A DNA stretch of 64,000 nucleotides from Parvularcula maris (lineage in GTDB: Bacteria; Pseudomonadota; Alphaproteobacteria; Caulobacterales; Parvularculaceae), in the NCBI RefSeq assembly GCF_024505085.1, contig NZ_JANIBC010000005.1, positions 62,001 to 126,000 of the forward strand, read 5' to 3'. The stretch's first letter is position 1. Every line of letters begins with the position of its first letter. The notes beneath the pieces are model-generated. The model did no database searches and was not told where the DNA came from. It saw only the letters and a program-made list of their open reading frames with translations. Of this stretch, positions 1 through 64,000 are shown one piece after another. The position numbers and the translations under genes were made by a program.

Positions 1-48
1 AGCGTGGTCACGGATTGCTTGTCGGGCGGCAACGGATCGAGCGCAACC

Positions 49-129
49 TCGTAGGGTGGACGCGAGCAGCGGCCACCTTTCCCAGGACCGACCGCCGCAA
101 GGTGGCCGCTGCTCGCGTCCACCCTACGA
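49..129. repeat. Perfect 31-bp inverted repeat with 19-base loop
   Basis: The left arm 49-79 begins TCGTAGGGTGGACGCGAG. The right arm 99-129 is its exact reverse complement. There is no T-run after either arm, so it does not look like an intrinsic terminator. A related imperfect hairpin, with arms beginning CGTAGGGCG and ending in the complementary CCCTACG, lies at 388-470, which suggests a mobile palindromic element family. Confidence 0.85.
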
Positions 130-387
130 ACTTATCCCCGCCCTCGCAGCTTCGCGTACAACCCTTCTTGTCCGGTCTTGCGGGGGAGAGACGTCACTTC
201 TCTTGGGTTCGGACGGGTCTTCGTGCTGAACCAACGTTCCCCAGACACGCTTCCCACGGCGCAGCGCAGCGAAAACCGTGGGACCCATCACCTGAAGGCT
301 GAACGAGAACACACACGCAGGAGATGGGCACCACGGTCTTCGCCGTGGTGAGCGCCAGAAAGAGACAGTCGGAAGAGAGACCCACCC

Positions 388-470
388 CGTAGGGCGTCAG
401 CGAAGCTGGCCGCGTTCGGTGCGCCGCGCTTCAAAACGCGGCCAACGGCTTCGCCGCTGTCCGCCCTACG
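388..470. repeat. Imperfect palindromic element
   Basis: Arms CGTAGGGCG.. and ..CGCCCTACG enclose further paired segments (GGCCGCGTT / AACGCGGCC). It resembles the perfect repeat at 49-129 in its ends and overall layout. Confidence 0.6.
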
Positions 471-487
471 GCGAAGCGCTTGTTGCG

Positions 488-630
488 AGTCCCCCTCCGC
501 CCTTCGGGCACCTCCCCCGGGCCGGGGGAGAAGGCAGCAAGCGAACCTCTCCCGCCAGGAACGCGAGCGAAGCGAAAGCGAAGTCGAGCCGGCGCTCAAG
601 TAGCGAGCCCGAGCGAGCGGTAGCGCCACT
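488..630. repeat. Dispersed GC-rich element, family C
   Basis: It starts with CCCCCTCCGCCC..CGGGCACCTCCCCC and ends with a tail of alternating GAGCGA/AGCGAAG words up to GGTAGCGCCA. The same head and tail recur at 56645-56786. Heads alone occur at 15031-15127 and 60020-60065. Confidence 0.75.
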
Positions 631-1523
631 TAGGAGTTACAAGTCACGTCGCGCATGTCCTGCATGCGCCGCCGCAGACTCTCGTCCATGTCGCGGTAGG
701 TCTGGAGGCCCCGTGCCCAGACGCGGCATGCCTCGTTGACCTTGTCGGCGCGGGCGAAGGCCTGGCCGAGCTTGAGGTGGGCTTCGGCGGCGCGGGGGTT
801 GTCGGGGTAGTTGCGCACGAAGTCGAGGAAGGTGCGGGCTGCAGCGCCAAGGTCGCCCTGGGCCAGATAGGTCTCGCCGAGATAGTAGGTGGCGTCGCCC
901 GCCCGGTCGCTATCGGGGAACTGCTCCGTGAGCGCGAGGAAAGCCCGCTCGGCATCGGCGTAGCGCGCTTCGAGAAGCGCCGAGCGTCCGGCGGCGAAGG
1001 CTGCTTCCGCATTGGCGTAGGTGGGGAGGGCATCGCCTGCCGCGCCGCCGCCGACGAGGTCGACAGGGCCGCCGGTGACGGGGTCGAGGCTGCCGCCCGA
1101 GCGCACCACTTCGGCCTGCCCGCCGAGGCTGAGCCCAGGCCCGTCGCCGTCGGGATAGACGGCTGCGTAGAGCTCGCGGATGATCTGCTGCTGCTGGCGG
1201 AGCTGGAAGTTGAGCTGCTCGACCTGGCCGGTGAGGCTCTGGATCTCACGCTCCAGCGCGCCGATGCGCACCAGCGTCTCGGCGTTCATCTGGGGGTCCT
1301 GCGCGGCAGCGGCTGCGCGGCCGCTGGGGTCGGCGCCCTGGAAGCGAACCGGGGCACCCTCGCGGTCCTGGCCGAAGACGGCGCCCTGCAGGTCGCGGAG
1401 CTGCTCCTCGATATCCTCGAGCCGCGCCTCATCGCCGCCGCGCCGACGCTGCGCCTCGGCATCGGCGGGAAGGCTGCTGGCCGCCGCCAGGAGGGCCGCA
1501 AGGCCGAAGGTGATCGCTCTCAT
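630..1523 (-). CDS. cpoB: Tol-Pal system protein CpoB/YbgF
   Basis: Periplasmic protein of 297 residues. A Sec signal peptide of about 24 residues ends near A-D-A-E-A. A basic linker and a Glu/Gln-rich coiled coil (~30-115, including a QLRQQQQ stretch) follow, then a low-complexity Gly/Ala linker. The last ~120 residues are tetratricopeptide repeats with the typical YADAERAFL and YYLGETYLAQGD signatures. This is the CpoB (YbgF) layout, a TolA partner that coordinates outer-membrane constriction with septal peptidoglycan synthesis. In most proteobacteria it follows pal; pal/tolB would lie upstream on the minus strand, but here the upstream neighbour is a divergent ClC gene, so the gene seems separated from the tol-pal cluster. 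Confidence 0.88.
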   Translation of the reverse strand: MRAITFGLAALLAAASSLPADAEAQRRRGGDEARLEDIEEQLRDLQGAVFGQDREGAPVRFQGADPSGRAAAAAQDPQMNAETLVRIGALEREIQSLTGQVEQLNFQLRQQQQIIRELYAAVYPDGDGPGLSLGGQAEVVRSGGSLDPVTGGPVDLVGGGAAGDALPTYANAEAAFAAGRSALLEARYADAERAFLALTEQFPDSDRAGDATYYLGETYLAQGDLGAAARTFLDFVRNYPDNPRAAEAHLKLGQAFARADKVNEACRVWARGLQTYRDMDESLRRRMQDMRDVTCNS

Positions 1524-1667
1524 GGTGTTGCCCTTGTCACGTCGTTCGAAGGCTGTCGCCTAGCACACACGTTTGTGGCGCCCCAGTTCCAATGCCGCAA
1601 GGGGCGGTTTGGAACGCACTGCGCCGCTGGCGAGCCGCGGCGAAGAGTGATAGCGGCGCGCCAGTCC

Positions 1668-3308
1668 ATGAAGTTCTTTCCCGCCATCCGCGCCAATCAG
1701 TGGCTCAAGCACTCCGCCGAGCGGGCCTCCGCCCTCAGCGACCTCAAGGTGTGGAGCCTCGCGGCGGTGACCGGTGTGCTGACGGCCTACGGGGTGATCG
1801 GCTTCACCCTGGCCATCGAGTGGATGACCGAGACCGCCTACGGCGAGCCGACGGCGATGCTGGCCGAGGGGATCAAGGCGCTGAACACCCAGCGCGCCTT
1901 CATCGTGCCGGTGATCGGCGGAGCCCTGGTGGGGCTGCTCCTCTGGGGGGCGAAGCGCAGCGGCATCCTGCCCGATATGCGCTGCCAGGGGGTGGCGGAG
2001 GTGATCGAGGCCCGCGCCCGGCCGCCGGGGGCGATCTCGCTGAGGGCCGGGCTCGTCAACACCGCCGTCTGTGCCCTCGCCCTCGGATCGGGATCGAGCG
2101 CCGGCCGGGAGGGGCCGGCCGTGCTCCTAGGCGGCGCCTTCTCCGTCGCGCTATCGAAACGGTTCGGTCTGTCGGCCAAGGACAGCCGCACCCTCCTCGG
2201 CTGCGCCGCTGCCGCCGCGGTCTCCACCGCCTTCAACGCGCCGATCGCCGGGGTGCTGTTCGCGCTCGAGGTGGTGCTGTCCAACTACGCCCTGTCGATT
2301 TTCGCGCCGATCGCGCTGTCCTCGATCGTCGCGACGCTCATAGCCCGCGCCCATCTCGGAGACCTGCACCGCTTCGTCATCCCCGAATATGGCGGCGCGG
2401 CGCCCCTCGACTTGGCGCTAGGCATCCCGCTCGGCGTGATCGCGGGGGCGGTGTCGATCGTTTTCCTCGTCGTCGCGGCATGGGGTAGAGGCGCGGTGCG
2501 GGGCCTTATCTCCAAACGGCACTTCCCGCCCGCCCTCCTGCCATTGATCGCGGGGGTGGGCATGGGCGGAGCGGGCATCTTCTACCCCGAGCTTCTCGGC
2601 TACGGCTACCAGGCCACCACCGAGGCTTTGGCGGGGGGCTATACGCTGCCTTTGCTGACGATCCTCCTCGTCGGTAAGATCTTCACCACGGTGCTCTGCC
2701 TCTCCTGCCGCTTCGGCACGGGGGTGTTCTCCGGCGGGGTCTATCTGGGAGCAATGTCGGGCGCCGCCTTCGGCATCGTCGCGGGCATGGTGTTCGGCAA
2801 CTTCGTCGCCTCCCCCACCTTCTTCGCCATGATAGGGATGGGCGCGGTCTCAGGCGCGATCATCGGCGCACCGATCTCGACCACGCTGATCGTCTTCGAG
2901 CTGACCGGCGACTACACCATGACCGCCTCGCTCATGCTGGCGGTGGGGCTGGCCACCGTCATCACGCAGATCTTCTTCGGCACGAGCTGGTTCCACTACC
3001 AGCTCAACCAGCGCGGCTACGACCTCTCCGAAGGACCGCAAGGGGTGATCCTCCAGACGATCCGCGTCCGCGACGTGATGCGCCCGGTCCCTGCCTCCGC
3101 CGCGCCCCTGGAAGAAGACGCCGCCCGCCTCACCACCGGCCAGACCCTAGGCGAGGCGCTGGCCGAGATGGCGCGCCTGGACGTATCCGCCATGCCGGTG
3201 ACCAAGGCCAAGGACGACAACCACCTCCTCGGCACCCTCACTCAGATCAGGGCGCTCAGAACCTACAACAAGGCGCTCGTGGACAGCCATATCGAGCATC
3301 ACCGTTAG
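1668..3308 (+). CDS. ClC family chloride channel / H+-Cl- antiporter
   Basis: 546-residue polytopic membrane protein that moves chloride (or fluoride/nitrate) across the inner membrane. The ClC selectivity-filter motif GSGSSAGREGP lies at residues 140-150, with the gating glutamate at 148. A second ClC helix-N-type motif, FGTGVFSGGVYLGAM, follows near 350. The last ~80 residues (from RVRDVMRP) resemble a regulatory CBS unit. The ATG at 1668 is preferred: the frame is open far upstream, but that part is antisense to cpoB and lacks a membrane-protein character. The 3' end overlaps the converging downstream gene by four bases. Exchanger versus channel cannot be settled from the motifs read here. 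Confidence 0.9.
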   Translation: MKFFPAIRANQWLKHSAERASALSDLKVWSLAAVTGVLTAYGVIGFTLAIEWMTETAYGEPTAMLAEGIKALNTQRAFIVPVIGGALVGLLLWGAKRSGILPDMRCQGVAEVIEARARPPGAISLRAGLVNTAVCALALGSGSSAGREGPAVLLGGAFSVALSKRFGLSAKDSRTLLGCAAAAAVSTAFNAPIAGVLFALEVVLSNYALSIFAPIALSSIVATLIARAHLGDLHRFVIPEYGGAAPLDLALGIPLGVIAGAVSIVFLVVAAWGRGAVRGLISKRHFPPALLPLIAGVGMGGAGIFYPELLGYGYQATTEALAGGYTLPLLTILLVGKIFTTVLCLSCRFGTGVFSGGVYLGAMSGAAFGIVAGMVFGNFVASPTFFAMIGMGAVSGAIIGAPISTTLIVFELTGDYTMTASLMLAVGLATVITQIFFGTSWFHYQLNQRGYDLSEGPQGVILQTIRVRDVMRPVPASAAPLEEDAARLTTGQTLGEALAEMARLDVSAMPVTKAKDDNHLLGTLTQIRALRTYNKALVDSHIEHHR

Positions 3309-5641
3309 GCGGTCGGACAGGTCTCTGCCTCAATCTGACCGAGGTACCACTCCAGCGCCGCTGGCTCGAGACCTGTTGCAAGGGGGGCGTCATCCTGATG
3401 ACCTCCCTGCTGGAGCGGTTTGTTCCCAAAAAGACGTTCTGCGGACTGCCGTTTTTGTTGGACCGCCGAGCGATACTGTTCATGCGTGCGGCTGTTCGAG
3501 GATGCGCTGCACCGTTCGCGCCAGGTGCGGAGGAAGCGTTGGCCTTGCGCGAAAGTAGCGTCGCAAGCATCCAGTCGGCCTTCTCCACCTTTTCGGCAAA
3601 CGGCCGCTAACTGAGCATAAGGCTCATAAATGAAAGTCCATTTTCTGTTGGAATGCTGCTCCGTAAACGCCTCCATATCCTTGCGCAGCTCCTCTGCCGC
3701 CATTCCGTACACCTCGCAGGATGGAGACGTCGACACTGTAGGCATGGCAACCTGCCGAGCGAGCTGTGTTACGGCTTTGACGTAGAGCCCGTGGAGCGTC
3801 CCGCACCCGAGAAGCACATAGCCGTTGCTCGTCAGTCTGGGTCTGAAGTCACCACCAAACATCGCATTCGAGGCTTGGCGTATACAGAATAAGAGGTTGT
3901 CGGCGGACGCTGACGCATTCGAACAGGTTTGAACGAGGCGCTGCTTGAAGGCAACCACGGTCATGTCCCTGGACACTGACGGAGCGTCCTCAAGAAGCTG
4001 GAGGGTAGTGACCGGGAGAGCGCCCGGAGTGCTACATTCCGCGTCCATTGTGCTCGTGTCGTAGCGGCTCTGTTGGGTGCTTCTAGCTAGCGTGCGCTCG
4101 TAACCCTTCGCATACCCCCCACCGTCGATCGTCCAGACGGATATCGTGATCCGCACATCTGATCCGACCTGCGCTGCAGAGCAAAACGCGACAGCTTCAG
4201 GTGTTTCTCTGGCCGCAAACCCGCCGTTGAGCTCCGAACCACCGATCACGTCTATACTGTTGTGGACGCCCCGTTCGCCAAGCGTCACTGAAGCGTTGCT
4301 AAGGTGGCCGGACGACCGGTCGAGAATGAAAGCGTTCAGGCCCGTCAATTTGAAATAGGCGCCCCTCAACTCAGCTGCCGTCTCGAGCGAATACTTTAAG
4401 GAAGTCCGGTCGAAACTTTGCTCACCTATCGCCATCGAGCTGACGGAGACAAAGGGGTCGAGGTCAGGAAAGTTTCTCTCCTGCTGCTCAGCATACTGGG
4501 TGAAGATCTCAGGAGGCACCGGTATTTTGGCTTGGGAATGTCCTGTCATCCCGGTCGACAGAATCAGCTGGAGTTCTGCCCGATTGAGCGCCCGGCCAGT
4601 CAGCAGTTGCCCGACGACGAGTTTCACCCTGCACGAATCGCCACCTATGGGCTCTGTGGTGACTGCCATGGACATGTCGTACCATTGGCACCGACCGTCT
4701 TTGACGGGCTCACCATCGCTCATAGCCTGGGCCACAAAGTCACCTCGCACCCGAGTAACCTCGATGCCGACCTCACCTGGCACGGTGCCGCCAGTCATCT
4801 GCTCAGTCATCATCTGCGTCATGAGTGGAGTCAGCTCACCCATCATTGCCGTCGCCATGTTGAACGTTGGGATGTTGAGGCGTCGTCCGTCCCGTAGATG
4901 TGCTGAAAGCCAAGGGTAGCTCGACAGCCCGGACAAGCCTCCCATCCCTTGCCTCGCCACATCGGGCTGCACGGTCGCCCGAAAACGTTCGCAGTTCAGG
5001 GCTTCGTAGCGGACGAAAGCGCCGTCATCATTGCCGACCGTGAACTCGCAGGAATTCTTCCGCACCTGGTAGTTGGGCGGCCAGATGATACTGCCTTCGA
5101 AGACGTTCTCCGAAGAAGCCGACCGGTCGATCCTGAACTGGATCTGCATCGCCAGGCGCTCTTCTTCGATCGACGTGTTCAACATTTCCGTATTCGTCGC
5201 AATGTCGCGGGTCGACTGCGCTATGTCGCTCGCATCGCGGCTGATGGAGGACGTCTGATCCAACAGCTGAGCGATGTTCGACTCGTCGCTGTTCCCACCT
5301 AAGGCGATGATGACGCCAGAAGCGAAGACGATGCCGGTCGATGCGAGGAGAACATGGCTCAGAACCCGGCGGCGGTTTCGCTGGATCGGTCGAGAGACGA
5401 GCTCCATCGCCACGTAAAGGAAGACGACGACGCCGAGAAAGAGCAGCGGCCAGAGGACCCGCGGGATCGGCTGCACCAAATCGGCGCCCGCAGTGATCAA
5501 CCCGCTCAGTGCAAGGATGGCGGCATCCGACGGCCCGAGGGACTCGCGGACATTCTGCAGAATGATCTTCCAGGCCTTCGCCGATCCAAGCCGCCCGAGT
5601 TTCCTTGTCAGCGAAACCTGGTTTCTTGGGTTTTGAGTCAC
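3305..5641 (-). CDS. Large orphan membrane protein, two TM helices and big soluble domain
   Basis: 778 residues, not recognised. Residues ~58-82 and ~92-115 are hydrophobic helices. They are followed by a polar heptad-like helix (~116-170; ISRDASDIAQSTRDIATNT) and a ~600-residue soluble region with about a dozen cysteines (e.g. CEFTV, CRVKL, CSNAS, CEVYG), suggesting disulphides and an extracytoplasmic location. A basic N-terminus fits an inside-in hairpin. The start is a GTG with only a weak ribosome site. Base composition is visibly less GC-rich than the neighbours, with rarer codons (ATA, AGC, TTA-type wobble), pointing to recent acquisition. It ends on top of the ClC 3' end. No enzymatic motif was found. 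Confidence 0.75.
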   Translation of the reverse strand: MTQNPRNQVSLTRKLGRLGSAKAWKIILQNVRESLGPSDAAILALSGLITAGADLVQPIPRVLWPLLFLGVVVFLYVAMELVSRPIQRNRRRVLSHVLLASTGIVFASGVIIALGGNSDESNIAQLLDQTSSISRDASDIAQSTRDIATNTEMLNTSIEEERLAMQIQFRIDRSASSENVFEGSIIWPPNYQVRKNSCEFTVGNDDGAFVRYEALNCERFRATVQPDVARQGMGGLSGLSSYPWLSAHLRDGRRLNIPTFNMATAMMGELTPLMTQMMTEQMTGGTVPGEVGIEVTRVRGDFVAQAMSDGEPVKDGRCQWYDMSMAVTTEPIGGDSCRVKLVVGQLLTGRALNRAELQLILSTGMTGHSQAKIPVPPEIFTQYAEQQERNFPDLDPFVSVSSMAIGEQSFDRTSLKYSLETAAELRGAYFKLTGLNAFILDRSSGHLSNASVTLGERGVHNSIDVIGGSELNGGFAARETPEAVAFCSAAQVGSDVRITISVWTIDGGGYAKGYERTLARSTQQSRYDTSTMDAECSTPGALPVTTLQLLEDAPSVSRDMTVVAFKQRLVQTCSNASASADNLLFCIRQASNAMFGGDFRPRLTSNGYVLLGCGTLHGLYVKAVTQLARQVAMPTVSTSPSCEVYGMAAEELRKDMEAFTEQHSNRKWTFIYEPYAQLAAVCRKGGEGRLDACDATFAQGQRFLRTWRERCSASSNSRTHEQYRSAVQQKRQSAERLFGNKPLQQGGHQDDAPLATGLEPAALEWYLGQIEAETCPTA

Positions 5642-5778
5642 GCCCTTGCCAACTCTGCGCTGCCTTCTTAGAGTTTAAGATGAGCAGCTCGAAGGCGGCA
5701 AGGTTCACAAGCAGTGCAAGGACCGCTCCAGCTGATCGCCGTTTGCGGTGCAAACCGCTCCGCGCTATTGCTTCCGTC

Positions 5779-6444
5779 ATGTCCCAAGAGCACCCCTTCC
5801 AGGTCCAGATCGTTCCCGTCACGCCCTTCCAGCAGAACTGCTCGATCATCCGTGCCGCTAATGGCGATGCGGCAGTGGTCGATCCGGGCGGCGAGGTGGA
5901 CAAGCTGCTCGCCGCCGCCGAGGCGATGAAGGCGGACATCAAGAAGATCTGGCTTACCCACGGCCATCTCGACCATGCCTCAGGCTCGATGGAGCTCAAA
6001 GAGCGCACCGGCGCCGTCATCGAGGGCGCCCATGAGGAGGAAGTGTTCTGGCTGTCCCAGATCGCCGAGCAGTCCAAGCGCTTCGGTGTGGAAGGCGAAG
6101 GCGAGAACGTGGTGCCCGACCGCTGGCTCGACGATGGCGACACGGTGGAGATCGGCGGCGTGGTGTTCGACGTCTACTTCACTCCAGGCCATACGCCTGG
6201 TCATGTCGTCTTCCACCAAAAAGAGGCCAAGCTCGCCTTTGTCGGCGACGTCCTGTTCAAGGGGTCGATCGGCAGAACCGATTTCCCGCGCGGCCACCAT
6301 CAGACCCTGCTCGACTCCATCACGGGCAAGCTCTGGCCACTGGGCGACGACACGCGCTTCATCTCCGGACACGGTCCCATGAGCACCTTCGGTCACGAAC
6401 GCGCCAGCAACCCTTTTGTGGCAGACAGCGTGCTAAGTGCCTGA
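5779..6444 (+). CDS. Metallo-beta-lactamase-fold hydrolase, glyoxalase II-like (YcbL group)
   Basis: 221-residue cytosolic enzyme. The metal motif T-H-G-H-L-D-H (H61, H63, D65, H66) is followed by TPGHTPGH, a GDVLFKGSIGRTD segment carrying the bridging Asp, and ISGHGP with the last metal His. This set, the short length and the missing C-terminal glutathione-binding extension match the YcbL branch of hydroxyacylglutathione-hydrolase-like proteins (thioester hydrolysis). The ATG at 5779 gives the canonical N-terminus; the upstream in-frame extension is unlike the family. Substrate unknown. Confidence 0.88.
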   Translation: MSQEHPFQVQIVPVTPFQQNCSIIRAANGDAAVVDPGGEVDKLLAAAEAMKADIKKIWLTHGHLDHASGSMELKERTGAVIEGAHEEEVFWLSQIAEQSKRFGVEGEGENVVPDRWLDDGDTVEIGGVVFDVYFTPGHTPGHVVFHQKEAKLAFVGDVLFKGSIGRTDFPRGHHQTLLDSITGKLWPLGDDTRFISGHGPMSTFGHERASNPFVADSVLSA

Positions 6445-6522
6445 TCCAGGCAGCAAGGCAGAGCAGCAGCGGTTTCGTGACTGAGAACGATAAAGTCCTC
6501 GGCATAGGTGGTATGCTGGACA

Positions 6523-6540
6523 CCCGCTGTGTGCAGCGGG
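6523..6540. other. Short hairpin upstream of polysaccharide genes
   Basis: CCCGCTG (6523-6529) and CAGCGGG (6534-6540) pair across a TGTG loop, 29 bases before the GTG start of the O-antigen polymerase-like gene. There is no T-run. It could be a weak transcription end for the MBL gene or a leader structure. Confidence 0.35.
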
Positions 6541-6568
6541 CGGCCTGTAAAGGCTTGGAAGCGATGCA

Positions 6569-8083
6569 GTGACTCAGAACCTCTACATGCTCATCTTGGC
6601 CGGGATTGGCGGGGGCGGGGCGCTGGCGACGCTACTCTTCTTTGGAAGAGAGACGTTGTCATCCCAGGAGATCGTGCGGGTCGGCGTGGCCTTTGGTGTC
6701 TTGAGTGTGGCTTTCTTCCTCTCACCGCATCCGTTGATCTTCTTCTTTGGCGTCGTACTTACGATGCTGTTCTACACCCGGAAAACGAACTTCGCTGTAG
6801 TCTTCTTCATTATCATCCTTTCGGTACCGGGAAAGGACATCTCCTTTCTCCAACTACCAGGCATCAACTACGTCTTCGACCTTTCCACGCTTACCATCCT
6901 AGGCTTTGCGGGGCTCTGGACGGCTGCGACCAACAAGCAGAAGGACCGGACCTTCACGCTGACCGGCAAGCTGCTGCTGGCGATGCTTTTCTTCTACGCG
7001 ATCTCGGTCACCAACCGGACGAGCCTGACAAACGATCTGAGGGCCATGCTGACCCAGTACGTCATCATCGCCGGAGCGTTCTTCGGTGTGGCGTCCGCCA
7101 TCGATACTCGGGATAAGCTGATGAATGTCATCCACACGATCCTGGCGATGGCGATGGTGCTCGCCGGGGTAGCGATCATCGGCCAGCTGGTGGGCTGGAA
7201 CTTCTATTCAGGACGGGCGAGGGAGCTGCTCGGTTTGCTGATCCGGACCAAGTCGCGTGGGGCCCTCCTTCGCATGACCTCCACCTTCGGCCAGGCCTAT
7301 ATCAGCTTCGGGATCATCCTTGCGAGCCTGCTCTATTTTGCCCTTCCGCTGATAGCCAAGCTGAGGGGAACGATTGCTAAGAGTGTCGTCATCATAAGTC
7401 TTGTGGTCGGATTTCTGATGAGCGGCTCACGGACTCCGTTTCTCGCCGCAGCAATCGGTTTTGGAACGCTGACGCTGATGGGTAGGAACGCCATGTCGCG
7501 GGCGTTCGCAGGAGGCGTCGTCGGAATAATCGCACTTCTTCTGCTGCAGCTCACTCCGTTCGGTGCTGGTCTTTTAAGCTACCTTCCGCTGGTTGGTGAG
7601 CGCGGTACCGACGACTACCGGGTTCGGCTTTTCGAGCGCGGCATGGACATCATCTGGGACGCTCCTTTGTTCGGCGATCATCTTTATAGAAACAAACTAG
7701 AGGACCTGCGCCAGGGAGAGGGTATCATCGACATGGTCAATACCTATCTCAGCAAGGCCCTAGAACACGGCATTCCCTATACTGTCTTGTTTGTCTCCAT
7801 CCTTGCGGTTCCCACCATCAGGACTGCGACGACCCTTCCTAAGCTCAGGGCGGTCGATGCTGAGCTGGCCTTTATCGGTGCTTCCATCGTTGCCGGCATC
7901 TCCGTTCTGATGATCGGCTTCACCGCGACGTCCATGAGCGCTCACTTCGAGGTCATTATCATGGGCCTCTCCGGATTAGCCGTGGCCTATAACAGGATCG
8001 CGGCACGCGTTCTTACAGAAGCCCCCGGCGGCAAAGCGGTTCATGGGCTGGCCAAGCCTTGGCCCGGAACGGTTCCCGCATGA
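6569..8083 (+). CDS. O-antigen ligase/polymerase family membrane protein (Wzy/WaaL-like)
   Basis: 504 residues with roughly ten to twelve hydrophobic segments and a large central loop. The pattern GSRTPFLAAAIGF followed by a loop containing R-x-x-L-F-E-R-G and an H-Y-R-N-K-type stretch is the layout of the Wzy_C superfamily, which polymerises or ligates lipid-linked glycans on the periplasmic side. The start is GTG at 6569; an ATG six codons further in is an alternative. The stop overlaps the next start (ATGA), so it is translationally coupled to the flippase. Base composition is less GC-rich than the flanks. Polymerase versus ligase cannot be told from sequence alone. Confidence 0.75.
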   Translation: MTQNLYMLILAGIGGGGALATLLFFGRETLSSQEIVRVGVAFGVLSVAFFLSPHPLIFFFGVVLTMLFYTRKTNFAVVFFIIILSVPGKDISFLQLPGINYVFDLSTLTILGFAGLWTAATNKQKDRTFTLTGKLLLAMLFFYAISVTNRTSLTNDLRAMLTQYVIIAGAFFGVASAIDTRDKLMNVIHTILAMAMVLAGVAIIGQLVGWNFYSGRARELLGLLIRTKSRGALLRMTSTFGQAYISFGIILASLLYFALPLIAKLRGTIAKSVVIISLVVGFLMSGSRTPFLAAAIGFGTLTLMGRNAMSRAFAGGVVGIIALLLLQLTPFGAGLLSYLPLVGERGTDDYRVRLFERGMDIIWDAPLFGDHLYRNKLEDLRQGEGIIDMVNTYLSKALEHGIPYTVLFVSILAVPTIRTATTLPKLRAVDAELAFIGASIVAGISVLMIGFTATSMSAHFEVIIMGLSGLAVAYNRIAARVLTEAPGGKAVHGLAKPWPGTVPA

Positions 8084-9477
8084 ACGTTTCCGCGAACTCG
8101 CTGCAGAACCTAGCTGGGCGCTACCGCGAAAAGCTTCTCGGCAGCCCTGCCATGCGCCAGCTTTTCCGGCGTTCGGCCGGAGCGGGAAGCTGGCTAACGA
8201 TCGACATAGCGGTCCAGACCCTACTGAGACTTCTGTCGAACTTCATCATGGTTCGTCTGCTCGCGCCGGAGGCTTTCGGCCTGGTGGCGGTGGCGTTCAG
8301 CCTGGTCACTCTTCTAGGGATGATGACCGATGTGGGGCTGTCAGGGAATGTAATCCGCAGCGATCGAGGTGAGGACCCCGCCTTCCTCAGGACCGTCTGG
8401 TCTACACAGATCATCCGCAACACGACGATCTTCCTTGTCGTGCAGTGTTTGGCGGCCCTCCTCTATTTCAACCAGGGCTCGGTACCGGCGGAAAGCCTCT
8501 ACGCTCTCGACATCACACCGTTTTTTATCAGTGTGGCGGCGTGTTCGATCCTAATAGCGGGGTTCGCCTCAACCACTCTCCTTGTCTCACTCCGTACCCT
8601 GGAGCTGAAGCGGGTCACTCTCATACAGATCACCTCAAAGGTGCTCAGCCTCTTCGTGATGATCGGCGCGGCAGTGCTCGGATGTGGTCCGTGGAGCCTT
8701 CTGATCGGGACGATCTTCCAAACCGTCTTCATCACCATAGCCTCCCATACCATTATTCCCGGTGTTCGGATGGGCTTTGGTTTCGAACGTGCGGCGTTTG
8801 ACGAGATCTTTTCGTTTGGCAAGTGGATCCTTCTGGCCAGTCTTTGCACCTATCTTCTCACCCAAGCCGACCAGGTGCTGTTCGGCTGGCTGTTCGATGC
8901 CCGTACATTCTCCTTATACGGTGTGGTGATGATCTGGGTTCGGGCTGGCACGAACCTCATCAGGACCATCGTTCAGAAGCTCTGTCTTCCTGCCCTTTCG
9001 GAGTGCAGGCGCAACAGCCCTCAACAGCTCATCGGTGTTTATAATCGTTTCCGGCTGATGGCGGACCTCGTCTGCGGCGGTGCGTTTCTGGGCTTTCTCT
9101 TCCTCGGTGAGTTCGCTCTCAATCTTTTCCTTCCTGCCGATTACGAAGAGGCGACCAAGTTCGTCCCCTTCGTCGCTCCGTTGTTCATCGCCCCTTCCTT
9201 CGGCCTGCTGAAGCAGCTCCTTCTCAGCGAGGGAGACAGTCAGACCCATGCGGTCGGCGAGCTGACCGGCGCTGTGCTGGCGCTTATCGGTATTCCCCTG
9301 GCCTATGTCTATTTCGGGACGCTGCCAACGGTCTTCGCCTTCGTCATCCTCAGCCTGGCTGCCGTCCCGATCACGCTCATCAATCTGCGCGCTATTCACC
9401 GCGTGTCGCTATGGGGCGAAGCTCGTATCCTGTTGATGGCAGCGGGCGGCGGTGCCCTCTACCTGATGACCCACTAG
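8080..9477 (+). CDS. Polysaccharide flippase / lipopolysaccharide biosynthesis protein (MOP superfamily)
   Basis: 465 residues, about 12-14 predicted helices. The N-terminal region (SAGAGSWLTIDIAVQTLLR, then FIMVRLLAPEAFGLVAVA) is typical of Wzx-type oligosaccharide flippases and exporters that translocate undecaprenyl-linked sugar units. ATG 8080 overlaps the upstream TGA by the classic ATGA and is preferred over a TTG at 8059. Together with the preceding polymerase it forms a two-gene surface-polysaccharide unit, but no glycosyltransferase gene lies nearby, so the sugar assembly genes must be elsewhere. Confidence 0.82.
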   Translation: MNVSANSLQNLAGRYREKLLGSPAMRQLFRRSAGAGSWLTIDIAVQTLLRLLSNFIMVRLLAPEAFGLVAVAFSLVTLLGMMTDVGLSGNVIRSDRGEDPAFLRTVWSTQIIRNTTIFLVVQCLAALLYFNQGSVPAESLYALDITPFFISVAACSILIAGFASTTLLVSLRTLELKRVTLIQITSKVLSLFVMIGAAVLGCGPWSLLIGTIFQTVFITIASHTIIPGVRMGFGFERAAFDEIFSFGKWILLASLCTYLLTQADQVLFGWLFDARTFSLYGVVMIWVRAGTNLIRTIVQKLCLPALSECRRNSPQQLIGVYNRFRLMADLVCGGAFLGFLFLGEFALNLFLPADYEEATKFVPFVAPLFIAPSFGLLKQLLLSEGDSQTHAVGELTGAVLALIGIPLAYVYFGTLPTVFAFVILSLAAVPITLINLRAIHRVSLWGEARILLMAAGGGALYLMTH

Positions 9478-9570
9478 TCCCGGAACGCCAGGCGCCCAAG
9501 CCCCGTTGATTTCCGCTGCGTGCGGGCCTAACGGCTCAGCCGTTTACGCGCGCTCCGGAGAACCAAGCCC

Positions 9571-12861
<3,291 letters not shown>

Positions 12862-12912
12862 CCCTGCTGCACTGCAGCACCCTTCTTTGACCGTGATTTC
12901 GAGGTGCACCCG

Positions 12913-13389
12913 ATGGTGGACAAGTTCCCTATGACCAAAGCCGGATTCGACAAGCTCGAGGCCGACATCAAGCACCTGAAGAGCGTCGAGCGCCCGGCCA
13001 TCATTCAAGCCATCGCCGAGGCCCGCGCCCATGGCGACCTCAGTGAGAACGCCGAGTACCACGCCGCCAAGGAGCGCCAGTCCTGGATCGAGGGACAGGT
13101 GATGGACCTCGAGGACAAGCACTCCCGCGCGCAAGTGATTGATGTTGCCTCCCTCAGTGGCCCCTCGGTCAAGTTCGGGGCCACGGTGACCCTGATCGAC
13201 GAGGACACCGAAGAGGAGAAGCGCTACCAGATCGTCGGCGAGCTCGAAGCGGACCTCAAGCAGAACCGCATCTCCATCTCCTCCCCCATCGCCCGCGCTT
13301 TGATCGGCAAGGAGGAGGGCGACAGCGTCGAGGTGGCGGCCCCCGGCGGCAGCCGCGTCTACGAGATCGAGAAGGTCGAGTACGTCTGA
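12913..13389 (+). CDS. greA: Transcription elongation factor GreA
   Basis: 158 residues, exactly the usual length when started at ATG 12913 (a GTG three codons upstream is less likely). The N-terminal coiled coil carries the catalytic acidic tip ([17 protein letters not shown]), and the C-terminal FKBP-like domain includes [18 protein letters not shown]. GreA stimulates transcript cleavage by backtracked RNA polymerase. A carB-greA order is common in alphaproteobacteria. A palindromic repeat begins 12 bases after the stop and may mark the transcript end. Confidence 0.96.
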
Positions 13390-13401
13390 GGCATAATTGG
13401 G

Positions 13402-13516
13402 CGTCATCCCGACCGTAGCGTCAGCGAAGAGCCGGGACCCATGGACCGGCTGGTCGCTATATCCCTGATGTTTGGTTCATGGATCCCGGATAAGCCCAAG
13501 GCTTTCCGGGATGACG
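13402..13516. repeat. Palindromic dispersed element, family A
   Basis: The outer ends CGTCATCCCG and CCGGGATGACG are inverted. The inner part contains CGGGACCCATGGACC and a matching GGATCCCGGAT. Two further copies are at 32689-32818 and 53898-54004. All three lie within about a dozen bases of a gene 3' end. Confidence 0.85.
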
Positions 13517-13574
13517 GTGTTCCTGCGACCAACTGGCAGGCGACGTCCCGCACCCGCGCTCTACTTATCCGTGG

Positions 13575-14306
13575 GTGCTTCTTTCGACCCGACACCGCTT
13601 CGTCTTCATCGCCACCCTCAAGACGGCCTCGACGGCTATCGAGGCGGCGCTGGCGCCCCACGCTAGTATCCACATCGCCCACACACGCTTCGGCAAGCAC
13701 ATGACGCTGAGCGAGGTCATGGACCGCTTCGCCTATATCTTCGAAGAAGAGCCCTTCGAGAAGTTCGAGAGCTTCGCCGTGGTCCGCGAGCCTGCCGAGC
13801 GGCTTCACAGCCTCTACCGCTCGCACAAGGATAGCTGGTTCGAGCGGAACAAGCCCGATCGCTGGACAGGTAAGATGAGCTTCACGGAGTTTCTGACGGA
13901 CTGGCTTCGGCGCTATCCCAAGCAGGCCGTTTCGCAGACGGAACAACTCACCGATAGCAGCGGCCATGCCCGCCTCAAGCGCCTCATCAGCTTCGAGCGC
14001 ATGCCGGAAATCTTCCCCGAGTTTGCCGAAAAGCTGGTGCCGGATGCGGAGTTTGCCGCCCTACCGAAGCGGAACGAGAGCCGCTCACAGGACGAGATCA
14101 GCGAGGCCGACCGGCAGTCCGTCTACGACCTCTATGCCGATGACGTCGCCCTCTACCGCCATGTCAGGCGGCAGGAACAGGCGTACCCCCGGTCCTGCCG
14201 TAACGCGGCAGAGCTCCGGGGGCAGCCTGCCCCCAGGCCGGTGAAGGGGAGGAAGAGCTGCTCGCATCAGGGGGACGAACAGCACCGGCCAGGGGTAAAG
14301 GGGTAA
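13575..14306 (+). CDS. Sulfotransferase family protein
   Basis: 243 residues. It opens with the phosphosulfate-binding loop (FVFIATLKTASTAIEAAL, where K-T-A-S-T is the 5'-PSB loop) and then a 3'-phosphate-binding motif (VVREPAERLHSLYRS). These are the two signatures of PAPS-dependent Sulfotransfer_2-like enzymes, which sulfate glycans, lipids or small molecules. The last ~35 residues are basic and low in complexity and may be a frame extension. The GTG at 13575 is the first usable start; part of the upstream sequence belongs to a palindromic repeat. No PAPS-synthesis genes are nearby, so the acceptor is unknown. Confidence 0.78.
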   Translation: MLLSTRHRFVFIATLKTASTAIEAALAPHASIHIAHTRFGKHMTLSEVMDRFAYIFEEEPFEKFESFAVVREPAERLHSLYRSHKDSWFERNKPDRWTGKMSFTEFLTDWLRRYPKQAVSQTEQLTDSSGHARLKRLISFERMPEIFPEFAEKLVPDAEFAALPKRNESRSQDEISEADRQSVYDLYADDVALYRHVRRQEQAYPRSCRNAAELRGQPAPRPVKGRKSCSHQGDEQHRPGVKG

Positions 14307-14365
14307 GGCTAGTCAGAGCGGCTCACAGAACGTTGTTCGCTAGGCGCTCCGAAAAGGTTTCAGTC

Positions 14366-14815
14366 CTAGCCGAGAACTTCGGGCCATTCCTGATCGGCTT
14401 TCTTGATGAAGCCGGGCACGTCGGCGAGCCACTTCTCCTCGATCGAGTCGTTGTAGTTCAGGTACAGGACACCGTCGACGACATTGGCGTTTTTCGGGTT
14501 GCCCGGCGCCAGGTTACCTTGGGCGATCGCCCAGGCGCAGTAGCCGCCGTAAGCCGGGGCGTAGCGAGCCGGGTCCTCTTCGAAGCGAGCGAGGTTCTCG
14601 GCGCTGGCGAAGCGGAACTCGGCACCGTTATAGGTGGTGGAGAACTTCTTCGAGCCCTCGACGCCTTCGCCGTCATGGAAGCTCACGGCATCCCACCCGC
14701 CAACGGCGGTGTTGTTGAAGAGGCCGGTGTGGACAGGGTCGGCAGCATTGGCCGCAGTCGGAACGAAAGCGGCGGCGGAGAAGCCGAGAACGGCAGCGGA
14801 GATCAGTTTTTTCAT
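14366..14815 (-). CDS. Secreted YHS domain protein
   Basis: 149 residues from ATG 14815. The signal peptide MKKLISAAVLGFSAAAF.. ends at A-N-A-A. The mature domain has the YHS pattern: GGWDAVSFHDGEGVEGS, FRFASAENLARFEEDPARY and a conserved YGGYCAWA segment. YHS domains are small folds, often metal-associated, in periplasmic or envelope proteins. The same domain with a signal peptide is frequent in alphaproteobacteria, but its exact role is undefined. It stands alone, convergent with the sulfotransferase. Confidence 0.85.
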   Translation of the reverse strand: MKKLISAAVLGFSAAAFVPTAANAADPVHTGLFNNTAVGGWDAVSFHDGEGVEGSKKFSTTYNGAEFRFASAENLARFEEDPARYAPAYGGYCAWAIAQGNLAPGNPKNANVVDGVLYLNYNDSIEEKWLADVPGFIKKADQEWPEVLG

Positions 14816-15141
14816 CGGTGAGGCATCCCTCGTGGTTGCACATCCTCCTGTTCGAGAAGCGGGCACGAAGGTTACTTCTTTTGTCTCACGGCGCGCAGCG
14901 CCTCCGACGGGGCGAGGCATTCTTAGTAGTGCGCTACCGCTTCGCTACTTGAGCGCATGCGGTCCGGGCACCCGGCCGGGTGCCTTCCAGCGGCGGCGTT
15001 GGTTTACTGGGAACATATTTCGCCGCCGCGCTTTCCTCCCCCTCCTTGTGGGGGAGGTGCCCCATAGGGGCGGAGGGGGACTGTCCGCTAGCGAAATCGC
15101 TGGTTACGGTACCTCCCCTGAAGGGGAGCAAACAAAAGAAC
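14816..15141. other. Intergenic region with palindrome and family C repeat
   Basis: No gene is supported here. It holds a perfect 18-bp palindrome, GGCACCCGGCCGGGTGCC, at 14967-14984 and a GC-rich repeat head at 15031-15127 (CCTCCCCCTCC..GGGGGAGGTGCCCC..). The right edge abuts the nadE stop codon. Confidence 0.7.
15031..15127. repeat. Dispersed GC-rich element, family C
   Basis: It contains GGGGGAGGTGCCCCATAGGG and ends with ACCTCCCCTGAAGGGGA. The same modules, in other order and orientation, occur at 488-630, 56571-56786 and 60020-60065. Confidence 0.75.
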
Positions 15142-16794
15142 CTACCCCTCGAAGCGGTTGACGATGGGATAGCGGCGGTCGCGGCCGAAATAGCGCACCG
15201 AGACTTTCGGTCCGGGGGCGGATTGGCGGCGCTTGTACTCGGCGCGGAACAGCATGGTCTGTACCCGTTTGACTAAGGCTTCGTCGAAGCCGCGGGCGGC
15301 GATCTCGGTGACCCCCGCCTCCTCCTCGATCAGCCCGCGCAGGATCGCATCGAGCACGTCATAGGGCGGAAGGCTGTCCTGGTCGGTCTGGTCGTCACGA
15401 AGCTCCGCTGAGGGAGGTTTGGTCAGCACGCTCTCGGGCACCACCACCCCGTCAGGACCCAGCGCCCAGGAGGGTTTGGCCTGGTTGCGCCATCGGGCGA
15501 GGGCGAAGACCTCGACCTTGTAGACGTCCTTGAGCGGGTTGTAGCCGCCGTTCATGTCGCCGTAGAGGGTGGCGTAGCCCACCGCCATCTCGGACTTGTT
15601 GCCGGTGGTCAGCATCATCGAGCCGAGCTTGTTCGAGATCGCCATCAGCGCCGTGCCTCTCAGCCGGGACTGAAGGTTCTCCTCGGTCAGGTCCGGCGGG
15701 CGGGCGGCGAAGACCTCCGAGAGCATGCCGCTTAGCGCCTCGACGCCGGGCTCGATGGGGATCGTGTCCATCCGCACGCCGAGGGCCTTGGCGCAGGCCT
15801 CGGCGTCGGTCATCGAGCTTTCCGAGGTGTAGCGGCTAGGCAGTCTCACGCAGTGAACGTTCTCCGCACCCAGCGCATCGACAGCGATGGCCGCGACCAG
15901 CGCGCTGTCGATGCCCCCCGATAGCCCCAGCACCACCTGGGAGAAGCCGGACTTTCTCACATAGTCCCGCGTACCGGTCAGAAGCGCGCCGTAGACCAGC
16001 GCCTCGTCCTCGGGCCAGGAGGCGCGCTTGCCTCCCTCAAGGCTGCGCTTCTCTTCGCTGCGGCGCAGGGTCACGATATCCGTTCCCTTGCGGTAGAGGG
16101 GGAGGCTCGACGCCATGTGCGATCCGTCCACGGCAAAACTGCCGCCGTCGAAGATGAGCTCGTCCTGCCCGCCCACTTGGTTGACGAAGATGAGGGGCAG
16201 CCCGGTCTCGCCGGCGCGGTTCTCGGCATGTTCGCGGCGCTCGCGCTTCACCCCTTTGCGGAAGGGCGAGCCGTGGGGGGCGATGAGGACATCCGCCCCC
16301 GCCTCCTTTAGACTGCGGCTGACCTCCGGGAACCACATATCCTCGCAGACCATGACGCCGAGCTTGAAGCCGCGCAGCTCCATCGGCTGGGGGCCTGGGC
16401 CGGAGACGAAGGTCCGCGGCTCGTCGAAGGGGCCGTAATCGGGCAGATGCACTTTGCGGGCAATGCCCCTGATCCTGCCCCGGTCCATCAGCAGGACCGC
16501 ATTGTAGGGGTGGGCCGCTCCGTCCTCGTCGCACCAGGGGCAGCCGACCAGGACGGCGGGGCCGTCGCGCATGGCCTCGGCCAGCTCCTCCGCCCTTCGG
16601 CGGCAGGCGGCGACGTAACTCGTGCGCAGAACGAGGTCCTCCGGCGGGTAGCCGGAGAGCGACAGCTCAGGCGTGACCAGAAGGTCCGCGTCCCCTGCCT
16701 CCGCTTGCGCCTTGAGAATACGCTCGGCATTGCCTTCGAGGTCGCCGACCACCTGGTTGAGCTGAACGAGGGCGAGTTTGAGGATGTCAGCCAC
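15142..16794 (-). CDS. nadE: Glutamine-dependent NAD+ synthetase
   Basis: 550 residues in two domains. The N-terminal nitrilase-type glutaminase (1-~260) has the catalytic Glu in VTPELSLSGYPPED, a Lys in ARKVHLPDYG and the nucleophilic Cys in GVMVCEDMWFPE. The C-terminal NAD synthetase domain has the pyrophosphate loop LGLSGGIDSALVAA and the TTGNKSEMAVGYATLYGD motif. It amidates deamido-NAD with ammonia channelled from glutamine. The gene overlaps its upstream neighbour (16787-17707) by eight bases, so the two are an operon. Confidence 0.96.
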   Translation of the reverse strand: MADILKLALVQLNQVVGDLEGNAERILKAQAEAGDADLLVTPELSLSGYPPEDLVLRTSYVAACRRRAEELAEAMRDGPAVLVGCPWCDEDGAAHPYNAVLLMDRGRIRGIARKVHLPDYGPFDEPRTFVSGPGPQPMELRGFKLGVMVCEDMWFPEVSRSLKEAGADVLIAPHGSPFRKGVKRERREHAENRAGETGLPLIFVNQVGGQDELIFDGGSFAVDGSHMASSLPLYRKGTDIVTLRRSEEKRSLEGGKRASWPEDEALVYGALLTGTRDYVRKSGFSQVVLGLSGGIDSALVAAIAVDALGAENVHCVRLPSRYTSESSMTDAEACAKALGVRMDTIPIEPGVEALSGMLSEVFAARPPDLTEENLQSRLRGTALMAISNKLGSMMLTTGNKSEMAVGYATLYGDMNGGYNPLKDVYKVEVFALARWRNQAKPSWALGPDGVVVPESVLTKPPSAELRDDQTDQDSLPPYDVLDAILRGLIEEEAGVTEIAARGFDEALVKRVQTMLFRAEYKRRQSAPGPKVSVRYFGRDRRYPIVNRFEG

Positions 16795-17707
16795 GAAGCG
16801 CCTCCTCCACCTGAAGGGCTAGAGCGACAGCGCGGCGGCCGTCCTCCCCGGTAACCGTAGGCTCGGCTCGACCACGAACGGCGGCCAGGAAGCTTTCGGT
16901 CCCGAAAGAGAGGGGGTCGCGCAGCTCGGGCGGCAGGTCGTCGCCCTCGAACGCAGCCTTCACCGGCTCGGGCGTGGTGTTGCTGATCTCGCGCTTCAGA
17001 AAGTCGAGATGCACCTCGCCGTCCGGGTAGACGAGGCGCAGGTCACGGGTCGGCTCGTCCTCCAGGCGCGAGGCGGAGAGCTCCGCCCTCACCCCGCCGA
17101 TGGTCATGACCGCATCGACCCGGTCGGCATGAGGCCCTTTCTCGTAGCGGCCCTTCGCCTCGACATGCTCGGCGCGTCCCTCTCCGGTCAGCTTGGCGAG
17201 GAGGTCGAGGTCGTGGATCATGAGGTCCATCACCACCGACACGTCCTTGGCCCGCACGCTGTAGCGGTTGAGGCGGCGCGAGACGATGCGCTCCGGCTTG
17301 CCGCGCCCGAGAAGGCCAAAGCCCTCAGCGACGTAGCGCTCCTGATGCCCGACCTGAAGAATGAGGCCCTTCTCGCGGGCCAGCTCGATCAGCGTGTCCG
17401 CCCGGCCAAGACCCAGCGCGACCGGCTTCTCGACCAGCACGTGGATACCTCGCTCCAGCGCCATCCTGGCGAACTTGTAGTGGGTGGTGGCGGGGGTGGC
17501 GACGGTGGCGACGTCCACCATACCCAGAAAAGCGTCGAGGTCGGAGGTGCCGAGGGCGCCGTGCCGCTCCGCCCCCTCCTTCGCCCGCGCGATGTCGAGG
17601 TCGAAGATCGCGACGAGCTCGGCCTGCTCGCTCTCGGCGTATTTCCCTGCGTGGTAGCCGCCGAACACACCGGCGCCCAGGACGCCTGCCCTCAGTTTCT
17701 CCGCCAT
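16787..17707 (-). CDS. Gfo/Idh/MocA family NAD(P)-dependent oxidoreductase
   Basis: 306 residues from ATG 17707, which has a GAGGG ribosome site about ten bases upstream; the longer open frame is not protein-like. The N-terminal Rossmann fold has LRAGVLGAGVFGGYHAGKY, and the sugar-dehydrogenase signature VEKPVALGLGRAD contains the E-K-P motif. The C-terminal alpha/beta domain carries VVMDLMIHDLDLL, which supplies the H-D substrate residues. Family members oxidise or reduce sugars and related cyclic polyols; this substrate is unknown. The pairing with nadE is through an eight-base overlap. Confidence 0.87.
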   Translation of the reverse strand: MAEKLRAGVLGAGVFGGYHAGKYAESEQAELVAIFDLDIARAKEGAERHGALGTSDLDAFLGMVDVATVATPATTHYKFARMALERGIHVLVEKPVALGLGRADTLIELAREKGLILQVGHQERYVAEGFGLLGRGKPERIVSRRLNRYSVRAKDVSVVMDLMIHDLDLLAKLTGEGRAEHVEAKGRYEKGPHADRVDAVMTIGGVRAELSASRLEDEPTRDLRLVYPDGEVHLDFLKREISNTTPEPVKAAFEGDDLPPELRDPLSFGTESFLAAVRGRAEPTVTGEDGRRAVALALQVEEALRG

Positions 17708-17876
17708 CTTGCGACCCTCTTCGAACGCTGAGGCGTCCATGCGCGGGAGAGCCCCCCCGGCGCAAGCCCTCACCTGCCTCAATCGGGTCCCTCTTGCCTC
17801 AAAATCGCCCCATTTTCTTCGGCGGCTGGCCTTGTTTGTCCGCAACAAGTTTCCTCGGGAACGTGGTGGAGATGAT

Positions 17877-18056
17877 ATGCGGATGCTGTTCGCCAACAAT
17901 AAGCTTTGCGAGGAAGCGCTGGAAGAGGCGCTGCGCGGTCTGCGCGAGACCCTAAGGATGCCGGCCACCGCCGCCGTGCGCCCCAACCCCTTCGGCCGGG
18001 CCATGCCGCTGCTGATCGACAAGGGCCGCTCGGCCACGGTGCTGCGGGTTTTCTAG
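17877..18056 (+). CDS. Small conserved-looking protein, 59 residues
   Basis: It starts ATG-CGG-ATG and ends at TAG 18054-18056. A purine-rich GGTGGAG ribosome site lies 7-10 bases upstream. Third codon positions are overwhelmingly G/C, as in real genes here. The N-terminal half is a predicted amphipathic helix (NNKLCEEALEEALRGLRETL). The C-terminal half reads NPFGRAMPLLIDKGRSATVL, possibly a short beta-rich or membrane-adjacent piece. No family is recognised. It is divergent from the oxidoreductase gene and 137 bases before the H-NOX-like gene, with which it may share a transcript. Confidence 0.55.
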   Translation: MRMLFANNKLCEEALEEALRGLRETLRMPATAAVRPNPFGRAMPLLIDKGRSATVLRVF

Positions 18057-18193
18057 AGTGGTTTGTTGATCGCATTTTCGAACCGCCGAACCGGTATCCA
18101 CTTCGGCGGAGAATGCTCTGCCGGGCCAGGCTTCACGATGCGTTAACCCTGCGGTCACTAAGGTTAAGGCTCTGTTTGGGCTATCTTGGGGCA

Positions 18194-18700
18194 ATGGGAA
18201 TGAAGGGTTTTGCGCTGGCGGCGATCCTCGATGTGGTGGAGGCGAAATCGCCGCCCCCTGCCGCGCCGAAGCCGGAGGGCCGCGTCGTCCGCGCCTTCCC
18301 CGTGGGCGTCACCTACAAGAACCCTTTCCGCACCCAAGGCCTCGCCGACCCTCACCGCCGCGAGACCGAGCAGCTCCGCGCCTATGGCCGCGAGCTCTTC
18401 ACCCGCTTCGCCGCGCAGCACCCTGAGCATTTCGAAGGGGTGGAGGGCGCTCTCGCCTATCTCGAGGGCTTCGGCAGCGGCAAGGTGCGCGAAGGCCGCC
18501 GCTGGACGGTGAAGGCGGACAAGATCGGCGACGGCGTGCTGATGATCGACTACCGCTCCGATGTGCCCCTCCCCGATATGTGCCGCGGTCTGATCGAGGG
18601 CTGCTTCGCACATTTCGGCGAGGAGGCGATGGTCCGTGTAATGCCGGTCGTGGGCGCCAACCCGCCGCGGTATTTCATCGAGGTGCGCAGCGAGGGTTGA
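18194..18700 (+). CDS. Degenerate H-NOX-like protein
   Basis: 168 residues. It can be laid along the H-NOX (HNOB) fold by eye: an MKG start, a helix YGRELFTRFAAQHPEHFEG (residues 64-82) matching the YGRxxxxxFxxxxPxxF block, then YRS (120-122) and the family helix GLIEGCFAHFGEE (132-144). In canonical H-NOX a segment with the proximal heme His follows the first block. Here about ten residues are missing and the site reads EGFGSGKV. The YxSxR heme-propionate motif is YRSDV, with the Arg lost. It therefore probably folds like H-NOX but does not bind heme in the usual way. The start is ATG 18194 (or the ATG two codons later). No cyclase or kinase partner is adjacent. Confidence 0.6.
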   Translation: MGMKGFALAAILDVVEAKSPPPAAPKPEGRVVRAFPVGVTYKNPFRTQGLADPHRRETEQLRAYGRELFTRFAAQHPEHFEGVEGALAYLEGFGSGKVREGRRWTVKADKIGDGVLMIDYRSDVPLPDMCRGLIEGCFAHFGEEAMVRVMPVVGANPPRYFIEVRSEG

Positions 18701-18712
18701 GCTGTCTCTACA

Positions 18713-18831
18713 ACCTCTCCCTGGGGAGAGGTCCAAATCTTCCGATTTGGGGAGAGGGGCAGTAGCTCTCTTCCAGTATCCTCCCCCTCTCTCGACATCA
18801 GAGATGTCGGTCTCTCGCAAGGGAGAGACTA
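18713..18831. repeat. Palindromic dispersed element, family B
   Basis: It starts ACCTCTCCCTGGGGAGAGGT and carries the core palindrome CGACATCAGAGATGTCG at 18793-18809, ending with a GGGAGAGAC word. It is homologous to 25635-25768 and 49694-49825. It fills the gap between the H-NOX-like gene and the converging DAHP synthase gene. Confidence 0.75.
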
Positions 18832-18840
18832 ACACACACC

Positions 18841-20199
18841 CTAAGCCGCCCGCCGCTCCCTCCCCTCACGGAGCTCCTCCGCCAGGGTGAAGGCCAGCTC
18901 CAACGCCTGACTGGCGTTGAGACGCGGGTCGCAATGGGTATGGTAGCGCGAGGAGAGATCCTCCTCGCCGATGGCCTGCATGCCGCCTAGGCACTCGGTC
19001 ACGTCCTGGCCGGTCATCTCGAAATGCACCCCGCCGGGATAGGCGCCCTCGGCGCGGACGAGGTCGAAGAACTGCTGCACTTCTCCGAGGACGGAGGACA
19101 CCCGGCGGGTCTTGTAGCCGCCCACCGCCTTGATCGTGTTGCCGTGCATGGGGTCGGAGGACCAGACCACGCGCCTGTCCTCCTTCGTCACGGCGCGGAC
19201 AAGCGCGGGCAGGTGCTGGGCGATCTTGTCCGTGCCGTAGCGGGCGATAAGGACGATGCGCCCTGCCTCATTGTCAGGGTTCAGAACATCGAGGAGCTTT
19301 AAGAGCTCCGAAGGCTCTAAGGTAGGCCCGCACTTGATACCGATGGGGTTCTGGATGCCGCGGCAGAACTCCACATGGGCGCCATCCGGCTGGCGCGTCC
19401 GGTCGCCGATCCAGACCATGTGAGCGGAGGTGTCGTAAGGGTCGCCCGTCGTGCTATCCGTACGCGTCATAGCCTGTTCATAGCCCAGGAGAAGCGCCTC
19501 GTGGCTCGTGTAGAACTCGACCTCGTTGAGCGCCTTGCTGCCCCCGCCGGTCAGACCGCAAGCATCCATGAAGGCCATGGCGTCGGAGATGCGGTCGGCG
19601 ATCTGCATGTAGCGCTCGTTCTCCGGCCCGCGCGCGAACTCGAGGTTCCAGCGGTGCACGTTGCGAAGCGAGGCATAGCCGCCCTTGGCGAAGGCGCGGA
19701 TCAAGTTGAGCGTCGCCGCCGATTGTCCGTAGGCGCGCAAGAGCCGCTGGGGATCGGGAATGCGCGCCTCGGGGGTGAACTCCATGCCGTTGATGTTGTC
19801 GCCCCGGTAGCTAGGCAGCGTCACTCCTTGAATCGTTTCGGTGGCGGAAGATCGCGGCTTGCCGAACTGGCCAGCCATACGCCCGACCTTCACGACCGGG
19901 ACGGCGGCGCCATAGGTCAGCGCCACGGCCATCTGCAGCAGCACACGGAAGGTGTCGCGGATATTGTCGGCGGAGAACTCCTTGAAGCTCTCGGCGCAGT
20001 CGCCCCCTTGAAGAAGGAACGCCTCGCCCCGCGATACCGCCGCCAGCCGCTCGCGCAGGGTGCGCACCTCACCGGCGAAGACCAGCGGCGGATAGCCTGC
20101 GAGCTCCCGCTCCACGGCGTCCAGCGCGCCCCGGTCGGGATAGTCGTCGGGAATGTGCTTGGCGGGCTTCTCGCGCCAGCTAGCGGGCTGCCAGGTCAT
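18841..20199 (-). CDS. Class II DAHP synthase (3-deoxy-7-phosphoheptulonate synthase)
   Basis: 452 residues from ATG 20199, giving the family N-terminus [20 protein letters not shown]. Conserved blocks seen are [37 protein letters not shown], a [11 protein letters not shown] block, [11 protein letters not shown] and the C-terminal [21 protein letters not shown] with metal and PEP ligands. It catalyses the first step of the shikimate pathway, from PEP and erythrose 4-phosphate. Class II enzymes of this length are the usual plant/bacterial type. The in-frame extension upstream of 20199 runs into a repeat and is not coding. Confidence 0.95.
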
Positions 20200-20435
20200 C
20201 TCGGTGCTCCTACTGAAGCGGCGACGGTAGAGAGCGAAAGCGAGCAGTGCAACGTCGGGCGCCCCTCTCCCCGGCGGGGAGAGGGGCTGGGGGTGAGGGG
20301 GCTGCAACCTCAGCAAATGTGTTCGGGGTTCTCAGAACACTGCGTGAGCTGTCGATCACCTGACCGCCTGTAATTTGATGCTGTGGTCCCCCTCACCCTC
20401 GATCCCTCTCCCCCGTGGGGAGAGGGAGGAGTGCC
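20200..20435. repeat. Intergenic region with two family D repeat units
   Basis: Units at 20262-20306 (CCCCTCTCCCCGGCGGGGAG..GTGAGGGGG) and 20388-20433 (CCCCCTCACCCTCGATCCCTC..) face each other. Related units are at 63426-63474 and 63517-63581. No gene is seen. Confidence 0.65.
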
Positions 20436-21152
20436 TTACAGCCCCCCGATCGTCATCGTGCCCGCCCCCAGGAAAAGCCACACCGCCGCAGCGCCCAGCA
20501 GCCCTAGCGCCGCGAGCCTAGGTCCGTGCAGCTTCGACCAGAGCAGAATGCCCGACAGGCTCATCAGGAGGAGCGCCCCGCCCACCGCGTCGATCAGCAG
20601 GATCCAGACGATGCCGATGCCGTGGCCCTTGTGCAGCTCCTTGAGGAAGCCGAGAAAGCTGTGCTCGGTCCGCTCCAGCGCCACGAGGTTCGCCGCTGGA
20701 ACGTAGCTCGCTTCCAGCACTGCGTTCGGCCCGCGGAAGCGCATGTCCCAGCGCTCGGCCGCGGCGATCTCCTGACCCTCGAAGCTGACCCGCTCAATGG
20801 TTGGGGCATCTCGTGAGGAGCCCGCCTCCTGCGCCACGCCGTAGCTGTCCTGCACCCAAGCGGCAAAACCGTCTCGGTCCTCAAACGGTGTGCCCTCATA
20901 GACGAACTCGACCGCCGAGACCGTGGGCGCGCCCGTGTCGATCTTCCACACCGCGCGGTGGTTCAAAAGAATGCCGGTGAAGCCCAGGAGTACGAAGACG
21001 CACGCCCCGAACAGCCCGGTCCAGGCATGGGTGCGCTTCAGCCAGAGGAGGAACGTGCCCCGCTGCAGCTCGCTCGGCAGGAAGGGGTACATGGTCTTCG
21101 CCCGCGGCTTGGCTTCGGAAGCCGCCATGCGGGGGGCGGTGGTGTCTGACAT
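20436..21152 (-). CDS. PepSY-associated TM domain protein
   Basis: 238 residues from ATG 21152, which follows a GAGG ribosome site. A cytoplasmic N-terminus leads to LKRTHAWTGLFGACVFVLLG with a conserved His, a periplasmic PepSY-like region (~75-170), then HSFLGFLKELHKGH with paired His and two more helices ending in a short C-terminus. This matches the PepSY-associated (PiuB-like) membrane proteins, often linked to siderophore uptake or ferric reduction through heme-binding His. No iron transporter gene is adjacent, so this role is inferred from the family only. Confidence 0.8.
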   Translation of the reverse strand: MSDTTAPRMAASEAKPRAKTMYPFLPSELQRGTFLLWLKRTHAWTGLFGACVFVLLGFTGILLNHRAVWKIDTGAPTVSAVEFVYEGTPFEDRDGFAAWVQDSYGVAQEAGSSRDAPTIERVSFEGQEIAAAERWDMRFRGPNAVLEASYVPAANLVALERTEHSFLGFLKELHKGHGIGIVWILLIDAVGGALLLMSLSGILLWSKLHGPRLAALGLLGAAAVWLFLGAGTMTIGGL

Positions 21153-21261
21153 CGGGCCTCGCTCGTTTTGCGAGTGATTATCAGGAGCGGAAGCGTCTGC
21201 CAATCCTCCGTGACACCGAATCCAAAAAATCTAGCTAAGGCCCTCTGATCGAGGAGCTGCC

Positions 21262-22272
21262 ATGACGACCTTTCACGCCTACGCCGCCATGGAGCAGGGG
21301 GGCGAGCTTCAGCCCTTCGAGTACGACCCCGGCGAGCTCCAGCACGACGATGTGGAGATCGAGGTGGAGAGCTGCGGCATTTGTCACTCGGACATGTCGA
21401 TGGTGGACAACGAGTGGGGCATGTCGAGCTACCCGCTGGTTCCTGGTCATGAGGTCGTGGGCCGTGTGGCGAAGATCGGCGGCGCTGTCTCCTCGGTGAA
21501 GGTGGGCGACCGGGTCGGGCTCGGCTGGTTCGCGAGATCCTGCCGAAAGTGCCGCCCCTGCCTCTCCGGGCACCACAATCTCTGCGTGAAGGGCGAGGGA
21601 CTGATCGTCGGACGCCACGGCGGCTTCGCCGACCGGGTGCGCGCGTCGGAGCTCTGGTGCATCCCGATCCCGGACAGCGTCGATGCCATCTCCGCAGGCC
21701 CCCTCTTCTGCGGCGGCGCGACGGTCTTCAACCCGCTGGTCCAGTACGAGGTCTCGCCCATGGACCGGGTGGGGGTGATCGGCATTGGCGGGCTCGGCCA
21801 TATGGCGCTTCAGTTCGCGAGAGCCTGGGGATGCGAGGTCACGGCCTTCACCACCTCGGACGACAAGACCGAGGAGGCCAAGAAGCTCGGCGCCCACCAC
21901 GTTGCCAACACCCGCGACAAGGACACGCTGAAGAGGCTTCGCGGCAGCTTCGACCTCATCCTCAACACAACCGCCGCCGAGCTGCCGTGGTCGCAGTATA
22001 TGGGCGCGCTCTGCGCCAAGGGGCGCTTCGTCACCGTGGGCGGCTTCGTCGATGCGCCCCTTCAAGCGGGCGCCTTCGAGCTGATCGGCGGGGAGAAGAA
22101 GATGGGCGGCTCCTCCCTCGCGCCCCCCATTATCATGCAGCGCATGATGGAGTTCTGCGGCCGCCACGGGATCGCGCCGCAGACCGAAGTCTTCGCCATG
22201 GAGGACTGCAACGAAGGCATGCAGCACCTGCGCGACGGCAAGGCGCGCTACCGAGTTGTGCTCACAAGGTAA
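21262..22272 (+). CDS. Zinc-dependent alcohol dehydrogenase (Ahr/CAD-like)
   Basis: 336 residues, medium-chain dehydrogenase. Catalytic zinc ligands are in SCGICHSD and PGHEVVGRV; the structural zinc loop is CRKCRPCLSGHHNLC. The NAD(P) site is VIGIGGLGHMALQFAR. The layout is that of the YjgB/Ahr and cinnamyl-alcohol-dehydrogenase group, usually NADPH-dependent aldehyde reductases with broad substrates. It is preceded by a short gap from the divergent PepSY gene and followed by a possible terminator hairpin. Confidence 0.92.
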   Translation: MTTFHAYAAMEQGGELQPFEYDPGELQHDDVEIEVESCGICHSDMSMVDNEWGMSSYPLVPGHEVVGRVAKIGGAVSSVKVGDRVGLGWFARSCRKCRPCLSGHHNLCVKGEGLIVGRHGGFADRVRASELWCIPIPDSVDAISAGPLFCGGATVFNPLVQYEVSPMDRVGVIGIGGLGHMALQFARAWGCEVTAFTTSDDKTEEAKKLGAHHVANTRDKDTLKRLRGSFDLILNTTAAELPWSQYMGALCAKGRFVTVGGFVDAPLQAGAFELIGGEKKMGGSSLAPPIIMQRMMEFCGRHGIAPQTEVFAMEDCNEGMQHLRDGKARYRVVLTR

Positions 22273-22380
22273 CACTTGCCAAGCCTTTAGCTGCGCTATC
22301 TTTACAGCGAGCAGCCGCGCGACTATTCCCCTCGCGCGGCGGATGCAGCCTGCGCGTGGCGCGGGACAAAGTCAGACATT

Positions 22381-22415
22381 CGCCAGAGACCCGTCTGGCG
22401 TCTTGCTTGCTTCTT
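22381..22415 (+). terminator. Candidate terminator after alcohol dehydrogenase
   Basis: CGCCAGA (22381-22387) pairs with TCTGGCG (22394-22400) across GACCCG. The stem is followed by the T-rich TCTTGCTTGCTTCTT. The tail is interrupted, so termination may be inefficient. Confidence 0.4.
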
Positions 22416-22490
22416 CGGAAGGTGGGCCGGGCGCTTTTGGATAAAGCTAACCCGATCCCACCAACCTGAACCGAGACCAGCAACAACTGC

Positions 22491-24014
22491 ATGAGCACTG
22501 ACAACGACAAGGCGGAGACGCCGACCCTAGACGATTCCCAGACGCCCGCCCCCGAAGTGGTGAGCGGCGCCGCCGAGATGGCGGAAGAGAGGCCCGCGGA
22601 GCCTGAGACGGCCACGCAGGACACCGTAGAACCCGAAGCGGAGGCTCAAGAAGAGACCGCCTCCGAGGACGAAGTGAACGTCAAGTTCGCCGATCTCGGC
22701 CTAGACGAGAAGCTCCTCAAGGGCATTCTCGACGCGGGCTACGACACGCCAACGCCGATCCAGGCCAAGGCCATCCCCGAGGCGCTTCAGGGCCGTGACG
22801 TCCTTGGCATCGCCCAGACCGGCACCGGCAAGACCGCCGCCTTCACCATCCCCATGATCCACCGCCTCAGCCGTGGCCGCGCCCGTGCGCGCATGCCTCG
22901 CAGCCTCGTGCTGGCGCCGACAAGGGAGCTGGCCGCCCAGGTCTCCGAGAGCTTCGAGAAGTACGGCAAGTACCACAAGCTCTCCATGGCGCTTCTTATC
23001 GGCGGGGTGAGCTTCAAGGATCAGGAGATGGCGCTGACCCGCGGCGTCGACGTGCTGATCGCGACGCCGGGGCGCTTGCTCGATCATTTCGAACGCGGAA
23101 AGCTTCTTCTCACCGGTCTCGAGGTCATGGTGGTCGACGAGGCCGACCGGATGCTCGACATGGGTTTCATCCCCGACATCGAGCGCATCTTCAACCTGAC
23201 GCCCTTCACTCGCCAGACGTTGTTCTTCTCGGCCACCATGCCGCCGGAGATCACGCGCCTGACCCAGGCCTTCCTGTCGGCGCCTGCCCGTATCGAGGTG
23301 TCGCGCCCCGCCCAGACGGCAGAGACCATCCGCCAGCTTCAAGTCGTGCTGCCCAAAGGCGACGACCGTCTGAAGCGCGCGACCCTGCGCCAGGTGATCG
23401 ACACGGCAGAGGGGCTGAAGAACGGTATCATCTTCTGCAACCGCAAGAAGAACGTCGATATCGTCGCCAAGAGCCTTCAGAAATACGGCTATGACGCCCG
23501 CCCGATCCACGGCGATCTGGCCCAGGCCTTCCGCATGGAGACGCTGCAGAAGTTCCGCGACGGCGAGCTGAAGCTCCTGGTCGCCTCGGACGTGGCCGCC
23601 CGCGGCCTCGACATCCCCGAGGTGAGCCACGTCTTCAACTACGACGTGCCGGTCAATGCCGACGACTATGTCCACCGCATCGGCCGCACGGGCCGCGCCG
23701 GGCGCAAGGGCACGGCGGTGATGCTGGTGACGGGCGGCGACGACAAGCAGTTCCGCGCCGTCCTCAAGACCACCGGCATGGAGGAGATCGAGGAGCTGGA
23801 TCTCAAGGAGTTCTTCGAGGGCTACAAGGAAGAGGACCGGCCGCAGCGCGGCTCACGCTCCGGCGGACGCGGTGAGCGCAGCGACAGGGGCGAGCGTTCC
23901 GAGCGTGGTCGCGGGCGCGGCAGGGGACGCCGGGACGACGGCCCGGCCATGACCCATGCCGACGACGTCAAGGGTTTCGGCGACCACGTGCCCGACTTTA
24001 TGAAGGTGGCCTAG
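22491..24014 (+). CDS. DEAD-box ATP-dependent RNA helicase (RhlE-like)
   Basis: 507 residues. An acidic, disordered N-terminal tail (1-60) precedes the Q motif (TPTPIQAKAIP), motif I AQTGTGKT (108-115), PTRELA, TPGRLLD, DEAD in VVDEADRML, SAT, and the C-terminal helicase domain ending in HRIGRTGRAGRKG. The tail (~455-495) is RGG/RS-rich (GERSDRGERSERGRG), typical of RNA-binding RhlE-type helicases in RNA remodelling and degradosome work. The acidic N-terminal extension is longer than usual. The next gene starts eight bases after the stop, so a shared transcript is likely. Confidence 0.93.
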   Translation: MSTDNDKAETPTLDDSQTPAPEVVSGAAEMAEERPAEPETATQDTVEPEAEAQEETASEDEVNVKFADLGLDEKLLKGILDAGYDTPTPIQAKAIPEALQGRDVLGIAQTGTGKTAAFTIPMIHRLSRGRARARMPRSLVLAPTRELAAQVSESFEKYGKYHKLSMALLIGGVSFKDQEMALTRGVDVLIATPGRLLDHFERGKLLLTGLEVMVVDEADRMLDMGFIPDIERIFNLTPFTRQTLFFSATMPPEITRLTQAFLSAPARIEVSRPAQTAETIRQLQVVLPKGDDRLKRATLRQVIDTAEGLKNGIIFCNRKKNVDIVAKSLQKYGYDARPIHGDLAQAFRMETLQKFRDGELKLLVASDVAARGLDIPEVSHVFNYDVPVNADDYVHRIGRTGRAGRKGTAVMLVTGGDDKQFRAVLKTTGMEEIEELDLKEFFEGYKEEDRPQRGSRSGGRGERSDRGERSERGRGRGRGRRDDGPAMTHADDVKGFGDHVPDFMKVA

Positions 24015-24022
24015 AGGCCGGC

Positions 24023-24562
24023 ATGGGGAAGCGCCGGCTTCTCTTTGTCTTCCTGTTCCTTGTCGCGGCGGCCTGCGGCGGGGAGCCCGAGCCGGTCAAT
24101 AGAAGGCTTCCCCCCGACCCCAAGCCGTCTTCGCCCGAGACCACTATCTCGCCGACGAGAGCCGAGCGGCCCTATGTGAGCGGGTCGGACGTCCTCGACA
24201 GCCGCTGGGTCAGCGAGCGTGGTCGCGCCCGCTTCGGCCCCCGCAACGGCCCTCGCATCCTCGAAGTCCGCTGCGAGGCGGGTAATGAGGACCTGGTCAT
24301 CAGCAGGAGCCTTCCCCTCGGCCAGGACGACGAGCTCGCCATGACCATCACGGCGGGCGAGGCTCGGGTGGTGGGGCTCTGGCGGGGGGTGAGCGACAAC
24401 GTCGAGCGGGGCGTCACCCGCATCCCCGCGGCTCATCCCATCGTCGACGCCATGACCACGGCGGGAAGCATCACCTTCCAGGCGGAGGGCTTCGCCGACA
24501 TCATCACCCCCAACAGCACGGTTCTGCAGGCCGTCACCCGGCGCTGCGCCGCTGCGGGCTAG
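24023..24562 (+). CDS. Hypothetical lipoprotein
   Basis: 179 residues. The N-terminus MGKRRLLFVFLFLVAAAC ends in a lipobox (V-A-A-A-C at 14-18), so it is probably lipid-anchored. A Pro-rich linker leads to a ~130-residue beta-rich domain with two Cys (VRCEAG near 90 and RRCAAAG at the end). No family is recognised. A GAGG ribosome site overlaps the end of the helicase gene, indicating co-transcription with it. Confidence 0.75.
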   Translation: MGKRRLLFVFLFLVAAACGGEPEPVNRRLPPDPKPSSPETTISPTRAERPYVSGSDVLDSRWVSERGRARFGPRNGPRILEVRCEAGNEDLVISRSLPLGQDDELAMTITAGEARVVGLWRGVSDNVERGVTRIPAAHPIVDAMTTAGSITFQAEGFADIITPNSTVLQAVTRRCAAAG

Positions 24563-24576
24563 CCAGAAGCCGCCCG

Positions 24577-25515
24577 CTACTCCGCGGGAGGGCAGCGCTC
24601 CTCCAGCGCCGCAAGCGCCTCGGCAAAGGCACGGCCCAGGTTCAGTTGGCCTTCCGCGCCGTAGTGCCAACCGTCCCCGAGTTCGGTCTTCTGGGGCAGG
24701 GCGGTGACGAGGGAGGCGCAGGGATCGGCCTCCGCCCATCTCGCCTGTGCGGCCTGGACCTCGGCAGCATAGGCCATCACCGGCTCGCCGCCTGGCGGGC
24801 GGGAGTCGACGATCCGCCCGATCACCACCGGCAGGTTCGCGCGGCCCATGGCCTCCCTCAGGCCTTCGATCAGGCGGTCGAGATTGGCTTGGTAGGCGGC
24901 GGCAGCCTCGGCGCTGCCGAAGGCATCCGCCTCTCCCTGCATCCAGACGATACCGCTGGGGACCAGCCTCTCCGCCCTGCCGTCACCGTCCACATCATCA
25001 GCGGCCCTGGCGGCTTCGAGAACGGCGAGTGCGTGATCGAACTGGTTCACCCCCTCGCCCTCGCCATAGGCCGGGTCCCACGAGCCGTAGCCCGACACCC
25101 CCGGCATGATCGCCGTGCCGCCGCGTGCGTATTTAATTAGCGCCACCGGCCCCCCGGAGACCACGGCGCGGCCGAAGGAGAGCTCGGGTCCGAACTGCTC
25201 CGTCACCCCCTCGGGCGGGTAGACGGAACCGAAGCCTAGTCTCAGTTCCCGCCACTCGGCACCCGCTTCCGACGGCTCGTCGTCCGGCGTCGATGCCAGA
25301 TGGTAGATCACCGCCCCCTCAACCGGCCCGCGCAGGCCTTCGGGCAGCTCCGCTACGTCGCCGTAGCCTTCCATGTTGGACTGCCCCGCCAGAAGGTAGA
25401 GGCGGTAGCTCTCCTCTTCGCCCTTGGGTTCCGGCTCCTCTCCCTGGGTGCAGGACGACACCAGCGCCGCCAAGGGCAGCCACCAGGCGGCACTCCGTCT
25501 CGTCGCTCTACTCAC
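24577..25515 (-). CDS. Lipoprotein carbohydrate esterase (SASA / sialate O-acetylesterase-like)
   Basis: 312 residues. Signal peptide with lipobox LVSSC near residue 23. The SGNH-hydrolase blocks of the SASA family are present: block I LLAGQSNMEGYG with the nucleophile Ser, a mid-block WMQGEADAFG and C-terminal DGWHYGAEGQ with the Asp-His pair. Such proteins deacetylate plant glycans or sialic acids at the cell surface. It converges with the helicase-lipoprotein pair across a 14-base gap. Substrate unknown. Confidence 0.86.
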   Translation of the reverse strand: MSRATRRSAAWWLPLAALVSSCTQGEEPEPKGEEESYRLYLLAGQSNMEGYGDVAELPEGLRGPVEGAVIYHLASTPDDEPSEAGAEWRELRLGFGSVYPPEGVTEQFGPELSFGRAVVSGGPVALIKYARGGTAIMPGVSGYGSWDPAYGEGEGVNQFDHALAVLEAARAADDVDGDGRAERLVPSGIVWMQGEADAFGSAEAAAAYQANLDRLIEGLREAMGRANLPVVIGRIVDSRPPGGEPVMAYAAEVQAAQARWAEADPCASLVTALPQKTELGDGWHYGAEGQLNLGRAFAEALAALEERCPPAE

Positions 25516-25921
25516 GGCACTCTCCCCTTTTCGCGGTCCGGTAGTTCCTACCGTCTGCCGAGCGCGGGGCCTAGGAAAGACGGCAGGAGTTAGTGGATGA
25601 GCTCGAACACTTCAGCGGGGAACCGACGCTGCCCCACCTCTCCCTCCGGGAGAGGTCGAAGGCTGCGTCAGCAGGCTTCGGGTGAGGGTCGTTCTTACGG
25701 CCAAGCTCAGTCTTCTACCCGCCCTCACTCGACATCAGAGATGTCGATCTCTCCCGGAGGGAGAGATGGAGAAGGGTAGGCTCTCCGCGAGAACTACTCC
25801 CGCTTTCGGTCGAAACTGCCCCTAGCCTCCAGCATGGCCGTATTGATCCAGCCGCTCCTCTTATCATAGGATAGTTCCCGGATCGGCGGGCGCTCGAGCT
25901 AGCCGAGAAGGGGCGTCCGGT
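25516..25921. other. Intergenic region with family B repeat
   Basis: The short open frame inside is repeat-derived. The stretch holds a family B palindromic element at 25635-25768 and no other recognisable signal. It separates two divergent genes, so promoters must lie in the flanks. Confidence 0.65.
25635..25768. repeat. Palindromic dispersed element, family B
   Basis: ACCTCTCCCTCCGGGAGAGG opens the element. The core CGACATCAGAGATGTCG is at 25730-25746, and it ends ATCTCTCCCGGAGGGAGAGA. It is nearly identical in layout to 49694-49825. Confidence 0.8.
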
Positions 25922-26731
25922 ATGGAAGCGATCACGACGGTGTTCCGCCGCTTACCGGTTCTCGCCTGGATGGGTGTGCTGCAGCTTCTGCTGGTGCCCG
26001 TTTTCGCCGTTCTCGGGCTTATCGACGAGCGAACGGTGGACGGGCTGAGCACCTGGCTCAAACCGGTGAAGTTCGGCATCTCGCTCGGCGTCTTCCTTCT
26101 CAGCCTTGCCTTCTTCACCCACTGGCTGCGGGAGGGAGCGACCAGGCGCCTCTGGTACCGTCTCACCATTGCTGGGCTCGTCCTGGCTACCGCCTATGAG
26201 AGCATCTGGCTGTGGCAGGCCAGCGCGCGCGGCGTCCGCTCCCACTTTAACATCGATTCCGGCGCGGAAGCAGCGGCGTTCAACCTGGCCGGGCTTTTCG
26301 CCATCATCCTCGTTCTAGGCGCTTTCAGCATCGGTTTGGGGGTGCACCGCGCCAGCCGAGAACCAGGGCGGAACCGGGCGCTCTCGGCCTCCATCGCCTA
26401 CGGCCTGATGCTGACCTTCCCCCTGACGCTTCTGACCGCCGGGCTGATCGGCTATAGCGGCGGTGCATGGGGCGGCTCGGTGCAGGGGCCTCAGCCAGGC
26501 CTCTTCGGCTGGCGGGTCGAGGGCGGCGATCTCAGGGCCGCCCACTTCTTCGCCACCCACGCTTTGCAGGCCTTGCCCCTCACAGGGCTTCTGGCCTTAG
26601 CGCTACCCAAAACCCTAGGGCTCTGGCTCGTCAGGCTCGCAGCCCTTGGTTACGCCGGCTTCGTCGCGTGGCTCGCCCATGGCGCGGTGACAGGACAGGA
26701 CCTGCCGCCGGTGCTGGTCTGGCCGTTCTAG
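25922..26731 (+). CDS. Uncharacterised polytopic membrane protein
   Basis: 269 residues with about seven hydrophobic helices. Recurring features are LSTWLKPVKFGISLGVFLLS near 42, a YESIWLWQASARGVRSHFN segment and a conserved HFFATHALQALPLTG helix with two His near 210. This composition is found in unannotated integral membrane proteins of many bacteria; I do not know a function. The His residues inside helices might bind a metal or heme, but that is only a suggestion. Confidence 0.75.
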   Translation: MEAITTVFRRLPVLAWMGVLQLLLVPVFAVLGLIDERTVDGLSTWLKPVKFGISLGVFLLSLAFFTHWLREGATRRLWYRLTIAGLVLATAYESIWLWQASARGVRSHFNIDSGAEAAAFNLAGLFAIILVLGAFSIGLGVHRASREPGRNRALSASIAYGLMLTFPLTLLTAGLIGYSGGAWGGSVQGPQPGLFGWRVEGGDLRAAHFFATHALQALPLTGLLALALPKTLGLWLVRLAALGYAGFVAWLAHGAVTGQDLPPVLVWPF

Positions 26732-26769
26732 CTTGGAGCGGCGCAACCTTCGCGGGTCCGGATCCCAAG

Positions 26770-27285
26770 CTACTCGGCCTTGACCGCTTCGAGGATCGTT
26801 TCGACCGCGGGACGGTTGCGGTAGCTCTTGGCGTTCGTGGTGTAGTCCTCTTCGTAGAGCTTGGCTTCCACCACGCCGTTCTCGTCGACCACGATCACCG
26901 CCGGGTGGGGAATGCCGTAGGCACGGCTGCCTGGGCGGTGGCTCTCATTGAGAAGGCCGAAGGCCATGATCAGCTCGGAGCCCTCATCGGCGATGAAGTT
27001 GCCTTCGATCTCGCTGCGTTTCTGGAAGGCCGCCTGTTTTGCCGCCGCATCGTAGCTGACGAAGATGAGGGGCTGACCTTCCTCCGCGAACTCGGCCTTG
27101 ACTTCGGACAGCTCGGTCACCTGCTTCTTGCAGAACGGGCACCAGTCGACGGAGCGGACGAAGACGATGGTCGCGCCCTCCTCGCCCATCATCGCCTCGA
27201 AGCGCTCGGCCTCAGGGATGGTCGAGCCGACAGCCGGTCCGAGTTCGGCGCCCATCAACAGGGCCATGATTGCTGCTAGGAACAT
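26770..27285 (-). CDS. AhpC/TSA-family redoxin
   Basis: 171 residues. A hydrophobic N-terminus (MFLAAIMALLMGAELG) may be a signal peptide or membrane anchor. The thioredoxin fold has FVRSVDWCPFCKKQVTEL with a C-x-x-C redox pair, and downstream HPAVIVVDENG is the cis-Pro strand region. It is likely an extracytoplasmic peroxiredoxin-like or thiol-disulphide protein. The pair in place of a lone peroxidatic Cys leaves peroxidase versus reductase open. Confidence 0.82.
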   Translation of the reverse strand: MFLAAIMALLMGAELGPAVGSTIPEAERFEAMMGEEGATIVFVRSVDWCPFCKKQVTELSEVKAEFAEEGQPLIFVSYDAAAKQAAFQKRSEIEGNFIADEGSELIMAFGLLNESHRPGSRAYGIPHPAVIVVDENGVVEAKLYEEDYTTNAKSYRNRPAVETILEAVKAE

Positions 27286-27338
27286 GAATGTGCCTCCGAT
27301 CGTGTTCGGAAACCCTGTTCGCGCGCGCGGAGGGGAAG

Positions 27339-28256
27339 TTACATCGCTTGGTGCAGAAAATGCGCTTTCAGCGCTTCGGGCGCCCCGAAGGACGGCCAGC
27401 CCGTCTGGTTGGAGAACCAGGTGGTCTGGCGCTTGGCGAAGCGGCGGGTCTGCTGAGCAGCTCTGGCCTCGGCTTCTTCGGGAGAGAGCTCGCCGCGCAG
27501 CATCGCCGCCAGCTCGGGCACACCGAGGGACTTCATCACCGGTAGGGAGGGGTCGAGCCCTCTCTCCAGGAGCCGCTCTACCTCCAAGGACGCCCCCTCC
27601 TCCAGCATCCGCCTAAAGCGAAGGTCGCAGCGCCGGTAGAGCTCCTCCCGCGGCAGGGCGATCCATGCGGCGGCGAAGCGAAACCCCGGCAGGGGCGGGA
27701 CAGGCGGCTCCTCCTGCCAGGACGATAGAGGGCGTCCTGTGGCCTCCAGGACGGCCATGGCCCGCACATGACGCTGCCGGTCGGCGGGATCGAGCCTCGT
27801 CATGGCGGGGTCGCTCTGCAGAAGCGCGTCCCGGAAGCGAACGGGATCCTCGGACCAGCGCGCTTCAGCCTCGGTCTGGATCGGCGCGGGGACCTCAGGG
27901 ATGGGCGAAAGCCCCTCCGTCAGCGCCTTCAGATAGAGGCCCGTACCGCCGCAGAGGATCGGCATCAGGCCCTCGGCGCGGCAACGCTCGATGGCCTCCA
28001 CCGCTTCGCCGACGAAGCGCCCGGCGGAGTAGCGCTCCGCCCCGTCCACATAGCCGTAGAGGAGATGCGGCGCTCTCGCTTCCTCCTCCGGGGAAGGCCT
28101 GGCCGTGAGGACGCGCAGGTCGCGGTAGACCTGCATGGCATCGGCGTTGATCACCGCCCCGCCCAGACGCTCAGCCAAGGCGAGCGCGGCTGCCGATTTG
28201 CCGGAGGCGGTGGGTCCGGCGACGATCAGTGCGGAGGGGGCATCTTGCAGGGACAC
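27339..28256 (-). CDS. miaA: tRNA dimethylallyltransferase
   Basis: 305 residues from GTG 28256, which follows a GAGAG ribosome site and sets the P-loop (IVAGPTASGKS) at residues 11-21 as in the family. A longer TTG start at 28310 would overlap the divergent grxD. Other motifs: INADAMQVYRDL, GGTGLYLKAL and RQHVRAMAVLEATGRPL. It transfers the dimethylallyl group to A37 of tRNAs reading codons starting with U. The 3' end is 53 bases from the redoxin gene start on the same strand. Confidence 0.94.
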   Translation of the reverse strand: MSLQDAPSALIVAGPTASGKSAAALALAERLGGAVINADAMQVYRDLRVLTARPSPEEEARAPHLLYGYVDGAERYSAGRFVGEAVEAIERCRAEGLMPILCGGTGLYLKALTEGLSPIPEVPAPIQTEAEARWSEDPVRFRDALLQSDPAMTRLDPADRQRHVRAMAVLEATGRPLSSWQEEPPVPPLPGFRFAAAWIALPREELYRRCDLRFRRMLEEGASLEVERLLERGLDPSLPVMKSLGVPELAAMLRGELSPEEAEARAAQQTRRFAKRQTTWFSNQTGWPSFGAPEALKAHFLHQAM

Positions 28257-28286
28257 GGAAGGCTCTCTAGCTGAAGCCAAACGGAG

Positions 28287-28625
28287 ATGACCATGACCGA
28301 CACCGCTCAAGAGACCATCAAGTCAGCCATCGACCAGAACCCGGTCATGCTGTTCATGAAGGGCACGCCCCAGTTCCCGCAGTGCGGCTTCTCCGCCGCG
28401 GTGGTGCAGATCCTCGACTATCTAGGCGCCGAATACGGCTCGATGAACGTCCTCGCCGACGAGGGCGTGCGCTCGGGCATCAAGACCTTCTCCGACTGGC
28501 CCACCATCCCCCAGCTCTACGTCAAAGGCGAGTTCGTCGGCGGCTGCGACATCGTGAGGGAGATGTTCGAGAAGGGCGAGCTCAGGCCCTACCTGCAGGA
28601 GAAGGGCGTGCTGGAGGCGGCTTGA
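28287..28625 (+). CDS. grxD: Monothiol glutaredoxin (Grx4 family)
   Basis: 112 residues. The monothiol CGFS active site is at 33-36 within [15 protein letters not shown], and the glutathione/Fe-S-binding [18 protein letters not shown] block follows. Members carry and transfer [2Fe-2S] clusters with BolA partners. ATG at 28287 or two codons later. No bolA is adjacent. The stop lies inside the left edge of the hip operator region. Confidence 0.96.
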
Positions 28626-28640
28626 TTCCCGCACGGGAAT
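28625..28640. promoter_or_regulatory. HipB-type operator O1
   Basis: ATTCCCGCACGGGAAT: inverted ATTCCCG / CGGGAAT around a two-base centre (28632.5). It is the first of three near-identical palindromes upstream of hipB. Confidence 0.75.
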
Positions 28641-28675
28641 ATTCGAGCGTAGTTCGTAATGGATGGCGCATTTTC

Positions 28676-28689
28676 TTCCCGATCGGGAA
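28676..28689. promoter_or_regulatory. HipB-type operator O2
   Basis: TTCCCGATCGGGAA is a perfect palindrome centred at 28682.5, exactly 50 bases from O1. It lies just upstream of the predicted -35 element. Confidence 0.78.
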
Positions 28690-28698
28690 TTATCGGTC

Positions 28699-28727
28699 TT
28701 GACGTAGCAGCACCGACCGCAAATATT
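28699..28727 (+). promoter_or_regulatory. Predicted hipBA promoter
   Basis: -35 TTGACG (28699-28704) and -10 AATATT (28722-28727) are separated by 17 bases. The expected start is near 28734, only a few bases before the hipB ATG, so the transcript may be leaderless. The -10 overlaps operator O3. Confidence 0.55.
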
Positions 28728-28739
28728 CCCGTACGGGAT
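28726..28739. promoter_or_regulatory. HipB-type operator O3 overlapping the hipB start codon
   Basis: TTCCCGTACGGGAT has one outer mismatch. It is centred at 28732.5, exactly 50 bases from O2. It covers the -10 region and the first two bases of the hipB ATG (28738), so repressor binding would block transcription start. Confidence 0.72.
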
Positions 28740-28950
28740 GATCAGTGCGAACGATATAGGCGATAGGATCCGGACGGAACGGCGACGGCAAGGGTTGCGT
28801 CAGGATGAACTGGCAGCCGCGGCCGGTGTAGGTACCCGTTTTCTGGTCGAGCTGGAAGCTGGCAAACCCACCGCGCAACTTGCAAAGACCCTCCAAGTAC
28901 TCTCCGCACTCGGCATCAGAGTTGAAGTATATCCAACAGGAGACGAGTGA
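28738..28950 (+). CDS. hipB: HipB-like antitoxin, XRE-family helix-turn-helix
   Basis: 70 residues. The XRE helix-turn-helix spans ~8-55 (IGDRIRTERRRQGLRQDEL, AAAAGVGTRFLVELEAGKPT). A short C-terminal strand IRVEVYP is as in HipB, which uses it for dimerisation. It binds operators as a dimer, represses its operon and neutralises the HipA kinase. There is no in-frame Met downstream, so ATG 28738 inside operator O3 is the start, and no Shine-Dalgarno precedes it. The 3' end overlaps hipA by GTGA. Base composition is less GC-rich than the neighbours. Confidence 0.88.
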   Translation: MISANDIGDRIRTERRRQGLRQDELAAAAGVGTRFLVELEAGKPTAQLAKTLQVLSALGIRVEVYPTGDE

Positions 28951-30209
28951 GAATGACCACCTCGCTCGCCGTCTGGTGGATGGAGCATGTAGTTGGCTAC
29001 CTCTCTGTTGATCAGAGCGGAGACCTAAGCTTCATCTATGATGGTGACTGGCTTGATCGAGCTGAGGCTCGGCCTGTCTCCCAGTCCCTCCCCTTGCGAC
29101 GAGAGAGTTTTTCACGGAGCGAGTGCCGTGCGTTCTTCGAAGGTTTGCTACCCGAGGAGAGACAGCGCGAGGCTATTGCTCAGGCACTCGGCATATCAGA
29201 AGCAAACGAGTTCAAGTTGCTTGCAGAACTTGGGGGGGATGTTGCGGGAGCGATCAGTTTGTGGCCGGAAGGAATGGCTCCTCCTCGGCCCTCAAGCGCT
29301 CACGTGAGTAAGCCACTGGACGAAGACGAGCTTGCGACACTGATCGAAAACCTTCCCAAACGCCCGATGTTGGCTGGACAGGAGGGTATCCGGTTATCCC
29401 TTGCTGGTGCCCAAGGGAAACTTCCAGTTGTTCTCGATAAAGAAGGCAGTCTGGCACTCCCCGCTCCTGGGCAACCGAGCACGCATATCCTCAAGCCGCC
29501 GATCGACCGGTTTAATGGAACTACAGAGAATGAAGCGTTCTGTCTGAGTCTAGCTAGCGCCATGGGACTTAGTACAGCATTGGCACAGTTACGATACGTG
29601 CGAGAAAAACCTTACCTTCTTGTTGAACGATACGATAGGTTGGAAACTAGTTTTGATGTCTCGGCGCGGATACATCAGGAAGACTTTTGTCAGGCACTTG
29701 GCCTACCATCGTCGAAAAAATATGCTGGTGAAGGTGGACCGGGTTTACGAGATTGTTTCAACCTTGTGCGCAGGGTCACGACCCGCCCCGCTGCCAATGT
29801 CCTGCGCCTTCTCGACGCCGTCATCTTCAATGTGCTTATAGGAAACTGTGACGCCCACGGAAAGAACTTCAGCTTATTATATAGGGGTTTCAAAACCGAG
29901 CTGGCTCCACTCTACGATTTACTGTCGACTATCCAGTATCCTGATCTGAGTGATCGTTTCGCTATGAGGGTCGGCGGCGAGGTGCGTCTTGAAGACATCG
30001 GCAAACGATCGTGGACAGTTTTAGCAGAGGTGACCGGCATCTCCGAACCCTTCATCCGGAAGCGCGTTCAGGAACTGTCAGCTCTCGCTGCTCAACAGAA
30101 CGAAGCTGTCGCTGAAGGTATATTACGCGACGGGGGAAAAGAAGAGTACCTAGCGCCTCTTACCATAACGATCGCACACAGAACTCAATCATTATCTCAA
30201 CGCGTATAA
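28947..30209 (+). CDS. hipA: HipA-like serine/threonine kinase toxin
   Basis: 420 residues. The N-terminal domain (~1-110) is of the Couple_hipA type. The kinase part has the loop RLSLAGAQGKLPV (~148-158, counterpart of the autophosphorylated Ser150 loop), STHILKPP with the ATP-binding Lys, LLVERYDR, the catalytic loop GNCDAHGKNFSLLY (~300) and the metal-binding LAPLYDLLST. HipA kinases phosphorylate aminoacyl-tRNA synthetases such as GltX and induce growth arrest. All catalytic motifs appear intact. Start is GTG 28947 (overlapping hipB) or ATG 28953; an AGGAG at 28938-28942 serves either. AT-richer composition suggests acquisition as a unit with hipB. Confidence 0.9.
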   Translation: MRMTTSLAVWWMEHVVGYLSVDQSGDLSFIYDGDWLDRAEARPVSQSLPLRRESFSRSECRAFFEGLLPEERQREAIAQALGISEANEFKLLAELGGDVAGAISLWPEGMAPPRPSSAHVSKPLDEDELATLIENLPKRPMLAGQEGIRLSLAGAQGKLPVVLDKEGSLALPAPGQPSTHILKPPIDRFNGTTENEAFCLSLASAMGLSTALAQLRYVREKPYLLVERYDRLETSFDVSARIHQEDFCQALGLPSSKKYAGEGGPGLRDCFNLVRRVTTRPAANVLRLLDAVIFNVLIGNCDAHGKNFSLLYRGFKTELAPLYDLLSTIQYPDLSDRFAMRVGGEVRLEDIGKRSWTVLAEVTGISEPFIRKRVQELSALAAQQNEAVAEGILRDGGKEEYLAPLTITIAHRTQSLSQRV

Positions 30210-30212
30210 AAA

Positions 30213-30234
30213 AGCCCGGCACAACGGCCGGGCT
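30213..30234 (-). terminator. Intrinsic terminator of rpsD (possibly bidirectional)
   Basis: AGCCCGGC / GCCGGGCT form an 8-bp stem with a six-base loop. Read on the minus strand the stem is followed by a run of Ts (GGGCTTTTTTTA), a strong terminator for rpsD. On the plus strand the tail CTTCTT could also help end hipA. Confidence 0.8.
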
Positions 30235-30260
30235 CTTCTTGGTTCTGATGATCCGCAGGC

Positions 30261-30878
30261 CTACGAAGCGTAGAACTCGACCACGAGGTTGGGTTCCATC
30301 GTGGCCGCGTAGGGCACCTCGGAGAACTCAGGCACGCGGACGTAAGTCGCCGTCATCTTCTTGGGGTCGACGTCCACATAGTCGGGAATGTCGCGCTCGG
30401 CGAGCTGCAGAGCCTCGAGGACGAGGGCCATGTTTTTGGACTTCTCGCGGATCTCGACCACATCGCCGGGGCGCAGGCGGTAGGAGGGGATGTTGGTCCG
30501 CCTACCGTTGACCATAACGTGGCCGTGGTTGACGAACTGGCGCGCCGCGAAAACGGTGGGCACGAACTTCGCGCGGTAGACGACAGCGTCGAGGCGGCTT
30601 TCGAGGAGGCCGATCAGAAGCTCCGCCGTGTTGCCCTTGGACGAGGCGGCGGTCTCATAGAGGCGCTCGAACTGCTTCTCGGAGATGTTGCCGTAATAGC
30701 CCTTCAGTTTTTGTTTGGCCATGAGCTGCTGGCCGAAGTCGGAGACCTTGCCTGCGCGGCGCTGGCCGTGCATGCCGGGCTTGTAGTCGCGCTTATTGAT
30801 GGGGGATTTGGGGCGGCCCCAGATATTCTCACCGACGCGGCGGTCGATCTTGTACTTGGCGGAGATCCGCTTGGACAT
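30261..30878 (-). CDS. rpsD: 30S ribosomal protein S4
   Basis: 205 residues, full length. It starts [21 protein letters not shown], with KPGMHGQRR and a C-terminal S4 RNA-binding domain ([16 protein letters not shown], then [20 protein letters not shown]). S4 is a primary 16S rRNA binder nucleating 30S assembly. It stands alone rather than in the alpha operon, as is usual in alphaproteobacteria. Confidence 0.98.
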
Positions 30879-31039
30879 GTCGTCACTCTTTCATAGCGTC
30901 CCCGGCCGGTGCGTCGCCCCATGCGGCACACGATCTCAACGGCGGCTTTTCGGAGACTTCCCGTCTTGAAGCGAAGGCCCGTAGCAGGTCAGAAGGGCGG
31001 GTCAAGACCAAGCCGCCTAGGCGGCCTTCGAGAAGGGGC

Positions 31040-32680
31040 ATGGATCCGATGAGAACACATCTGACGGGCGCGGCGCTGATTGCGCTGCTGGCGGCTTGCG
31101 AGCAGGGCGCAGTCGAGACCGATGCGGAGGCTCCGCAGAACGAGCAGGAAGAGGTCACGGCGGCTCCTGATGCTTCGACCCTACCCGAAGCCCTGAAGGC
31201 AGGCGAGATCACCCCGGCGGCGATAACCCAGCAGTATCTCAGCCGCATCGACGAGATCGACGATAGCGGCCCCTTCATCAACGCCGTGCTCCGTATCAAC
31301 GACGAGGCCGTTTCGCAGGCGGAACAGCTTGCCGAGACCTATGGCGAGGCGGAAAACAAGCCCCTCCTCTACGGCCTGCCGATCCTCATCAAGGACAATA
31401 TCGAGACGGCCGATATGCCCACCACGGCGGGCTCGCTGGCACTCCTCGAGAACGACACGAAGCGCGACGCACCCGCTATCGCCAAGCTGCGTGAGGCAGG
31501 CGCGGTGATCCTGGGCAAGACCAACCTCTCCGAATGGGCGAACTTCCGCTCGTCTCAGTCGGTCAGCGGCTACTCGGCGGTGGGCGGTCTGAGCCGCAAC
31601 CCTCACGACGTCACCCGCAACACCTGCGGCAGCTCCTCGGGCTCGGGCGCGGCGGTGGCGGCAGGGCTCGCCTGGGGTGCGCTCGGCACGGAGACCAACG
31701 GCTCGGTCATCTGTCCCTCGGCCAGCAACGGCATTGTCGGCTTCAAGCCCACCGTCGGCCTCGTCTCGCGCCGCCACGTGGTGCCGATCAGCGCCAGCCA
31801 GGACACGATCGGCCCGATGACCACCAGCGTGCGGGACGCGGCGATGATCCTCACCGCGATGGCCGGGACCGATGAGGGCGACGAGGCCACCCTCGACGCG
31901 GATCAGTATGCAACCGACTTCGTAGCGGCCCTCGAAGGCGCCAACCTGGAAGGCGTGCGCTTAGGTGTCCTGCGCGGCGCGCAGTCCGACGACCCGCGCG
32001 AGCAGGCAGTCTTCAACGAGGCGCTGCGCCGCGCCGAGGAGGCAGGCGCCATTCTGGTCGATATCGAGGATCATGAGGTAAGCCTCAATGGCGGAGAGGC
32101 CTATCTGGTGCTCCAGGCCGAGTTCAAGGACGGGCTCAACGCCTATCTCGCCGACGCCGCCCCGGCGGTCACGACAAGGACCCTGGCCGATGTCATCGCC
32201 TTCAACGAGGCGGAGGAGCGTCAGCTCGCCCTTTTCGGCCAGGACATCCTCACCGGCAGCGAGGAGACCGGCGGCACGCAAGGCCAGGACTACCAAGAGG
32301 CCGTCGCCAACGTGCAGCGCGCCACCCGCGAGGAAGGCATCGACCGGCTGCTCGCCGACTACGAGGTGGACTTTCTCGTAGCGCCCAGCTTCGCGCCTGC
32401 CTTCGCCATCGACCTCGTGCGCGGTGACAAGATCGGCGGCAGCGCCGGGGCCGGCTGGATCGCCGCCATCGCCGGCTACCCGCACCTCACCGTGCCCATG
32501 GGCGATGTGCGCGGCCTGCCCGTGGGCTTTTCGATCATGGGCGCGAGATGGTCCGATGCCGAGGTGCTGGCCGTGGGCCAAGCCATGGAGGACATCCTGC
32601 CGGAACGCCTCGTTCCGACCTTCCGCGAGGGGCCTGAAGAGGACGAGGGGATAGCCGGGCTGCTCCGTCCGGTTCTCTAA
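31040..32680 (+). CDS. Lipoprotein amidase (amidase signature family)
   Basis: 546 residues. The N-terminus has a lipobox (ALLAAC, Cys20) and an acidic linker. The Ser-cisSer-Lys triad is visible: Lys118 in ILIKDNIE, a Ser of NTCGSSSGSGAAVAAGL near 199 and the nucleophile in GTETNGSVICPS near 222. It hydrolyses amides at the cell envelope; the substrate is unknown. It resembles secreted GatA-like amidases rather than the GatCAB subunit, since GatB/GatC are absent and it is exported. A family A palindrome begins eight bases after the stop. Confidence 0.9.
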   Translation: MDPMRTHLTGAALIALLAACEQGAVETDAEAPQNEQEEVTAAPDASTLPEALKAGEITPAAITQQYLSRIDEIDDSGPFINAVLRINDEAVSQAEQLAETYGEAENKPLLYGLPILIKDNIETADMPTTAGSLALLENDTKRDAPAIAKLREAGAVILGKTNLSEWANFRSSQSVSGYSAVGGLSRNPHDVTRNTCGSSSGSGAAVAAGLAWGALGTETNGSVICPSASNGIVGFKPTVGLVSRRHVVPISASQDTIGPMTTSVRDAAMILTAMAGTDEGDEATLDADQYATDFVAALEGANLEGVRLGVLRGAQSDDPREQAVFNEALRRAEEAGAILVDIEDHEVSLNGGEAYLVLQAEFKDGLNAYLADAAPAVTTRTLADVIAFNEAEERQLALFGQDILTGSEETGGTQGQDYQEAVANVQRATREEGIDRLLADYEVDFLVAPSFAPAFAIDLVRGDKIGGSAGAGWIAAIAGYPHLTVPMGDVRGLPVGFSIMGARWSDAEVLAVGQAMEDILPERLVPTFREGPEEDEGIAGLLRPVL

Positions 32681-32688
32681 AGCTGCGC

Positions 32689-32818
32689 CGTCATCCCGGA
32701 AGCCGAAGGCTGTCCGGGACCCATGGACCAGCGCTGCAACAGCGCCGACCCTCGCCTTCGAAGGGAAGGGACGGTCCATAGGTCCCGGATAAGCGCTGAC
32801 GCGCTTTCCGGGATGACG
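32689..32818. repeat. Palindromic dispersed element, family A
   Basis: Inverted ends CGTCATCCCGG and CCGGGATGACG flank internal GTCCGGGACCCATGGACC and its partner GGTCCATAGGTCCCGGA. It is homologous to 13402-13516 and 53898-54004. Confidence 0.88.
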
Positions 32819-32871
32819 GCGGGGTTTGTTGGTCCCCCGCCCTATCTCCTCCGCAAACCCCGCGGAGGCCC

Positions 32872-34080
32872 ATGTCCGACGTATCCGATCAGTACGATTT
32901 CTTCCCCGCCACGCGGGAGCATGCCCTCTTGCGGCTGGAGCACTTCCTGCCGAACGCAGGCCGCCGCTACGCCGAGACCCGCAACACCGATTTCGGCCCG
33001 GACCAGCGCTTAGGTACCTCCTGCCTCTCCCCCTATCTCTCCCGGCGGATGCTGCTGGAGGAGGAGGTGGGGCGCGCTGCCGTTGCCGAGCACGGACCGG
33101 GGGATGCCGACAAGTTCGTCTCGGAGGTCTTCTGGCGCACCTATTTCAAAGGCTGGCTCGAGCTCCGGTCCCATGTCTGGACCCTCTACCAGGAAGCTAT
33201 TGAGCTAGCCCTCGACAGCCTGAGCACCGAGCGCCGCCGTGCCTATGATCGCGCCGTCGCGGGCGAGACCGGGATCGCCTGCTTCGACGACTGGGCGAGG
33301 GAGCTCGCGCAGGTCGGCTATCTGCACAACCACACCCGCATGTGGTTCAGCTCGATCTGGATCTTCACCCTGCGGCTGCCCTGGGTGCTTGGAGCGGACT
33401 TCTTCTACCGCCACCTTCTGGACGGCGATGCCGCCTCCAATACCCTCTCCTGGCGCTGGACCGCCGGGCTTCACACGAGAGGTAAGGCCTATGCCGCCCG
33501 CGTCTCGAACATCCGTAAGCATACGAACGGCCGCTACGACCCCAGTGGGCTGAACGAGCACCCCGAACCCTTAGAGGACGACTGGAACGGTGAGGCGGAG
33601 GGCCTGCCCTCGCCTCCTCCCCCCAAGGAGGGCGCGAGGACGTTCTTCCTGCTTCACGACGACGAGCTCCACCCCGAGAGCCTCAACCCGAAGCGCTTCG
33701 ACATCACCGGCCTCGGCGGTGTGACGGCGACGCCGGGACGCTCGCCGCTCGGGGTCGCAGAGCGTGTGCTGCGCTTCTCCGAAGAGGCCCTGGCCGACGC
33801 CCTCGGCCGCGGGTCTCGCCGTTTCGGTAGGGAGGGAAGACCCCTCCTCCCCGAGGAGATCGGTGAGGCGGCAAAGGCTTCTGGCGCTGAGCAGATCGTC
33901 GCCTTCTACCCGCCCCAGGGGCCGGTGCACGATCTTCTCTCCCGGCTTGCCCCCGAGCTGGAAAGCGAAGGCGTACCCTTGCGTTTCATCCTGCGCGACT
34001 ATGACCGCCAAGCCTGGCCGTCCTGCGACCGCGGCTTCTTCAAGCTGCGCAAGCAGATCCCTAGGCTTCTCGGCGCTTAG
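32872..34080 (+). CDS. Photolyase/cryptochrome-like FAD-binding protein lacking the N-terminal antenna domain
   Basis: 402 residues. The first ~240 are the helical FAD-binding half of photolyases: LGTSCLSPYLSRRMLLEEE, FVSEVFWRTYFKGWLE, VGYLHNHTRMWFSSIWIF and GDAASNTLSWRW are all signature blocks. Normal photolyases begin with a ~130-residue Rossmann-like domain; here the FAD half starts at residue ~8. A different alpha/beta-looking segment follows it (~255-402, ending GFFKLRKQIPRLLG), as if the order were permuted or the domain replaced. It may be a light-dependent DNA repair or photoreceptor protein. Its 3' end overlaps the converging renalase-like gene by four bases. Confidence 0.78.
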   Translation: MSDVSDQYDFFPATREHALLRLEHFLPNAGRRYAETRNTDFGPDQRLGTSCLSPYLSRRMLLEEEVGRAAVAEHGPGDADKFVSEVFWRTYFKGWLELRSHVWTLYQEAIELALDSLSTERRRAYDRAVAGETGIACFDDWARELAQVGYLHNHTRMWFSSIWIFTLRLPWVLGADFFYRHLLDGDAASNTLSWRWTAGLHTRGKAYAARVSNIRKHTNGRYDPSGLNEHPEPLEDDWNGEAEGLPSPPPPKEGARTFFLLHDDELHPESLNPKRFDITGLGGVTATPGRSPLGVAERVLRFSEEALADALGRGSRRFGREGRPLLPEEIGEAAKASGAEQIVAFYPPQGPVHDLLSRLAPELESEGVPLRFILRDYDRQAWPSCDRGFFKLRKQIPRLLGA

Positions 34081-35042
34081 GAAAGCTCCTTCGCCAGCCT
34101 CTGTCCCAAACGGTAGCCGCTGAGCCACGCCGCCTCCACCCGCGGGCCGATATGCCAGTCGCCGCAGGTCGCCAGCCCGCGATCCATATCCAGACCGAAC
34201 TCCTTGCCGGTCGGCTCCGTCACCCGCGCATAGCGCCAGCGGTGGATCATGGTCAGGACGGGCTCGCCCAAGCCCGGTCGTTTCGCTGCGAGCGCCTCAA
34301 GCATAATGCCGGCAACCTCGTCGGGGTCGTCCTCCAGGTACCGCTCGGAAAACCGGGGAGAGGCATGGACGGTGAAGCGCGTCCCCTCCTCCCGGCCGCT
34401 CTTGGAGGACTGTAGGAAGACCGCGTCCAGATCACCGTCCGAGAAGGTTTCGGCTTCGAAACCGCCTTCTTGCGAAGGAAACGCTGCCATCAGTGTCCAG
34501 CAAGGTGCGTAGCGGGCCGCTGCAGCCTGTTCACTCAGCCTTCCTCGGGGCAGAAGATGTGCTGTCTGGGGGGCGGGGCAGGCGAGGACCACGAAGGGCG
34601 CCGCCGCGATCTGATGTCCGGCTTTGCTGCGCAGCTCGAAACCGCTTCGGCCTTCGCTCAGCGGGGCGATCTCCAGCCCGTACTCCGCGCCGAGCGCCTC
34701 CGCCTCATGGGCGATGGGAGCGCTCATGCTAGGGGTGCCGGCGTACCAGGGCTCGCGCTTCTTACTGGCTTCGCCGTCGCGGCCGGTGCGCGGCTCCCAC
34801 AAGCCAACGGCCCCTGCCCCCTGCCAGACCTCTACCTGGGCGCGAAACGCCTCGTCTCTCACCGTGAAGTAGTTGGCGCCGTGGTCGAAACGCCCCTGCT
34901 GGCTCCGGCGGGTCGAGCAGCGACCGCCAGGCCCCCTGCCCTTATCAGCGATGGTCACCGGAATACCGTGCCGGGTCAGGACCCTGGCGCAGGCGAGGCC
35001 GGCAAGTCCCGCGCCGACAATGAAGACTGCTCGTTCCGCCAC
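34077..35042 (-). CDS. FAD-dependent amine oxidase, renalase-like
   Basis: 321 residues. The N-terminal FAD site is FIVGAGLAGLACARVL followed by GRGPGGRCSTRR, the renalase/MAO-type dinucleotide motif. The C-terminal part has LATCGDWHIGPRVEAAWLSG, the conserved FAD-contacting GD..G..VEGAW-type block. Bacterial renalase-like enzymes oxidise dihydro-nicotinamide isomers or amines. The gene converges on a photolyase-like gene. Confidence 0.87.
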   Translation of the reverse strand: MAERAVFIVGAGLAGLACARVLTRHGIPVTIADKGRGPGGRCSTRRSQQGRFDHGANYFTVRDEAFRAQVEVWQGAGAVGLWEPRTGRDGEASKKREPWYAGTPSMSAPIAHEAEALGAEYGLEIAPLSEGRSGFELRSKAGHQIAAAPFVVLACPAPQTAHLLPRGRLSEQAAAARYAPCWTLMAAFPSQEGGFEAETFSDGDLDAVFLQSSKSGREEGTRFTVHASPRFSERYLEDDPDEVAGIMLEALAAKRPGLGEPVLTMIHRWRYARVTEPTGKEFGLDMDRGLATCGDWHIGPRVEAAWLSGYRLGQRLAKELS

Positions 35043-35104
35043 GCTGGCCCCTCCGGTTCAGGAGGGGACATATAACAGTTTAAGCGGCTGGCTACGGCTT
35101 ATAG

Positions 35105-35935
35105 CTAGAAACGATAGGCGTGGCGAAGACGCTGCACGATGAGGGGCTGGCGGCTGGTCTGCATTTGGACGTTCCAGATGGGGTTCGGCCCGACGCTGGC
35201 GATGAACCGCTCCTCGGTGATGCGGTAGCCCTCCGCCTCGATCAGCAGCCAGAGCTCCGCCTTCTGGGCAGACGCGTCCATGCTGGTGACGATGCGCAGC
35301 GTGCCGTCATCATAGTCCATCTCCGCGCCGGAGTTGCGGAAGAGGTCGTATTTGATGCCGGTGGACTTGTTGTAGAGCTTGCCCACCAGCTTCTTGCGGC
35401 GGAGCATCTCCTGCAGGCTGCCCTCCAGCCCGTTGGAGAACTCCACCTGGATACGCAGGTCGTAGCTGCCCACCTCCTGCGCCGCGACTTTGGTGGAGCG
35501 GAACTGGGTGAGGCTCGCGGGCTCGAACTGCTCACGCAGGGAAGGATTGCTTTGCATGGACGGGCCGTAGTCCGGGGCCTGGAGCGGCGCGCCGAGGTCC
35601 GAGGGCGCCATGGTCATCAAGACGGCCAGCGCGCCGAAGCCCTGGACATAGGCGCCGCGCATGGAGATCGGCTCGGTCACGAAGATCGAGCCCGCACCGA
35701 TCGCCATCAGGATGCCCATGACGGCGGAGAGCGGCAGCGCCTCGACACCCATCATCCCGGTCACTTCGAGAAGCCAGCGGTTCATCATGTAGAGAGCCGA
35801 GGCCTCGCGCGCCTGGAGGAGGTCGACCACCACCGCCGTCGCGATACCCAGCGCCGAGGCGGTGCCGAAACCCATGACGGATAGAGGCCCGAACGCCTTG
35901 TCCATCTGGTTACGCTTGTTGTCTCCGTACGACAT
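35105..35935 (-). CDS. Uncharacterised membrane protein
   Basis: 276 residues. Three hydrophobic segments occupy ~18-112 (SVMGFGTASALGIATAVVV, VEALPLSAVMGILMAIGAG, AYVQGFGALAVLMTMA), followed by a ~150-residue soluble domain of alternating polar/hydrophobic pattern (YDLRIQVEFSNGLEGSLQEM, RIVTSMDASAQKAELWLLIE). No family is recognised. It follows the SbcC-like gene on the same strand with a 65-base gap and could be the last member of that transcript. Confidence 0.72.
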   Translation of the reverse strand: MSYGDNKRNQMDKAFGPLSVMGFGTASALGIATAVVVDLLQAREASALYMMNRWLLEVTGMMGVEALPLSAVMGILMAIGAGSIFVTEPISMRGAYVQGFGALAVLMTMAPSDLGAPLQAPDYGPSMQSNPSLREQFEPASLTQFRSTKVAAQEVGSYDLRIQVEFSNGLEGSLQEMLRRKKLVGKLYNKSTGIKYDLFRNSGAEMDYDDGTLRIVTSMDASAQKAELWLLIEAEGYRITEERFIASVGPNPIWNVQMQTSRQPLIVQRLRHAYRF

Positions 35936-36000
35936 CTCGTCAGTCCCTGCAGTGTGCCCAGTGAGAGACTAACACGAAAACCGGGCGGCTCAAGAGATGT

Positions 36001-38607
36001 TCATCTTTCGGTAAGGAACGGAACCGGTTCGATCCGGTGGCCGGAGAAGTCCCGGAAGAGCCGCTCGTGACAGGAGAGAACGATGATCTGCGTCTCCTGC
36101 GCCACCTCGTGCAGGATATCGAAGAAAACCCCCGCCCGGCGGTCGTCGCTATAGGTAAGCGCGTCGTCGAGGATGACCGGCACCGGCTCGCCGCGCGCCG
36201 CCATCAGCTTGGCGAATGCTAGACGGCTGAGGATGCCGAGCTGCTCGCGGGTCCCGGCGGAGAGCTGCGCCACCCGCATGCTACCCCCTGGTCGCTCAAG
36301 GCTTTCGGGGTTCCATTCGTCATCGAAACGAAGCTGGCTTTCGCCGAACAGGCGCTCGGTCATGGGAAGAAGCTCACGCATGACCGGGCCGGTGACTTGG
36401 CGGCGGCGCTCTTCGGCTTCCTCCCCCAGGAGGCCTAGAAGCAGCTTCAGCCCGCCCCGGCGCCGCTCCAACGCATCGCGTTTCTCCGTCGCCAGCTCCA
36501 GCTCGCCCGCCGCGGTGCCGAGCTGCTCCTCGATCCCCTCCGCTTGGCGCTCGCGCAGCAGGGTTTCGGTCGAGGCGATGTTCTGTAGCAGGCTCTCGCG
36601 GCGCCCCGCCCGCGCGGCAGCGGCTTCGGTCAGCCTTGCGAGCCGGGTCTCCGCCTCGCGCACCCGGCGCAGCGCCTTGTCGATCTCGGTCTTGCGGTAG
36701 AAGCCGCCAGCGATCTTCTCGCCGAGGGCATCGAGCTTCTCCTGCAGCTTCGCTTGCCTCGCCGGGCGATCCTCTTCAGGGCCAAGCCTCGCCTCCAACG
36801 ACCTCAGCGCTTGCATGGCCGTGGTCGCCTCCACTTGGGCGTCGCGCCGCCGCTCCTTCAGCCCGTCCAGCTTCTCCGCCAGGGCTCTGATGCGCCCGGC
36901 AGCGTCGGCGGCCTCGTCCAGGGCGTCAGCGTGGCCCCGCTCCAGCTCTTCCTTCGAGGTGTCGGGCTGAGCCGGAGCTTGAGAAAGAGCGGCCCGGTCA
37001 GCCTCCACCCGTGCTGCGAGAGCCTGAAGCCCTTCGGGTGCCAGGGCTGTGAGGCTGGCTTCCAGTGCCTGACGCTTCTGCTCCGCGGTGCGCTGCTGCT
37101 CCGCCTTCGCCTCAGCCTCTGCCAGGCTCTTGCATTCGGCAGTGTCGAGGAGCGTCGAGAGCGCGTTTCCGGCTTCGGCGTACTCTTGGCGCAGCGCTGC
37201 TTTCTGAGAAACATGAAGACGCATCACCGCGCCGCCCGCCTCGATCCTGCCCTCCCCCGTTACGGTCCGCAGCTCACCCTGGTTCAGCGCCATGCCATCA
37301 AGGTTCACGCCCTCCCCGGAGATCACCTCCAGGCGCGGTGCTTCCGCCTCCAGCTTGGCCTCCACCCGAGCTAACCGCTCGGCAGCCTTGCGGAGGGCGG
37401 GAAGGTCGAAAGCAGCGGCCCGCGGCGGAAGCGCCGATAGGTCCTTCTCCACGAATTGCGCTTTAGCTAGACGCTCGGACCGCTCTGCCGCCCCCCGCCG
37501 GGTCTCCGCTAGACTTACAAAAGTCGCCCACTCCTGCAGCCCCGTATTAGTCTGCTGCACCTTCTTGTCAGCGGTGGTCCGGCGCTCCTCTTGAGCCGCT
37601 AGTTCGGTCTCGGTAGTACCAATATCCTCGGTGAGTTTCTGAACCTGCCCCGCGGCCATACTTTGCGTAGACCGCAGGTTCTTCGCGGCTTTCTGCTCCG
37701 CGTCGAACTGCTCGATCTCCTCCTCCAGCCGCGCTTTTTCCGCTTGGTCGCGACGCAGAAGCTCCTCGGTATGGCCAAGTTCCGCCTTGAGTTTCTGGCC
37801 CTCCTGCGCCTGCTCCTTCGCTTCCGCGAGATCGGCTTCGTCAGCTTTGCGGTCCTCGGGGTCGTCGAGCGAACGGAGGGTCGCACGTAGCTCGGTCAGC
37901 TTGCTCCGAAGCTCCTCACTCTCGCGCAGCCGGGCCGCAAGCTGGTCGCGTTTCGCCGTCAGATCGGCGACCCGCTCGATCGCGGCTTTCAGCTCTTTGC
38001 GGGGCTCTTGTTTCTTGGGTTGCTCAAGCTCGCCGAGCTCCTTGCGGCCGAGCTCCTCCACCCGCGAAGCCGCCCCCGTGCCCGACGCATCCTCGACCTC
38101 GCCGACGAGAAGCTGCGAGACCGTGCGGCTGTCATCCTTGCTTAGAAAATCCGCCTTGCTGCCCAGTGCGCCGTCGAGGGAGCTGCCCTGTTTCAGCCAG
38201 AGAAGACCGGGCGCCCCCTTGCCCGACGCCTCCGCGCCGACAAGCTGCCAGAGCTTCTGCTGCGCCTCGTCCGCGAGCCAGGTCGAGACGCCCGTTTCCA
38301 GCCTGGTTAGGCTGTCTTTCCGGCCCTTCGCGAAACGCTTGGCCAAACGGTAGGCCTCGCCGCCAGTGTCAAAGGCCACCTCGATATAGGGGTCGGCGTC
38401 GCTGCCCTGAGGTCTCAGGGCGTTGGACACCGCGCTGTTGGCGTTGTCCTTGACGAACAGCGCCTGGCTGAGCGCCTCGAAGATCGTGCTTTTGCCGAAC
38501 TCGTTGGGCTCGCACAGAAGGTTCAGGCCAGGGGAGAGGCCCTCAAGCGCGACCCCCTCCTCGCCGAACCTGCCCACATGCTGCAGCTTGATGGAGGAGA
38601 AACGCAT
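36001..38607 (-). CDS. SbcC/YhaN-like AAA ATPase (Rad50 type)
   Basis: 868 residues. The ATPase halves sit at the ends: Walker A EPNEFGKSTIFEAL (~33-46); signature LSAGTREQLGILSR, Walker B PVILDDALTYSD and H-loop IIVLSCHERLF at the C-terminus. Between them are long Glu/Lys/Arg-rich coiled coils. No C-x-x-C zinc hook is visible. Instead a short beta-rich stretch (VNLDGMALNQGELRTVTGEG) interrupts the coil near the middle. It should form a complex with the SbcD-like nuclease encoded just upstream, acting on DNA ends. Its ATG overlaps the nuclease stop codon (TGATG), so the two are translationally coupled. Confidence 0.88.
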   Translation of the reverse strand: MRFSSIKLQHVGRFGEEGVALEGLSPGLNLLCEPNEFGKSTIFEALSQALFVKDNANSAVSNALRPQGSDADPYIEVAFDTGGEAYRLAKRFAKGRKDSLTRLETGVSTWLADEAQQKLWQLVGAEASGKGAPGLLWLKQGSSLDGALGSKADFLSKDDSRTVSQLLVGEVEDASGTGAASRVEELGRKELGELEQPKKQEPRKELKAAIERVADLTAKRDQLAARLRESEELRSKLTELRATLRSLDDPEDRKADEADLAEAKEQAQEGQKLKAELGHTEELLRRDQAEKARLEEEIEQFDAEQKAAKNLRSTQSMAAGQVQKLTEDIGTTETELAAQEERRTTADKKVQQTNTGLQEWATFVSLAETRRGAAERSERLAKAQFVEKDLSALPPRAAAFDLPALRKAAERLARVEAKLEAEAPRLEVISGEGVNLDGMALNQGELRTVTGEGRIEAGGAVMRLHVSQKAALRQEYAEAGNALSTLLDTAECKSLAEAEAKAEQQRTAEQKRQALEASLTALAPEGLQALAARVEADRAALSQAPAQPDTSKEELERGHADALDEAADAAGRIRALAEKLDGLKERRRDAQVEATTAMQALRSLEARLGPEEDRPARQAKLQEKLDALGEKIAGGFYRKTEIDKALRRVREAETRLARLTEAAAARAGRRESLLQNIASTETLLRERQAEGIEEQLGTAAGELELATEKRDALERRRGGLKLLLGLLGEEAEERRRQVTGPVMRELLPMTERLFGESQLRFDDEWNPESLERPGGSMRVAQLSAGTREQLGILSRLAFAKLMAARGEPVPVILDDALTYSDDRRAGVFFDILHEVAQETQIIVLSCHERLFRDFSGHRIEPVPFLTER

Positions 38608-39698
38608 CAGGCCTGCCGCGCCAGCTTGGTCAGCTCCCGCAGGGCGGCCCGCGCTTCGTCGGCATCGGGGCCGTCCTGCATGGCAGCGAGCTTGCGCGCC
38701 ACCCGTCCGAGCACCCCGTCGCCCAAAAGCTCCTCAACATTCTCCGCATCGGCGGTTACCGATAGTTCTTTCGTCCGCAAGTCCAGATGGAAAAGCCGGT
38801 CTTGGGCCTCGTTCAAAGCCTCATCGACTGCCGAGCGGGCCGCGATCTCCGTGCTGCCCGTGAGGGTGAGGCGCATCAGCGTTTCGTCCAGACGTTGGCC
38901 CGAGGGAAAGAGCCGATCCATCAGTTCGTCAGGTTTCTCGCCAGGGGACAGCCTCTCCTGCTGCGCCGACCAGGTGTAGCGGCTGATCCGGTGACTCACC
39001 GGGTTGTCGGCATCGGCGAGGTCCACGATCAGCGCGTTGCCCTGATCGGTGGTGCGGAAGTCGTCGGCCTCCGGCGTACCCGCGTAGAAGGCCCGCGGCC
39101 CCGCCTGCTTGGTCGCGTGCCAGTCGCCGAGCGCCAGATAGGCGAGCCCTGCCTTCTCGGCCCGTTCGGCGTCGATCACCCCGGCATCGTCACCGCTACC
39201 GAAGGCCTGCACCCCGCCATGGGCGATGCCGATGACGGCACCCTCGAAGGCCCGCCCCTCGAAGCCTTCGGTCAGGTCGCGGCCCGCCCGCCTGCCCTTG
39301 AGCGGCGCCGAAAGCAGCGTCACCCCTTGCGCGAGCTCCCGCGGCTGGCCGTCGAGCAGCAGCTCCACATTGGGCGGTAGGCCGATACGCTGCAGCCGCT
39401 GCCAAAGCCCCTCGTCGCGGTAGTGGTCGTGGTTGCCGGGTAGCAGCCACCAGCGCACGCCCTTCTGCTCACCCAGCCGGTCCAGCGTCCTGCGCAGCAG
39501 TGCATCCGAGGGTTCGAGCTGGTCCCAGACATCCCCCGCCACCAACACATCTGCCGCGCCCTCACGCCGCGCGAGGTCCGCCAACTTGGGGATGATCTCC
39601 AGCCTAGCACCTTGTAGCTGCGCGGCCCTTTCGGGTCCGAAACCGGCGAAGGGCTTGCCGAGCTGCCAGTCGGCGGTATGCAGGAAACGGTAGGCCAT
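38607..39698 (-). CDS. SbcD/YhaO-like DNA repair exonuclease (Mre11 type)
   Basis: 363 residues from ATG 39698. The calcineurin-like phosphoesterase motifs are FLHTADWQLGKPF, VAGDVWDQ, LLPGNHDHY, IGIAHGGV and ALGDWHATKQ. In motif I the usual D-x-H reads D-W-Q, a substitution at a metal ligand position. The C-terminal region is a likely capping/ATPase-docking domain. It is the nuclease partner of the following SbcC-like ATPase. Its start overlaps the repA stop by TGATG, tying its translation to that of the replication initiator. Confidence 0.88.
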   Translation of the reverse strand: MAYRFLHTADWQLGKPFAGFGPERAAQLQGARLEIIPKLADLARREGAADVLVAGDVWDQLEPSDALLRRTLDRLGEQKGVRWWLLPGNHDHYRDEGLWQRLQRIGLPPNVELLLDGQPRELAQGVTLLSAPLKGRRAGRDLTEGFEGRAFEGAVIGIAHGGVQAFGSGDDAGVIDAERAEKAGLAYLALGDWHATKQAGPRAFYAGTPEADDFRTTDQGNALIVDLADADNPVSHRISRYTWSAQQERLSPGEKPDELMDRLFPSGQRLDETLMRLTLTGSTEIAARSAVDEALNEAQDRLFHLDLRTKELSVTADAENVEELLGDGVLGRVARKLAAMQDGPDADEARAALRELTKLARQA

Positions 39699-40825
39699 CA
39701 ATTGGGTAGCGGGTGCCTCTTGGCATAGGTGCTGAAGAAGGCAAGGAAGGCCGCGTCAGGCCGCTTGGGCGGCTCCTTGGTCAGCGCCCAGCGCTTCCAC
39801 TCCTCCAGCACGGCATATTTATCGTAGCCGGGGAAAAGGCGGCTCGCCTGCTCGATGGCGTAGGGGCTGACCTCCAGGTCGCTGGCCCGGCAGGGCTCGC
39901 TGGCGATCTGGGGCACGTCGCCTTCGAAGCTTCCCGGTGCCTCGATCTCTACCTGTTGGCGGCGGGGGCGGCCCTTGGGTTTGAACACCACCATGGGGTT
40001 GCGCTTGCCGGGAGTGACGCTGAAGCCGCCGGACTGGATCAGGCGCGCGCCGTCCGAGTGGGGGTCGTCCACCACGAGGAGATCGTATTCAGGGATGGGC
40101 TGGCGGGCCTGCACCTCCTTCAGCGCAGCCTTGAACTTCGCCGTCCGGTCCTCCGAGCCGACTTTGCGCTGCAGCTTCTCGAGGCCGATGTGGAAGAAGC
40201 GCTGCTGGCCGCAATGGACGCGGGCGATCTCGTAGAGGCGGCGCTCGATGGGTGAGAGCTGGAAGTAGCTGACGTCATAGGTGAGGATCTTCTGGTCCTT
40301 GATCAGCGCCCGGTAGAGCCAGTCGCAGAGCCGCACCTTCACCCGGTTCAGGCGCTTCGTGCCGTCGGCGGTCTTCGTGTAGCTCATCTTGGCTTCCGAG
40401 ACCCAGGAGAAGAAGCCGTCCTCGCCCTCGCCGCCGGCCTCGATATTGGTCTTGATCTGCGTGCCCTGCAGCCGCTCCAGCGCGCCGTTGATGCGCTGGT
40501 AGGAGCGGGCCGAACGGTTGCCGCCGATCACACGGAGGAAGTCATGGGCGGTGAAGCTGTACTCCTGGCTCGGCGTCTCCATGCGCTTCATCTGGCTGAC
40601 CAGCAGCGAGGCGATGTAGAGCAGGATCTCCTTGTCGTAGATCGTCGCCACCCCGGTCTGGCTGGGCCGTACCTCGATCGAGACATAGTCGTCCGAATAG
40701 GTGATCGGCTGCATACGCCGCCCCTTGGACAAGGCGAAGAAGGGGAAGGCCATGACTGAGCGCTCCCCCTTCACCTTGCCGTGAAGGGGGCTGTCGAGGT
40801 TGGTAAGGGCCATCTGCTCAGCCAT
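39698..40825 (-). CDS. repA: Plasmid replication initiator RepA (RPA family)
   Basis: 375 residues. It has the RepA/RPA initiator signatures: MAFPFFALSKGRRMQPITY, then IYDKEILLYIASLL, YSFTAHDFLRVIGGNRS and ERRLYEIARVHCGQQ. These tandem winged-helix regions bind iterons and open the origin. It is divergent from parA, with the iteron region between them. The start at ATG 40825 follows a GAGAGAG ribosome site. It heads a coupled repA-sbcD-sbcC unit. A plasmid-type initiator beside core chromosomal genes indicates a chromid or an integrated plasmid. Confidence 0.93.
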   Translation of the reverse strand: MAEQMALTNLDSPLHGKVKGERSVMAFPFFALSKGRRMQPITYSDDYVSIEVRPSQTGVATIYDKEILLYIASLLVSQMKRMETPSQEYSFTAHDFLRVIGGNRSARSYQRINGALERLQGTQIKTNIEAGGEGEDGFFSWVSEAKMSYTKTADGTKRLNRVKVRLCDWLYRALIKDQKILTYDVSYFQLSPIERRLYEIARVHCGQQRFFHIGLEKLQRKVGSEDRTAKFKAALKEVQARQPIPEYDLLVVDDPHSDGARLIQSGGFSVTPGKRNPMVVFKPKGRPRRQQVEIEAPGSFEGDVPQIASEPCRASDLEVSPYAIEQASRLFPGYDKYAVLEEWKRWALTKEPPKRPDAAFLAFFSTYAKRHPLPN

Positions 40826-40896
40826 GGGGTCTCTCTCTCGCCTTCGCCGTGACCGCTTATCGGAACGCGCGCCGCAGAAGAGTCCACGATTCGCTT

Positions 40897-41053
40897 TCGT
40901 GTCTTCGGGGATTCTTCCCCAAAAGCACGAGCATGGGGGGTGAGGAGCCTCTGGAATTCCGGGTTAGGCTAGGGAATCCTACGCTTTGAAAGACGGGTGG
41001 TGAAGAGTCGTGCTTTCGAGGACAAACGGCCTGTTTCGTCCCTGAAGGCACGA
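40897..41053. repeat. Left iteron cluster (four copies)
   Basis: TCGTGTCTTCGGGG (40897-40910), CCCCAAAAGCACGA (40917-40930, inverted), TCGTGCTTTCGAGG (41008-41021), CCCTGAAGGCACGA (41040-41053, inverted). The first two are inverted with centres 20 bases apart. Confidence 0.78.
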
Positions 41054-41226
41054 AGCTAAGCTTGATGACGGCGGAATCACTCGGATCGATTCTCAGCCGC
41101 GCTGCAGATTTCGAATCAACTCTCCAAAAACTCCAGCAAATCTCAGATTAGATTCCAATTAGGAAGGTTACTAGGTTAGCAGTAGGTGAGTGCATTGGAT
41201 TCCCTAGGAGATTTCACGGACCTTTG

Positions 41227-41339
41227 CCCCGAAAACACGAAACCGGGTCCTCGAAAGAACGATTGGGGCGTCCGTGAAGACACGACCCTGAGGCCGCGAT
41301 TGCACGAGGGGTGATCTGAGGACATCCCCCAAAGCACGA
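41227..41339. repeat. Right iteron cluster (three copies, same orientation)
   Basis: CCCCGAAAACACGA (41227-41240), CCGTGAAGACACGA (41272-41285), CCCCCAAAGCACGA (41326-41339), all read as the minus-strand iteron. Confidence 0.75.
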
Positions 41340-41425
41340 GGAGACTCCGCGCCGCGAATCGCGCTTCTTGCATGCGCTGCGGTTTTCGTTCTTTAGTCGG
41401 CGAAACTGCGGCGGGAGGAGTATTC

Positions 41426-42613
41426 TTGGTCGAGCAAGCGAAATCAGCGGCAACGCTGGAAACCATCAGCGGCCTCGTGGAGACGGCTGACGGCATTATC
41501 GCCACCATGCGGGACATGGCGGAGGACCGGGTGGCCGATACCGGGCCGCGGCGCTATCGGCTGACCGAGGCGGCCCAGCTCGCGGGCCGCTCGGTGGATG
41601 CGGTGCGCCGCGCCGAGGCCGCGGGAGATCTGCCCCAGCCCACCCTGCGCAGCTCAGGCCAGCGCGCCGGCTACACCCTGCGCGAGGTGAACCTCATGCG
41701 CGATCATTTCGGCACCAGGCCCTACCGCGCCCCCGAAGACCCGCCCCTCATTCTCGCCGTGCAGAACTTCAAGGGCGGCGTCGGCAAGAGCACCATTGCC
41801 GCCCACGCGGCCCAGTACTTCGCCGAGCGCGGCTACCGCGTGCTCATCATCGACACGGACAGCCAGGCTTCAACTACGACGTTGTTCGGCTTCAACCCCG
41901 ATGTCGACATCGAGACCGATACGACGCTCCTGCCCTATCTCATCGCCGACCGCTCGGACGGGATCGGCTATGCGGTGAGGCCGACGAGCTGGGACGGGCT
42001 CGACCTCGTGCCCGCCAATCTTGGTCTCTACTCGGCGGAGTATATTCTCAGCCAGCAGGTAAAAGGCGACGTCTCGCGGTTGTCGCGGCTGAAGGCCGGT
42101 CTCGACGAGGCAGCGGCGAGCTACGACATCCTCATCATCGACCCGCCGCCTGCCCTCGGCATGATCTCGCTATCGGTGCTTCAGGCGGCCAACGCCATCC
42201 TGATCCCCACCCCGCCAAGCTCTATCGACTTCGCTTCCACCGCCGCTTACCTCGCCATGCTGGAAGAGGTGGTCGAGGCGCTGAACAAGCAGACCGAGAG
42301 CCCTGTGGAGTTCAGCTTCGTATCTCTGCTCGCCACGAAGGTGGTAGAGCAGAAGGGAGCCCACGAGACCATGCGCGAGGTCATGGGCCGAGCCTTCTCC
42401 GGCTCCATCCTTCCCACTGCGCTCCTCGATTCGGCCGAGTTCGATACGGCATCGGTCGAGATGCGCACCGTGTTCGAGGCTACTGGCGGTCAGTCGCGGA
42501 CGGCTCGCCGCTGCCGCAACAATCTTCTCGCTGTCATGGGTGATCTGGAGATGAAAGTGCGCCAGACCTGGCCAAGCCACCGCGGCAAGCTACGCGCCGA
42601 GGGAATCGCGTAG
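41426..42613 (+). CDS. parA: Plasmid partition ATPase ParA
   Basis: 395 residues. A TTG at 41426 is chosen because a very strong GGGAGGAG ribosome site lies five bases upstream; the ATG at 41372 has none. An N-terminal ~100-residue region contains a helix-turn-helix (RYRLTEAAQLAGRSVDAVRR), as in autoregulatory type Ia ParA. Then come the deviant Walker A FKGGVGKST, VLIIDTDSQASTT (A') and YDILIIDPPPALG (Walker B). It segregates the replicon with ParB bound at parS and probably represses its own operon. parB follows 59 bases downstream. Confidence 0.95.
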   Translation: MVEQAKSAATLETISGLVETADGIIATMRDMAEDRVADTGPRRYRLTEAAQLAGRSVDAVRRAEAAGDLPQPTLRSSGQRAGYTLREVNLMRDHFGTRPYRAPEDPPLILAVQNFKGGVGKSTIAAHAAQYFAERGYRVLIIDTDSQASTTTLFGFNPDVDIETDTTLLPYLIADRSDGIGYAVRPTSWDGLDLVPANLGLYSAEYILSQQVKGDVSRLSRLKAGLDEAAASYDILIIDPPPALGMISLSVLQAANAILIPTPPSSIDFASTAAYLAMLEEVVEALNKQTESPVEFSFVSLLATKVVEQKGAHETMREVMGRAFSGSILPTALLDSAEFDTASVEMRTVFEATGGQSRTARRCRNNLLAVMGDLEMKVRQTWPSHRGKLRAEGIA

Positions 42614-42653
42614 TGTGCACATGTGCACAGCCCGTTATCGTGCACATGTGCAC
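42614..42653. promoter_or_regulatory. parS: Two tandem palindromes between parA and parB (candidate parS)
   Basis: GTGCACATGTGCAC occurs twice as a perfect palindrome, at 42615-42628 (extended to TGTGCACATGTGCACA, 42614-42629) and 42640-42653, with centres 25 bases apart. Duplicated palindromes in a parA-parB gap are typical of a ParB centromere or an autoregulatory operator. Confidence 0.7.
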
Positions 42654-42672
42654 ACCCGTTTGAGGACTAACC

Positions 42673-43632
42673 ATGGCTAGAAAACGTGCCCGCATCTTGG
42701 CTGACGCTATCAGCTCGCGCTTGGAGGAGAAGAACGACGGTGATCAAGAACGCCGCGCCTACACTCCCGAACGGGAAAGCCTGATCGCCGAAGCTTCCGA
42801 TGGACGTCTCAAGAACGGCAAGATCAGGCTGGTGGACCCCTCTACTTGCCGCATGTGGGATGGCCACAACCGTCTCTACGACCTGATGACGCCCGACAGC
42901 GTCGGCGACCTTATAAAGTCGATCAAAGCATCAGGACGCCAGGAAATGCCCGCCATTGTGCGCCCTCTGACTGGTGAGAAGCACCAGTACGAGGTCATCT
43001 GCGGCGCCAGGCGACATTTCGCCGTCAGCCATCTACGCGAGAAAGAGCACCGCCAGGACATCCTCTATTTGGTCGATATTCGCGAGATCTCCGACGAGGA
43101 GGCGTTCCGCCTCTCCGACCTTGAGAACCGTGAGCGGGAGGATATCTCTGATTTCGAGCGCAGCCGGGACTACGGGCGGGCGCTGGAAGCCTATTACGAG
43201 GGCAACCGCTCCCTCATGGCCGAGCGGATCGGCGTGGACCGCACCTGGCTTAGCCGGTACCTGCGCATCGGCGAGCTGCCCCAGGAGGTGATTCGTGCCT
43301 ATGGGGACGTCCGCGAGATCGGCATCCGCCACGCTGCTGAACTGTCTTCGATCCTAGGCTCGGACAGCGAACCAGCGCTGCTGATGGAGGCGAAAAAGAT
43401 CGCTGCCGAGCTGGGAGGGGGCGAGAAGCTTACCGCGTCGCAGACGCTCAAACGCTTAAAACATGCGGCCATACCGCAGCCATCCCGCGAGATTGAGTCG
43501 GTGTTCGACCCGGAGGGCCGGGTTCTGGCCACCATTGAGCGCCGCAGCCGCAGCCACGTGCTGACCATTCCCAAGGCGAGGCTCGCGAACAAAGACGACG
43601 TGCTGAAGGCGATCGAAAAACTGCTCAGCTAG
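42673..43632 (+). CDS. parB: Centromere-binding protein ParB
   Basis: 319 residues. The ParB/Spo0J N-terminal domain includes GDLIKSIKASGRQEMPAI and the arginine-patch motif CGARRHFAVSHL, which binds CTP in the family. The helix-turn-helix follows (NRSLMAERIGVDRTWLSRYL). The C-terminal part ends in a short dimerisation-like helix. With ParA and the palindromes just upstream it completes a ParABS system. Its end overlaps the converging helix-turn-helix gene by eight bases. Confidence 0.94.
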   Translation: MARKRARILADAISSRLEEKNDGDQERRAYTPERESLIAEASDGRLKNGKIRLVDPSTCRMWDGHNRLYDLMTPDSVGDLIKSIKASGRQEMPAIVRPLTGEKHQYEVICGARRHFAVSHLREKEHRQDILYLVDIREISDEEAFRLSDLENREREDISDFERSRDYGRALEAYYEGNRSLMAERIGVDRTWLSRYLRIGELPQEVIRAYGDVREIGIRHAAELSSILGSDSEPALLMEAKKIAAELGGGEKLTASQTLKRLKHAAIPQPSREIESVFDPEGRVLATIERRSRSHVLTIPKARLANKDDVLKAIEKLLS

Positions 43633-44533
43633 TGCCCTCTCGGCGGATATTCCGGTCCAGCGCCGCATAGGCCTGCTCCAGCACCCGGTCGAGGGAAGCC
43701 GTATCGACCGTAGGGCGGATCTGAGCAGTGGTGGCCGTCGTGCTTTCACGGACCGACGGTGCGCCTAGGTTCGTCGCCAGATAGACAAGCCAGCGCTGGC
43801 GTTGAGCCATCTGCTGAACCACCCCTGCCTCTTCCAAACGGCGCAAAAGCCTTGCGGCGGCCTGCCGCGTAATCTTCAACGTCTCCGCCACGAAGCGGGG
43901 ACTGAGGCTGTAGGTCGTCCCCAATAGCACGAGAACGTCGCCGAGACGGCTATCGCCGCGCGCATCGGGAAGCGCTGCCTGCCACCGAGCGAAGTCCCAC
44001 TCCAGCTGCAGCAGCCTATCGTAGCTCCTCTCGGCAGCGTCCTTCAGGCCTTCCAGTATGACGATGCTCCACGCCTCTTCCTCCGGCGACGGCATGGCGG
44101 CAGCGCAGCAGGGCAGGGGGATGCAGGTGGATCGCGCCAGTCGCAGCGGGGCTTCGAGGGCTAAGTCACCGGGAGGCATTCCCTCCCGTGAAAGCCTGAA
44201 CAGCTCGTTCGTGATTTCGGGGACGCTTGCCAGCGGCCTGTCGGTCACGCGGACAGACCAGAGCCGTCTGGCTCTAGCCCAGAAGCGCCGGGCGGCGTTC
44301 TCTTCGAGGCTCGGACGAGCCCCCGGAAGACCTGCCGCCAGCGCCATCAGTTCCCAAGGTTCGATCGGTGCCGCGCCGCGGCTGAACAGGTGGGCCACGG
44401 TTATCCCCGTTTCATGGCTGATCCATAAGGGGTAGAGGGGCGAGCGCTCGGCGGCCGATGAGAGGCGGCCTAGAGCCAGGGAGGCCTCCGCAACCAGCCC
44501 CGCAGGTGCTTGTTCTGAACCGCTTTCCATCAT
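43625..44533 (-). CDS. Plasmid-associated helix-turn-helix protein (DUF1612/RHE_PE00001-like)
   Basis: 302 residues from ATG 44533 (paired ATGATG). The N-terminal region (SLALGRLSSAAERSPLYPLW) and the C-terminal winged helix (SPRFVAETLKITRQAAARL, LRRLEEAGVVQQ) have the layout of proteins found beside replication genes on rhizobial plasmids. It has no sensor motif. Probably a DNA-binding regulator or replicon-associated factor; the family match is by eye and tentative. It is divergent from serC and convergent with parB. Confidence 0.6.
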   Translation of the reverse strand: MMESGSEQAPAGLVAEASLALGRLSSAAERSPLYPLWISHETGITVAHLFSRGAAPIEPWELMALAAGLPGARPSLEENAARRFWARARRLWSVRVTDRPLASVPEITNELFRLSREGMPPGDLALEAPLRLARSTCIPLPCCAAAMPSPEEEAWSIVILEGLKDAAERSYDRLLQLEWDFARWQAALPDARGDSRLGDVLVLLGTTYSLSPRFVAETLKITRQAAARLLRRLEEAGVVQQMAQRQRWLVYLATNLGAPSVRESTTATTAQIRPTVDTASLDRVLEQAYAALDRNIRREGTS

Positions 44534-44569
44534 AACGGTTCCACTGATAGGCTGGGTCGCGACGGTTGC

Positions 44570-44652
44570 CAAGCTTCGAGGGCGCTGCAGATGCGCTGAT
44601 GCGGCCCGAACGGGCCTCTTGCACTGCAGCATGGAAGGTCCAAGAAAGGCCC
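44570..44652 (+). ncRNA. Candidate serC leader RNA
   Basis: The serC upstream region contains a compact hairpin GGCCCG-AA-CGGGCC (44603-44616) and a second potential pairing CTGCAG..CTGCAG. An alphaproteobacterial serC RNA motif is known upstream of this gene. The match here rests on position and hairpin only. Confidence 0.4.
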
Positions 44653-45804
44653 ATGGAGAAGCCGCACCTACGCCCCGATCAGCCTTCTTTCTCGTCCGGC
44701 CCGTGCCCCAAACGGCCCGGCTGGCGAGCCTCGCGCCTGGAGGGGCCGAGCCTTGGCCGCTCTCATCGTTCTTCTGTCGGCAAGGCTCGCCTCGCCCACG
44801 CCATCGAGCTGACTAGGCAGGTGCTGGAGGTGCCGGCGAGTCATTTGATCGGCATCGTGCCTGCCTCGGACACCGGCGCGGTGGAGCTGGCCATGTGGAA
44901 CCTGCTCGGCCCCCGACCCGTCACGGCGATCGCCTGGGAAAGCTTCGGCGCCGACTGGGTCAAGGACGCGACCGCCGAGCTGAAGCTGGACCCCACCGTG
45001 CTCGAAGCGCCCTACGGCGAGCTGCCGGACCTCAGCGAAGTGGATCAGGCGAGCGACATCCTCTTCACCTGGAACGGCACGACTTCGGGTGTTCGCGTGC
45101 CGAATGCCGACTGGATCAGTGAGGCCCGCGAGGGGCTGACGATCTGCGATGCGACCTCGGCGGCGTTCGCGCAGGAGCTCGACTGGGACAAGCTCGATGT
45201 TGTGACCTTCTCCTGGCAGAAGGTGCTGGGCGGGGAGGGGCAGCACGGCGTCCTCATCCTAGGCCCTCGCGCCATCGAGCGGATCGAAACGCACAAGCCC
45301 GCCTGGCCGATCCCCAAGATCTTCCGTATCAGGAAGGGCGGTAAGATCAACGAGGGCGTCTTCCGCGGCGAGACGATCAACACCCCCTCCATGCTCTGCG
45401 TCGAGGACTATATCGATGCGCTGGACTGGGGCAGAGGTCTCGGTGGGCTTCAGGCGCTCCAGGCACGCGCGGACCGCAATCTTCGTGTTTTGGCGGACTG
45501 GGTGGAAAGAACGGACTGGGCCGATTTCCTTGCGGCCGAGGACATCCGATCCAACACCTCCGTATGCCTCAAGATCACGGACCCGGCGGTGGCTAGCCTG
45601 TCCAAGGACGAGCAGTCCGCCTTCGTCAAGACGATGACCGGCGCCCTCGCCAAGGAGCACGCTGCCTACGACATCGCCGGCTACCGGGCCGCGCCGCCGG
45701 GGCTTCGCATCTGGTGCGGCGCCACGGTGGAGGCGCGCGACCTCGAGCTTCTCGTGCCCTGGCTCGACTGGGCCTTCGCCGAGGCCAAGGCCGAACTGAA
45801 CTAG
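44653..45804 (+). CDS. serC: Phosphoserine aminotransferase
   Basis: 383 residues from ATG 44653 (the upstream frame is not coding). The N-terminus PDQPSFSSGPCPKRPGW and the PLP-Lys at residue 190 in TFSWQKVLGGEGQHG match the long alphaproteobacterial SerC type. It converts 3-phosphohydroxypyruvate and glutamate to phosphoserine. It opens a serC-serA-serB operon, with 24 bases to serA. Confidence 0.96.
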   Translation: MEKPHLRPDQPSFSSGPCPKRPGWRASRLEGPSLGRSHRSSVGKARLAHAIELTRQVLEVPASHLIGIVPASDTGAVELAMWNLLGPRPVTAIAWESFGADWVKDATAELKLDPTVLEAPYGELPDLSEVDQASDILFTWNGTTSGVRVPNADWISEAREGLTICDATSAAFAQELDWDKLDVVTFSWQKVLGGEGQHGVLILGPRAIERIETHKPAWPIPKIFRIRKGGKINEGVFRGETINTPSMLCVEDYIDALDWGRGLGGLQALQARADRNLRVLADWVERTDWADFLAAEDIRSNTSVCLKITDPAVASLSKDEQSAFVKTMTGALAKEHAAYDIAGYRAAPPGLRIWCGATVEARDLELLVPWLDWAFAEAKAELN

Positions 45805-45828
45805 ACAAGCATACTGACGGAAACTTCC

Positions 45829-47409
45829 ATGACCAAAGTTCTCATCTCCGACGCCCTGGGCGAAGACGCGGTCCGTATTCTGAAAGCGCGAGACATTGAC
45901 GTGCACTTCGACCCGGCTCTCGGCAAGGACGACGCTGCCCTGAGGGAAGCGCTGAAGGATGCCGAGGGCATCGCCATTCGCTCGGCCACAAAGATGACCG
46001 CCGAGATGATCGCCGCCGCGCCCAAGCTGAAGGTGATCGGCAGGGCGGGCATCGGCGTCGACAATATCGACATCGAGGCCGCGACCGCCGCGGGCATCGC
46101 GGTGATGAACACACCCTTCGGCAATGCCGTGACCACGGCCGAGCACACCATCGCTATGATGTTCTCGCTCGCCAGGCGCATTCCGCAGGCGGACGCTTCC
46201 ACCCGCCAGTCCAAGTGGGAGAAGTCGAAATTCATGGGCCGCGAGCTCTTCGGCAAGACCCTCGGCCTGATCGGCGCGGGCAATATCGGCTCGATCGTGG
46301 CCAGCCGTGCACAGGGGCTCAAGATGAAGGTCATCGCCTTCGACCCCTTCCTGACCGAGGAGAAGGCGCAGGAAATGGGCGTCGAGCTCGTCTCCCTGAA
46401 CAAACTTCTGACGCGGGCGGACTTTATTTCTCTGCACACGCCCCTCAACGACAAGACGCGCGGCATTCTGGGCCGTGAAGCGTTTGAGGTGATCCGCCCG
46501 GGCGCCTTCGTCATCAACTGCGCGCGCGGCGGGCTGATCGACGAGGACGCCCTGGCCGAAGCGCTCGATGACGGACGGGTAGCGGGCGCCGCCCTTGACG
46601 TCTACGAGACCGAACCGGCCAAGGACCACAAGCTCTTCTCTTATGAGAACGTGGTGGTCACCCCTCACCTCGGCGCCTCGACCCAGGAGGCGCAAGAGAA
46701 CGTGGCGGTGCAGATTGCTGAGCAGATCGCGGACTATCTTCTGACCGGCGCCGTGCAGAACGCCCTCAACATGCCCTCGGTCACCGCTGAGGAGGCACCG
46801 CAGCTCCGCCCCTTCATCAATCTCGGCGAGAAACTCGGCAGCCTGACCGGTCAGCTTGCTGACGGTGCGGTCAAGGGGATCACGGTGCGCTTTGCCGGGC
46901 AGGTCGCCAAGCTGAAATCGGCGCCGATCGTGTCCGCCGTGGTATCCTCCGTCCTCAAACCGCAGCTCGCCACGGTGAACGCCGTCAACGCGCTGACCCT
47001 AGCCAAGGATCGCGGCGTCAAGATCACCGAAGAGAAGACCGAGACCTCACCCAACTTCGGCAGCACCCTCAGCGTGCGTGTCGAGACGGCGAGCGGTACG
47101 CTGAGCGTCACCGGCGCTCTCTTCGGCGGCGAGCCGAGGATCGTCCGTATCGACGATGTCCGGCTCGAAGCCAGCTTATCTGGCTGCATGCTTTACCTCG
47201 TCAACGAGGACAAGCCGGGCTTCATCGCGGCGCTCGGCGAGACCCTGCGCGAGGCGGACCTCAATGTCGCCACCTTCAATCTTGGTCGCCGGGCGGAGGG
47301 GGGCGAGGCGCTGGCACTGATCGCCCTCGACTGCCCCGACGGCACCCCGCCGCTCGATGCCATCCGCGCCCTGCCGCAGGTTCGCCAGGCGGCAGTGCTT
47401 CGCTTCTGA
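45829..47409 (+). CDS. serA: D-3-phosphoglycerate dehydrogenase
   Basis: 526 residues, the long type with C-terminal regulatory domains. Substrate- and NAD-binding domains contain GRAGIGVDNIDIEAAT, the GLIGAGNIGSIVASRAQG dinucleotide motif and the catalytic His region VTPHLGASTQEAQENV. An intervening domain (~325-450) and a terminal ACT domain (MLYLVNEDKPGFIAALGE) follow, the latter binding serine for feedback. First committed step of serine synthesis. serB starts 10 bases after its stop. Confidence 0.97.
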   Translation: MTKVLISDALGEDAVRILKARDIDVHFDPALGKDDAALREALKDAEGIAIRSATKMTAEMIAAAPKLKVIGRAGIGVDNIDIEAATAAGIAVMNTPFGNAVTTAEHTIAMMFSLARRIPQADASTRQSKWEKSKFMGRELFGKTLGLIGAGNIGSIVASRAQGLKMKVIAFDPFLTEEKAQEMGVELVSLNKLLTRADFISLHTPLNDKTRGILGREAFEVIRPGAFVINCARGGLIDEDALAEALDDGRVAGAALDVYETEPAKDHKLFSYENVVVTPHLGASTQEAQENVAVQIAEQIADYLLTGAVQNALNMPSVTAEEAPQLRPFINLGEKLGSLTGQLADGAVKGITVRFAGQVAKLKSAPIVSAVVSSVLKPQLATVNAVNALTLAKDRGVKITEEKTETSPNFGSTLSVRVETASGTLSVTGALFGGEPRIVRIDDVRLEASLSGCMLYLVNEDKPGFIAALGETLREADLNVATFNLGRRAEGGEALALIALDCPDGTPPLDAIRALPQVRQAAVLRF

Positions 47410-47419
47410 GGGGCTCGCC

Positions 47420-48271
47420 ATGACCCACGCCGTCCTCCTTCTCGGACCGAGAGCGCCGGAGGCGCTGGCGCAAGCCGTCCGTAGTCTGCCGCTTTCTCCG
47501 GTGGTCATGGGAAGGGCGGCGGCGGAGGTCCATCTGCCTGAGGATCAGGCGGGGCGTCTCGCCGCCGCACTCAGCCAGGCCAAGGGGTTCGACGTGGCCG
47601 TGGTGCCGCTAGAGAGGCGTGAGAAGAAGCTGCTTGTCTGCGACATGGACGCCACCATCATCGCCGAGGAGAGCCTAAATGAGCTGGCCGAAGTGGTGGG
47701 CCTCAAGAAGGAAATCAGCAAGCTGACCGAGAAGGCCATGCGCGGCGAGATCGGCTTCGAAGAAGCGCTTCGCGTTCGCGTAGCGCTTCTCAAAGGGCTC
47801 GACATCGCGGCGGCTTCTGCGGCGCTGAAGCCGCGCATCAACGTCAATCCGGGCGCGGAAGTCCTCGTTCGCACGATGAAGGCGAGGGGAGCGGGGACCG
47901 CGCTTCTCACCGGCGGCTTCGATATCATCGCAGCGCCCATCGCCGAACGCCTCGGTTTCCGCGATATGTACTGCAATCGTCTTCAGTCAGCGGATGGTGT
48001 CCTGACCGGTGAGGTGGGCGAGCCGATCTTCGGGCGCGAGGGGAAAGAGGAGCGTCTTCGTGCTTTGGCGGACGCTTCCGGGATCACGCCGGAGGACGTC
48101 GTCTGCGTCGGCGACGGTGCCAACGATCTCGGCATGATCAGGGCCGCAGGCCTAGGCGTCGGCTACCGGCCCAAGCCTCTACTGGAGGCCGAGGCCGATG
48201 TGGTGCTGCGCTATGCGGACCTGACGGCGCTCCTCAGCATACAGGGCATTAAAGAGGATGACTGGTCCTGA
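47420..48271 (+). CDS. serB: Phosphoserine phosphatase
   Basis: 283 residues from ATG 47420. An N-terminal ~75-residue ACT-like extension precedes the HAD phosphatase core: LLVCDMDATIIAEES (nucleophile and acid Asp), the TGGFDIIA motif II Ser/Thr region, KEERL and VCVGDGANDLGMI (motif III Asp). It completes serine synthesis from phosphoserine. Its 3' end overlaps the converging symporter gene by 23 bases. Confidence 0.96.
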   Translation: MTHAVLLLGPRAPEALAQAVRSLPLSPVVMGRAAAEVHLPEDQAGRLAAALSQAKGFDVAVVPLERREKKLLVCDMDATIIAEESLNELAEVVGLKKEISKLTEKAMRGEIGFEEALRVRVALLKGLDIAAASAALKPRINVNPGAEVLVRTMKARGAGTALLTGGFDIIAAPIAERLGFRDMYCNRLQSADGVLTGEVGEPIFGREGKEERLRALADASGITPEDVVCVGDGANDLGMIRAAGLGVGYRPKPLLEAEADVVLRYADLTALLSIQGIKEDDWS

Positions 48272-49625
48272 GAAGCCTGCTCTCGGCTAGCAGACCCGCG
48301 ACCAGCACGATGGTAGAGGCAGCGAGGACGTAGAGGAACGCGCCTTCCACACCGAGACGCCAGTCGAGAAGCGCGGTCAGGAGCATTGATGTGCTCAAGG
48401 CTACCACCACCGGCCACTGTCCGCCTCGTCTCGTCAAAAGACCGACGATCAGAGGCACCGCCAGAAGCCCCGCAACCCCCTCCCCAGTCAAGACAATGGC
48501 TCTTACGCTGTCCCCGCCCGCCGCAATCAGCATGGCGGCTACGGCTGCCAATGCCGTGGTCAGGCGGGCCATGCGCAACCGTTCGGCACCGCTCGTCCGA
48601 GGGCGGAGCTTAGTGAGGGCGTTCTCCGTCATCACCGCCGAGACCGCCAGAAGCGCACTGTCCACGGAGGAGAGGATAGCCGAGACCATCGCCCCGGCAA
48701 TGATGATGTAGAGCCAGGGGGGCAGCACTTCGCGCGAGAGGCTGGTGAAGAAGCCGTCGTCCTGGGCCAGCTCGAGCCCCAGTTCAGGGCCGATGAGGCC
48801 GAGAAGGACGGGAATCATCCCCACGGTGAGAAAAAGCGCTGCGCCGATCAGGCACCCCTTGCGAGCGACCTCGGGGCTCTTCGCACCGAGCATGCGGGAG
48901 ATGACCTCCTGGCTGGCGATGGTCCCGAAGATCGGCAGCGCCCAGAGCTCCAGGCGCAGCAGCCAGCTTTCACCTGCCCGGTTGAGAGCGAAATCGCTGA
49001 CCGGAACGGCGGCAAAGGCAGGGCCGATACCGCCCGCCATCATCAGGACCAGAACCAGAAGGACCAGGAGCACGGCGATAATGATCCCGCCCTGCAGCAC
49101 ATCGGTGACCACATCGCCCTTGAGGCCGCCAACCAAAGCGTAGACGAGAACGATCCCCGTGCTGAGCAGCAGCATCCACCCAGCGGGCAGGCCCGTCACC
49201 TCGGCGAGGATCACCGACAGCGCGGCAAGCTGCGCCGCTGCCCAGACGGTCGCGGCGATGGCGGTGAAGAGCGCGGCTGCCAGCTCCGCCTTGCCGCCGA
49301 ACCGCTCGCCGATGAAACTGGCCACGGTGACGTACCCACCCGCCCTCAAACGGAAGGCCAGGAACAAGCCGAGCGCGACGAGGCCTAGGCTGTAGCCCAG
49401 CGGCTCGACCCTGGCTCCGGCCAGGCCGTCGCTGGCGACCTCGGCGGAGGTGGCGATCACCGTCTCGGCGGCGAACCAGGTGGCGAAGACGGAGAAGGCA
49501 ACCTGCAGCGTGGAGAGAGTGCGCCCCGCGACGAGGTAGTCGGTGTCGTCGCTCGTCCCCCGCGCGGCCCATGCGGCGAGGGCGATCTGTGCTACGACAT
49601 AGAGAAAGAGAAGTGCTGCCGTCAT
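48249..49625 (-). CDS. Sodium:solute symporter (SSS family)
   Basis: 458 residues with about 13 hydrophobic helices. The family pattern is visible: DDTDYLVAGRTLSTLQVAFS at the N-terminus, a WFAAETVIATSAE helix, YALVGGLKGDVVTDVLQGG and the GAMVSAILSSVDSALLAVSA helix with Na+-site Ser residues. It takes up a small organic solute with Na+; specificity (amino acid, pantothenate, sugar) cannot be read. Convergent with serB. Confidence 0.9.
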   Translation of the reverse strand: MTAALLFLYVVAQIALAAWAARGTSDDTDYLVAGRTLSTLQVAFSVFATWFAAETVIATSAEVASDGLAGARVEPLGYSLGLVALGLFLAFRLRAGGYVTVASFIGERFGGKAELAAALFTAIAATVWAAAQLAALSVILAEVTGLPAGWMLLLSTGIVLVYALVGGLKGDVVTDVLQGGIIIAVLLVLLVLVLMMAGGIGPAFAAVPVSDFALNRAGESWLLRLELWALPIFGTIASQEVISRMLGAKSPEVARKGCLIGAALFLTVGMIPVLLGLIGPELGLELAQDDGFFTSLSREVLPPWLYIIIAGAMVSAILSSVDSALLAVSAVMTENALTKLRPRTSGAERLRMARLTTALAAVAAMLIAAGGDSVRAIVLTGEGVAGLLAVPLIVGLLTRRGGQWPVVVALSTSMLLTALLDWRLGVEGAFLYVLAASTIVLVAGLLAESRLLRTSHPL

Positions 49626-49693
49626 GAGGTGCCCCTGCGCTGGGGAGTTTATGGCACGGAATATTCGGCAGCGTCATCTCGCAAGATGCGCGC

Positions 49694-49825
49694 CCACCTC
49701 TCCCTCTGGGAGAGGTCAAACCCCTGCCGAAGGCGGGTCTGAGTGAGGGCTCTCATGAGCCAACCACGTTTGCTGTTCGCCCTCACTCGACATCGAAGAT
49801 GTCGATCTCTCCCGAGGGAGAGATG
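49694..49825. repeat. Palindromic dispersed element, family B
   Basis: It starts ACCTCTCCCTCTGGGAGAGG. The core CGACATCGAAGATGTCG is at 49788-49804, and it ends ATCTCTCCCGAGGGAGAGAT. It fills most of the gap between the symporter and oxygenase genes. Confidence 0.82.
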
Positions 49826-49844
49826 AGAACCGGGACGTTGCCAC

Positions 49845-50729
49845 TCACTTCAGCCCGATCTCAGCCAACCGCTCCGCCAGGAAATCTCCTGCGGTGATGT
49901 CCTCTGCCGCACCTTCCCCCCTGAACTGCGGTAGCACGCTGAGCACCGCATCAGGACGGGGGTGGAGGAAGAAGGGCATGGAGTAGCGCGACGTGTTTGG
50001 ACCGTCCGGGTTCACCACGCGGTGGGTGGTAGCGGGGATATGCCCGTTCGTGATCCGCGCCAGCATGTCGCCCGCGTCGGCGATGATGGCATCGGCGGGG
50101 GCTTCGATGGGCCGCCAAACGCCGTCCCTGTCCATCAGCTCGAGACCTGCCGCGGACGCGCTGACGAGAAGGGTAATGAGGTTGATGTCCTCATGGGCGG
50201 CGGCGCGCACGGCATTGGGATCGCTGCCTTCGGGAATGGGCGGGTAGTGAAGAAGGCGCAGCACGGAGTTTCCGCCCGCCGCCATCTCGTCGAAATAAGC
50301 CCTAGCCACCTCGAGCGGGCTCGTCAGGGCACGAAGAAGATCGAGCCCCACCCGGTCGAGCTCCTCGTAGAGCCAGGCGACGTCGCGCCTGAAGGCTTCA
50401 GGCTCGTCCGGCCAGACATTGGGCGCAATGGCGTCCCGGCCCACATGCCAGAACTCCTTGAGGTCAGGGACCGGGTTCCCCTTGGCGTTCTCCCGGCCGA
50501 ACGGGGTGTAGCCCCGTTGGCCGTCACGCCCGACGACGTAGCGCTCCTTGGTCTGCTCGGGCAGCGCGAAGAAGCTCGCGACAGTCTCGTAGGTTTCGTG
50601 CAGGCGGGAGAGGTCGATGCCGTGATCGGTGAGCACGACGAACCCTGTTCGCATCAGCGCGCGGTAGAGTGCTTCCGCGTCGATGCCTTCGGCCAGAGAG
50701 AGAACGGGAACGGAAGGGTCTTGGGTCAC
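49845..50729 (-). CDS. 2-oxoglutarate/Fe(II) oxygenase, isopenicillin N synthase family
   Basis: 294 residues. The N-terminal DIOX_N-like region starts VLSLAEGIDAEALYRALMRT and GFVVLTDHGID. The jelly roll has HEDINLITLLVS with the H-x-D iron ligands, ATTHRVVNP with the distal His, and R-Y-S in TSRYSMPFFLHP for 2-oxoglutarate. Members oxidise small molecules such as flavones, gibberellins or 2-oxoglutarate-derived ethylene; this substrate is unknown. Confidence 0.88.
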   Translation of the reverse strand: MTQDPSVPVLSLAEGIDAEALYRALMRTGFVVLTDHGIDLSRLHETYETVASFFALPEQTKERYVVGRDGQRGYTPFGRENAKGNPVPDLKEFWHVGRDAIAPNVWPDEPEAFRRDVAWLYEELDRVGLDLLRALTSPLEVARAYFDEMAAGGNSVLRLLHYPPIPEGSDPNAVRAAAHEDINLITLLVSASAAGLELMDRDGVWRPIEAPADAIIADAGDMLARITNGHIPATTHRVVNPDGPNTSRYSMPFFLHPRPDAVLSVLPQFRGEGAAEDITAGDFLAERLAEIGLK

Positions 50730-50789
50730 GGCGGGCGCTCTCAGTTCTCTGCTTCGGGTCCGAAGCCCTAGAACCTCGAAGGTGTTCCC

Positions 50790-52535
50790 TCAAGCGGGGA
50801 CGGAGTTTCTGCGGCCCATCGCTTCGTCCAGCACCTCGGCGCAGTGCTGGTAGAAGACGAGCTGGCCCGCCTCGGGCATCGTCCGCGTCTCGATATGGGG
50901 GCGCAGGGCAGTCAGGCGCTCGGCCGGGCGGCCGCCGAAGCGGGGGTCCTCTTCGCCGTAGAACAGCGTCACCGGTACCCCCTGGTCGGCGGTGAGCGCG
51001 TACCAGGGCAGGGCGGCCACGGCGAGCTCGTTGGCGGCCGGGTTAGGCTCTTCCTGGCCGATATAGGTCAGGGTGTTGCGCGCTAAATAGCGGAACTCGG
51101 CGTCGGCGATCATGGCCTGGTCCGCCTGGGAGCCGAACAGCATGCCGAGCACGAACTCCTCATCGAAGCCTGACCCCGTCATGTGCAGGACGGAGCGGCA
51201 GAAGAAGTCGAGCATGAAGGGGTAGTGCGCGGCGAAGGTGTGGGACAGCCGCGAGACCGGGTTCATGGCCCTGATCGCCTCCGTCTCCTTGAGCGGCAGA
51301 TGGGCGCCCGCGCCCACCAGACGCTCCACCCGCAAGGGGGCTACGGAGGCGAGCGCGAAGGCGTAGGGGGAGGCGGCATTGGCGAAGATCACCGGCACGC
51401 TCGCCGCTCCGATCTCGTCCAGGAGCCGTAGAAGCGCTTCGGCATAGCGTTCCGCCTGCCCGTGAGGGCCGCCGCCGATCCGCGTTGCACCGTAGAAGGG
51501 CCGAAGCGGCATGATGAGACGCAGCTTGCGTCGCCTGATCAGGCGGCGATGCTGCGGTGTCAGCCCCGTTCCGCCGAGGAGCGAGTGAAGAAAGAGGACA
51601 GGCCTGCCGTCCTCCGGCCCGACCATCTCTATGTGAAGCCGTTCGTCATCGCACAGGGGCAGGGTCATGCTGGCGCGGTCAGCCTCGCCGGAGAAGGCCC
51701 AGACCTTGTCCGCCTCGGGGGGCAGCCGGGAGAGCTGGGCAAACCCGGCATAGAGGCAGGCGAGCTCCGTCTGGGAGTGGATGCCGAGCTTGGCGAGGAG
51801 CCGCTTCTTCTGGTTGCGCAGCGTGCCGATGGCCCGGCCCCTGGTCGCGGCCAGGTCCTCCAGGCTCTGACCCATGATGATAGCCTTGGTGATCTCGGTC
51901 TCCACCGGGGTGAGGCCGTAGGCGGCGGCGAAGTGCCGCCCCACATAGTCGAGCCAGATGACCGAGGCCGAAGAGAGCTTGCCGAGAAGACCCTCCGGGG
52001 TGGAGGTGGCGGTCAGCGCCAGACGCAGCAGCGGTTTGGCGGCCAGCCTCGTCTGGGCTTCGAACGTGTCGATGACGGTGTGCTTGTTCTCGCTTAGGGA
52101 GGAGAGGGCGCCTAGCAGCCGCCGTCTCACCGGCGGGGTGAAGAGGCTTTCGGGGAGCGCACGCTCTTCGGCGAGGCCGAACGCTTCGATGGCTGCCGCA
52201 TTGGCGTAGCGCACCGTGCCGCTCGGGCGGAGAATAAAGGCCGGCCCTGGGTTCTCACGCAGGTTCCGCACGGCACCGGCAGCGGGGTCGCTGGTCCGCC
52301 CGCGCCGCTCCAGAAGGGCGGAGGCGCTTTCGAAGTGCTCCCTCAGGTGAAGAAGCGCTGCCGTGATCTCGGTGCTGCTCGCCGCAGAGGACAGCACGCC
52401 CTCCACCCGCATGGCCAACAGGCCCATCAGCTGAGGCAGGCTCTGGGGCTCGTTGACGACGGCGTAGACCGCCTGGACGATCTGCGCGTCCATCTGCGCT
52501 TGAGGGTGGTCGAAGGGCGAGGACACGGCCGACAT
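50790..52535 (-). CDS. PAS - LuxR helix-turn-helix - inactive alpha/beta-hydrolase fusion regulator
   Basis: 581 residues. A weak PAS-like region is at ~95-190 (GPAFILRPSGTVRYANAAAI). The LuxR/GerE helix-turn-helix is at ~207-262 (LTPVETEITKAIIMGQSLED, LRNQKKRLLAKLGIHSQTEL). An alpha/beta-hydrolase domain spans ~295-575 with the oxyanion strand VLFLHSLLGG and the acid in LFYGEEDPRF. The nucleophile elbow, normally G-x-S-x-G, reads A-N-A-A-S (Ala at 387), and the catalytic His position reads AGQLVFYQH (Gln). The hydrolase is probably dead and may serve as a ligand sensor for the regulator. Confidence 0.82.
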   Translation of the reverse strand: MSAVSSPFDHPQAQMDAQIVQAVYAVVNEPQSLPQLMGLLAMRVEGVLSSAASSTEITAALLHLREHFESASALLERRGRTSDPAAGAVRNLRENPGPAFILRPSGTVRYANAAAIEAFGLAEERALPESLFTPPVRRRLLGALSSLSENKHTVIDTFEAQTRLAAKPLLRLALTATSTPEGLLGKLSSASVIWLDYVGRHFAAAYGLTPVETEITKAIIMGQSLEDLAATRGRAIGTLRNQKKRLLAKLGIHSQTELACLYAGFAQLSRLPPEADKVWAFSGEADRASMTLPLCDDERLHIEMVGPEDGRPVLFLHSLLGGTGLTPQHRRLIRRRKLRLIMPLRPFYGATRIGGGPHGQAERYAEALLRLLDEIGAASVPVIFANAASPYAFALASVAPLRVERLVGAGAHLPLKETEAIRAMNPVSRLSHTFAAHYPFMLDFFCRSVLHMTGSGFDEEFVLGMLFGSQADQAMIADAEFRYLARNTLTYIGQEEPNPAANELAVAALPWYALTADQGVPVTLFYGEEDPRFGGRPAERLTALRPHIETRTMPEAGQLVFYQHCAEVLDEAMGRRNSVPA

Positions 52536-52604
52536 CCGTAGCTGCGGCCTCGACCTAGAAAACAGGATCGCGGGAGGGGATAGCCCATATGGGCTAGTGT
52601 CGGC

Positions 52605-52985
52605 TCAAGAGCCGCTCTTCAGAGCCTCCAGAAGGCGCTTCACCCTTCTGGCGTTGACGCCGAGATCCGAGTAGCCGACCCGGCTGCGTGAGAAGACGGC
52701 CAGCGTGCTGCCTCCGTCTGCAGGCAGCACCTCCACGTCGACATCGTCCTTGAAGCCGAAGACCGGAATGGTCGCGACATAGGAGAGGCGGTGGCCCGCT
52801 GTCTCGATGTCGCTGACAGCCTTCTCAGCTTCCACATGAGAACGGAGCCTCGTCATCAAGGCATCAGGCGCAGCAGAGTAGACCGGCGGTACCATATCGG
52901 CCGTTTCGCTGGCGAGATAGTTCTCCGGTGCAGCAAGGAACTGGTTCGGCTTACCGCTGCGCGTGACGCTTCTGAGATCGATCAC
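52605..52985 (-). CDS. DUF1499 domain protein
   Basis: 126 residues. The DUF1499 hallmark is at the C-terminus: VFSRSRVGYSDLGVNARRVK. No signal peptide. Function unknown. Its start overlaps the stop of the ferredoxin-NADP reductase gene (shared bases 52982-52985), so the two are translationally coupled. Confidence 0.86.
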   Translation of the reverse strand: MIDLRSVTRSGKPNQFLAAPENYLASETADMVPPVYSAAPDALMTRLRSHVEAEKAVSDIETAGHRLSYVATIPVFGFKDDVDVEVLPADGGSTLAVFSRSRVGYSDLGVNARRVKRLLEALKSGS

Positions 52986-53788
52986 CCGGCGAACGCCTTC
53001 TCGATGACGAACTCCGCTGGCTGTGCGTTGGAACCCTCGGTGAGGCCTGCCTTTTCCAGCAAGGCGGCGGTGTCCTTGATCATCTCCATGGAGCCGCAGA
53101 TCATCGCCCGGTCGGTTGCTGGGTCGAGGGGCGGCACGCCGAGATCGCTGAAGAGCTTGCCGCTTTCGATCAGGTCGGTGATGCGGCCCGTATGGGGGTG
53201 CTCCTCGCGGGTGCAGGTCGTGTAGTGCCGCAGCTTGCCCTCGGCCATCTCGCCGATCAGCGGGTCCTTGATCAGGTTCTCCGCCATCTCGACGGAGTAG
53301 GCGAGCTCGTTCACCTGGCGGCAGGTGTGGGTGATGATGACCTCGTCGAACTTCTCATAGGTCTCGGGGTCGCGCATCAGGCTGGCGAAGGGCGCAAAGC
53401 CCGTACCCGTGGAGAACATGTAGAGCCGCTTGCCCGGCGTCAGCGCGTCGAGCACCAGGGTGCCGGTGGGCTTCTTGCCCAGAAGCACATCGTCGCCGGG
53501 CTGGATCTTCTGAAGCACGGAGGTCAGCGGGCCGTCGGGCACCTTGATCGAGAAGAACTCCAGCTCCTCGTCCCAGTTGGGAGAGGCGACGGAATAGGCG
53601 CGTAGGAGCGGCTTGCCATCCTGGAGGAGGCCGATCATGACGAACTCGCCCGAGCGGAAGCGGAAGCTCTGTGGCCGGGTGATACGGAACTTGAACAGCC
53701 GGTCGGTATAGTGGTGGACCGACAGCACCTTCTCGACGCTGGCGAGCTTGGGGTTCACGGCAGGTTTCTCGGCGACGGTCTCACTCAC
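52982..53788 (-). CDS. fpr: Ferredoxin--NADP+ reductase
   Basis: 268 residues from GTG 53788; a GTG 12 codons further upstream is possible but has no ribosome site. Motifs: SGEFVMIGLL (near the FAD site), LLRAYSVASPNWDEELEFFS with the R-x-Y-S FAD motif, FSTGTGFAPFASLMRD for NADP pyrophosphate and MICGSMEMIKD. It is of the bacterial subclass with a C-terminal extension. It exchanges electrons between NADPH and ferredoxin/flavodoxin. Confidence 0.94.
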   Translation of the reverse strand: MSETVAEKPAVNPKLASVEKVLSVHHYTDRLFKFRITRPQSFRFRSGEFVMIGLLQDGKPLLRAYSVASPNWDEELEFFSIKVPDGPLTSVLQKIQPGDDVLLGKKPTGTLVLDALTPGKRLYMFSTGTGFAPFASLMRDPETYEKFDEVIITHTCRQVNELAYSVEMAENLIKDPLIGEMAEGKLRHYTTCTREEHPHTGRITDLIESGKLFSDLGVPPLDPATDRAMICGSMEMIKDTAALLEKAGLTEGSNAQPAEFVIEKAFAG

Positions 53789-53897
53789 GGGCGGTCTCTC
53801 ATCAGTTTTTCTGTTGCGGCGCACATAGGGGTTCGCGCCGGGGGAGGAAAGAGTTTCGCTCTGCTAGGGTAGGGGGTTAGAAAAACTGTAAAACCAC

Positions 53898-54004
53898 CGT
53901 CATCCCGGAAGCCGGAGGCTATCCGGGACCCATGGACCATTGCGTAGCACCTGCTGAAACGGAAGGTCCATGGGTCCCGGATCTTCGCTTCGGCCGGGAT
54001 GACG
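53898..54004. repeat. Palindromic dispersed element, family A
   Basis: Inverted ends CGTCATCCCGG and CCGGGATGACG; the middle GACCCATGGACC pairs with GGTCCATGGGTC. It ends seven bases before the icd stop codon, again at a gene 3' end. Confidence 0.88.
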
Positions 54005-54011
54005 GCGAAGC

Positions 54012-55466
54012 CTACTGCCCCTGACCCAAGCTGTACCCGCGCTCGCCGCCAAAGGTGTAGAGGTGCTCGGTCTTGATGAAGTCGATCCCCGCCTTCGCGA
54101 ACGCGGCCAGCAGCTCGGCCACGTCAGCGTTGGTGATCTCACCGGAGAAGCGGCAGCGCCAGTGATCGGTGCAGAAGGTCTCGGGCAGGCCTTCAGGCCA
54201 GACCTTGACGCCGCGGTTGGTGATCAGCTCGAGCTTCACGTTAGAGGTCTGCGCCGCCTGCAGCTTCTCGGCCAGGGCATCGGCGCTGCCGTCCCAGTCG
54301 CAGAAAACGTCGATGCCGACGAGCTTCTTCTCCACCGGCGCGGGCTTCTCGATCTGCGGCAGGGCGAACTTGGCGCCGTTCTCGTAGGAGGCCTTGGCCA
54401 GCACCTTGGGCGCCTGGCCGAGGCGCTGGGCCACTGCGTCGGCGAAGGCCTTGGTGCCGACCTTCTCGGCGGAGCGGCCTTCCTTGTAGATGTCGCCCGT
54501 ATGCACGCCGTCCTCGATGGTCTTCATCCAGGCGTTGTGGACCCGCTCGGCGACCTCGGACTGGCCAATATGCTGCAGCATCAGGACGCTGGCGAGGATC
54601 AGGCCGGAGGGGTTGGCGATGTTCTGACCTGCGATATCCGGCGCCGAGCCGTGTACCGCCTCGAACATGGCCGCGTGCTGGCCCACGTTGGACGAGCCGC
54701 CAAGGCCCACCGAGCCCGTGATCTGCGCCGCCACGTCCGAGATGATGTCGCCGTAAAGGTTCGAGGTGACGATGACGTCGAAGATCTCAGGCGTGTCCGC
54801 GAGACGCGCTGTGCCGATGTCGATGATCCAGTGGTCGGTCTCGATGTCGGGGTACTCGGTTTTGATCTCGTCGAAGACCTTGTGGAACAGGCCGTCGGTC
54901 AGCTTCATGATGTTGTCTTTGGTGAAGCAGGAGACCTTTTTGCGGCCGTTGGCGCGGGCATATTCGAAGGCGAAACGAATGATCTTCTCACAGCCGGGGC
55001 GGCTGATGAGCTTCAGGCACTGGTAGACGTCTTGCGTTTGGCGGTGCTCGATGCCTGCGTAGAGGTCCTCCTCGTTCTCGCGCACGATGACGAGGTCGAC
55101 GCTCGGATGCTTGGTGTCGACGAAGGGTGTCAGCGACACGCAAGGCCGCGTGTTGGCGTAGAGGCCGAGGGACTTCCTGATCGTCACGTTGAGCGACTTG
55201 AACCCGCCGCCCTGGGGCGTGGTGATCGGCGCCTTGAAGAAGACCCCCGTGCGGCGAAGGCTCTCCCAGGCATCGGGCGTGATGCCTGCCGAATGGCCCG
55301 CATTGTAGACCCGCTCGCCGATGTCGATCCTCTCGAAGGCGATGTTCGCGCCCGCCGCCTCGATCACCTTGATCGCGGCCTCCATGATCTCGGGACCGAT
55401 GCCGTCGCCGTAAGCGAGGGTGACGGGAACGGGGGAGCCTGCGGCTTTGGGGAAGGGGGCGGTCAT
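54012..55466 (-). CDS. icd: NADP-dependent isocitrate dehydrogenase (C-terminally extended type)
   Basis: 484 residues from ATG 55466. The core (1-~335) has LAYGDGIGPEIMEAAIKV, the NADP/substrate loop HGSAPDIAGQNIANPSGLIL, and NVTIRKSLGLYANTRPCVS. The ~150-residue C-terminal extension (from KLVGIDVFCDW) is that of the Thermus/Rickettsia type rather than the E. coli type. It makes 2-oxoglutarate in the TCA cycle. Confidence 0.94.
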   Translation of the reverse strand: MTAPFPKAAGSPVPVTLAYGDGIGPEIMEAAIKVIEAAGANIAFERIDIGERVYNAGHSAGITPDAWESLRRTGVFFKAPITTPQGGGFKSLNVTIRKSLGLYANTRPCVSLTPFVDTKHPSVDLVIVRENEEDLYAGIEHRQTQDVYQCLKLISRPGCEKIIRFAFEYARANGRKKVSCFTKDNIMKLTDGLFHKVFDEIKTEYPDIETDHWIIDIGTARLADTPEIFDVIVTSNLYGDIISDVAAQITGSVGLGGSSNVGQHAAMFEAVHGSAPDIAGQNIANPSGLILASVLMLQHIGQSEVAERVHNAWMKTIEDGVHTGDIYKEGRSAEKVGTKAFADAVAQRLGQAPKVLAKASYENGAKFALPQIEKPAPVEKKLVGIDVFCDWDGSADALAEKLQAAQTSNVKLELITNRGVKVWPEGLPETFCTDHWRCRFSGEITNADVAELLAAFAKAGIDFIKTEHLYTFGGERGYSLGQGQ

Positions 55467-55653
55467 GCGCATCCTCTGGAAGGTCGGTGTGTCAAGGAGA
55501 ATGCGCAGCGATAGAGCACCGAGCGCGCTGCAGCGCAATATGGTAGCGCCTCAGCCGATGGTCTGGATGGGGTTCAGCCTATCGCCGGTACCCGTCTGGC
55601 GAAGAGGGGAGGGGCAGGATAAGGCGCCCCAAACGCCACCCAACGGAGCCCCC

Positions 55654-56562
55654 ATGAGCATCAGTTTCAACGACCGCGTCGCCATCGTCACCGGAGCGGG
55701 GGCGGGGCTTGGCCGTTCGCACGCGCTGGCCCTGGCGAAGCGGGGGGTCAAGGTGGTGGTGAACGATCTCGGCGGTTCGGTCTCGGGGGAGGGGGCGTCG
55801 TCGGAGGCAGCGCTGAAGGTCGTCGAGGAGATCAAGGCGGCGGGGGGCGAGGCCATCGCCAACGGCGCCAACGTCACCGACGAGAAAGCCGTCGCCGAGA
55901 TGGTTTCGGAGGCGATCTCGACCTTCGGCCACGTGGACATCCTAGTGAACAATGCCGGAATCCTGCGCGATAAGAGCTTCCACAAGATGTCCCTGGATGA
56001 CTTCCGCATGGTGATGGAGGTCCATGTCATGGGCTCGGTCACCTGCACCAAGGCGGTCTGGGACCATATGAGGGAGCGCGGCTACGGCCGGGTGGTGATG
56101 ACTTCGTCGAGCTCGGGGCTCTACGGCAATTTCGGCCAGTCCAACTACGGCGCGGCCAAGATGGCGCTGGTGGGTCTGATGAACGTGCTCCACCTCGAAG
56201 GCGGCTCCAAGGGCATCCACGTCAATACTCTTGCGCCGACGGCGGCCACCCGCATGACCGAGGGGCTGATCCCCGAGGAGGTGCTGAAGGTGATGACGCC
56301 GGAGAGCGTCACGGCGGCGCTTCTCTACCTGGCCTGCGACGAAGCCCCCTCGCGGCTCATCCTGGCGGCGGGCGCGGGCGGCTATGCGGCCACGCGGATC
56401 ACCGAGACCGAGGGCATCTATCTCGGCGAGAGCGAGCAGACCCCAGAAGCCATCGCCGCCAAGATGGACGAGATCCTGAACGAAGACGGCGAGAAAATGC
56501 TGGAGGACGGCTCGGGCCAGACGATGAAGTTCGTGCAGAAGGCCATGGCGGCTAGGGGGTAG
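55654..56562 (+). CDS. SDR 3-hydroxyacyl-CoA dehydrogenase-like protein
   Basis: 302 residues from ATG 55654; the longer frame upstream is not coding. It is a Rossmann SDR with TGAGAGLGRSHALALAKRG, NNAG, catalytic Ser in SSSSGLYGNFGQSNYGAAK (Tyr and Lys of YxxxK). The sequence NDLGGSVSGEGASSEAA after the dinucleotide site is a hallmark of the dehydrogenase half of peroxisomal multifunctional enzyme 2, here without the hydratase and SCP-2 parts. A likely (R)-3-hydroxyacyl-CoA or beta-oxidation-like dehydrogenase. Confidence 0.88.
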   Translation: MSISFNDRVAIVTGAGAGLGRSHALALAKRGVKVVVNDLGGSVSGEGASSEAALKVVEEIKAAGGEAIANGANVTDEKAVAEMVSEAISTFGHVDILVNNAGILRDKSFHKMSLDDFRMVMEVHVMGSVTCTKAVWDHMRERGYGRVVMTSSSSGLYGNFGQSNYGAAKMALVGLMNVLHLEGGSKGIHVNTLAPTAATRMTEGLIPEEVLKVMTPESVTAALLYLACDEAPSRLILAAGAGGYAATRITETEGIYLGESEQTPEAIAAKMDEILNEDGEKMLEDGSGQTMKFVQKAMAARG

Positions 56563-56570
56563 ATTCTTTT

Positions 56571-56786
56571 AATTCCTCCCCTTCAGGGGAGGTGGCCGCG
56601 AAGCGGTCGGAGGGGCTTCGCTACTGAGGACTTCGCTAGTTGGGAGTCCCCCTCCGCCCCTCGGGCACCTCCCCCGAAACGGGGGAGGGAAGCGCCACAC
56701 TACCATGGCCCGCCAAGAACGCGAGCGTAGCGGAGCGAAGTCGAGCCGGCGCTCAAGTAGCGAGCGCGAGCGAGCGGTAGCGCCAA
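56571..56786. repeat. Dispersed GC-rich elements, family C (two units)
   Basis: A first unit (56571-56640: CCTCCCCTTCAGGGGAGGTG..) is followed by a full head-plus-tail copy (56645-56786) matching 488-630, including AGTCGAGCCGGCGCTCAAG and GAGCGAGCGGTAGCGCCA. It fills the gap between two converging genes. Confidence 0.8.
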
Positions 56787-57743
56787 CTAATTCAACCTCA
56801 CCCCAGCACTCTGCTCGCGGCGGTCGGGGAGGCTGATGGCTTGGCTTGTGCCGTCCTCGTCGGCGCGGGCTTCCTGCTCGCGCAGCCAGAGCTTCAGGGA
56901 GCCGAAGATATCGAGCTCTGCGCGGGCCTTGCTGCGGGAGAGGCCGCTGAGCTGGCCGAGGCTCTGGCTCAAGGTCTCGACCGTGCCGCGGGCGCCGTGG
57001 GCGGCGGCGTAGTCGATGAGGCGGGTCACCTCGATCACGAGCGGTGCGGCCTCGGCGCTTCGGTGGAAGCTGGGCTCGGTGCCTCGGGGCCGTCCGGCGA
57101 GCGGCACCCCCCGCTCGATGGCGAAGTCGATGATCGACGACGCACAGGTGGCCGGGCTCTCGGTGAAATCGACGAAGGGCACGCCGCAGTCGATGGCGGC
57201 GTAGGCGTAGAGCATGGCGGGGCCGATCTTGCGGTCCTGCTGGTCCAGCGCCTCCTCGAGCGCCCGCCTGGACTGGAAGGCCTCGGCGGCGCGCGAGGTG
57301 AGGAAGTCGGGGGTGGAGAGGTTCACCGCCACGGCTCGGCCGCCGACGGATTGTCTGAACCGGTCGAGATCGTCCTGTATGCACTCGATCCGCTCGCGGA
57401 GGGTGATCTCGCCGCGCTTGTGCTCGCCGCTGCAGCCCTGGGGCGCCCCGCCGTCCCCGGTCAGGGCGGGCCAGGGCTTCACCGCGCGCAAGGCCGCCTC
57501 GATCGTGCCGAGCTTCTGCGGGTCCACCGCCTCGTGACGGAAGGCAGCGTCGAGCACGCTGCCCCCCTTCATGTCCCAACCGGCGAAGCGGAAGCCGCTA
57601 TAGGGCGCGAGGTTGGGACGGTCGCCGAGGGGAAGGTCGGCGCGGCTGCTGCGGCCACGCCGCGCCAGCTCGACCGTCGCCACGGCGGCCGACGCCGCCT
57701 GTCCTGATAGTCCGATGATCGCTACGCCTAGCTGGCTGGCCAT
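56787..57743 (-). CDS. Degenerate myo-inositol-1-phosphate synthase-like protein
   Basis: 318 residues from ATG 57743, after a GAGG ribosome site. By eye it follows the MIPS fold: VAIIGLSGQAASAA (dinucleotide site), FAGWDMKGGSVLDAAFRHE (MIPS GWDI..DA), VAVNLSTPD (N-x-x-S-T), and GPAMLYAYAAIDCGVPFVDF with FAIERGVPLAGR. The usual G-D-D-x-K-S-G catalytic-lysine block after the last strand reads AGRPRGTEPSF, lacking the Lys. It is also shorter than true MIPS. It may be a non-catalytic or divergent enzyme; no inositol genes are adjacent. Confidence 0.7.
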   Translation of the reverse strand: MASQLGVAIIGLSGQAASAAVATVELARRGRSSRADLPLGDRPNLAPYSGFRFAGWDMKGGSVLDAAFRHEAVDPQKLGTIEAALRAVKPWPALTGDGGAPQGCSGEHKRGEITLRERIECIQDDLDRFRQSVGGRAVAVNLSTPDFLTSRAAEAFQSRRALEEALDQQDRKIGPAMLYAYAAIDCGVPFVDFTESPATCASSIIDFAIERGVPLAGRPRGTEPSFHRSAEAAPLVIEVTRLIDYAAAHGARGTVETLSQSLGQLSGLSRSKARAELDIFGSLKLWLREQEARADEDGTSQAISLPDRREQSAGVRLN

Positions 57744-57931
57744 AGGTGATGCCTCTCGCTGGTAGAGCGCCCGAGCGGCTGAAGCGCAGGGCACTGGGGG
57801 AAGGGTTCGGTTTGCACACGAAACGACTTCTACGCAGACGCTTAGAGGCACGCAGCTTGTGCGACCCCCGAAGTTTTAAACTCACCTTGAGACGACTGCG
57901 TTCCACTGGGAAGCTGTAAAAAGAGGTGCCG

Positions 57932-58918
57932 ATGTCAGCTTCTGCGCTCCTGGTGGCTTCCAAGCCGGTTCAGACCGTTCGTCCTATCGTCAAGAACGAG
58001 GCCCAGGGGCAGGGGCTTCCCCAGGGCCAGCAAGGGTTTGCGGAGCTTCTGGGCGAGGTCGAGGAGCTGGCCGGACTGGCCGCGCCCCTCCTGCAGAACC
58101 AGCCTGTCACAACCCCGCTATCCAGCGAAGGGCAGGCTTCTGCAAAACTGATCGCGCAACCAGGGAACCTTGCTGCAGCCGCGCCGGAGCTTCAGCAGGC
58201 CGCCGCATCGGTCCTGGCGGGGGAAGTCCAGCCGAAACCCCAGACGCTGACCGAGGGCAGGATCGAACCTGCCAAGGGACCGGTCCGCCACGATGTTCGG
58301 CGTGAGGCGTTGGCCCCGCAGCCGCTGGTTCAGAGAACTGCCGAGCAACAGACCGCGGCAAACGCGCCCGTCATGCCTGCGGAGGAAGAGCTTCTCGGCG
58401 AGGTCCGTACCAAGACGGCCCCCGTCCTCCCCGAAGGCGGCGACACCGGCTCCTCGGCCCGCGCGGACGCGGCGCAGCTTCAGGGCCGCCCCGACCCTTC
58501 CGCCGCCGTGGTCCGTCAGGTGGCGACCAACCTCCAGTTCATCACCCGCGGCGATGTCGAACGCATGCGCTTCAGCCTTCACCCCGAAGAGCTCGGCCGG
58601 GTGCAGATCCAGCTTCAGAAATCGGGCACGGTGACCCGCGTGACGATCGTCACCGAGACAGCCCAGGCCTTCGATGCCCTTGCGAGGGGCGCGGGCGGTC
58701 TGCAGCAGAGCCTCTCCCAGGCCGGGTTCGAGACCGACGATTTGCGCTTCTCCCACCGCGAGGGCGACGACCAGGAGAGCGGCAGCCGCCGCGAGGCCTA
58801 TGAAGAGCGCCGCGAACAGCACGGCGAGCGCCGCTCGGCCCGCGAGCACGCCGAAGAGCGGCGTGAAGTCTTCATCCGTCCGGCCCTCAGCGCCGACGAC
58901 CGCCAGTTGTTCCTCTAA
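57932..58918 (+). CDS. fliK: Flagellar hook-length control protein FliK
   Basis: 328 residues from ATG 57932, with an AGAGG site five bases upstream (a GTG two codons earlier is less likely). An Ala/Gln/Pro-rich disordered N-terminal two-thirds is the molecular ruler. The C-terminal FliK domain includes MRFSLHPEELGRVQIQLQKS and ETAQAFDALARGAGGLQQSL, followed by a very charged tail (EERREQHGERRSAREH). FliK measures the hook and switches export specificity via FlhB. flgD follows 12 bases later. Confidence 0.9.
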   Translation: MSASALLVASKPVQTVRPIVKNEAQGQGLPQGQQGFAELLGEVEELAGLAAPLLQNQPVTTPLSSEGQASAKLIAQPGNLAAAAPELQQAAASVLAGEVQPKPQTLTEGRIEPAKGPVRHDVRREALAPQPLVQRTAEQQTAANAPVMPAEEELLGEVRTKTAPVLPEGGDTGSSARADAAQLQGRPDPSAAVVRQVATNLQFITRGDVERMRFSLHPEELGRVQIQLQKSGTVTRVTIVTETAQAFDALARGAGGLQQSLSQAGFETDDLRFSHREGDDQESGSRREAYEERREQHGERRSAREHAEERREVFIRPALSADDRQLFL

Positions 58919-58930
58919 GGATACAAGCCC

Positions 58931-59617
58931 ATGAGCACCATTACCCCGATCAGCCAGACCACCAGCGATGTCGCCGAACCGACCCGCGCCTCGGTCGCCC
59001 GCTCGGCCCTGACCGACAATCTCGACACCTTCCTGACGCTGCTGACCAAGCAGCTTCAGAACCAGGACCCGCTGCAACCGATGGACACGAACCAGTTCGT
59101 CGACCAGCTCACCCAGTTCTCCGAGCTCGAGCAGGGGGTGGAGCAGGGCGAGACCCTGAAGGAGATCTCCGCCAAGCTCTCGACCGGCGACCGCCAGGGC
59201 GACCTCAACCTTCTCGGCCGCGCCGTCGAGGTGGAGAGCGAGGAGCTGTCCATGGGCACCTCCGGCGTGCGCTTCAACTTCGAGATCACCTCGCCCACCG
59301 AGGAGGCCGAGCTGCGCATCTTCGACCAGGGCGGCAACCTCATGGCCCAGTTCGACGTCTCCGGCGATGTCGGCCGCTACGATGCGGGCTGGGACGGAGA
59401 GACCCTGTCTGGAGCGAGAGCTGCCCCCGGCGTCTACCGCGCCCAGGTCGTGGCGAAGAACGCCGAGGGTGAGGAGCGTCTGGCCGGCCGCATCCTCTCC
59501 GGCGGTCTCGTGCGCGAGGTCCGCTTCGAAGGCGGCGAGACGAAGCTGATCCTCGATGGCGGGGTCACCGTCAGCCCCGATCAAATCGAGCGCGTCGCCC
59601 TCGCCTCGGGCTCGTAA
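58931..59617 (+). CDS. flgD: Flagellar hook assembly scaffold FlgD
   Basis: 228 residues. The conserved N-terminus has LDTFLTLLTKQLQNQDPLQP and MDTNQFVDQLTQFSELEQG. The C-terminal FLN/tudor-like domain includes VGRYDAGWDGETLSGARAAP and GVYRAQVVAKN. FlgD caps the growing hook. It is co-transcribed with fliK. Confidence 0.95.
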   Translation: MSTITPISQTTSDVAEPTRASVARSALTDNLDTFLTLLTKQLQNQDPLQPMDTNQFVDQLTQFSELEQGVEQGETLKEISAKLSTGDRQGDLNLLGRAVEVESEELSMGTSGVRFNFEITSPTEEAELRIFDQGGNLMAQFDVSGDVGRYDAGWDGETLSGARAAPGVYRAQVVAKNAEGEERLAGRILSGGLVREVRFEGGETKLILDGGVTVSPDQIERVALASGS

Positions 59618-59841
59618 ACGCTCAATCGAGAAGCGTCTTTGCACGGAACGTGCGCAATTCTGCTTTCTCCCTTTTGGGCCTTTCGCAGCTCTTCGCGCAT
59701 CCCTAGATGCCTCCTTCACCGCTCGCGATACGAGGTCTGCCCCCTCCGGCGAGCGGCCAAGCAGGCTTCATCCGGAAGCTGATCTTTATGGTTGAGGCGG
59801 GACGTCTGTGCCCCCTGACCCCGCCTGCCTTCGGTTTCCGG

Positions 59842-59885
59842 GGGCGGCCAGTGCAACCTCCCCCTGACACGTGCACTGGCCGCCC
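59842..59885. repeat. Perfect 14-bp inverted repeat, 16-base loop
   Basis: The arms GGGCGGCCAGTGCA and TGCACTGGCCGCCC are exact complements. There is no T-tract, so this is not a clear terminator. Confidence 0.7.
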
Positions 59886-60019
59886 AGCCTTTGCTTGCGG
59901 CAATTGTATCGTTTGCAAGCAGACGGAGATTGCAGGCGCTGCTGCTTCCTCCCCCTCAGCCTACCGGCAGCTCCCCCTCTAGAGGGGGAGCGAAGTAGGG
60001 AGCGGCGCTGGTGCTGTGT

Positions 60020-60065
60020 TCCTCCCCCACTGGTGGGGGAGGTGCCCCGAAGGGGCGGAGGGGGC
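60020..60065. repeat. Dispersed GC-rich element, family C (head only)
   Basis: CCTCCCCCACTGGTGGGGGA is followed by GGTGCCCCGAAGGGGCGGAG, the same modules as at 15031-15127. Confidence 0.72.
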
Positions 60066-60185
60066 CATCTGAGCTCGCAGAAGATATAAACGCCTTTCGG
60101 AAGAGACGGCAGCAGCTTCCTTCGTTTACCTCTTTCACTGCCTTGTGGGATTGCACCTCGCGGCAGCCGCGCTATCGCCCACCCG

Positions 60186-62630
60186 ATGCGCGTTTTTGTC
60201 CTAGCCGTTCTCGCCCTTCTCAGCCTTGCCCATGCCCAGCCGCCCTCGGCGGAGATCGGGCTTTTGCGCGAGGAGGTAGCCGTCCGTACCCAGCGCCTGG
60301 CCGAGATCGAAGAGGAGCTGACTTCGGAGGTCTTGGGCACTGACGAACTCCTGACCTTGAGGGAGGAGCTGCGCACCCTCCGCACCGATGCCCAGACGGC
60401 CCTGGTGCCGCTGGAGCAGCGCATCGAGACCTTGCGTTCGGACCTCGACCGCCTCGGCCCCATCCCGGCCGAGGGCGAGCCGCCGGAGAGCGACGCGCTC
60501 AAGGAGGAGCGGGTCGAGATCAGCAAGCGGCTCGGCGATCTCGCAGCGCTCAGCGCCAAGATCGACCTGAACATCGCGGCCAGCACGAGGATCGGCGAGG
60601 CCATCGCGGCCAGGCGGCGCGACGCCTTCACCGGACGCCTGCAGCAGCGCGGCGACCTGCTGATCTCACCGCAGCTCTGGACGGGGGCGGCAGCGGAGTT
60701 CCTCGGCGGCGCGGAGGACGCGATCATGGCCGCGAACGGCTGGCGCGACGAGATGCGGGAGAAGGGAAGCCTGGCCCGCTCTCTCCTCTATCTCGGCCTG
60801 GCTGTCGTGATCGCGCTCCTGCTCCTCATCCCCCTGCGCCGCTTCACCGAGAGGCAGATCTTCCGCCGCATCGAGCCGCTTGAGCCCTACCCCTCGCGGC
60901 GCGTGCTGGTCGCGGCCCTTCGCACGGCCTCGAAGATGGTGCCCGGCATCGTGGCCGGGTTCTTCCTGATCGAGACGCTGAAGTTCATCGGCGCCGTGCC
61001 CGACGAGGCGGAGGACTTCGCCGAAGCGCTCTGGCTAGGCTTCCTCGCTTTGGTCTTTGCCGATGCCGCCGTCTCCGCGGTCTTCGCGCCCTTGCGGCCC
61101 GAATGGCGGGTCGCACCCCTGCCGCGCCGCAGCCTCCTCGCCGTCAGGCTTCTCGCCATCTCCGCGGCGGCGATCCTGGTGGCCAACATGGTGCTGGCGC
61201 GGGGCGCGGACCTCTTCGTCGGCTCGCCGCTTCTTTCCTACGCCCAGCAGGGGGTGGTGGCGGTGTCGCTGGGCGCGCTTCTCTACCTTCTCTCCCGCGA
61301 CGGGCTCTGGACCCGGAAGGACGACGAGGAGGAGCCCGCCCCCACCAAGCTCGTCGAGGGCGAGGCGCCGCCGGGCGCCCCCGAAACCCCCGCCGTGGCG
61401 GTCGAGCCGGACGAGCCTAAGAAGCGCAGCTTCTTCGGCAAGCTGCGGACCCTGGGGCGGGTCCTCGGCGGTCTCTCCGCCGGAGCGGCGCTCCTCGGCT
61501 GGGTCAATCTCGGCTACTACGTCTCTACGAGGGCGTTCCTCCTGGTGGCGCTCTTCGGCGTCGTCATGGCGATCAGGGCCATGCTGCGGGAGACCGTGCG
61601 GGTCTTAGACAAGGACTTCTCCAGCACCGCCGACGAGGAGGACGAGAAGCTCCTCTACTCCTGGATCGGCATCTTCATCGACGCGGTGGCGGTGCTTATC
61701 TTCATCCCGCCCGCGCTCCTCATCCTGGGTGCCGAGTGGTCCGACGTGCGCGGATGGATCGTCGACGCGCTGATCGGCTTCGAGGTCGGCAATGTCAGGA
61801 TCAGCTTCGGCAAGATCCTCTCGGCCATCGGCATCTTCGTGGTCCTTCTATGGGTCACCCGCCAGGTGCAGAAGACCGCCGAGACGCAGATCTTCCCCCG
61901 CTCCCGCATCGACCCAGGGGTGCAGAACTCGCTTCGCACGCTGATCGGCTATGTGGGCCTCGTCATCGCCTTCATGATCGGCGTGGGGACCTTGGGCTTC
62001 GACCTTCAGAACCTCGCCATCATCGCCGGCGCCCTCTCGGTCGGTATCGGTTTCGGCCTCCAGTCCATCGTCAACAACTTCGTCAGTGGACTGATTCTTC
62101 TCTTCGAGCGTCCCATCAAGGTGGGCGACTGGATCGTCACGGCCTCGGGCGAGGGCATCGTCAAGCGCATCTCGGTCCGCTCGACGGAGATCGAGACCTT
62201 CGACAGGTCCTCCGTCATCGTCCCCAACTCCGAGCTGATCGCCCAGGCGGTCACCAACTGGACGCATAAGGACAAGATGGGCCGGGTGATCGTCCGTGTG
62301 GGCGCCGCCTATGACAGCGACGCGGAAAAGGTCATGCGCATCCTGCAGCAGGTGGCGAGGGAGAACCGCGACATCCTCAACTATCCCGCACCGGCGGTTG
62401 TGTTCGAGGATTTCGGCGCGTCGAGCCTCGATTTTTCCCTACGCTGCTATATCCGCGACGTGGGGAACAGCCTCCGCGTCAGGACGGAGCTGAGGGTCGC
62501 CATCCACAAAGCCTTCCGCGAGCAGGGCATCGAGATCCCCTTCCCCCAGCAGGACGTCTATGTGCGGGAGCTGGCGTCCCAGTCCGGCGTCAAGGAGGGG
62601 GTGGAGGAGCCCTCAGAAGCTCCTGCCTAG
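60186..62630 (+). CDS. Large MscS-family mechanosensitive channel with periplasmic domain
   Basis: 814 residues. A signal peptide (MRVFVLAVLALLSLAHAQP) leads a periplasmic coiled-coil/DUF3772-like region (~20-195), then many membrane helices. The MscS core lies near 610-700: GALSVGIGFGLQSIVNNFVS, LLFERPIKVGDWIV and FDRSSVIVPNSELIAQAVTN are the pore-helix, beta-domain and Y-N-S type signatures. A cytoplasmic vestibule follows. It should open under membrane tension to release solutes. A long insertion of charged, Pro-rich sequence sits mid-membrane (~380-420). Its 3' end overlaps the converging gene by 18 bases. Confidence 0.92.
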   Translation: MRVFVLAVLALLSLAHAQPPSAEIGLLREEVAVRTQRLAEIEEELTSEVLGTDELLTLREELRTLRTDAQTALVPLEQRIETLRSDLDRLGPIPAEGEPPESDALKEERVEISKRLGDLAALSAKIDLNIAASTRIGEAIAARRRDAFTGRLQQRGDLLISPQLWTGAAAEFLGGAEDAIMAANGWRDEMREKGSLARSLLYLGLAVVIALLLLIPLRRFTERQIFRRIEPLEPYPSRRVLVAALRTASKMVPGIVAGFFLIETLKFIGAVPDEAEDFAEALWLGFLALVFADAAVSAVFAPLRPEWRVAPLPRRSLLAVRLLAISAAAILVANMVLARGADLFVGSPLLSYAQQGVVAVSLGALLYLLSRDGLWTRKDDEEEPAPTKLVEGEAPPGAPETPAVAVEPDEPKKRSFFGKLRTLGRVLGGLSAGAALLGWVNLGYYVSTRAFLLVALFGVVMAIRAMLRETVRVLDKDFSSTADEEDEKLLYSWIGIFIDAVAVLIFIPPALLILGAEWSDVRGWIVDALIGFEVGNVRISFGKILSAIGIFVVLLWVTRQVQKTAETQIFPRSRIDPGVQNSLRTLIGYVGLVIAFMIGVGTLGFDLQNLAIIAGALSVGIGFGLQSIVNNFVSGLILLFERPIKVGDWIVTASGEGIVKRISVRSTEIETFDRSSVIVPNSELIAQAVTNWTHKDKMGRVIVRVGAAYDSDAEKVMRILQQVARENRDILNYPAPAVVFEDFGASSLDFSLRCYIRDVGNSLRVRTELRVAIHKAFREQGIEIPFPQQDVYVRELASQSGVKEGVEEPSEAPA

Positions 62631-63329
62631 CCAGAAGCGGGTGTCGGCGGGGTAGGCGCCGTTTCCGGTCGTTGCGAGGACGCCGACAAAGCCCCGCCAG
62701 TGCTCGCCGATGGGGATGAAGGCGTAGGGTCCGACCTGGAGCCTATCGGAGACGGTCTGGAAGTCAGCGGTCGATCCGTGCCCGTTATAGAGCTCGACCC
62801 CCGCCTGGACGCGGTTCTCGAAGCGGTACTGCAGGTTGAGCCGGGTCTCGAGAAGCACGCCGTCCGAGGCCCGGTCGCCGAACTGCTTAGTGGTCAGAAG
62901 CACGGCCCTGGTGATCAGCTTCTCGGACAGGGCGAACTCGTTGGTCCAGTTGACGCTCATCTGCCCCGGCCCGTCGCCCCTGACCCGGCCGTCGAAGCGA
63001 AAACCGGTCCGCCACCGGTGTTCCGGTCCGCGCAGCTCGGTGAAGATCTCCGCCTGCGCCGAATCGAACTCGGTCTCGCCGAAAGGGTCGCGCCTCACTT
63101 GGGCGAAGACGCGCCACATGATGCGGTCCGTGGGCGTGTCTTCCACGTGGAAGCGCTGTGCCCAGACGGTGTCCAGGCCGTCCGCATCGGAAGGGGAGAC
63201 GGTGATGCGGTACTCTGCATAGCGGTGCCCCTTGTTCACCACCGGGCCGAAGACCCCGCCCGTGTTCTGGGCTGCGGCGGCGAGAGGAAGCATCCCGGCC
63301 AGGATGCCGAGCAGCGCGGTACGGAACAT
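62613..63329 (-). CDS. Secreted outer-membrane beta-barrel-like protein
   Basis: 238 residues from ATG 63329. A Sec signal peptide (MFRTALLGILAGMLPLAAAAQ) is followed by alternating beta-strand patterns and a C-terminal Phe (FWLGRSF), typical of outer-membrane barrels. No family is recognised. Convergent with the mechanosensitive channel. Confidence 0.7.
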   Translation of the reverse strand: MFRTALLGILAGMLPLAAAAQNTGGVFGPVVNKGHRYAEYRITVSPSDADGLDTVWAQRFHVEDTPTDRIMWRVFAQVRRDPFGETEFDSAQAEIFTELRGPEHRWRTGFRFDGRVRGDGPGQMSVNWTNEFALSEKLITRAVLLTTKQFGDRASDGVLLETRLNLQYRFENRVQAGVELYNGHGSTADFQTVSDRLQVGPYAFIPIGEHWRGFVGVLATTGNGAYPADTRFWLGRSF

Positions 63330-63599
63330 AAGACGGCCCTTTTTGGCGAAGTGTGCAGGAAACCCGCCGGTGATGCAAAGGATGGGCTCGACGGGTAGTG
63401 TCTTCAGTCGAAAGTTTGGCAAGTGCCGCCTCCCTCTCCCGCCTGCGGGAGAGGGACCGAGGGTGAGGGGGTTCTGAGCGCAGGTTTTGATACCAAGCGT
63501 TGCAGAACGGCTTCGCCGAGGCCCTCACCCAAAACCTGACTGCGCCAGGTTTTGACCTCTCCCGCCCATGCGGGAGAGGTGGCCGCCGGTTTCTAGAAC
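63330..63599. repeat. Intergenic region with family D repeats
   Basis: Units at 63426-63474 and 63517-63581 (CTCTCCCGCC..GCGGGAGAGG, GTGAGGGGGTTC) face each other, as at 20262-20306 and 20388-20433. No gene is seen. Confidence 0.65.
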
Positions 63600-64000
63600 C
63601 TACAGCGACAGGCTGCGCTGGCCCGAGCGGTAGACGTAGTTGATGATCTCGGCCACTGCTTTGAAGAACTGCGGCGGGATGGGCTGGTCCTCTTCCAACG
63701 CTGCGTGAAGCGCGCGGGCGAGGGGCGGGTTCTCGATGACCGGCACGTTGTGCTCCTCGGCCTTCCTCCGCATCTCCAGCGCGATGAGGTTGCGGCCCTT
63801 GGCGATACAGACCGGCGCGTCGCCCTCGGACGGCACATAGCGCAGGGCGACGGCGTAGTGGGTCGGGTTCATGATCAGGACCGTGGCGTCGGGCACCTTG
63901 CCGATCGCGTCCTTGCGCTTCTTCGAGCGCCTGATCTCGGCGAGGCGCTGCTTGATCTGGGGGTCGCCCTCGGTCTGCTTGAACTCGTCCTTGACCTCCT
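63600..64000 (-). CDS. flhB: Flagellar export protein FlhB, 3' part (cut by window edge)
   Basis: The C-terminal cytoplasmic part, beginning outside the window. The autocleavage motif NPTH is in TVLIMNPTHYAVALRY, followed by AKGRNLIALEMRRKAEEHNV and PVIENPPLARALHAA, as in FlhB. The visible upstream linker (EVKDEFKQTEGDPQIKQR) joins the membrane domain. FlhB switches export from hook to filament substrates and is the partner of FliK encoded nearby. It ends with a short extra tail (RSGQRSLSL). Confidence 0.95.
   Translation of the reverse strand, partial: EVKDEFKQTEGDPQIKQRLAEIRRSKKRKDAIGKVPDATVLIMNPTHYAVALRYVPSEGDAPVCIAKGRNLIALEMRRKAEEHNVPVIENPPLARALHAALEEDQPIPPQFFKAVAEIINYVYRSGQRSLSL

Follow-up and report, generated by a model that had tools for sequence, protein, structure and literature searches.

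A RepA-ParAB module in Parvularcula is probably the origin and centromere of a second chromosome

We analyzed a 64,000-nucleotide stretch of the Parvularcula maris genome (the window) that carries a replication and partition module, repA-origin-parAB, amid core genes. We put the probability at roughly 70% that Parvularcula has a second chromosome (chromid) for which this module serves as replication origin and centromere. That reading is directly supported in P. mediterranea, in which two large contigs are self-closing and the one with the module has its skew minimum and its own palindromes there. The module is a likely second-chromosome origin in this close relative and therefore looks more like a second-chromosome start site than a stray plasmid.

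RESULTS

An intact replicon among core genes

A sequence-only reading had described a complete replicon among core genes, and this was borne out by an intact RPA-type RepA, an iteron region, and SopAB-type parAB; carB, rpsD, serC, and serA were confirmed as neighbors in the window by NCBIfam. All three module genes are uninterrupted open frames, with repA divergent from parAB (Table 1). RepA matches Pfam RPA (PF10134, E = 2.6e-64) and Rep3_N (PF01051, 1.5e-8), which places it in the RPA/Rep_3 initiator family of iteron replicons. ParA matches PF13614 (2.3e-30) as well as TIGR03453 (1e-63) and the SopA model (4e-62), the last two below their own cut-offs, and ParB matches the SopB-type HTH (PF18090, 1.5e-10) and the ParB domain (TIGR00180, 1.2e-25). 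The module has the plasmid-type replication and partition genes of a chromid (RepA, ParA, and ParB), and it lacks the repA-repB-repC operon with a RepC initiator that defines repABC replicons, its initiator being of RPA type and divergent from parAB.

Table 1. Features of the module and its surroundings (window positions).
Feature	Position	Strand	Details
SbcCD-like ATPase/nuclease pair	36001..39701	-	downstream of repA; conserved neighbor
RepA replication initiator, 375 aa	39698..40825	-	RPA family, winged-helix Rep_3-like N domain
repA-parA intergenic region, predicted replication origin	40826..41371		layout alike in six species
12 GANTC sites, CcrM methylation motif	40880..41360		window total 47
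Inverted pair of RepA-type repeats adjoining repA	40897..40930		40897-40911 (-), 40916-40930 (+); 15-mer pattern
Second inverted repeat pair	41008..41053		41008-41022 (-), 41039-41053 (+); 15-mer pattern
AT-rich core	41106..41178		NNTTA repeats at 41146, 41157, 41166, 41174, 8-11 bp apart
Five direct 15-mers resembling TCCGTGNNNNCACGA	41226..41339	+	starts 41226, 41248, 41271, 41293, 41325
ParA partition ATPase, 413 aa	41372..42613	+	SopA/RepA-partition type
Two GTGCACATGTGCAC palindromes	42615..42653		42615-42628 and 42640-42653
ParB centromere-binding protein, 319 aa	42673..43632	+	SopB-type HTH

Five further Parvularcula genomes have RepA orthologs at 74 to 87% identity. Three other assemblies (L002, L003, and L004) share the gene order to either side of the module, with the SbcCD-like pair syntenic at 35 to 50% identity, and repA and serA are linked in two further assemblies, about 30 and 55 kb apart. 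Within the syntenic block, RepA and ParA rank with the better conserved proteins; identities to P. lutaonensis are 86% for RepA, 87% for ParA, 94% for rpsD, 81% for serA, and 41 to 50% for the SbcCD-like proteins. Key nodes of the RepA tree had 29 to 40% support, at which vertical and horizontal descent are not separable.

The predicted origin

The repA-parA gap, estimated at 600 bp in the sequence-only reading, measures 546 bp. Its repeats exceed chance expectation, since CCCNAAANCACGA with up to three mismatches occurs at 10 sites compared with 1.8 expected, and the highest count among 200 simulations that preserved dinucleotide composition was 6. Seven degenerate iterons around an AT-rich core had been proposed; the iterons and the core (35% GC over 60 bp, 41106-41165) both stand, but we read nine sites, four near repA in two inverted pairs and five direct on the parA side. 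The 15-mer pattern lists 14 matches in the gap, and five were left out of this reading: four because they overlap sites already chosen or fall partly on the opposite strand of such a site, and the fifth, at 41206 (-), because it is isolated.

An inverted pair resembling the one adjoining repA was present in all six species and is a predicted site of RepA autorepression. Repeats resembling the NNTTA repeats of the core, a putative unwinding element, were found in the other five species. The five direct 15-mers, with zero to three mismatches to TCCGTGNNNNCACGA, are spaced by 22 to 23 bp except for a last step of 32 bp and are candidate replicative iterons. All six species, the window's included, have phased direct iterons next to an AT-rich core. 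A DnaA box is common in RPA/Rep_3-type iteron origins but not strictly defining; no box within one mismatch of TTATCCACA was found in five of the six origins, the window's included, and only P. oceani has one.

GANTC occurs 7 to 16 times per origin region in the six species versus 0.4 to 1.1 times from background. Compared with 1,000 dinucleotide-matched simulations per species, the observed number exceeded every simulation in P. mediterranea, P. oceani, and P. dongshanensis and was not above the simulation maximum in the window (12, maximum 13), P. lutaonensis (10, maximum 10), or a MAG (7, maximum 10).

Two probable circles in P. mediterranea

P. mediterranea has the same gene order around the module as the window. 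The module lies on a contig of 1.36 to 1.37 Mb (C2), and the other large contig (C1) is 1.73 Mb. The ends of C1 are apparently two halves of one 144-bp-repeat gene, on the same strand and with a 232-bp exact overlap, and those of C2 are likewise apparent same-strand halves of a different giant repeat gene, with a 5,756-bp exact overlap. No 31-mer is common to the ends of C1 and C2, and in the sequence fetched (1.195 Mb of the 1.37-Mb C2 and 0.40 Mb of the 1.73-Mb C1) the end repeats occur in end segments only. C1 and C2 are each self-closing, which supports two circles in this species.

Because 20-kb samples gave a noisy raw GC skew, we used the skew at fourfold sites instead, averaged across genes of the two strands. 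When 137 positions of C2 were scanned in 10-kb steps, the best origin was 1,000,000, with repA at 998,634-999,767, and none of the 137 positions beat the module (segment-shuffle P = 0.002). The cumulative skew minimum of C2 lay at 975 to 995 kb. The best origin on C1, 23% of which was sampled, was at 780 to 840 kb, away from parS at 977 to 979 kb. The control, a single-contig relative without the module (G005), had one clear flip in its sampled part, at 800 to 830 kb beside parS at 818 kb; its serA, at 286 kb, showed no flip.

Exact GTGCACATGTGCAC palindromes, predicted to be the parS sites of the module ParB, are limited in the window's genome (G000) to the two at the module and lie at the same place in G004 (three copies) and G009 (two copies), giving three species in all. 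The exact palindrome was absent from the remaining five of the genomes searched, including G002 and G008, in which the module is diverged; P. oceani and P. dongshanensis have the module but not the exact palindrome. In G009 and G004, canonical parS (up to one mismatch) was found on C1 only, and the module palindrome at the module only.

C2 of P. mediterranea carries dnaA and 16 tRNA genes (60 segments), and tRNA-Cys was full length only on C2 in that genome. Together with carB, rpsD, serC, and serA in the window, dnaA and the tRNAs supply the core genes of a chromid, and its base composition, like that of a chromid, is close to the chromosome's (62.3% GC in 1.195 Mb of C2, 62.8% in 0.4 Mb of C1). 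Pairing of GTPase genes between P. mediterranea and P. lutaonensis was possible for 12, and every pair had the same C1/C2 assignment in the two species. No 16S rRNA was found in nine genomes by a genome search that also missed its controls, Caulobacter among them, nor was rRNA found by Rfam in 14 contig-end and other pieces or 16S by two primer patterns in the sampled pieces. A dif pattern of other Proteobacteria had no match in six of eight genomes and a single two-mismatch match in each of two.

Reciprocal best pairs between P. mediterranea and 15% of G005 numbered 92, of which 63 are on C2 and 29 on C1, and they fall in 14 runs compared with a shuffled mean of 41. Blocks of C2 genes are also grouped on the single-contig chromosome of G005, which was closely sampled for the first 1.05 Mb only; G005 partners per sampled gene were fewer for C2 (63/1,009) than for C1 (29/354).

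The window's genome and P. lutaonensis

The genome of the window's strain is divided among 48 contigs. Both dnaA and tRNA-Cys are C2 genes in P. mediterranea, but in G000 they lie with chromosome 1-type markers: the contig with dnaA also has three C1-type genes, and that with tRNA-Cys also has parS. No C1-type marker was seen on the contigs of five other C2-type markers of G000, namely repA, a der-like gene, a gene for a 339-aa GTPase, an hflX-like gene, and a lepA-like match that falls below the family cut-off. Because the genome is unclosed and dnaA and tRNA-Cys accompany chromosome 1-type markers, we only infer, from shared gene order, that the window's strain has the same two-chromosome topology as P. 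mediterranea. Local skew did not differ significantly across the module in G000 (P = 0.10), P. lutaonensis (21 kb, P = 0.44), P. dongshanensis (P = 0.55), or P. oceani (P = 0.16). In P. lutaonensis, the ends of C1 and C2 are ambiguous and are no evidence of two self-closing circles; they fall in the opposite ends of a single IS3-like element, through which C1 and C2 may be joined.

DISCUSSION

The sequence-only reading had offered a chromid or an integrated plasmid. For P. mediterranea, the self-closing contigs, skew, and centromere sites favor the chromid and make integration very unlikely, but this does not extend to the 48-contig genome of the window. There, a plasmid replicon integrated in a single main chromosome, as an extra origin or silenced, is an unlikely explanation with a parallel in single-chromosome Vibrio cholerae strains that have two origins, as noted in part of PMC6284228. 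The placement of dnaA and tRNA-Cys in G000, its nonsignificant local skew, and the possible IS-mediated junction in P. lutaonensis are in its favor, but the P. mediterranea contigs close separately, the whole-replicon skew of C2 is centered on repA, and no C1-type marker was seen alongside the five other C2-type markers of G000.

Nonsignificant local skew in the window's genome would also suit a functionless relic, in decay, of a plasmid that integrated long ago. We consider this highly improbable given frames that are intact, the level of RepA identity among six Parvularcula genomes, and the retention of iterons and GANTC sites in six species and of palindromes in three. A separate plasmid misjoined to chromosomal sequence by the assembler, which the sequence-only reading had named as a refutation, is hardly credible because gene order is the same in three other assemblies; the serA linkage in two more also speaks against it, and nothing was found in its favor.

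As the origin of a second chromosome, the module would work through binding of RepA to the five phased iterons and opening of the AT-rich core, from which bidirectional replication would start. Bound to the inverted pairs in front of its gene, RepA would repress its own synthesis, ParB would bind the GTGCACATGTGCAC palindromes, and ParA would segregate the copies. By analogy with Dam at V. cholerae ori2, CcrM methylation of the dense GANTC cluster might limit firing to once per cell cycle.

Secondary chromosomes are usually regarded as plasmids that acquired genes. Passages of a 2018 review (PMC6090056) report no evidence in bacteria for chromids arising by splitting. Ancestral chromosome fission is a plausible source of the second chromosome here. 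A more specific and tentative scenario, possible though not probable, is that an iteron/RepA plasmid entered the ancestral Parvularcula chromosome near serCA and that this single chromosome then split into one with parS and another with RepA, the latter also carrying dnaA in at least P. mediterranea; CcrM methylation of the GANTC-packed origin would license firing of the RepA chromosome as the alphaproteobacterial counterpart of Dam at Vibrio ori2. Splitting and plasmid growth would be testable against each other because the same genus has single-contig relatives without the module. Haloferax volcanii offers a likeness in the spontaneous split of one chromosome into two replicons, as may have happened in Parvularcula, but it is an archaeon, and its split occurred by recombination after orc deletion (parts of PMC6090056 and PMC6063281).

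If the second-chromosome reading is correct, Parvularcula has an iteron-type second chromosome within the Alphaproteobacteria, for which passages of the 2018 review describe repABC chromids and iteron origins on small plasmids only (PMC6090056). Its dnaA and CcrM-site-packed origin would make it a test case for keeping two replicons in step. Chromosome 2 of V. cholerae (ori2/RctB, ParAB2), with features taken from part of that review (PMC6090056), is similarly a second chromosome with core genes, its own parAB, and an iteron-type origin adjoining the initiator gene. Its ori2 is likewise rich in the motif of the host DNA adenine methylase (GATC there and GANTC here). Unlike that chromosome, the Parvularcula replicon has an RPA/Rep_3-like initiator rather than RctB, an alphaproteobacterial host, and, in P. 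mediterranea, dnaA. It resembles the repABC chromids of Alphaproteobacteria in being a large secondary replicon with a related ParA (TIGR03453, below cut-off) and a GANTC-rich origin (a feature noted in part of PMC6090056) but differs in lacking a repABC operon and in having an RPA-type initiator and a repA divergent from parAB.

RPA-type plasmids share the initiator family. RepA is matched by 1,159 records annotated as plasmids, one at 60 to 80% identity and the others lower. Among the matches listed, Sphingomonas and Sphingobium plasmids mostly show 52 to 58% identity over about two-thirds of RepA. One of the matches, at 55%, is a 1.18-Mb replicon of Indioceanicola profundi, and matches in genomes include a Geminicoccaceae MAG (67%) and Arboricoccus (61%).

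Conserved setting of the module

The module comprises repA, an iteron-bearing gap, parA, and parB at 39698-43632 of the window. The sequence-only reading had taken these genes, with RepA in the RPA family, for one replicon, and this is borne out by three intact reading frames and the profile matches listed below. Its placement among core genes was confirmed as well, with carB, rpsD, serC, and serA as neighbors.

Features of the module and the adjoining gene pair (window coordinates)
Feature	Position	Strand	Length	Evidence
SbcCD-like pair	36001-39701			
RepA, RPA family	39698-40825	-		Pfam RPA 2.6e-64, Rep3_N 1.5e-8
repA-parA gap			546 bp	
ParA, SopA/RepA-partition kind	41372-42613	+		profile match
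ParB	42673-43632	+		SopB-type HTH

RepA has its closest named relatives in Parvularcula. A search of 61 genomes matched RepA in 10. Seven of these, counting the window's genome, are among the 10 searched from the genus, and 3 are among the 24 from the order outside this family; none of the 27 from the family's other genera had a match. Apart from the window's genome, five members of the genus have close orthologues (74 to 87% identity); a further assembly, G007 (700 contigs, 6% contaminated), has distant matches alone (35 to 42%), and three others, G003, G005, and G006, have no match. An unrooted SerA, DnaA, and ParA tree places these three in one group with 100% support, apart from all six module bearers, so one gain or one loss of the module would be enough.

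Comparison of the region across related genomes, a check that the sequence-only reading had proposed, found the order rpsD, amidase, three more genes, SbcCD-like pair, repA, gap, parA, parB, one unnamed gene, serC, serA kept in three other assemblies, those of P. lutaonensis, P. mediterranea, and a MAG whose serA is cut at a contig end. P. oceani and P. dongshanensis have extra genes between repA and parA and other neighbors, with serA ∼30 and ∼55 kb, respectively, from repA/parA. The SbcCD-like pair adjoins repA and keeps its place in four genomes, and it is 35 to 50% identical to its relatives, far below the adjoining repA and parA.

Two probable circles in P. mediterranea

We give a probability of roughly 0.7 to the module being the replication origin and centromere of a second chromosome (chromid) of Parvularcula. 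The P. mediterranea assembly consists of three contigs (1,726,715, 1,367,241, and 120,770 bp). At the end of the first, C1, an open frame carries 144-bp repeats; the contig starts in these repeats too, within the final portion of a same-strand frame, and its end and start overlap exactly over 232 bp. The second, C2, likewise starts and ends in another giant repeat gene, with an exact overlap of 5,756 bp. The ends of C1 and C2 have no 31-mers in common, and the third contig showed no end overlap. A single circle broken at two repeats should yield mixed ends, but the two ends of each contig here match, and C1 and C2 are best read as two circles. The gene at the C1 ends (L083 start, L141 end) encodes a TPR-like protein with near-identical repeats; that at the C2 ends (L063 start, L142 end) has open frames of >2,400 and >2,800 residues and repeats of ∼3.5 kb.

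Both repA and dnaA are on C2; dnaA has been described occasionally on extrachromosomal replicons (PMC13342612). Strand-averaged skew at fourfold sites (60 segments, 1.195 of 1.37 Mb of C2) reaches its cumulative minimum at 975 to 995 kb, and repA is at 998.6 to 999.8 kb. In a scan of 137 positions the best origin was at 1,000,000, none beating the gap beside repA, and segment shuffling reached the observed value in 0.2% of 1,000 trials. The cumulative curve peaks somewhere from 300 to 460 kb, a range that includes the antipode of the module (∼319 kb). A single 20-kb stretch at 210 to 230 kb (L066), ∼100 kb from the predicted terminus, has a skew of 0.40, unlike its left neighbor, and is perhaps a recent import or inversion.

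Canonical parS (≤1 mismatch) was found only on C1, beside canonical parAB. The best origin on C1 (23% sampled) is at 780 to 840 kb, 140 to 200 kb away from parS. In the sampled part of G005, which lacks the module, the skew flips clearly once, at 800 to 830 kb, where parS (818 kb) also lies, and is even around serA (286 kb). A 14-bp palindrome between parA and parB, a candidate parS, was found only there in the window's genome, P. lutaonensis, and P. mediterranea, and it is absent from the other five genomes searched. Since these include P. oceani and P. dongshanensis, both of which carry a diverged module, either the site differs in those two species or the palindrome is not parS.

Replicon partition in other species

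Pairing the GTPase genes of P. mediterranea and P. lutaonensis by score and length of frame gave 12 pairs, and in every pair both members have the same location, eight on C1 and four on C2; one further P. lutaonensis gene had no partner. We take der, hflX, and lepA to be among them from length and score. Placement also agrees for dnaA, repA, serA, the amidase, tRNA-Cys, and parS. The P. lutaonensis contigs are not proven to be separate circles: one IS3-like element terminates both, with its right end on C1 and its left end on C2. A partial second tRNA-Cys (G004:C2:818427-818474; 48 of 74 bases) lies 7.7 kb from the full copy in this species, as after element integration at a tRNA end. In G006, the C1 and C2 ends (L150, L151, L152, L122) lie inside seemingly two inverted copies of what are presumably the etfBA electron-transfer genes, which would make these contigs parts of one circle. 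In P. dongshanensis, dnaA and parS are on one contig.

The sequence-only reading had offered a chromid or a plasmid replicon integrated in the main chromosome, with dnaA location and GC skew among the proposed checks. The chromid is supported in P. mediterranea, where C1 and C2 close separately, the skew places the origin beside repA, and the predicted centromere sites differ between the two contigs. The window's own genome (3.19 Mb, 48 contigs) is less uniform. Its dnaA and tRNA-Cys are on contigs that carry markers of C1 type (counterparts on C1 in P. mediterranea), so either genes have moved between replicons or this strain has one fused chromosome; the left-right skew difference across the module is not significant in its contig (P = 0.10), nor in P. 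lutaonensis (21 kb; P = 0.44), P. dongshanensis (P = 0.55), or P. oceani (P = 0.16). Both the placement of dnaA and tRNA-Cys and the local skew favor integration in a single main chromosome of this strain. Against it, the seven C2-type markers include five (a lepA-like one scoring under its family cut-off among them) whose contigs showed no marker of C1 type, and together with the separately closing P. mediterranea contigs this makes integration the less probable reading.

Possible source of the proposed second chromosome

Comparison of G005 (15% sampled, mostly its first 1.05 Mb) with P. mediterranea (C2 88%, C1 ∼23% sampled) gave 92 reciprocal best pairs, 63 on C2 and 29 on C1; per sampled gene, C2 has fewer partners (63/1,009) than C1 (29/354). 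Partners fall in blocks along G005: 46 C2 and 3 C1 at 0 to 400 kb, 0 and 15 at 400 to 550 kb, 12 and 0 at 583 to 597 kb, and 5 and 11 at 650 to 1050 kb, around its flip, giving 14 runs versus a shuffled mean of 41. These blocks, together with the 16 tRNA genes on C2, are consistent with an ancestral chromosome that split and was then rearranged. It is possible that C2 was instead formed by large transfers onto a plasmid, as the comparison covers mostly the first 1.05 Mb of G005. More tentatively, and on balance somewhat improbably, a RepA plasmid may have entered near serCA, with a subsequent schism into parS and RepA chromosomes, dnaA going with RepA in at least P. mediterranea, and a CcrM-licensed GANTC origin. 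A limited literature search on the genus found no report of a second chromosome in Parvularcula.

Anatomy of the predicted origin and GANTC sites

Seven iterons around an AT-rich core had been described in a region of ∼600 bp. The core stands, but the gap is shorter and holds nine repeats: two inverted pairs near repA, then the core with NNTTA repeats, then five direct 15-mers in steps of 22 to 32 bp on the parA side. Six species share this layout, with variations.

Of the 47 GANTC (CcrM) sites in the 64-kb window, 12 fall in this gap. The other five species have 10, 12, 7, 15, and 16 in theirs, where ∼0.6 to 1.1 would be expected from the available sequence of the same genome, gap included. 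The P. mediterranea gap is the GANTC-richest of 31,020 windows, the next unrelated one having 6. Local composition accounts for part of the excess, since simulations with equal dinucleotide content had maxima of 10 to 14, equaling or surpassing the real count in three of the six species. Enrichment of a milder degree is seen elsewhere too: six other RPA initiators have 8, 0, 4, 6, 3, and 2 sites per 600 bp upstream, and in a likely Parvularcula plasmid, two gaps next to parA hold 4 sites (399 bp) and 3 sites (219 bp). A GANTC-rich origin is common to the module and repABC replicons, for which it was already reported (PMC6090056). CcrM was present in 13 of 13 species examined in a study that has Parvularculales among the groups discussed (PMC7987155), and a CcrM-like methylase is encoded in G005 (NCBIfam 3.2e-181; 602 bits, under the model cut-off of 830).

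A second parAB

A second SopAB-type parAB, with neighbors in common, is found on 78- to 121-kb contigs of three species: the window's (L137, G000:C10), P. mediterranea (L136, G009:C3), and P. lutaonensis (L138, G004:C3). These contigs are probably a conserved plasmid. Divergent from the second parA in L137 is a gene for a 397-aa protein with no Pfam match at 1e-5, a candidate that could be the initiator of that replicon.
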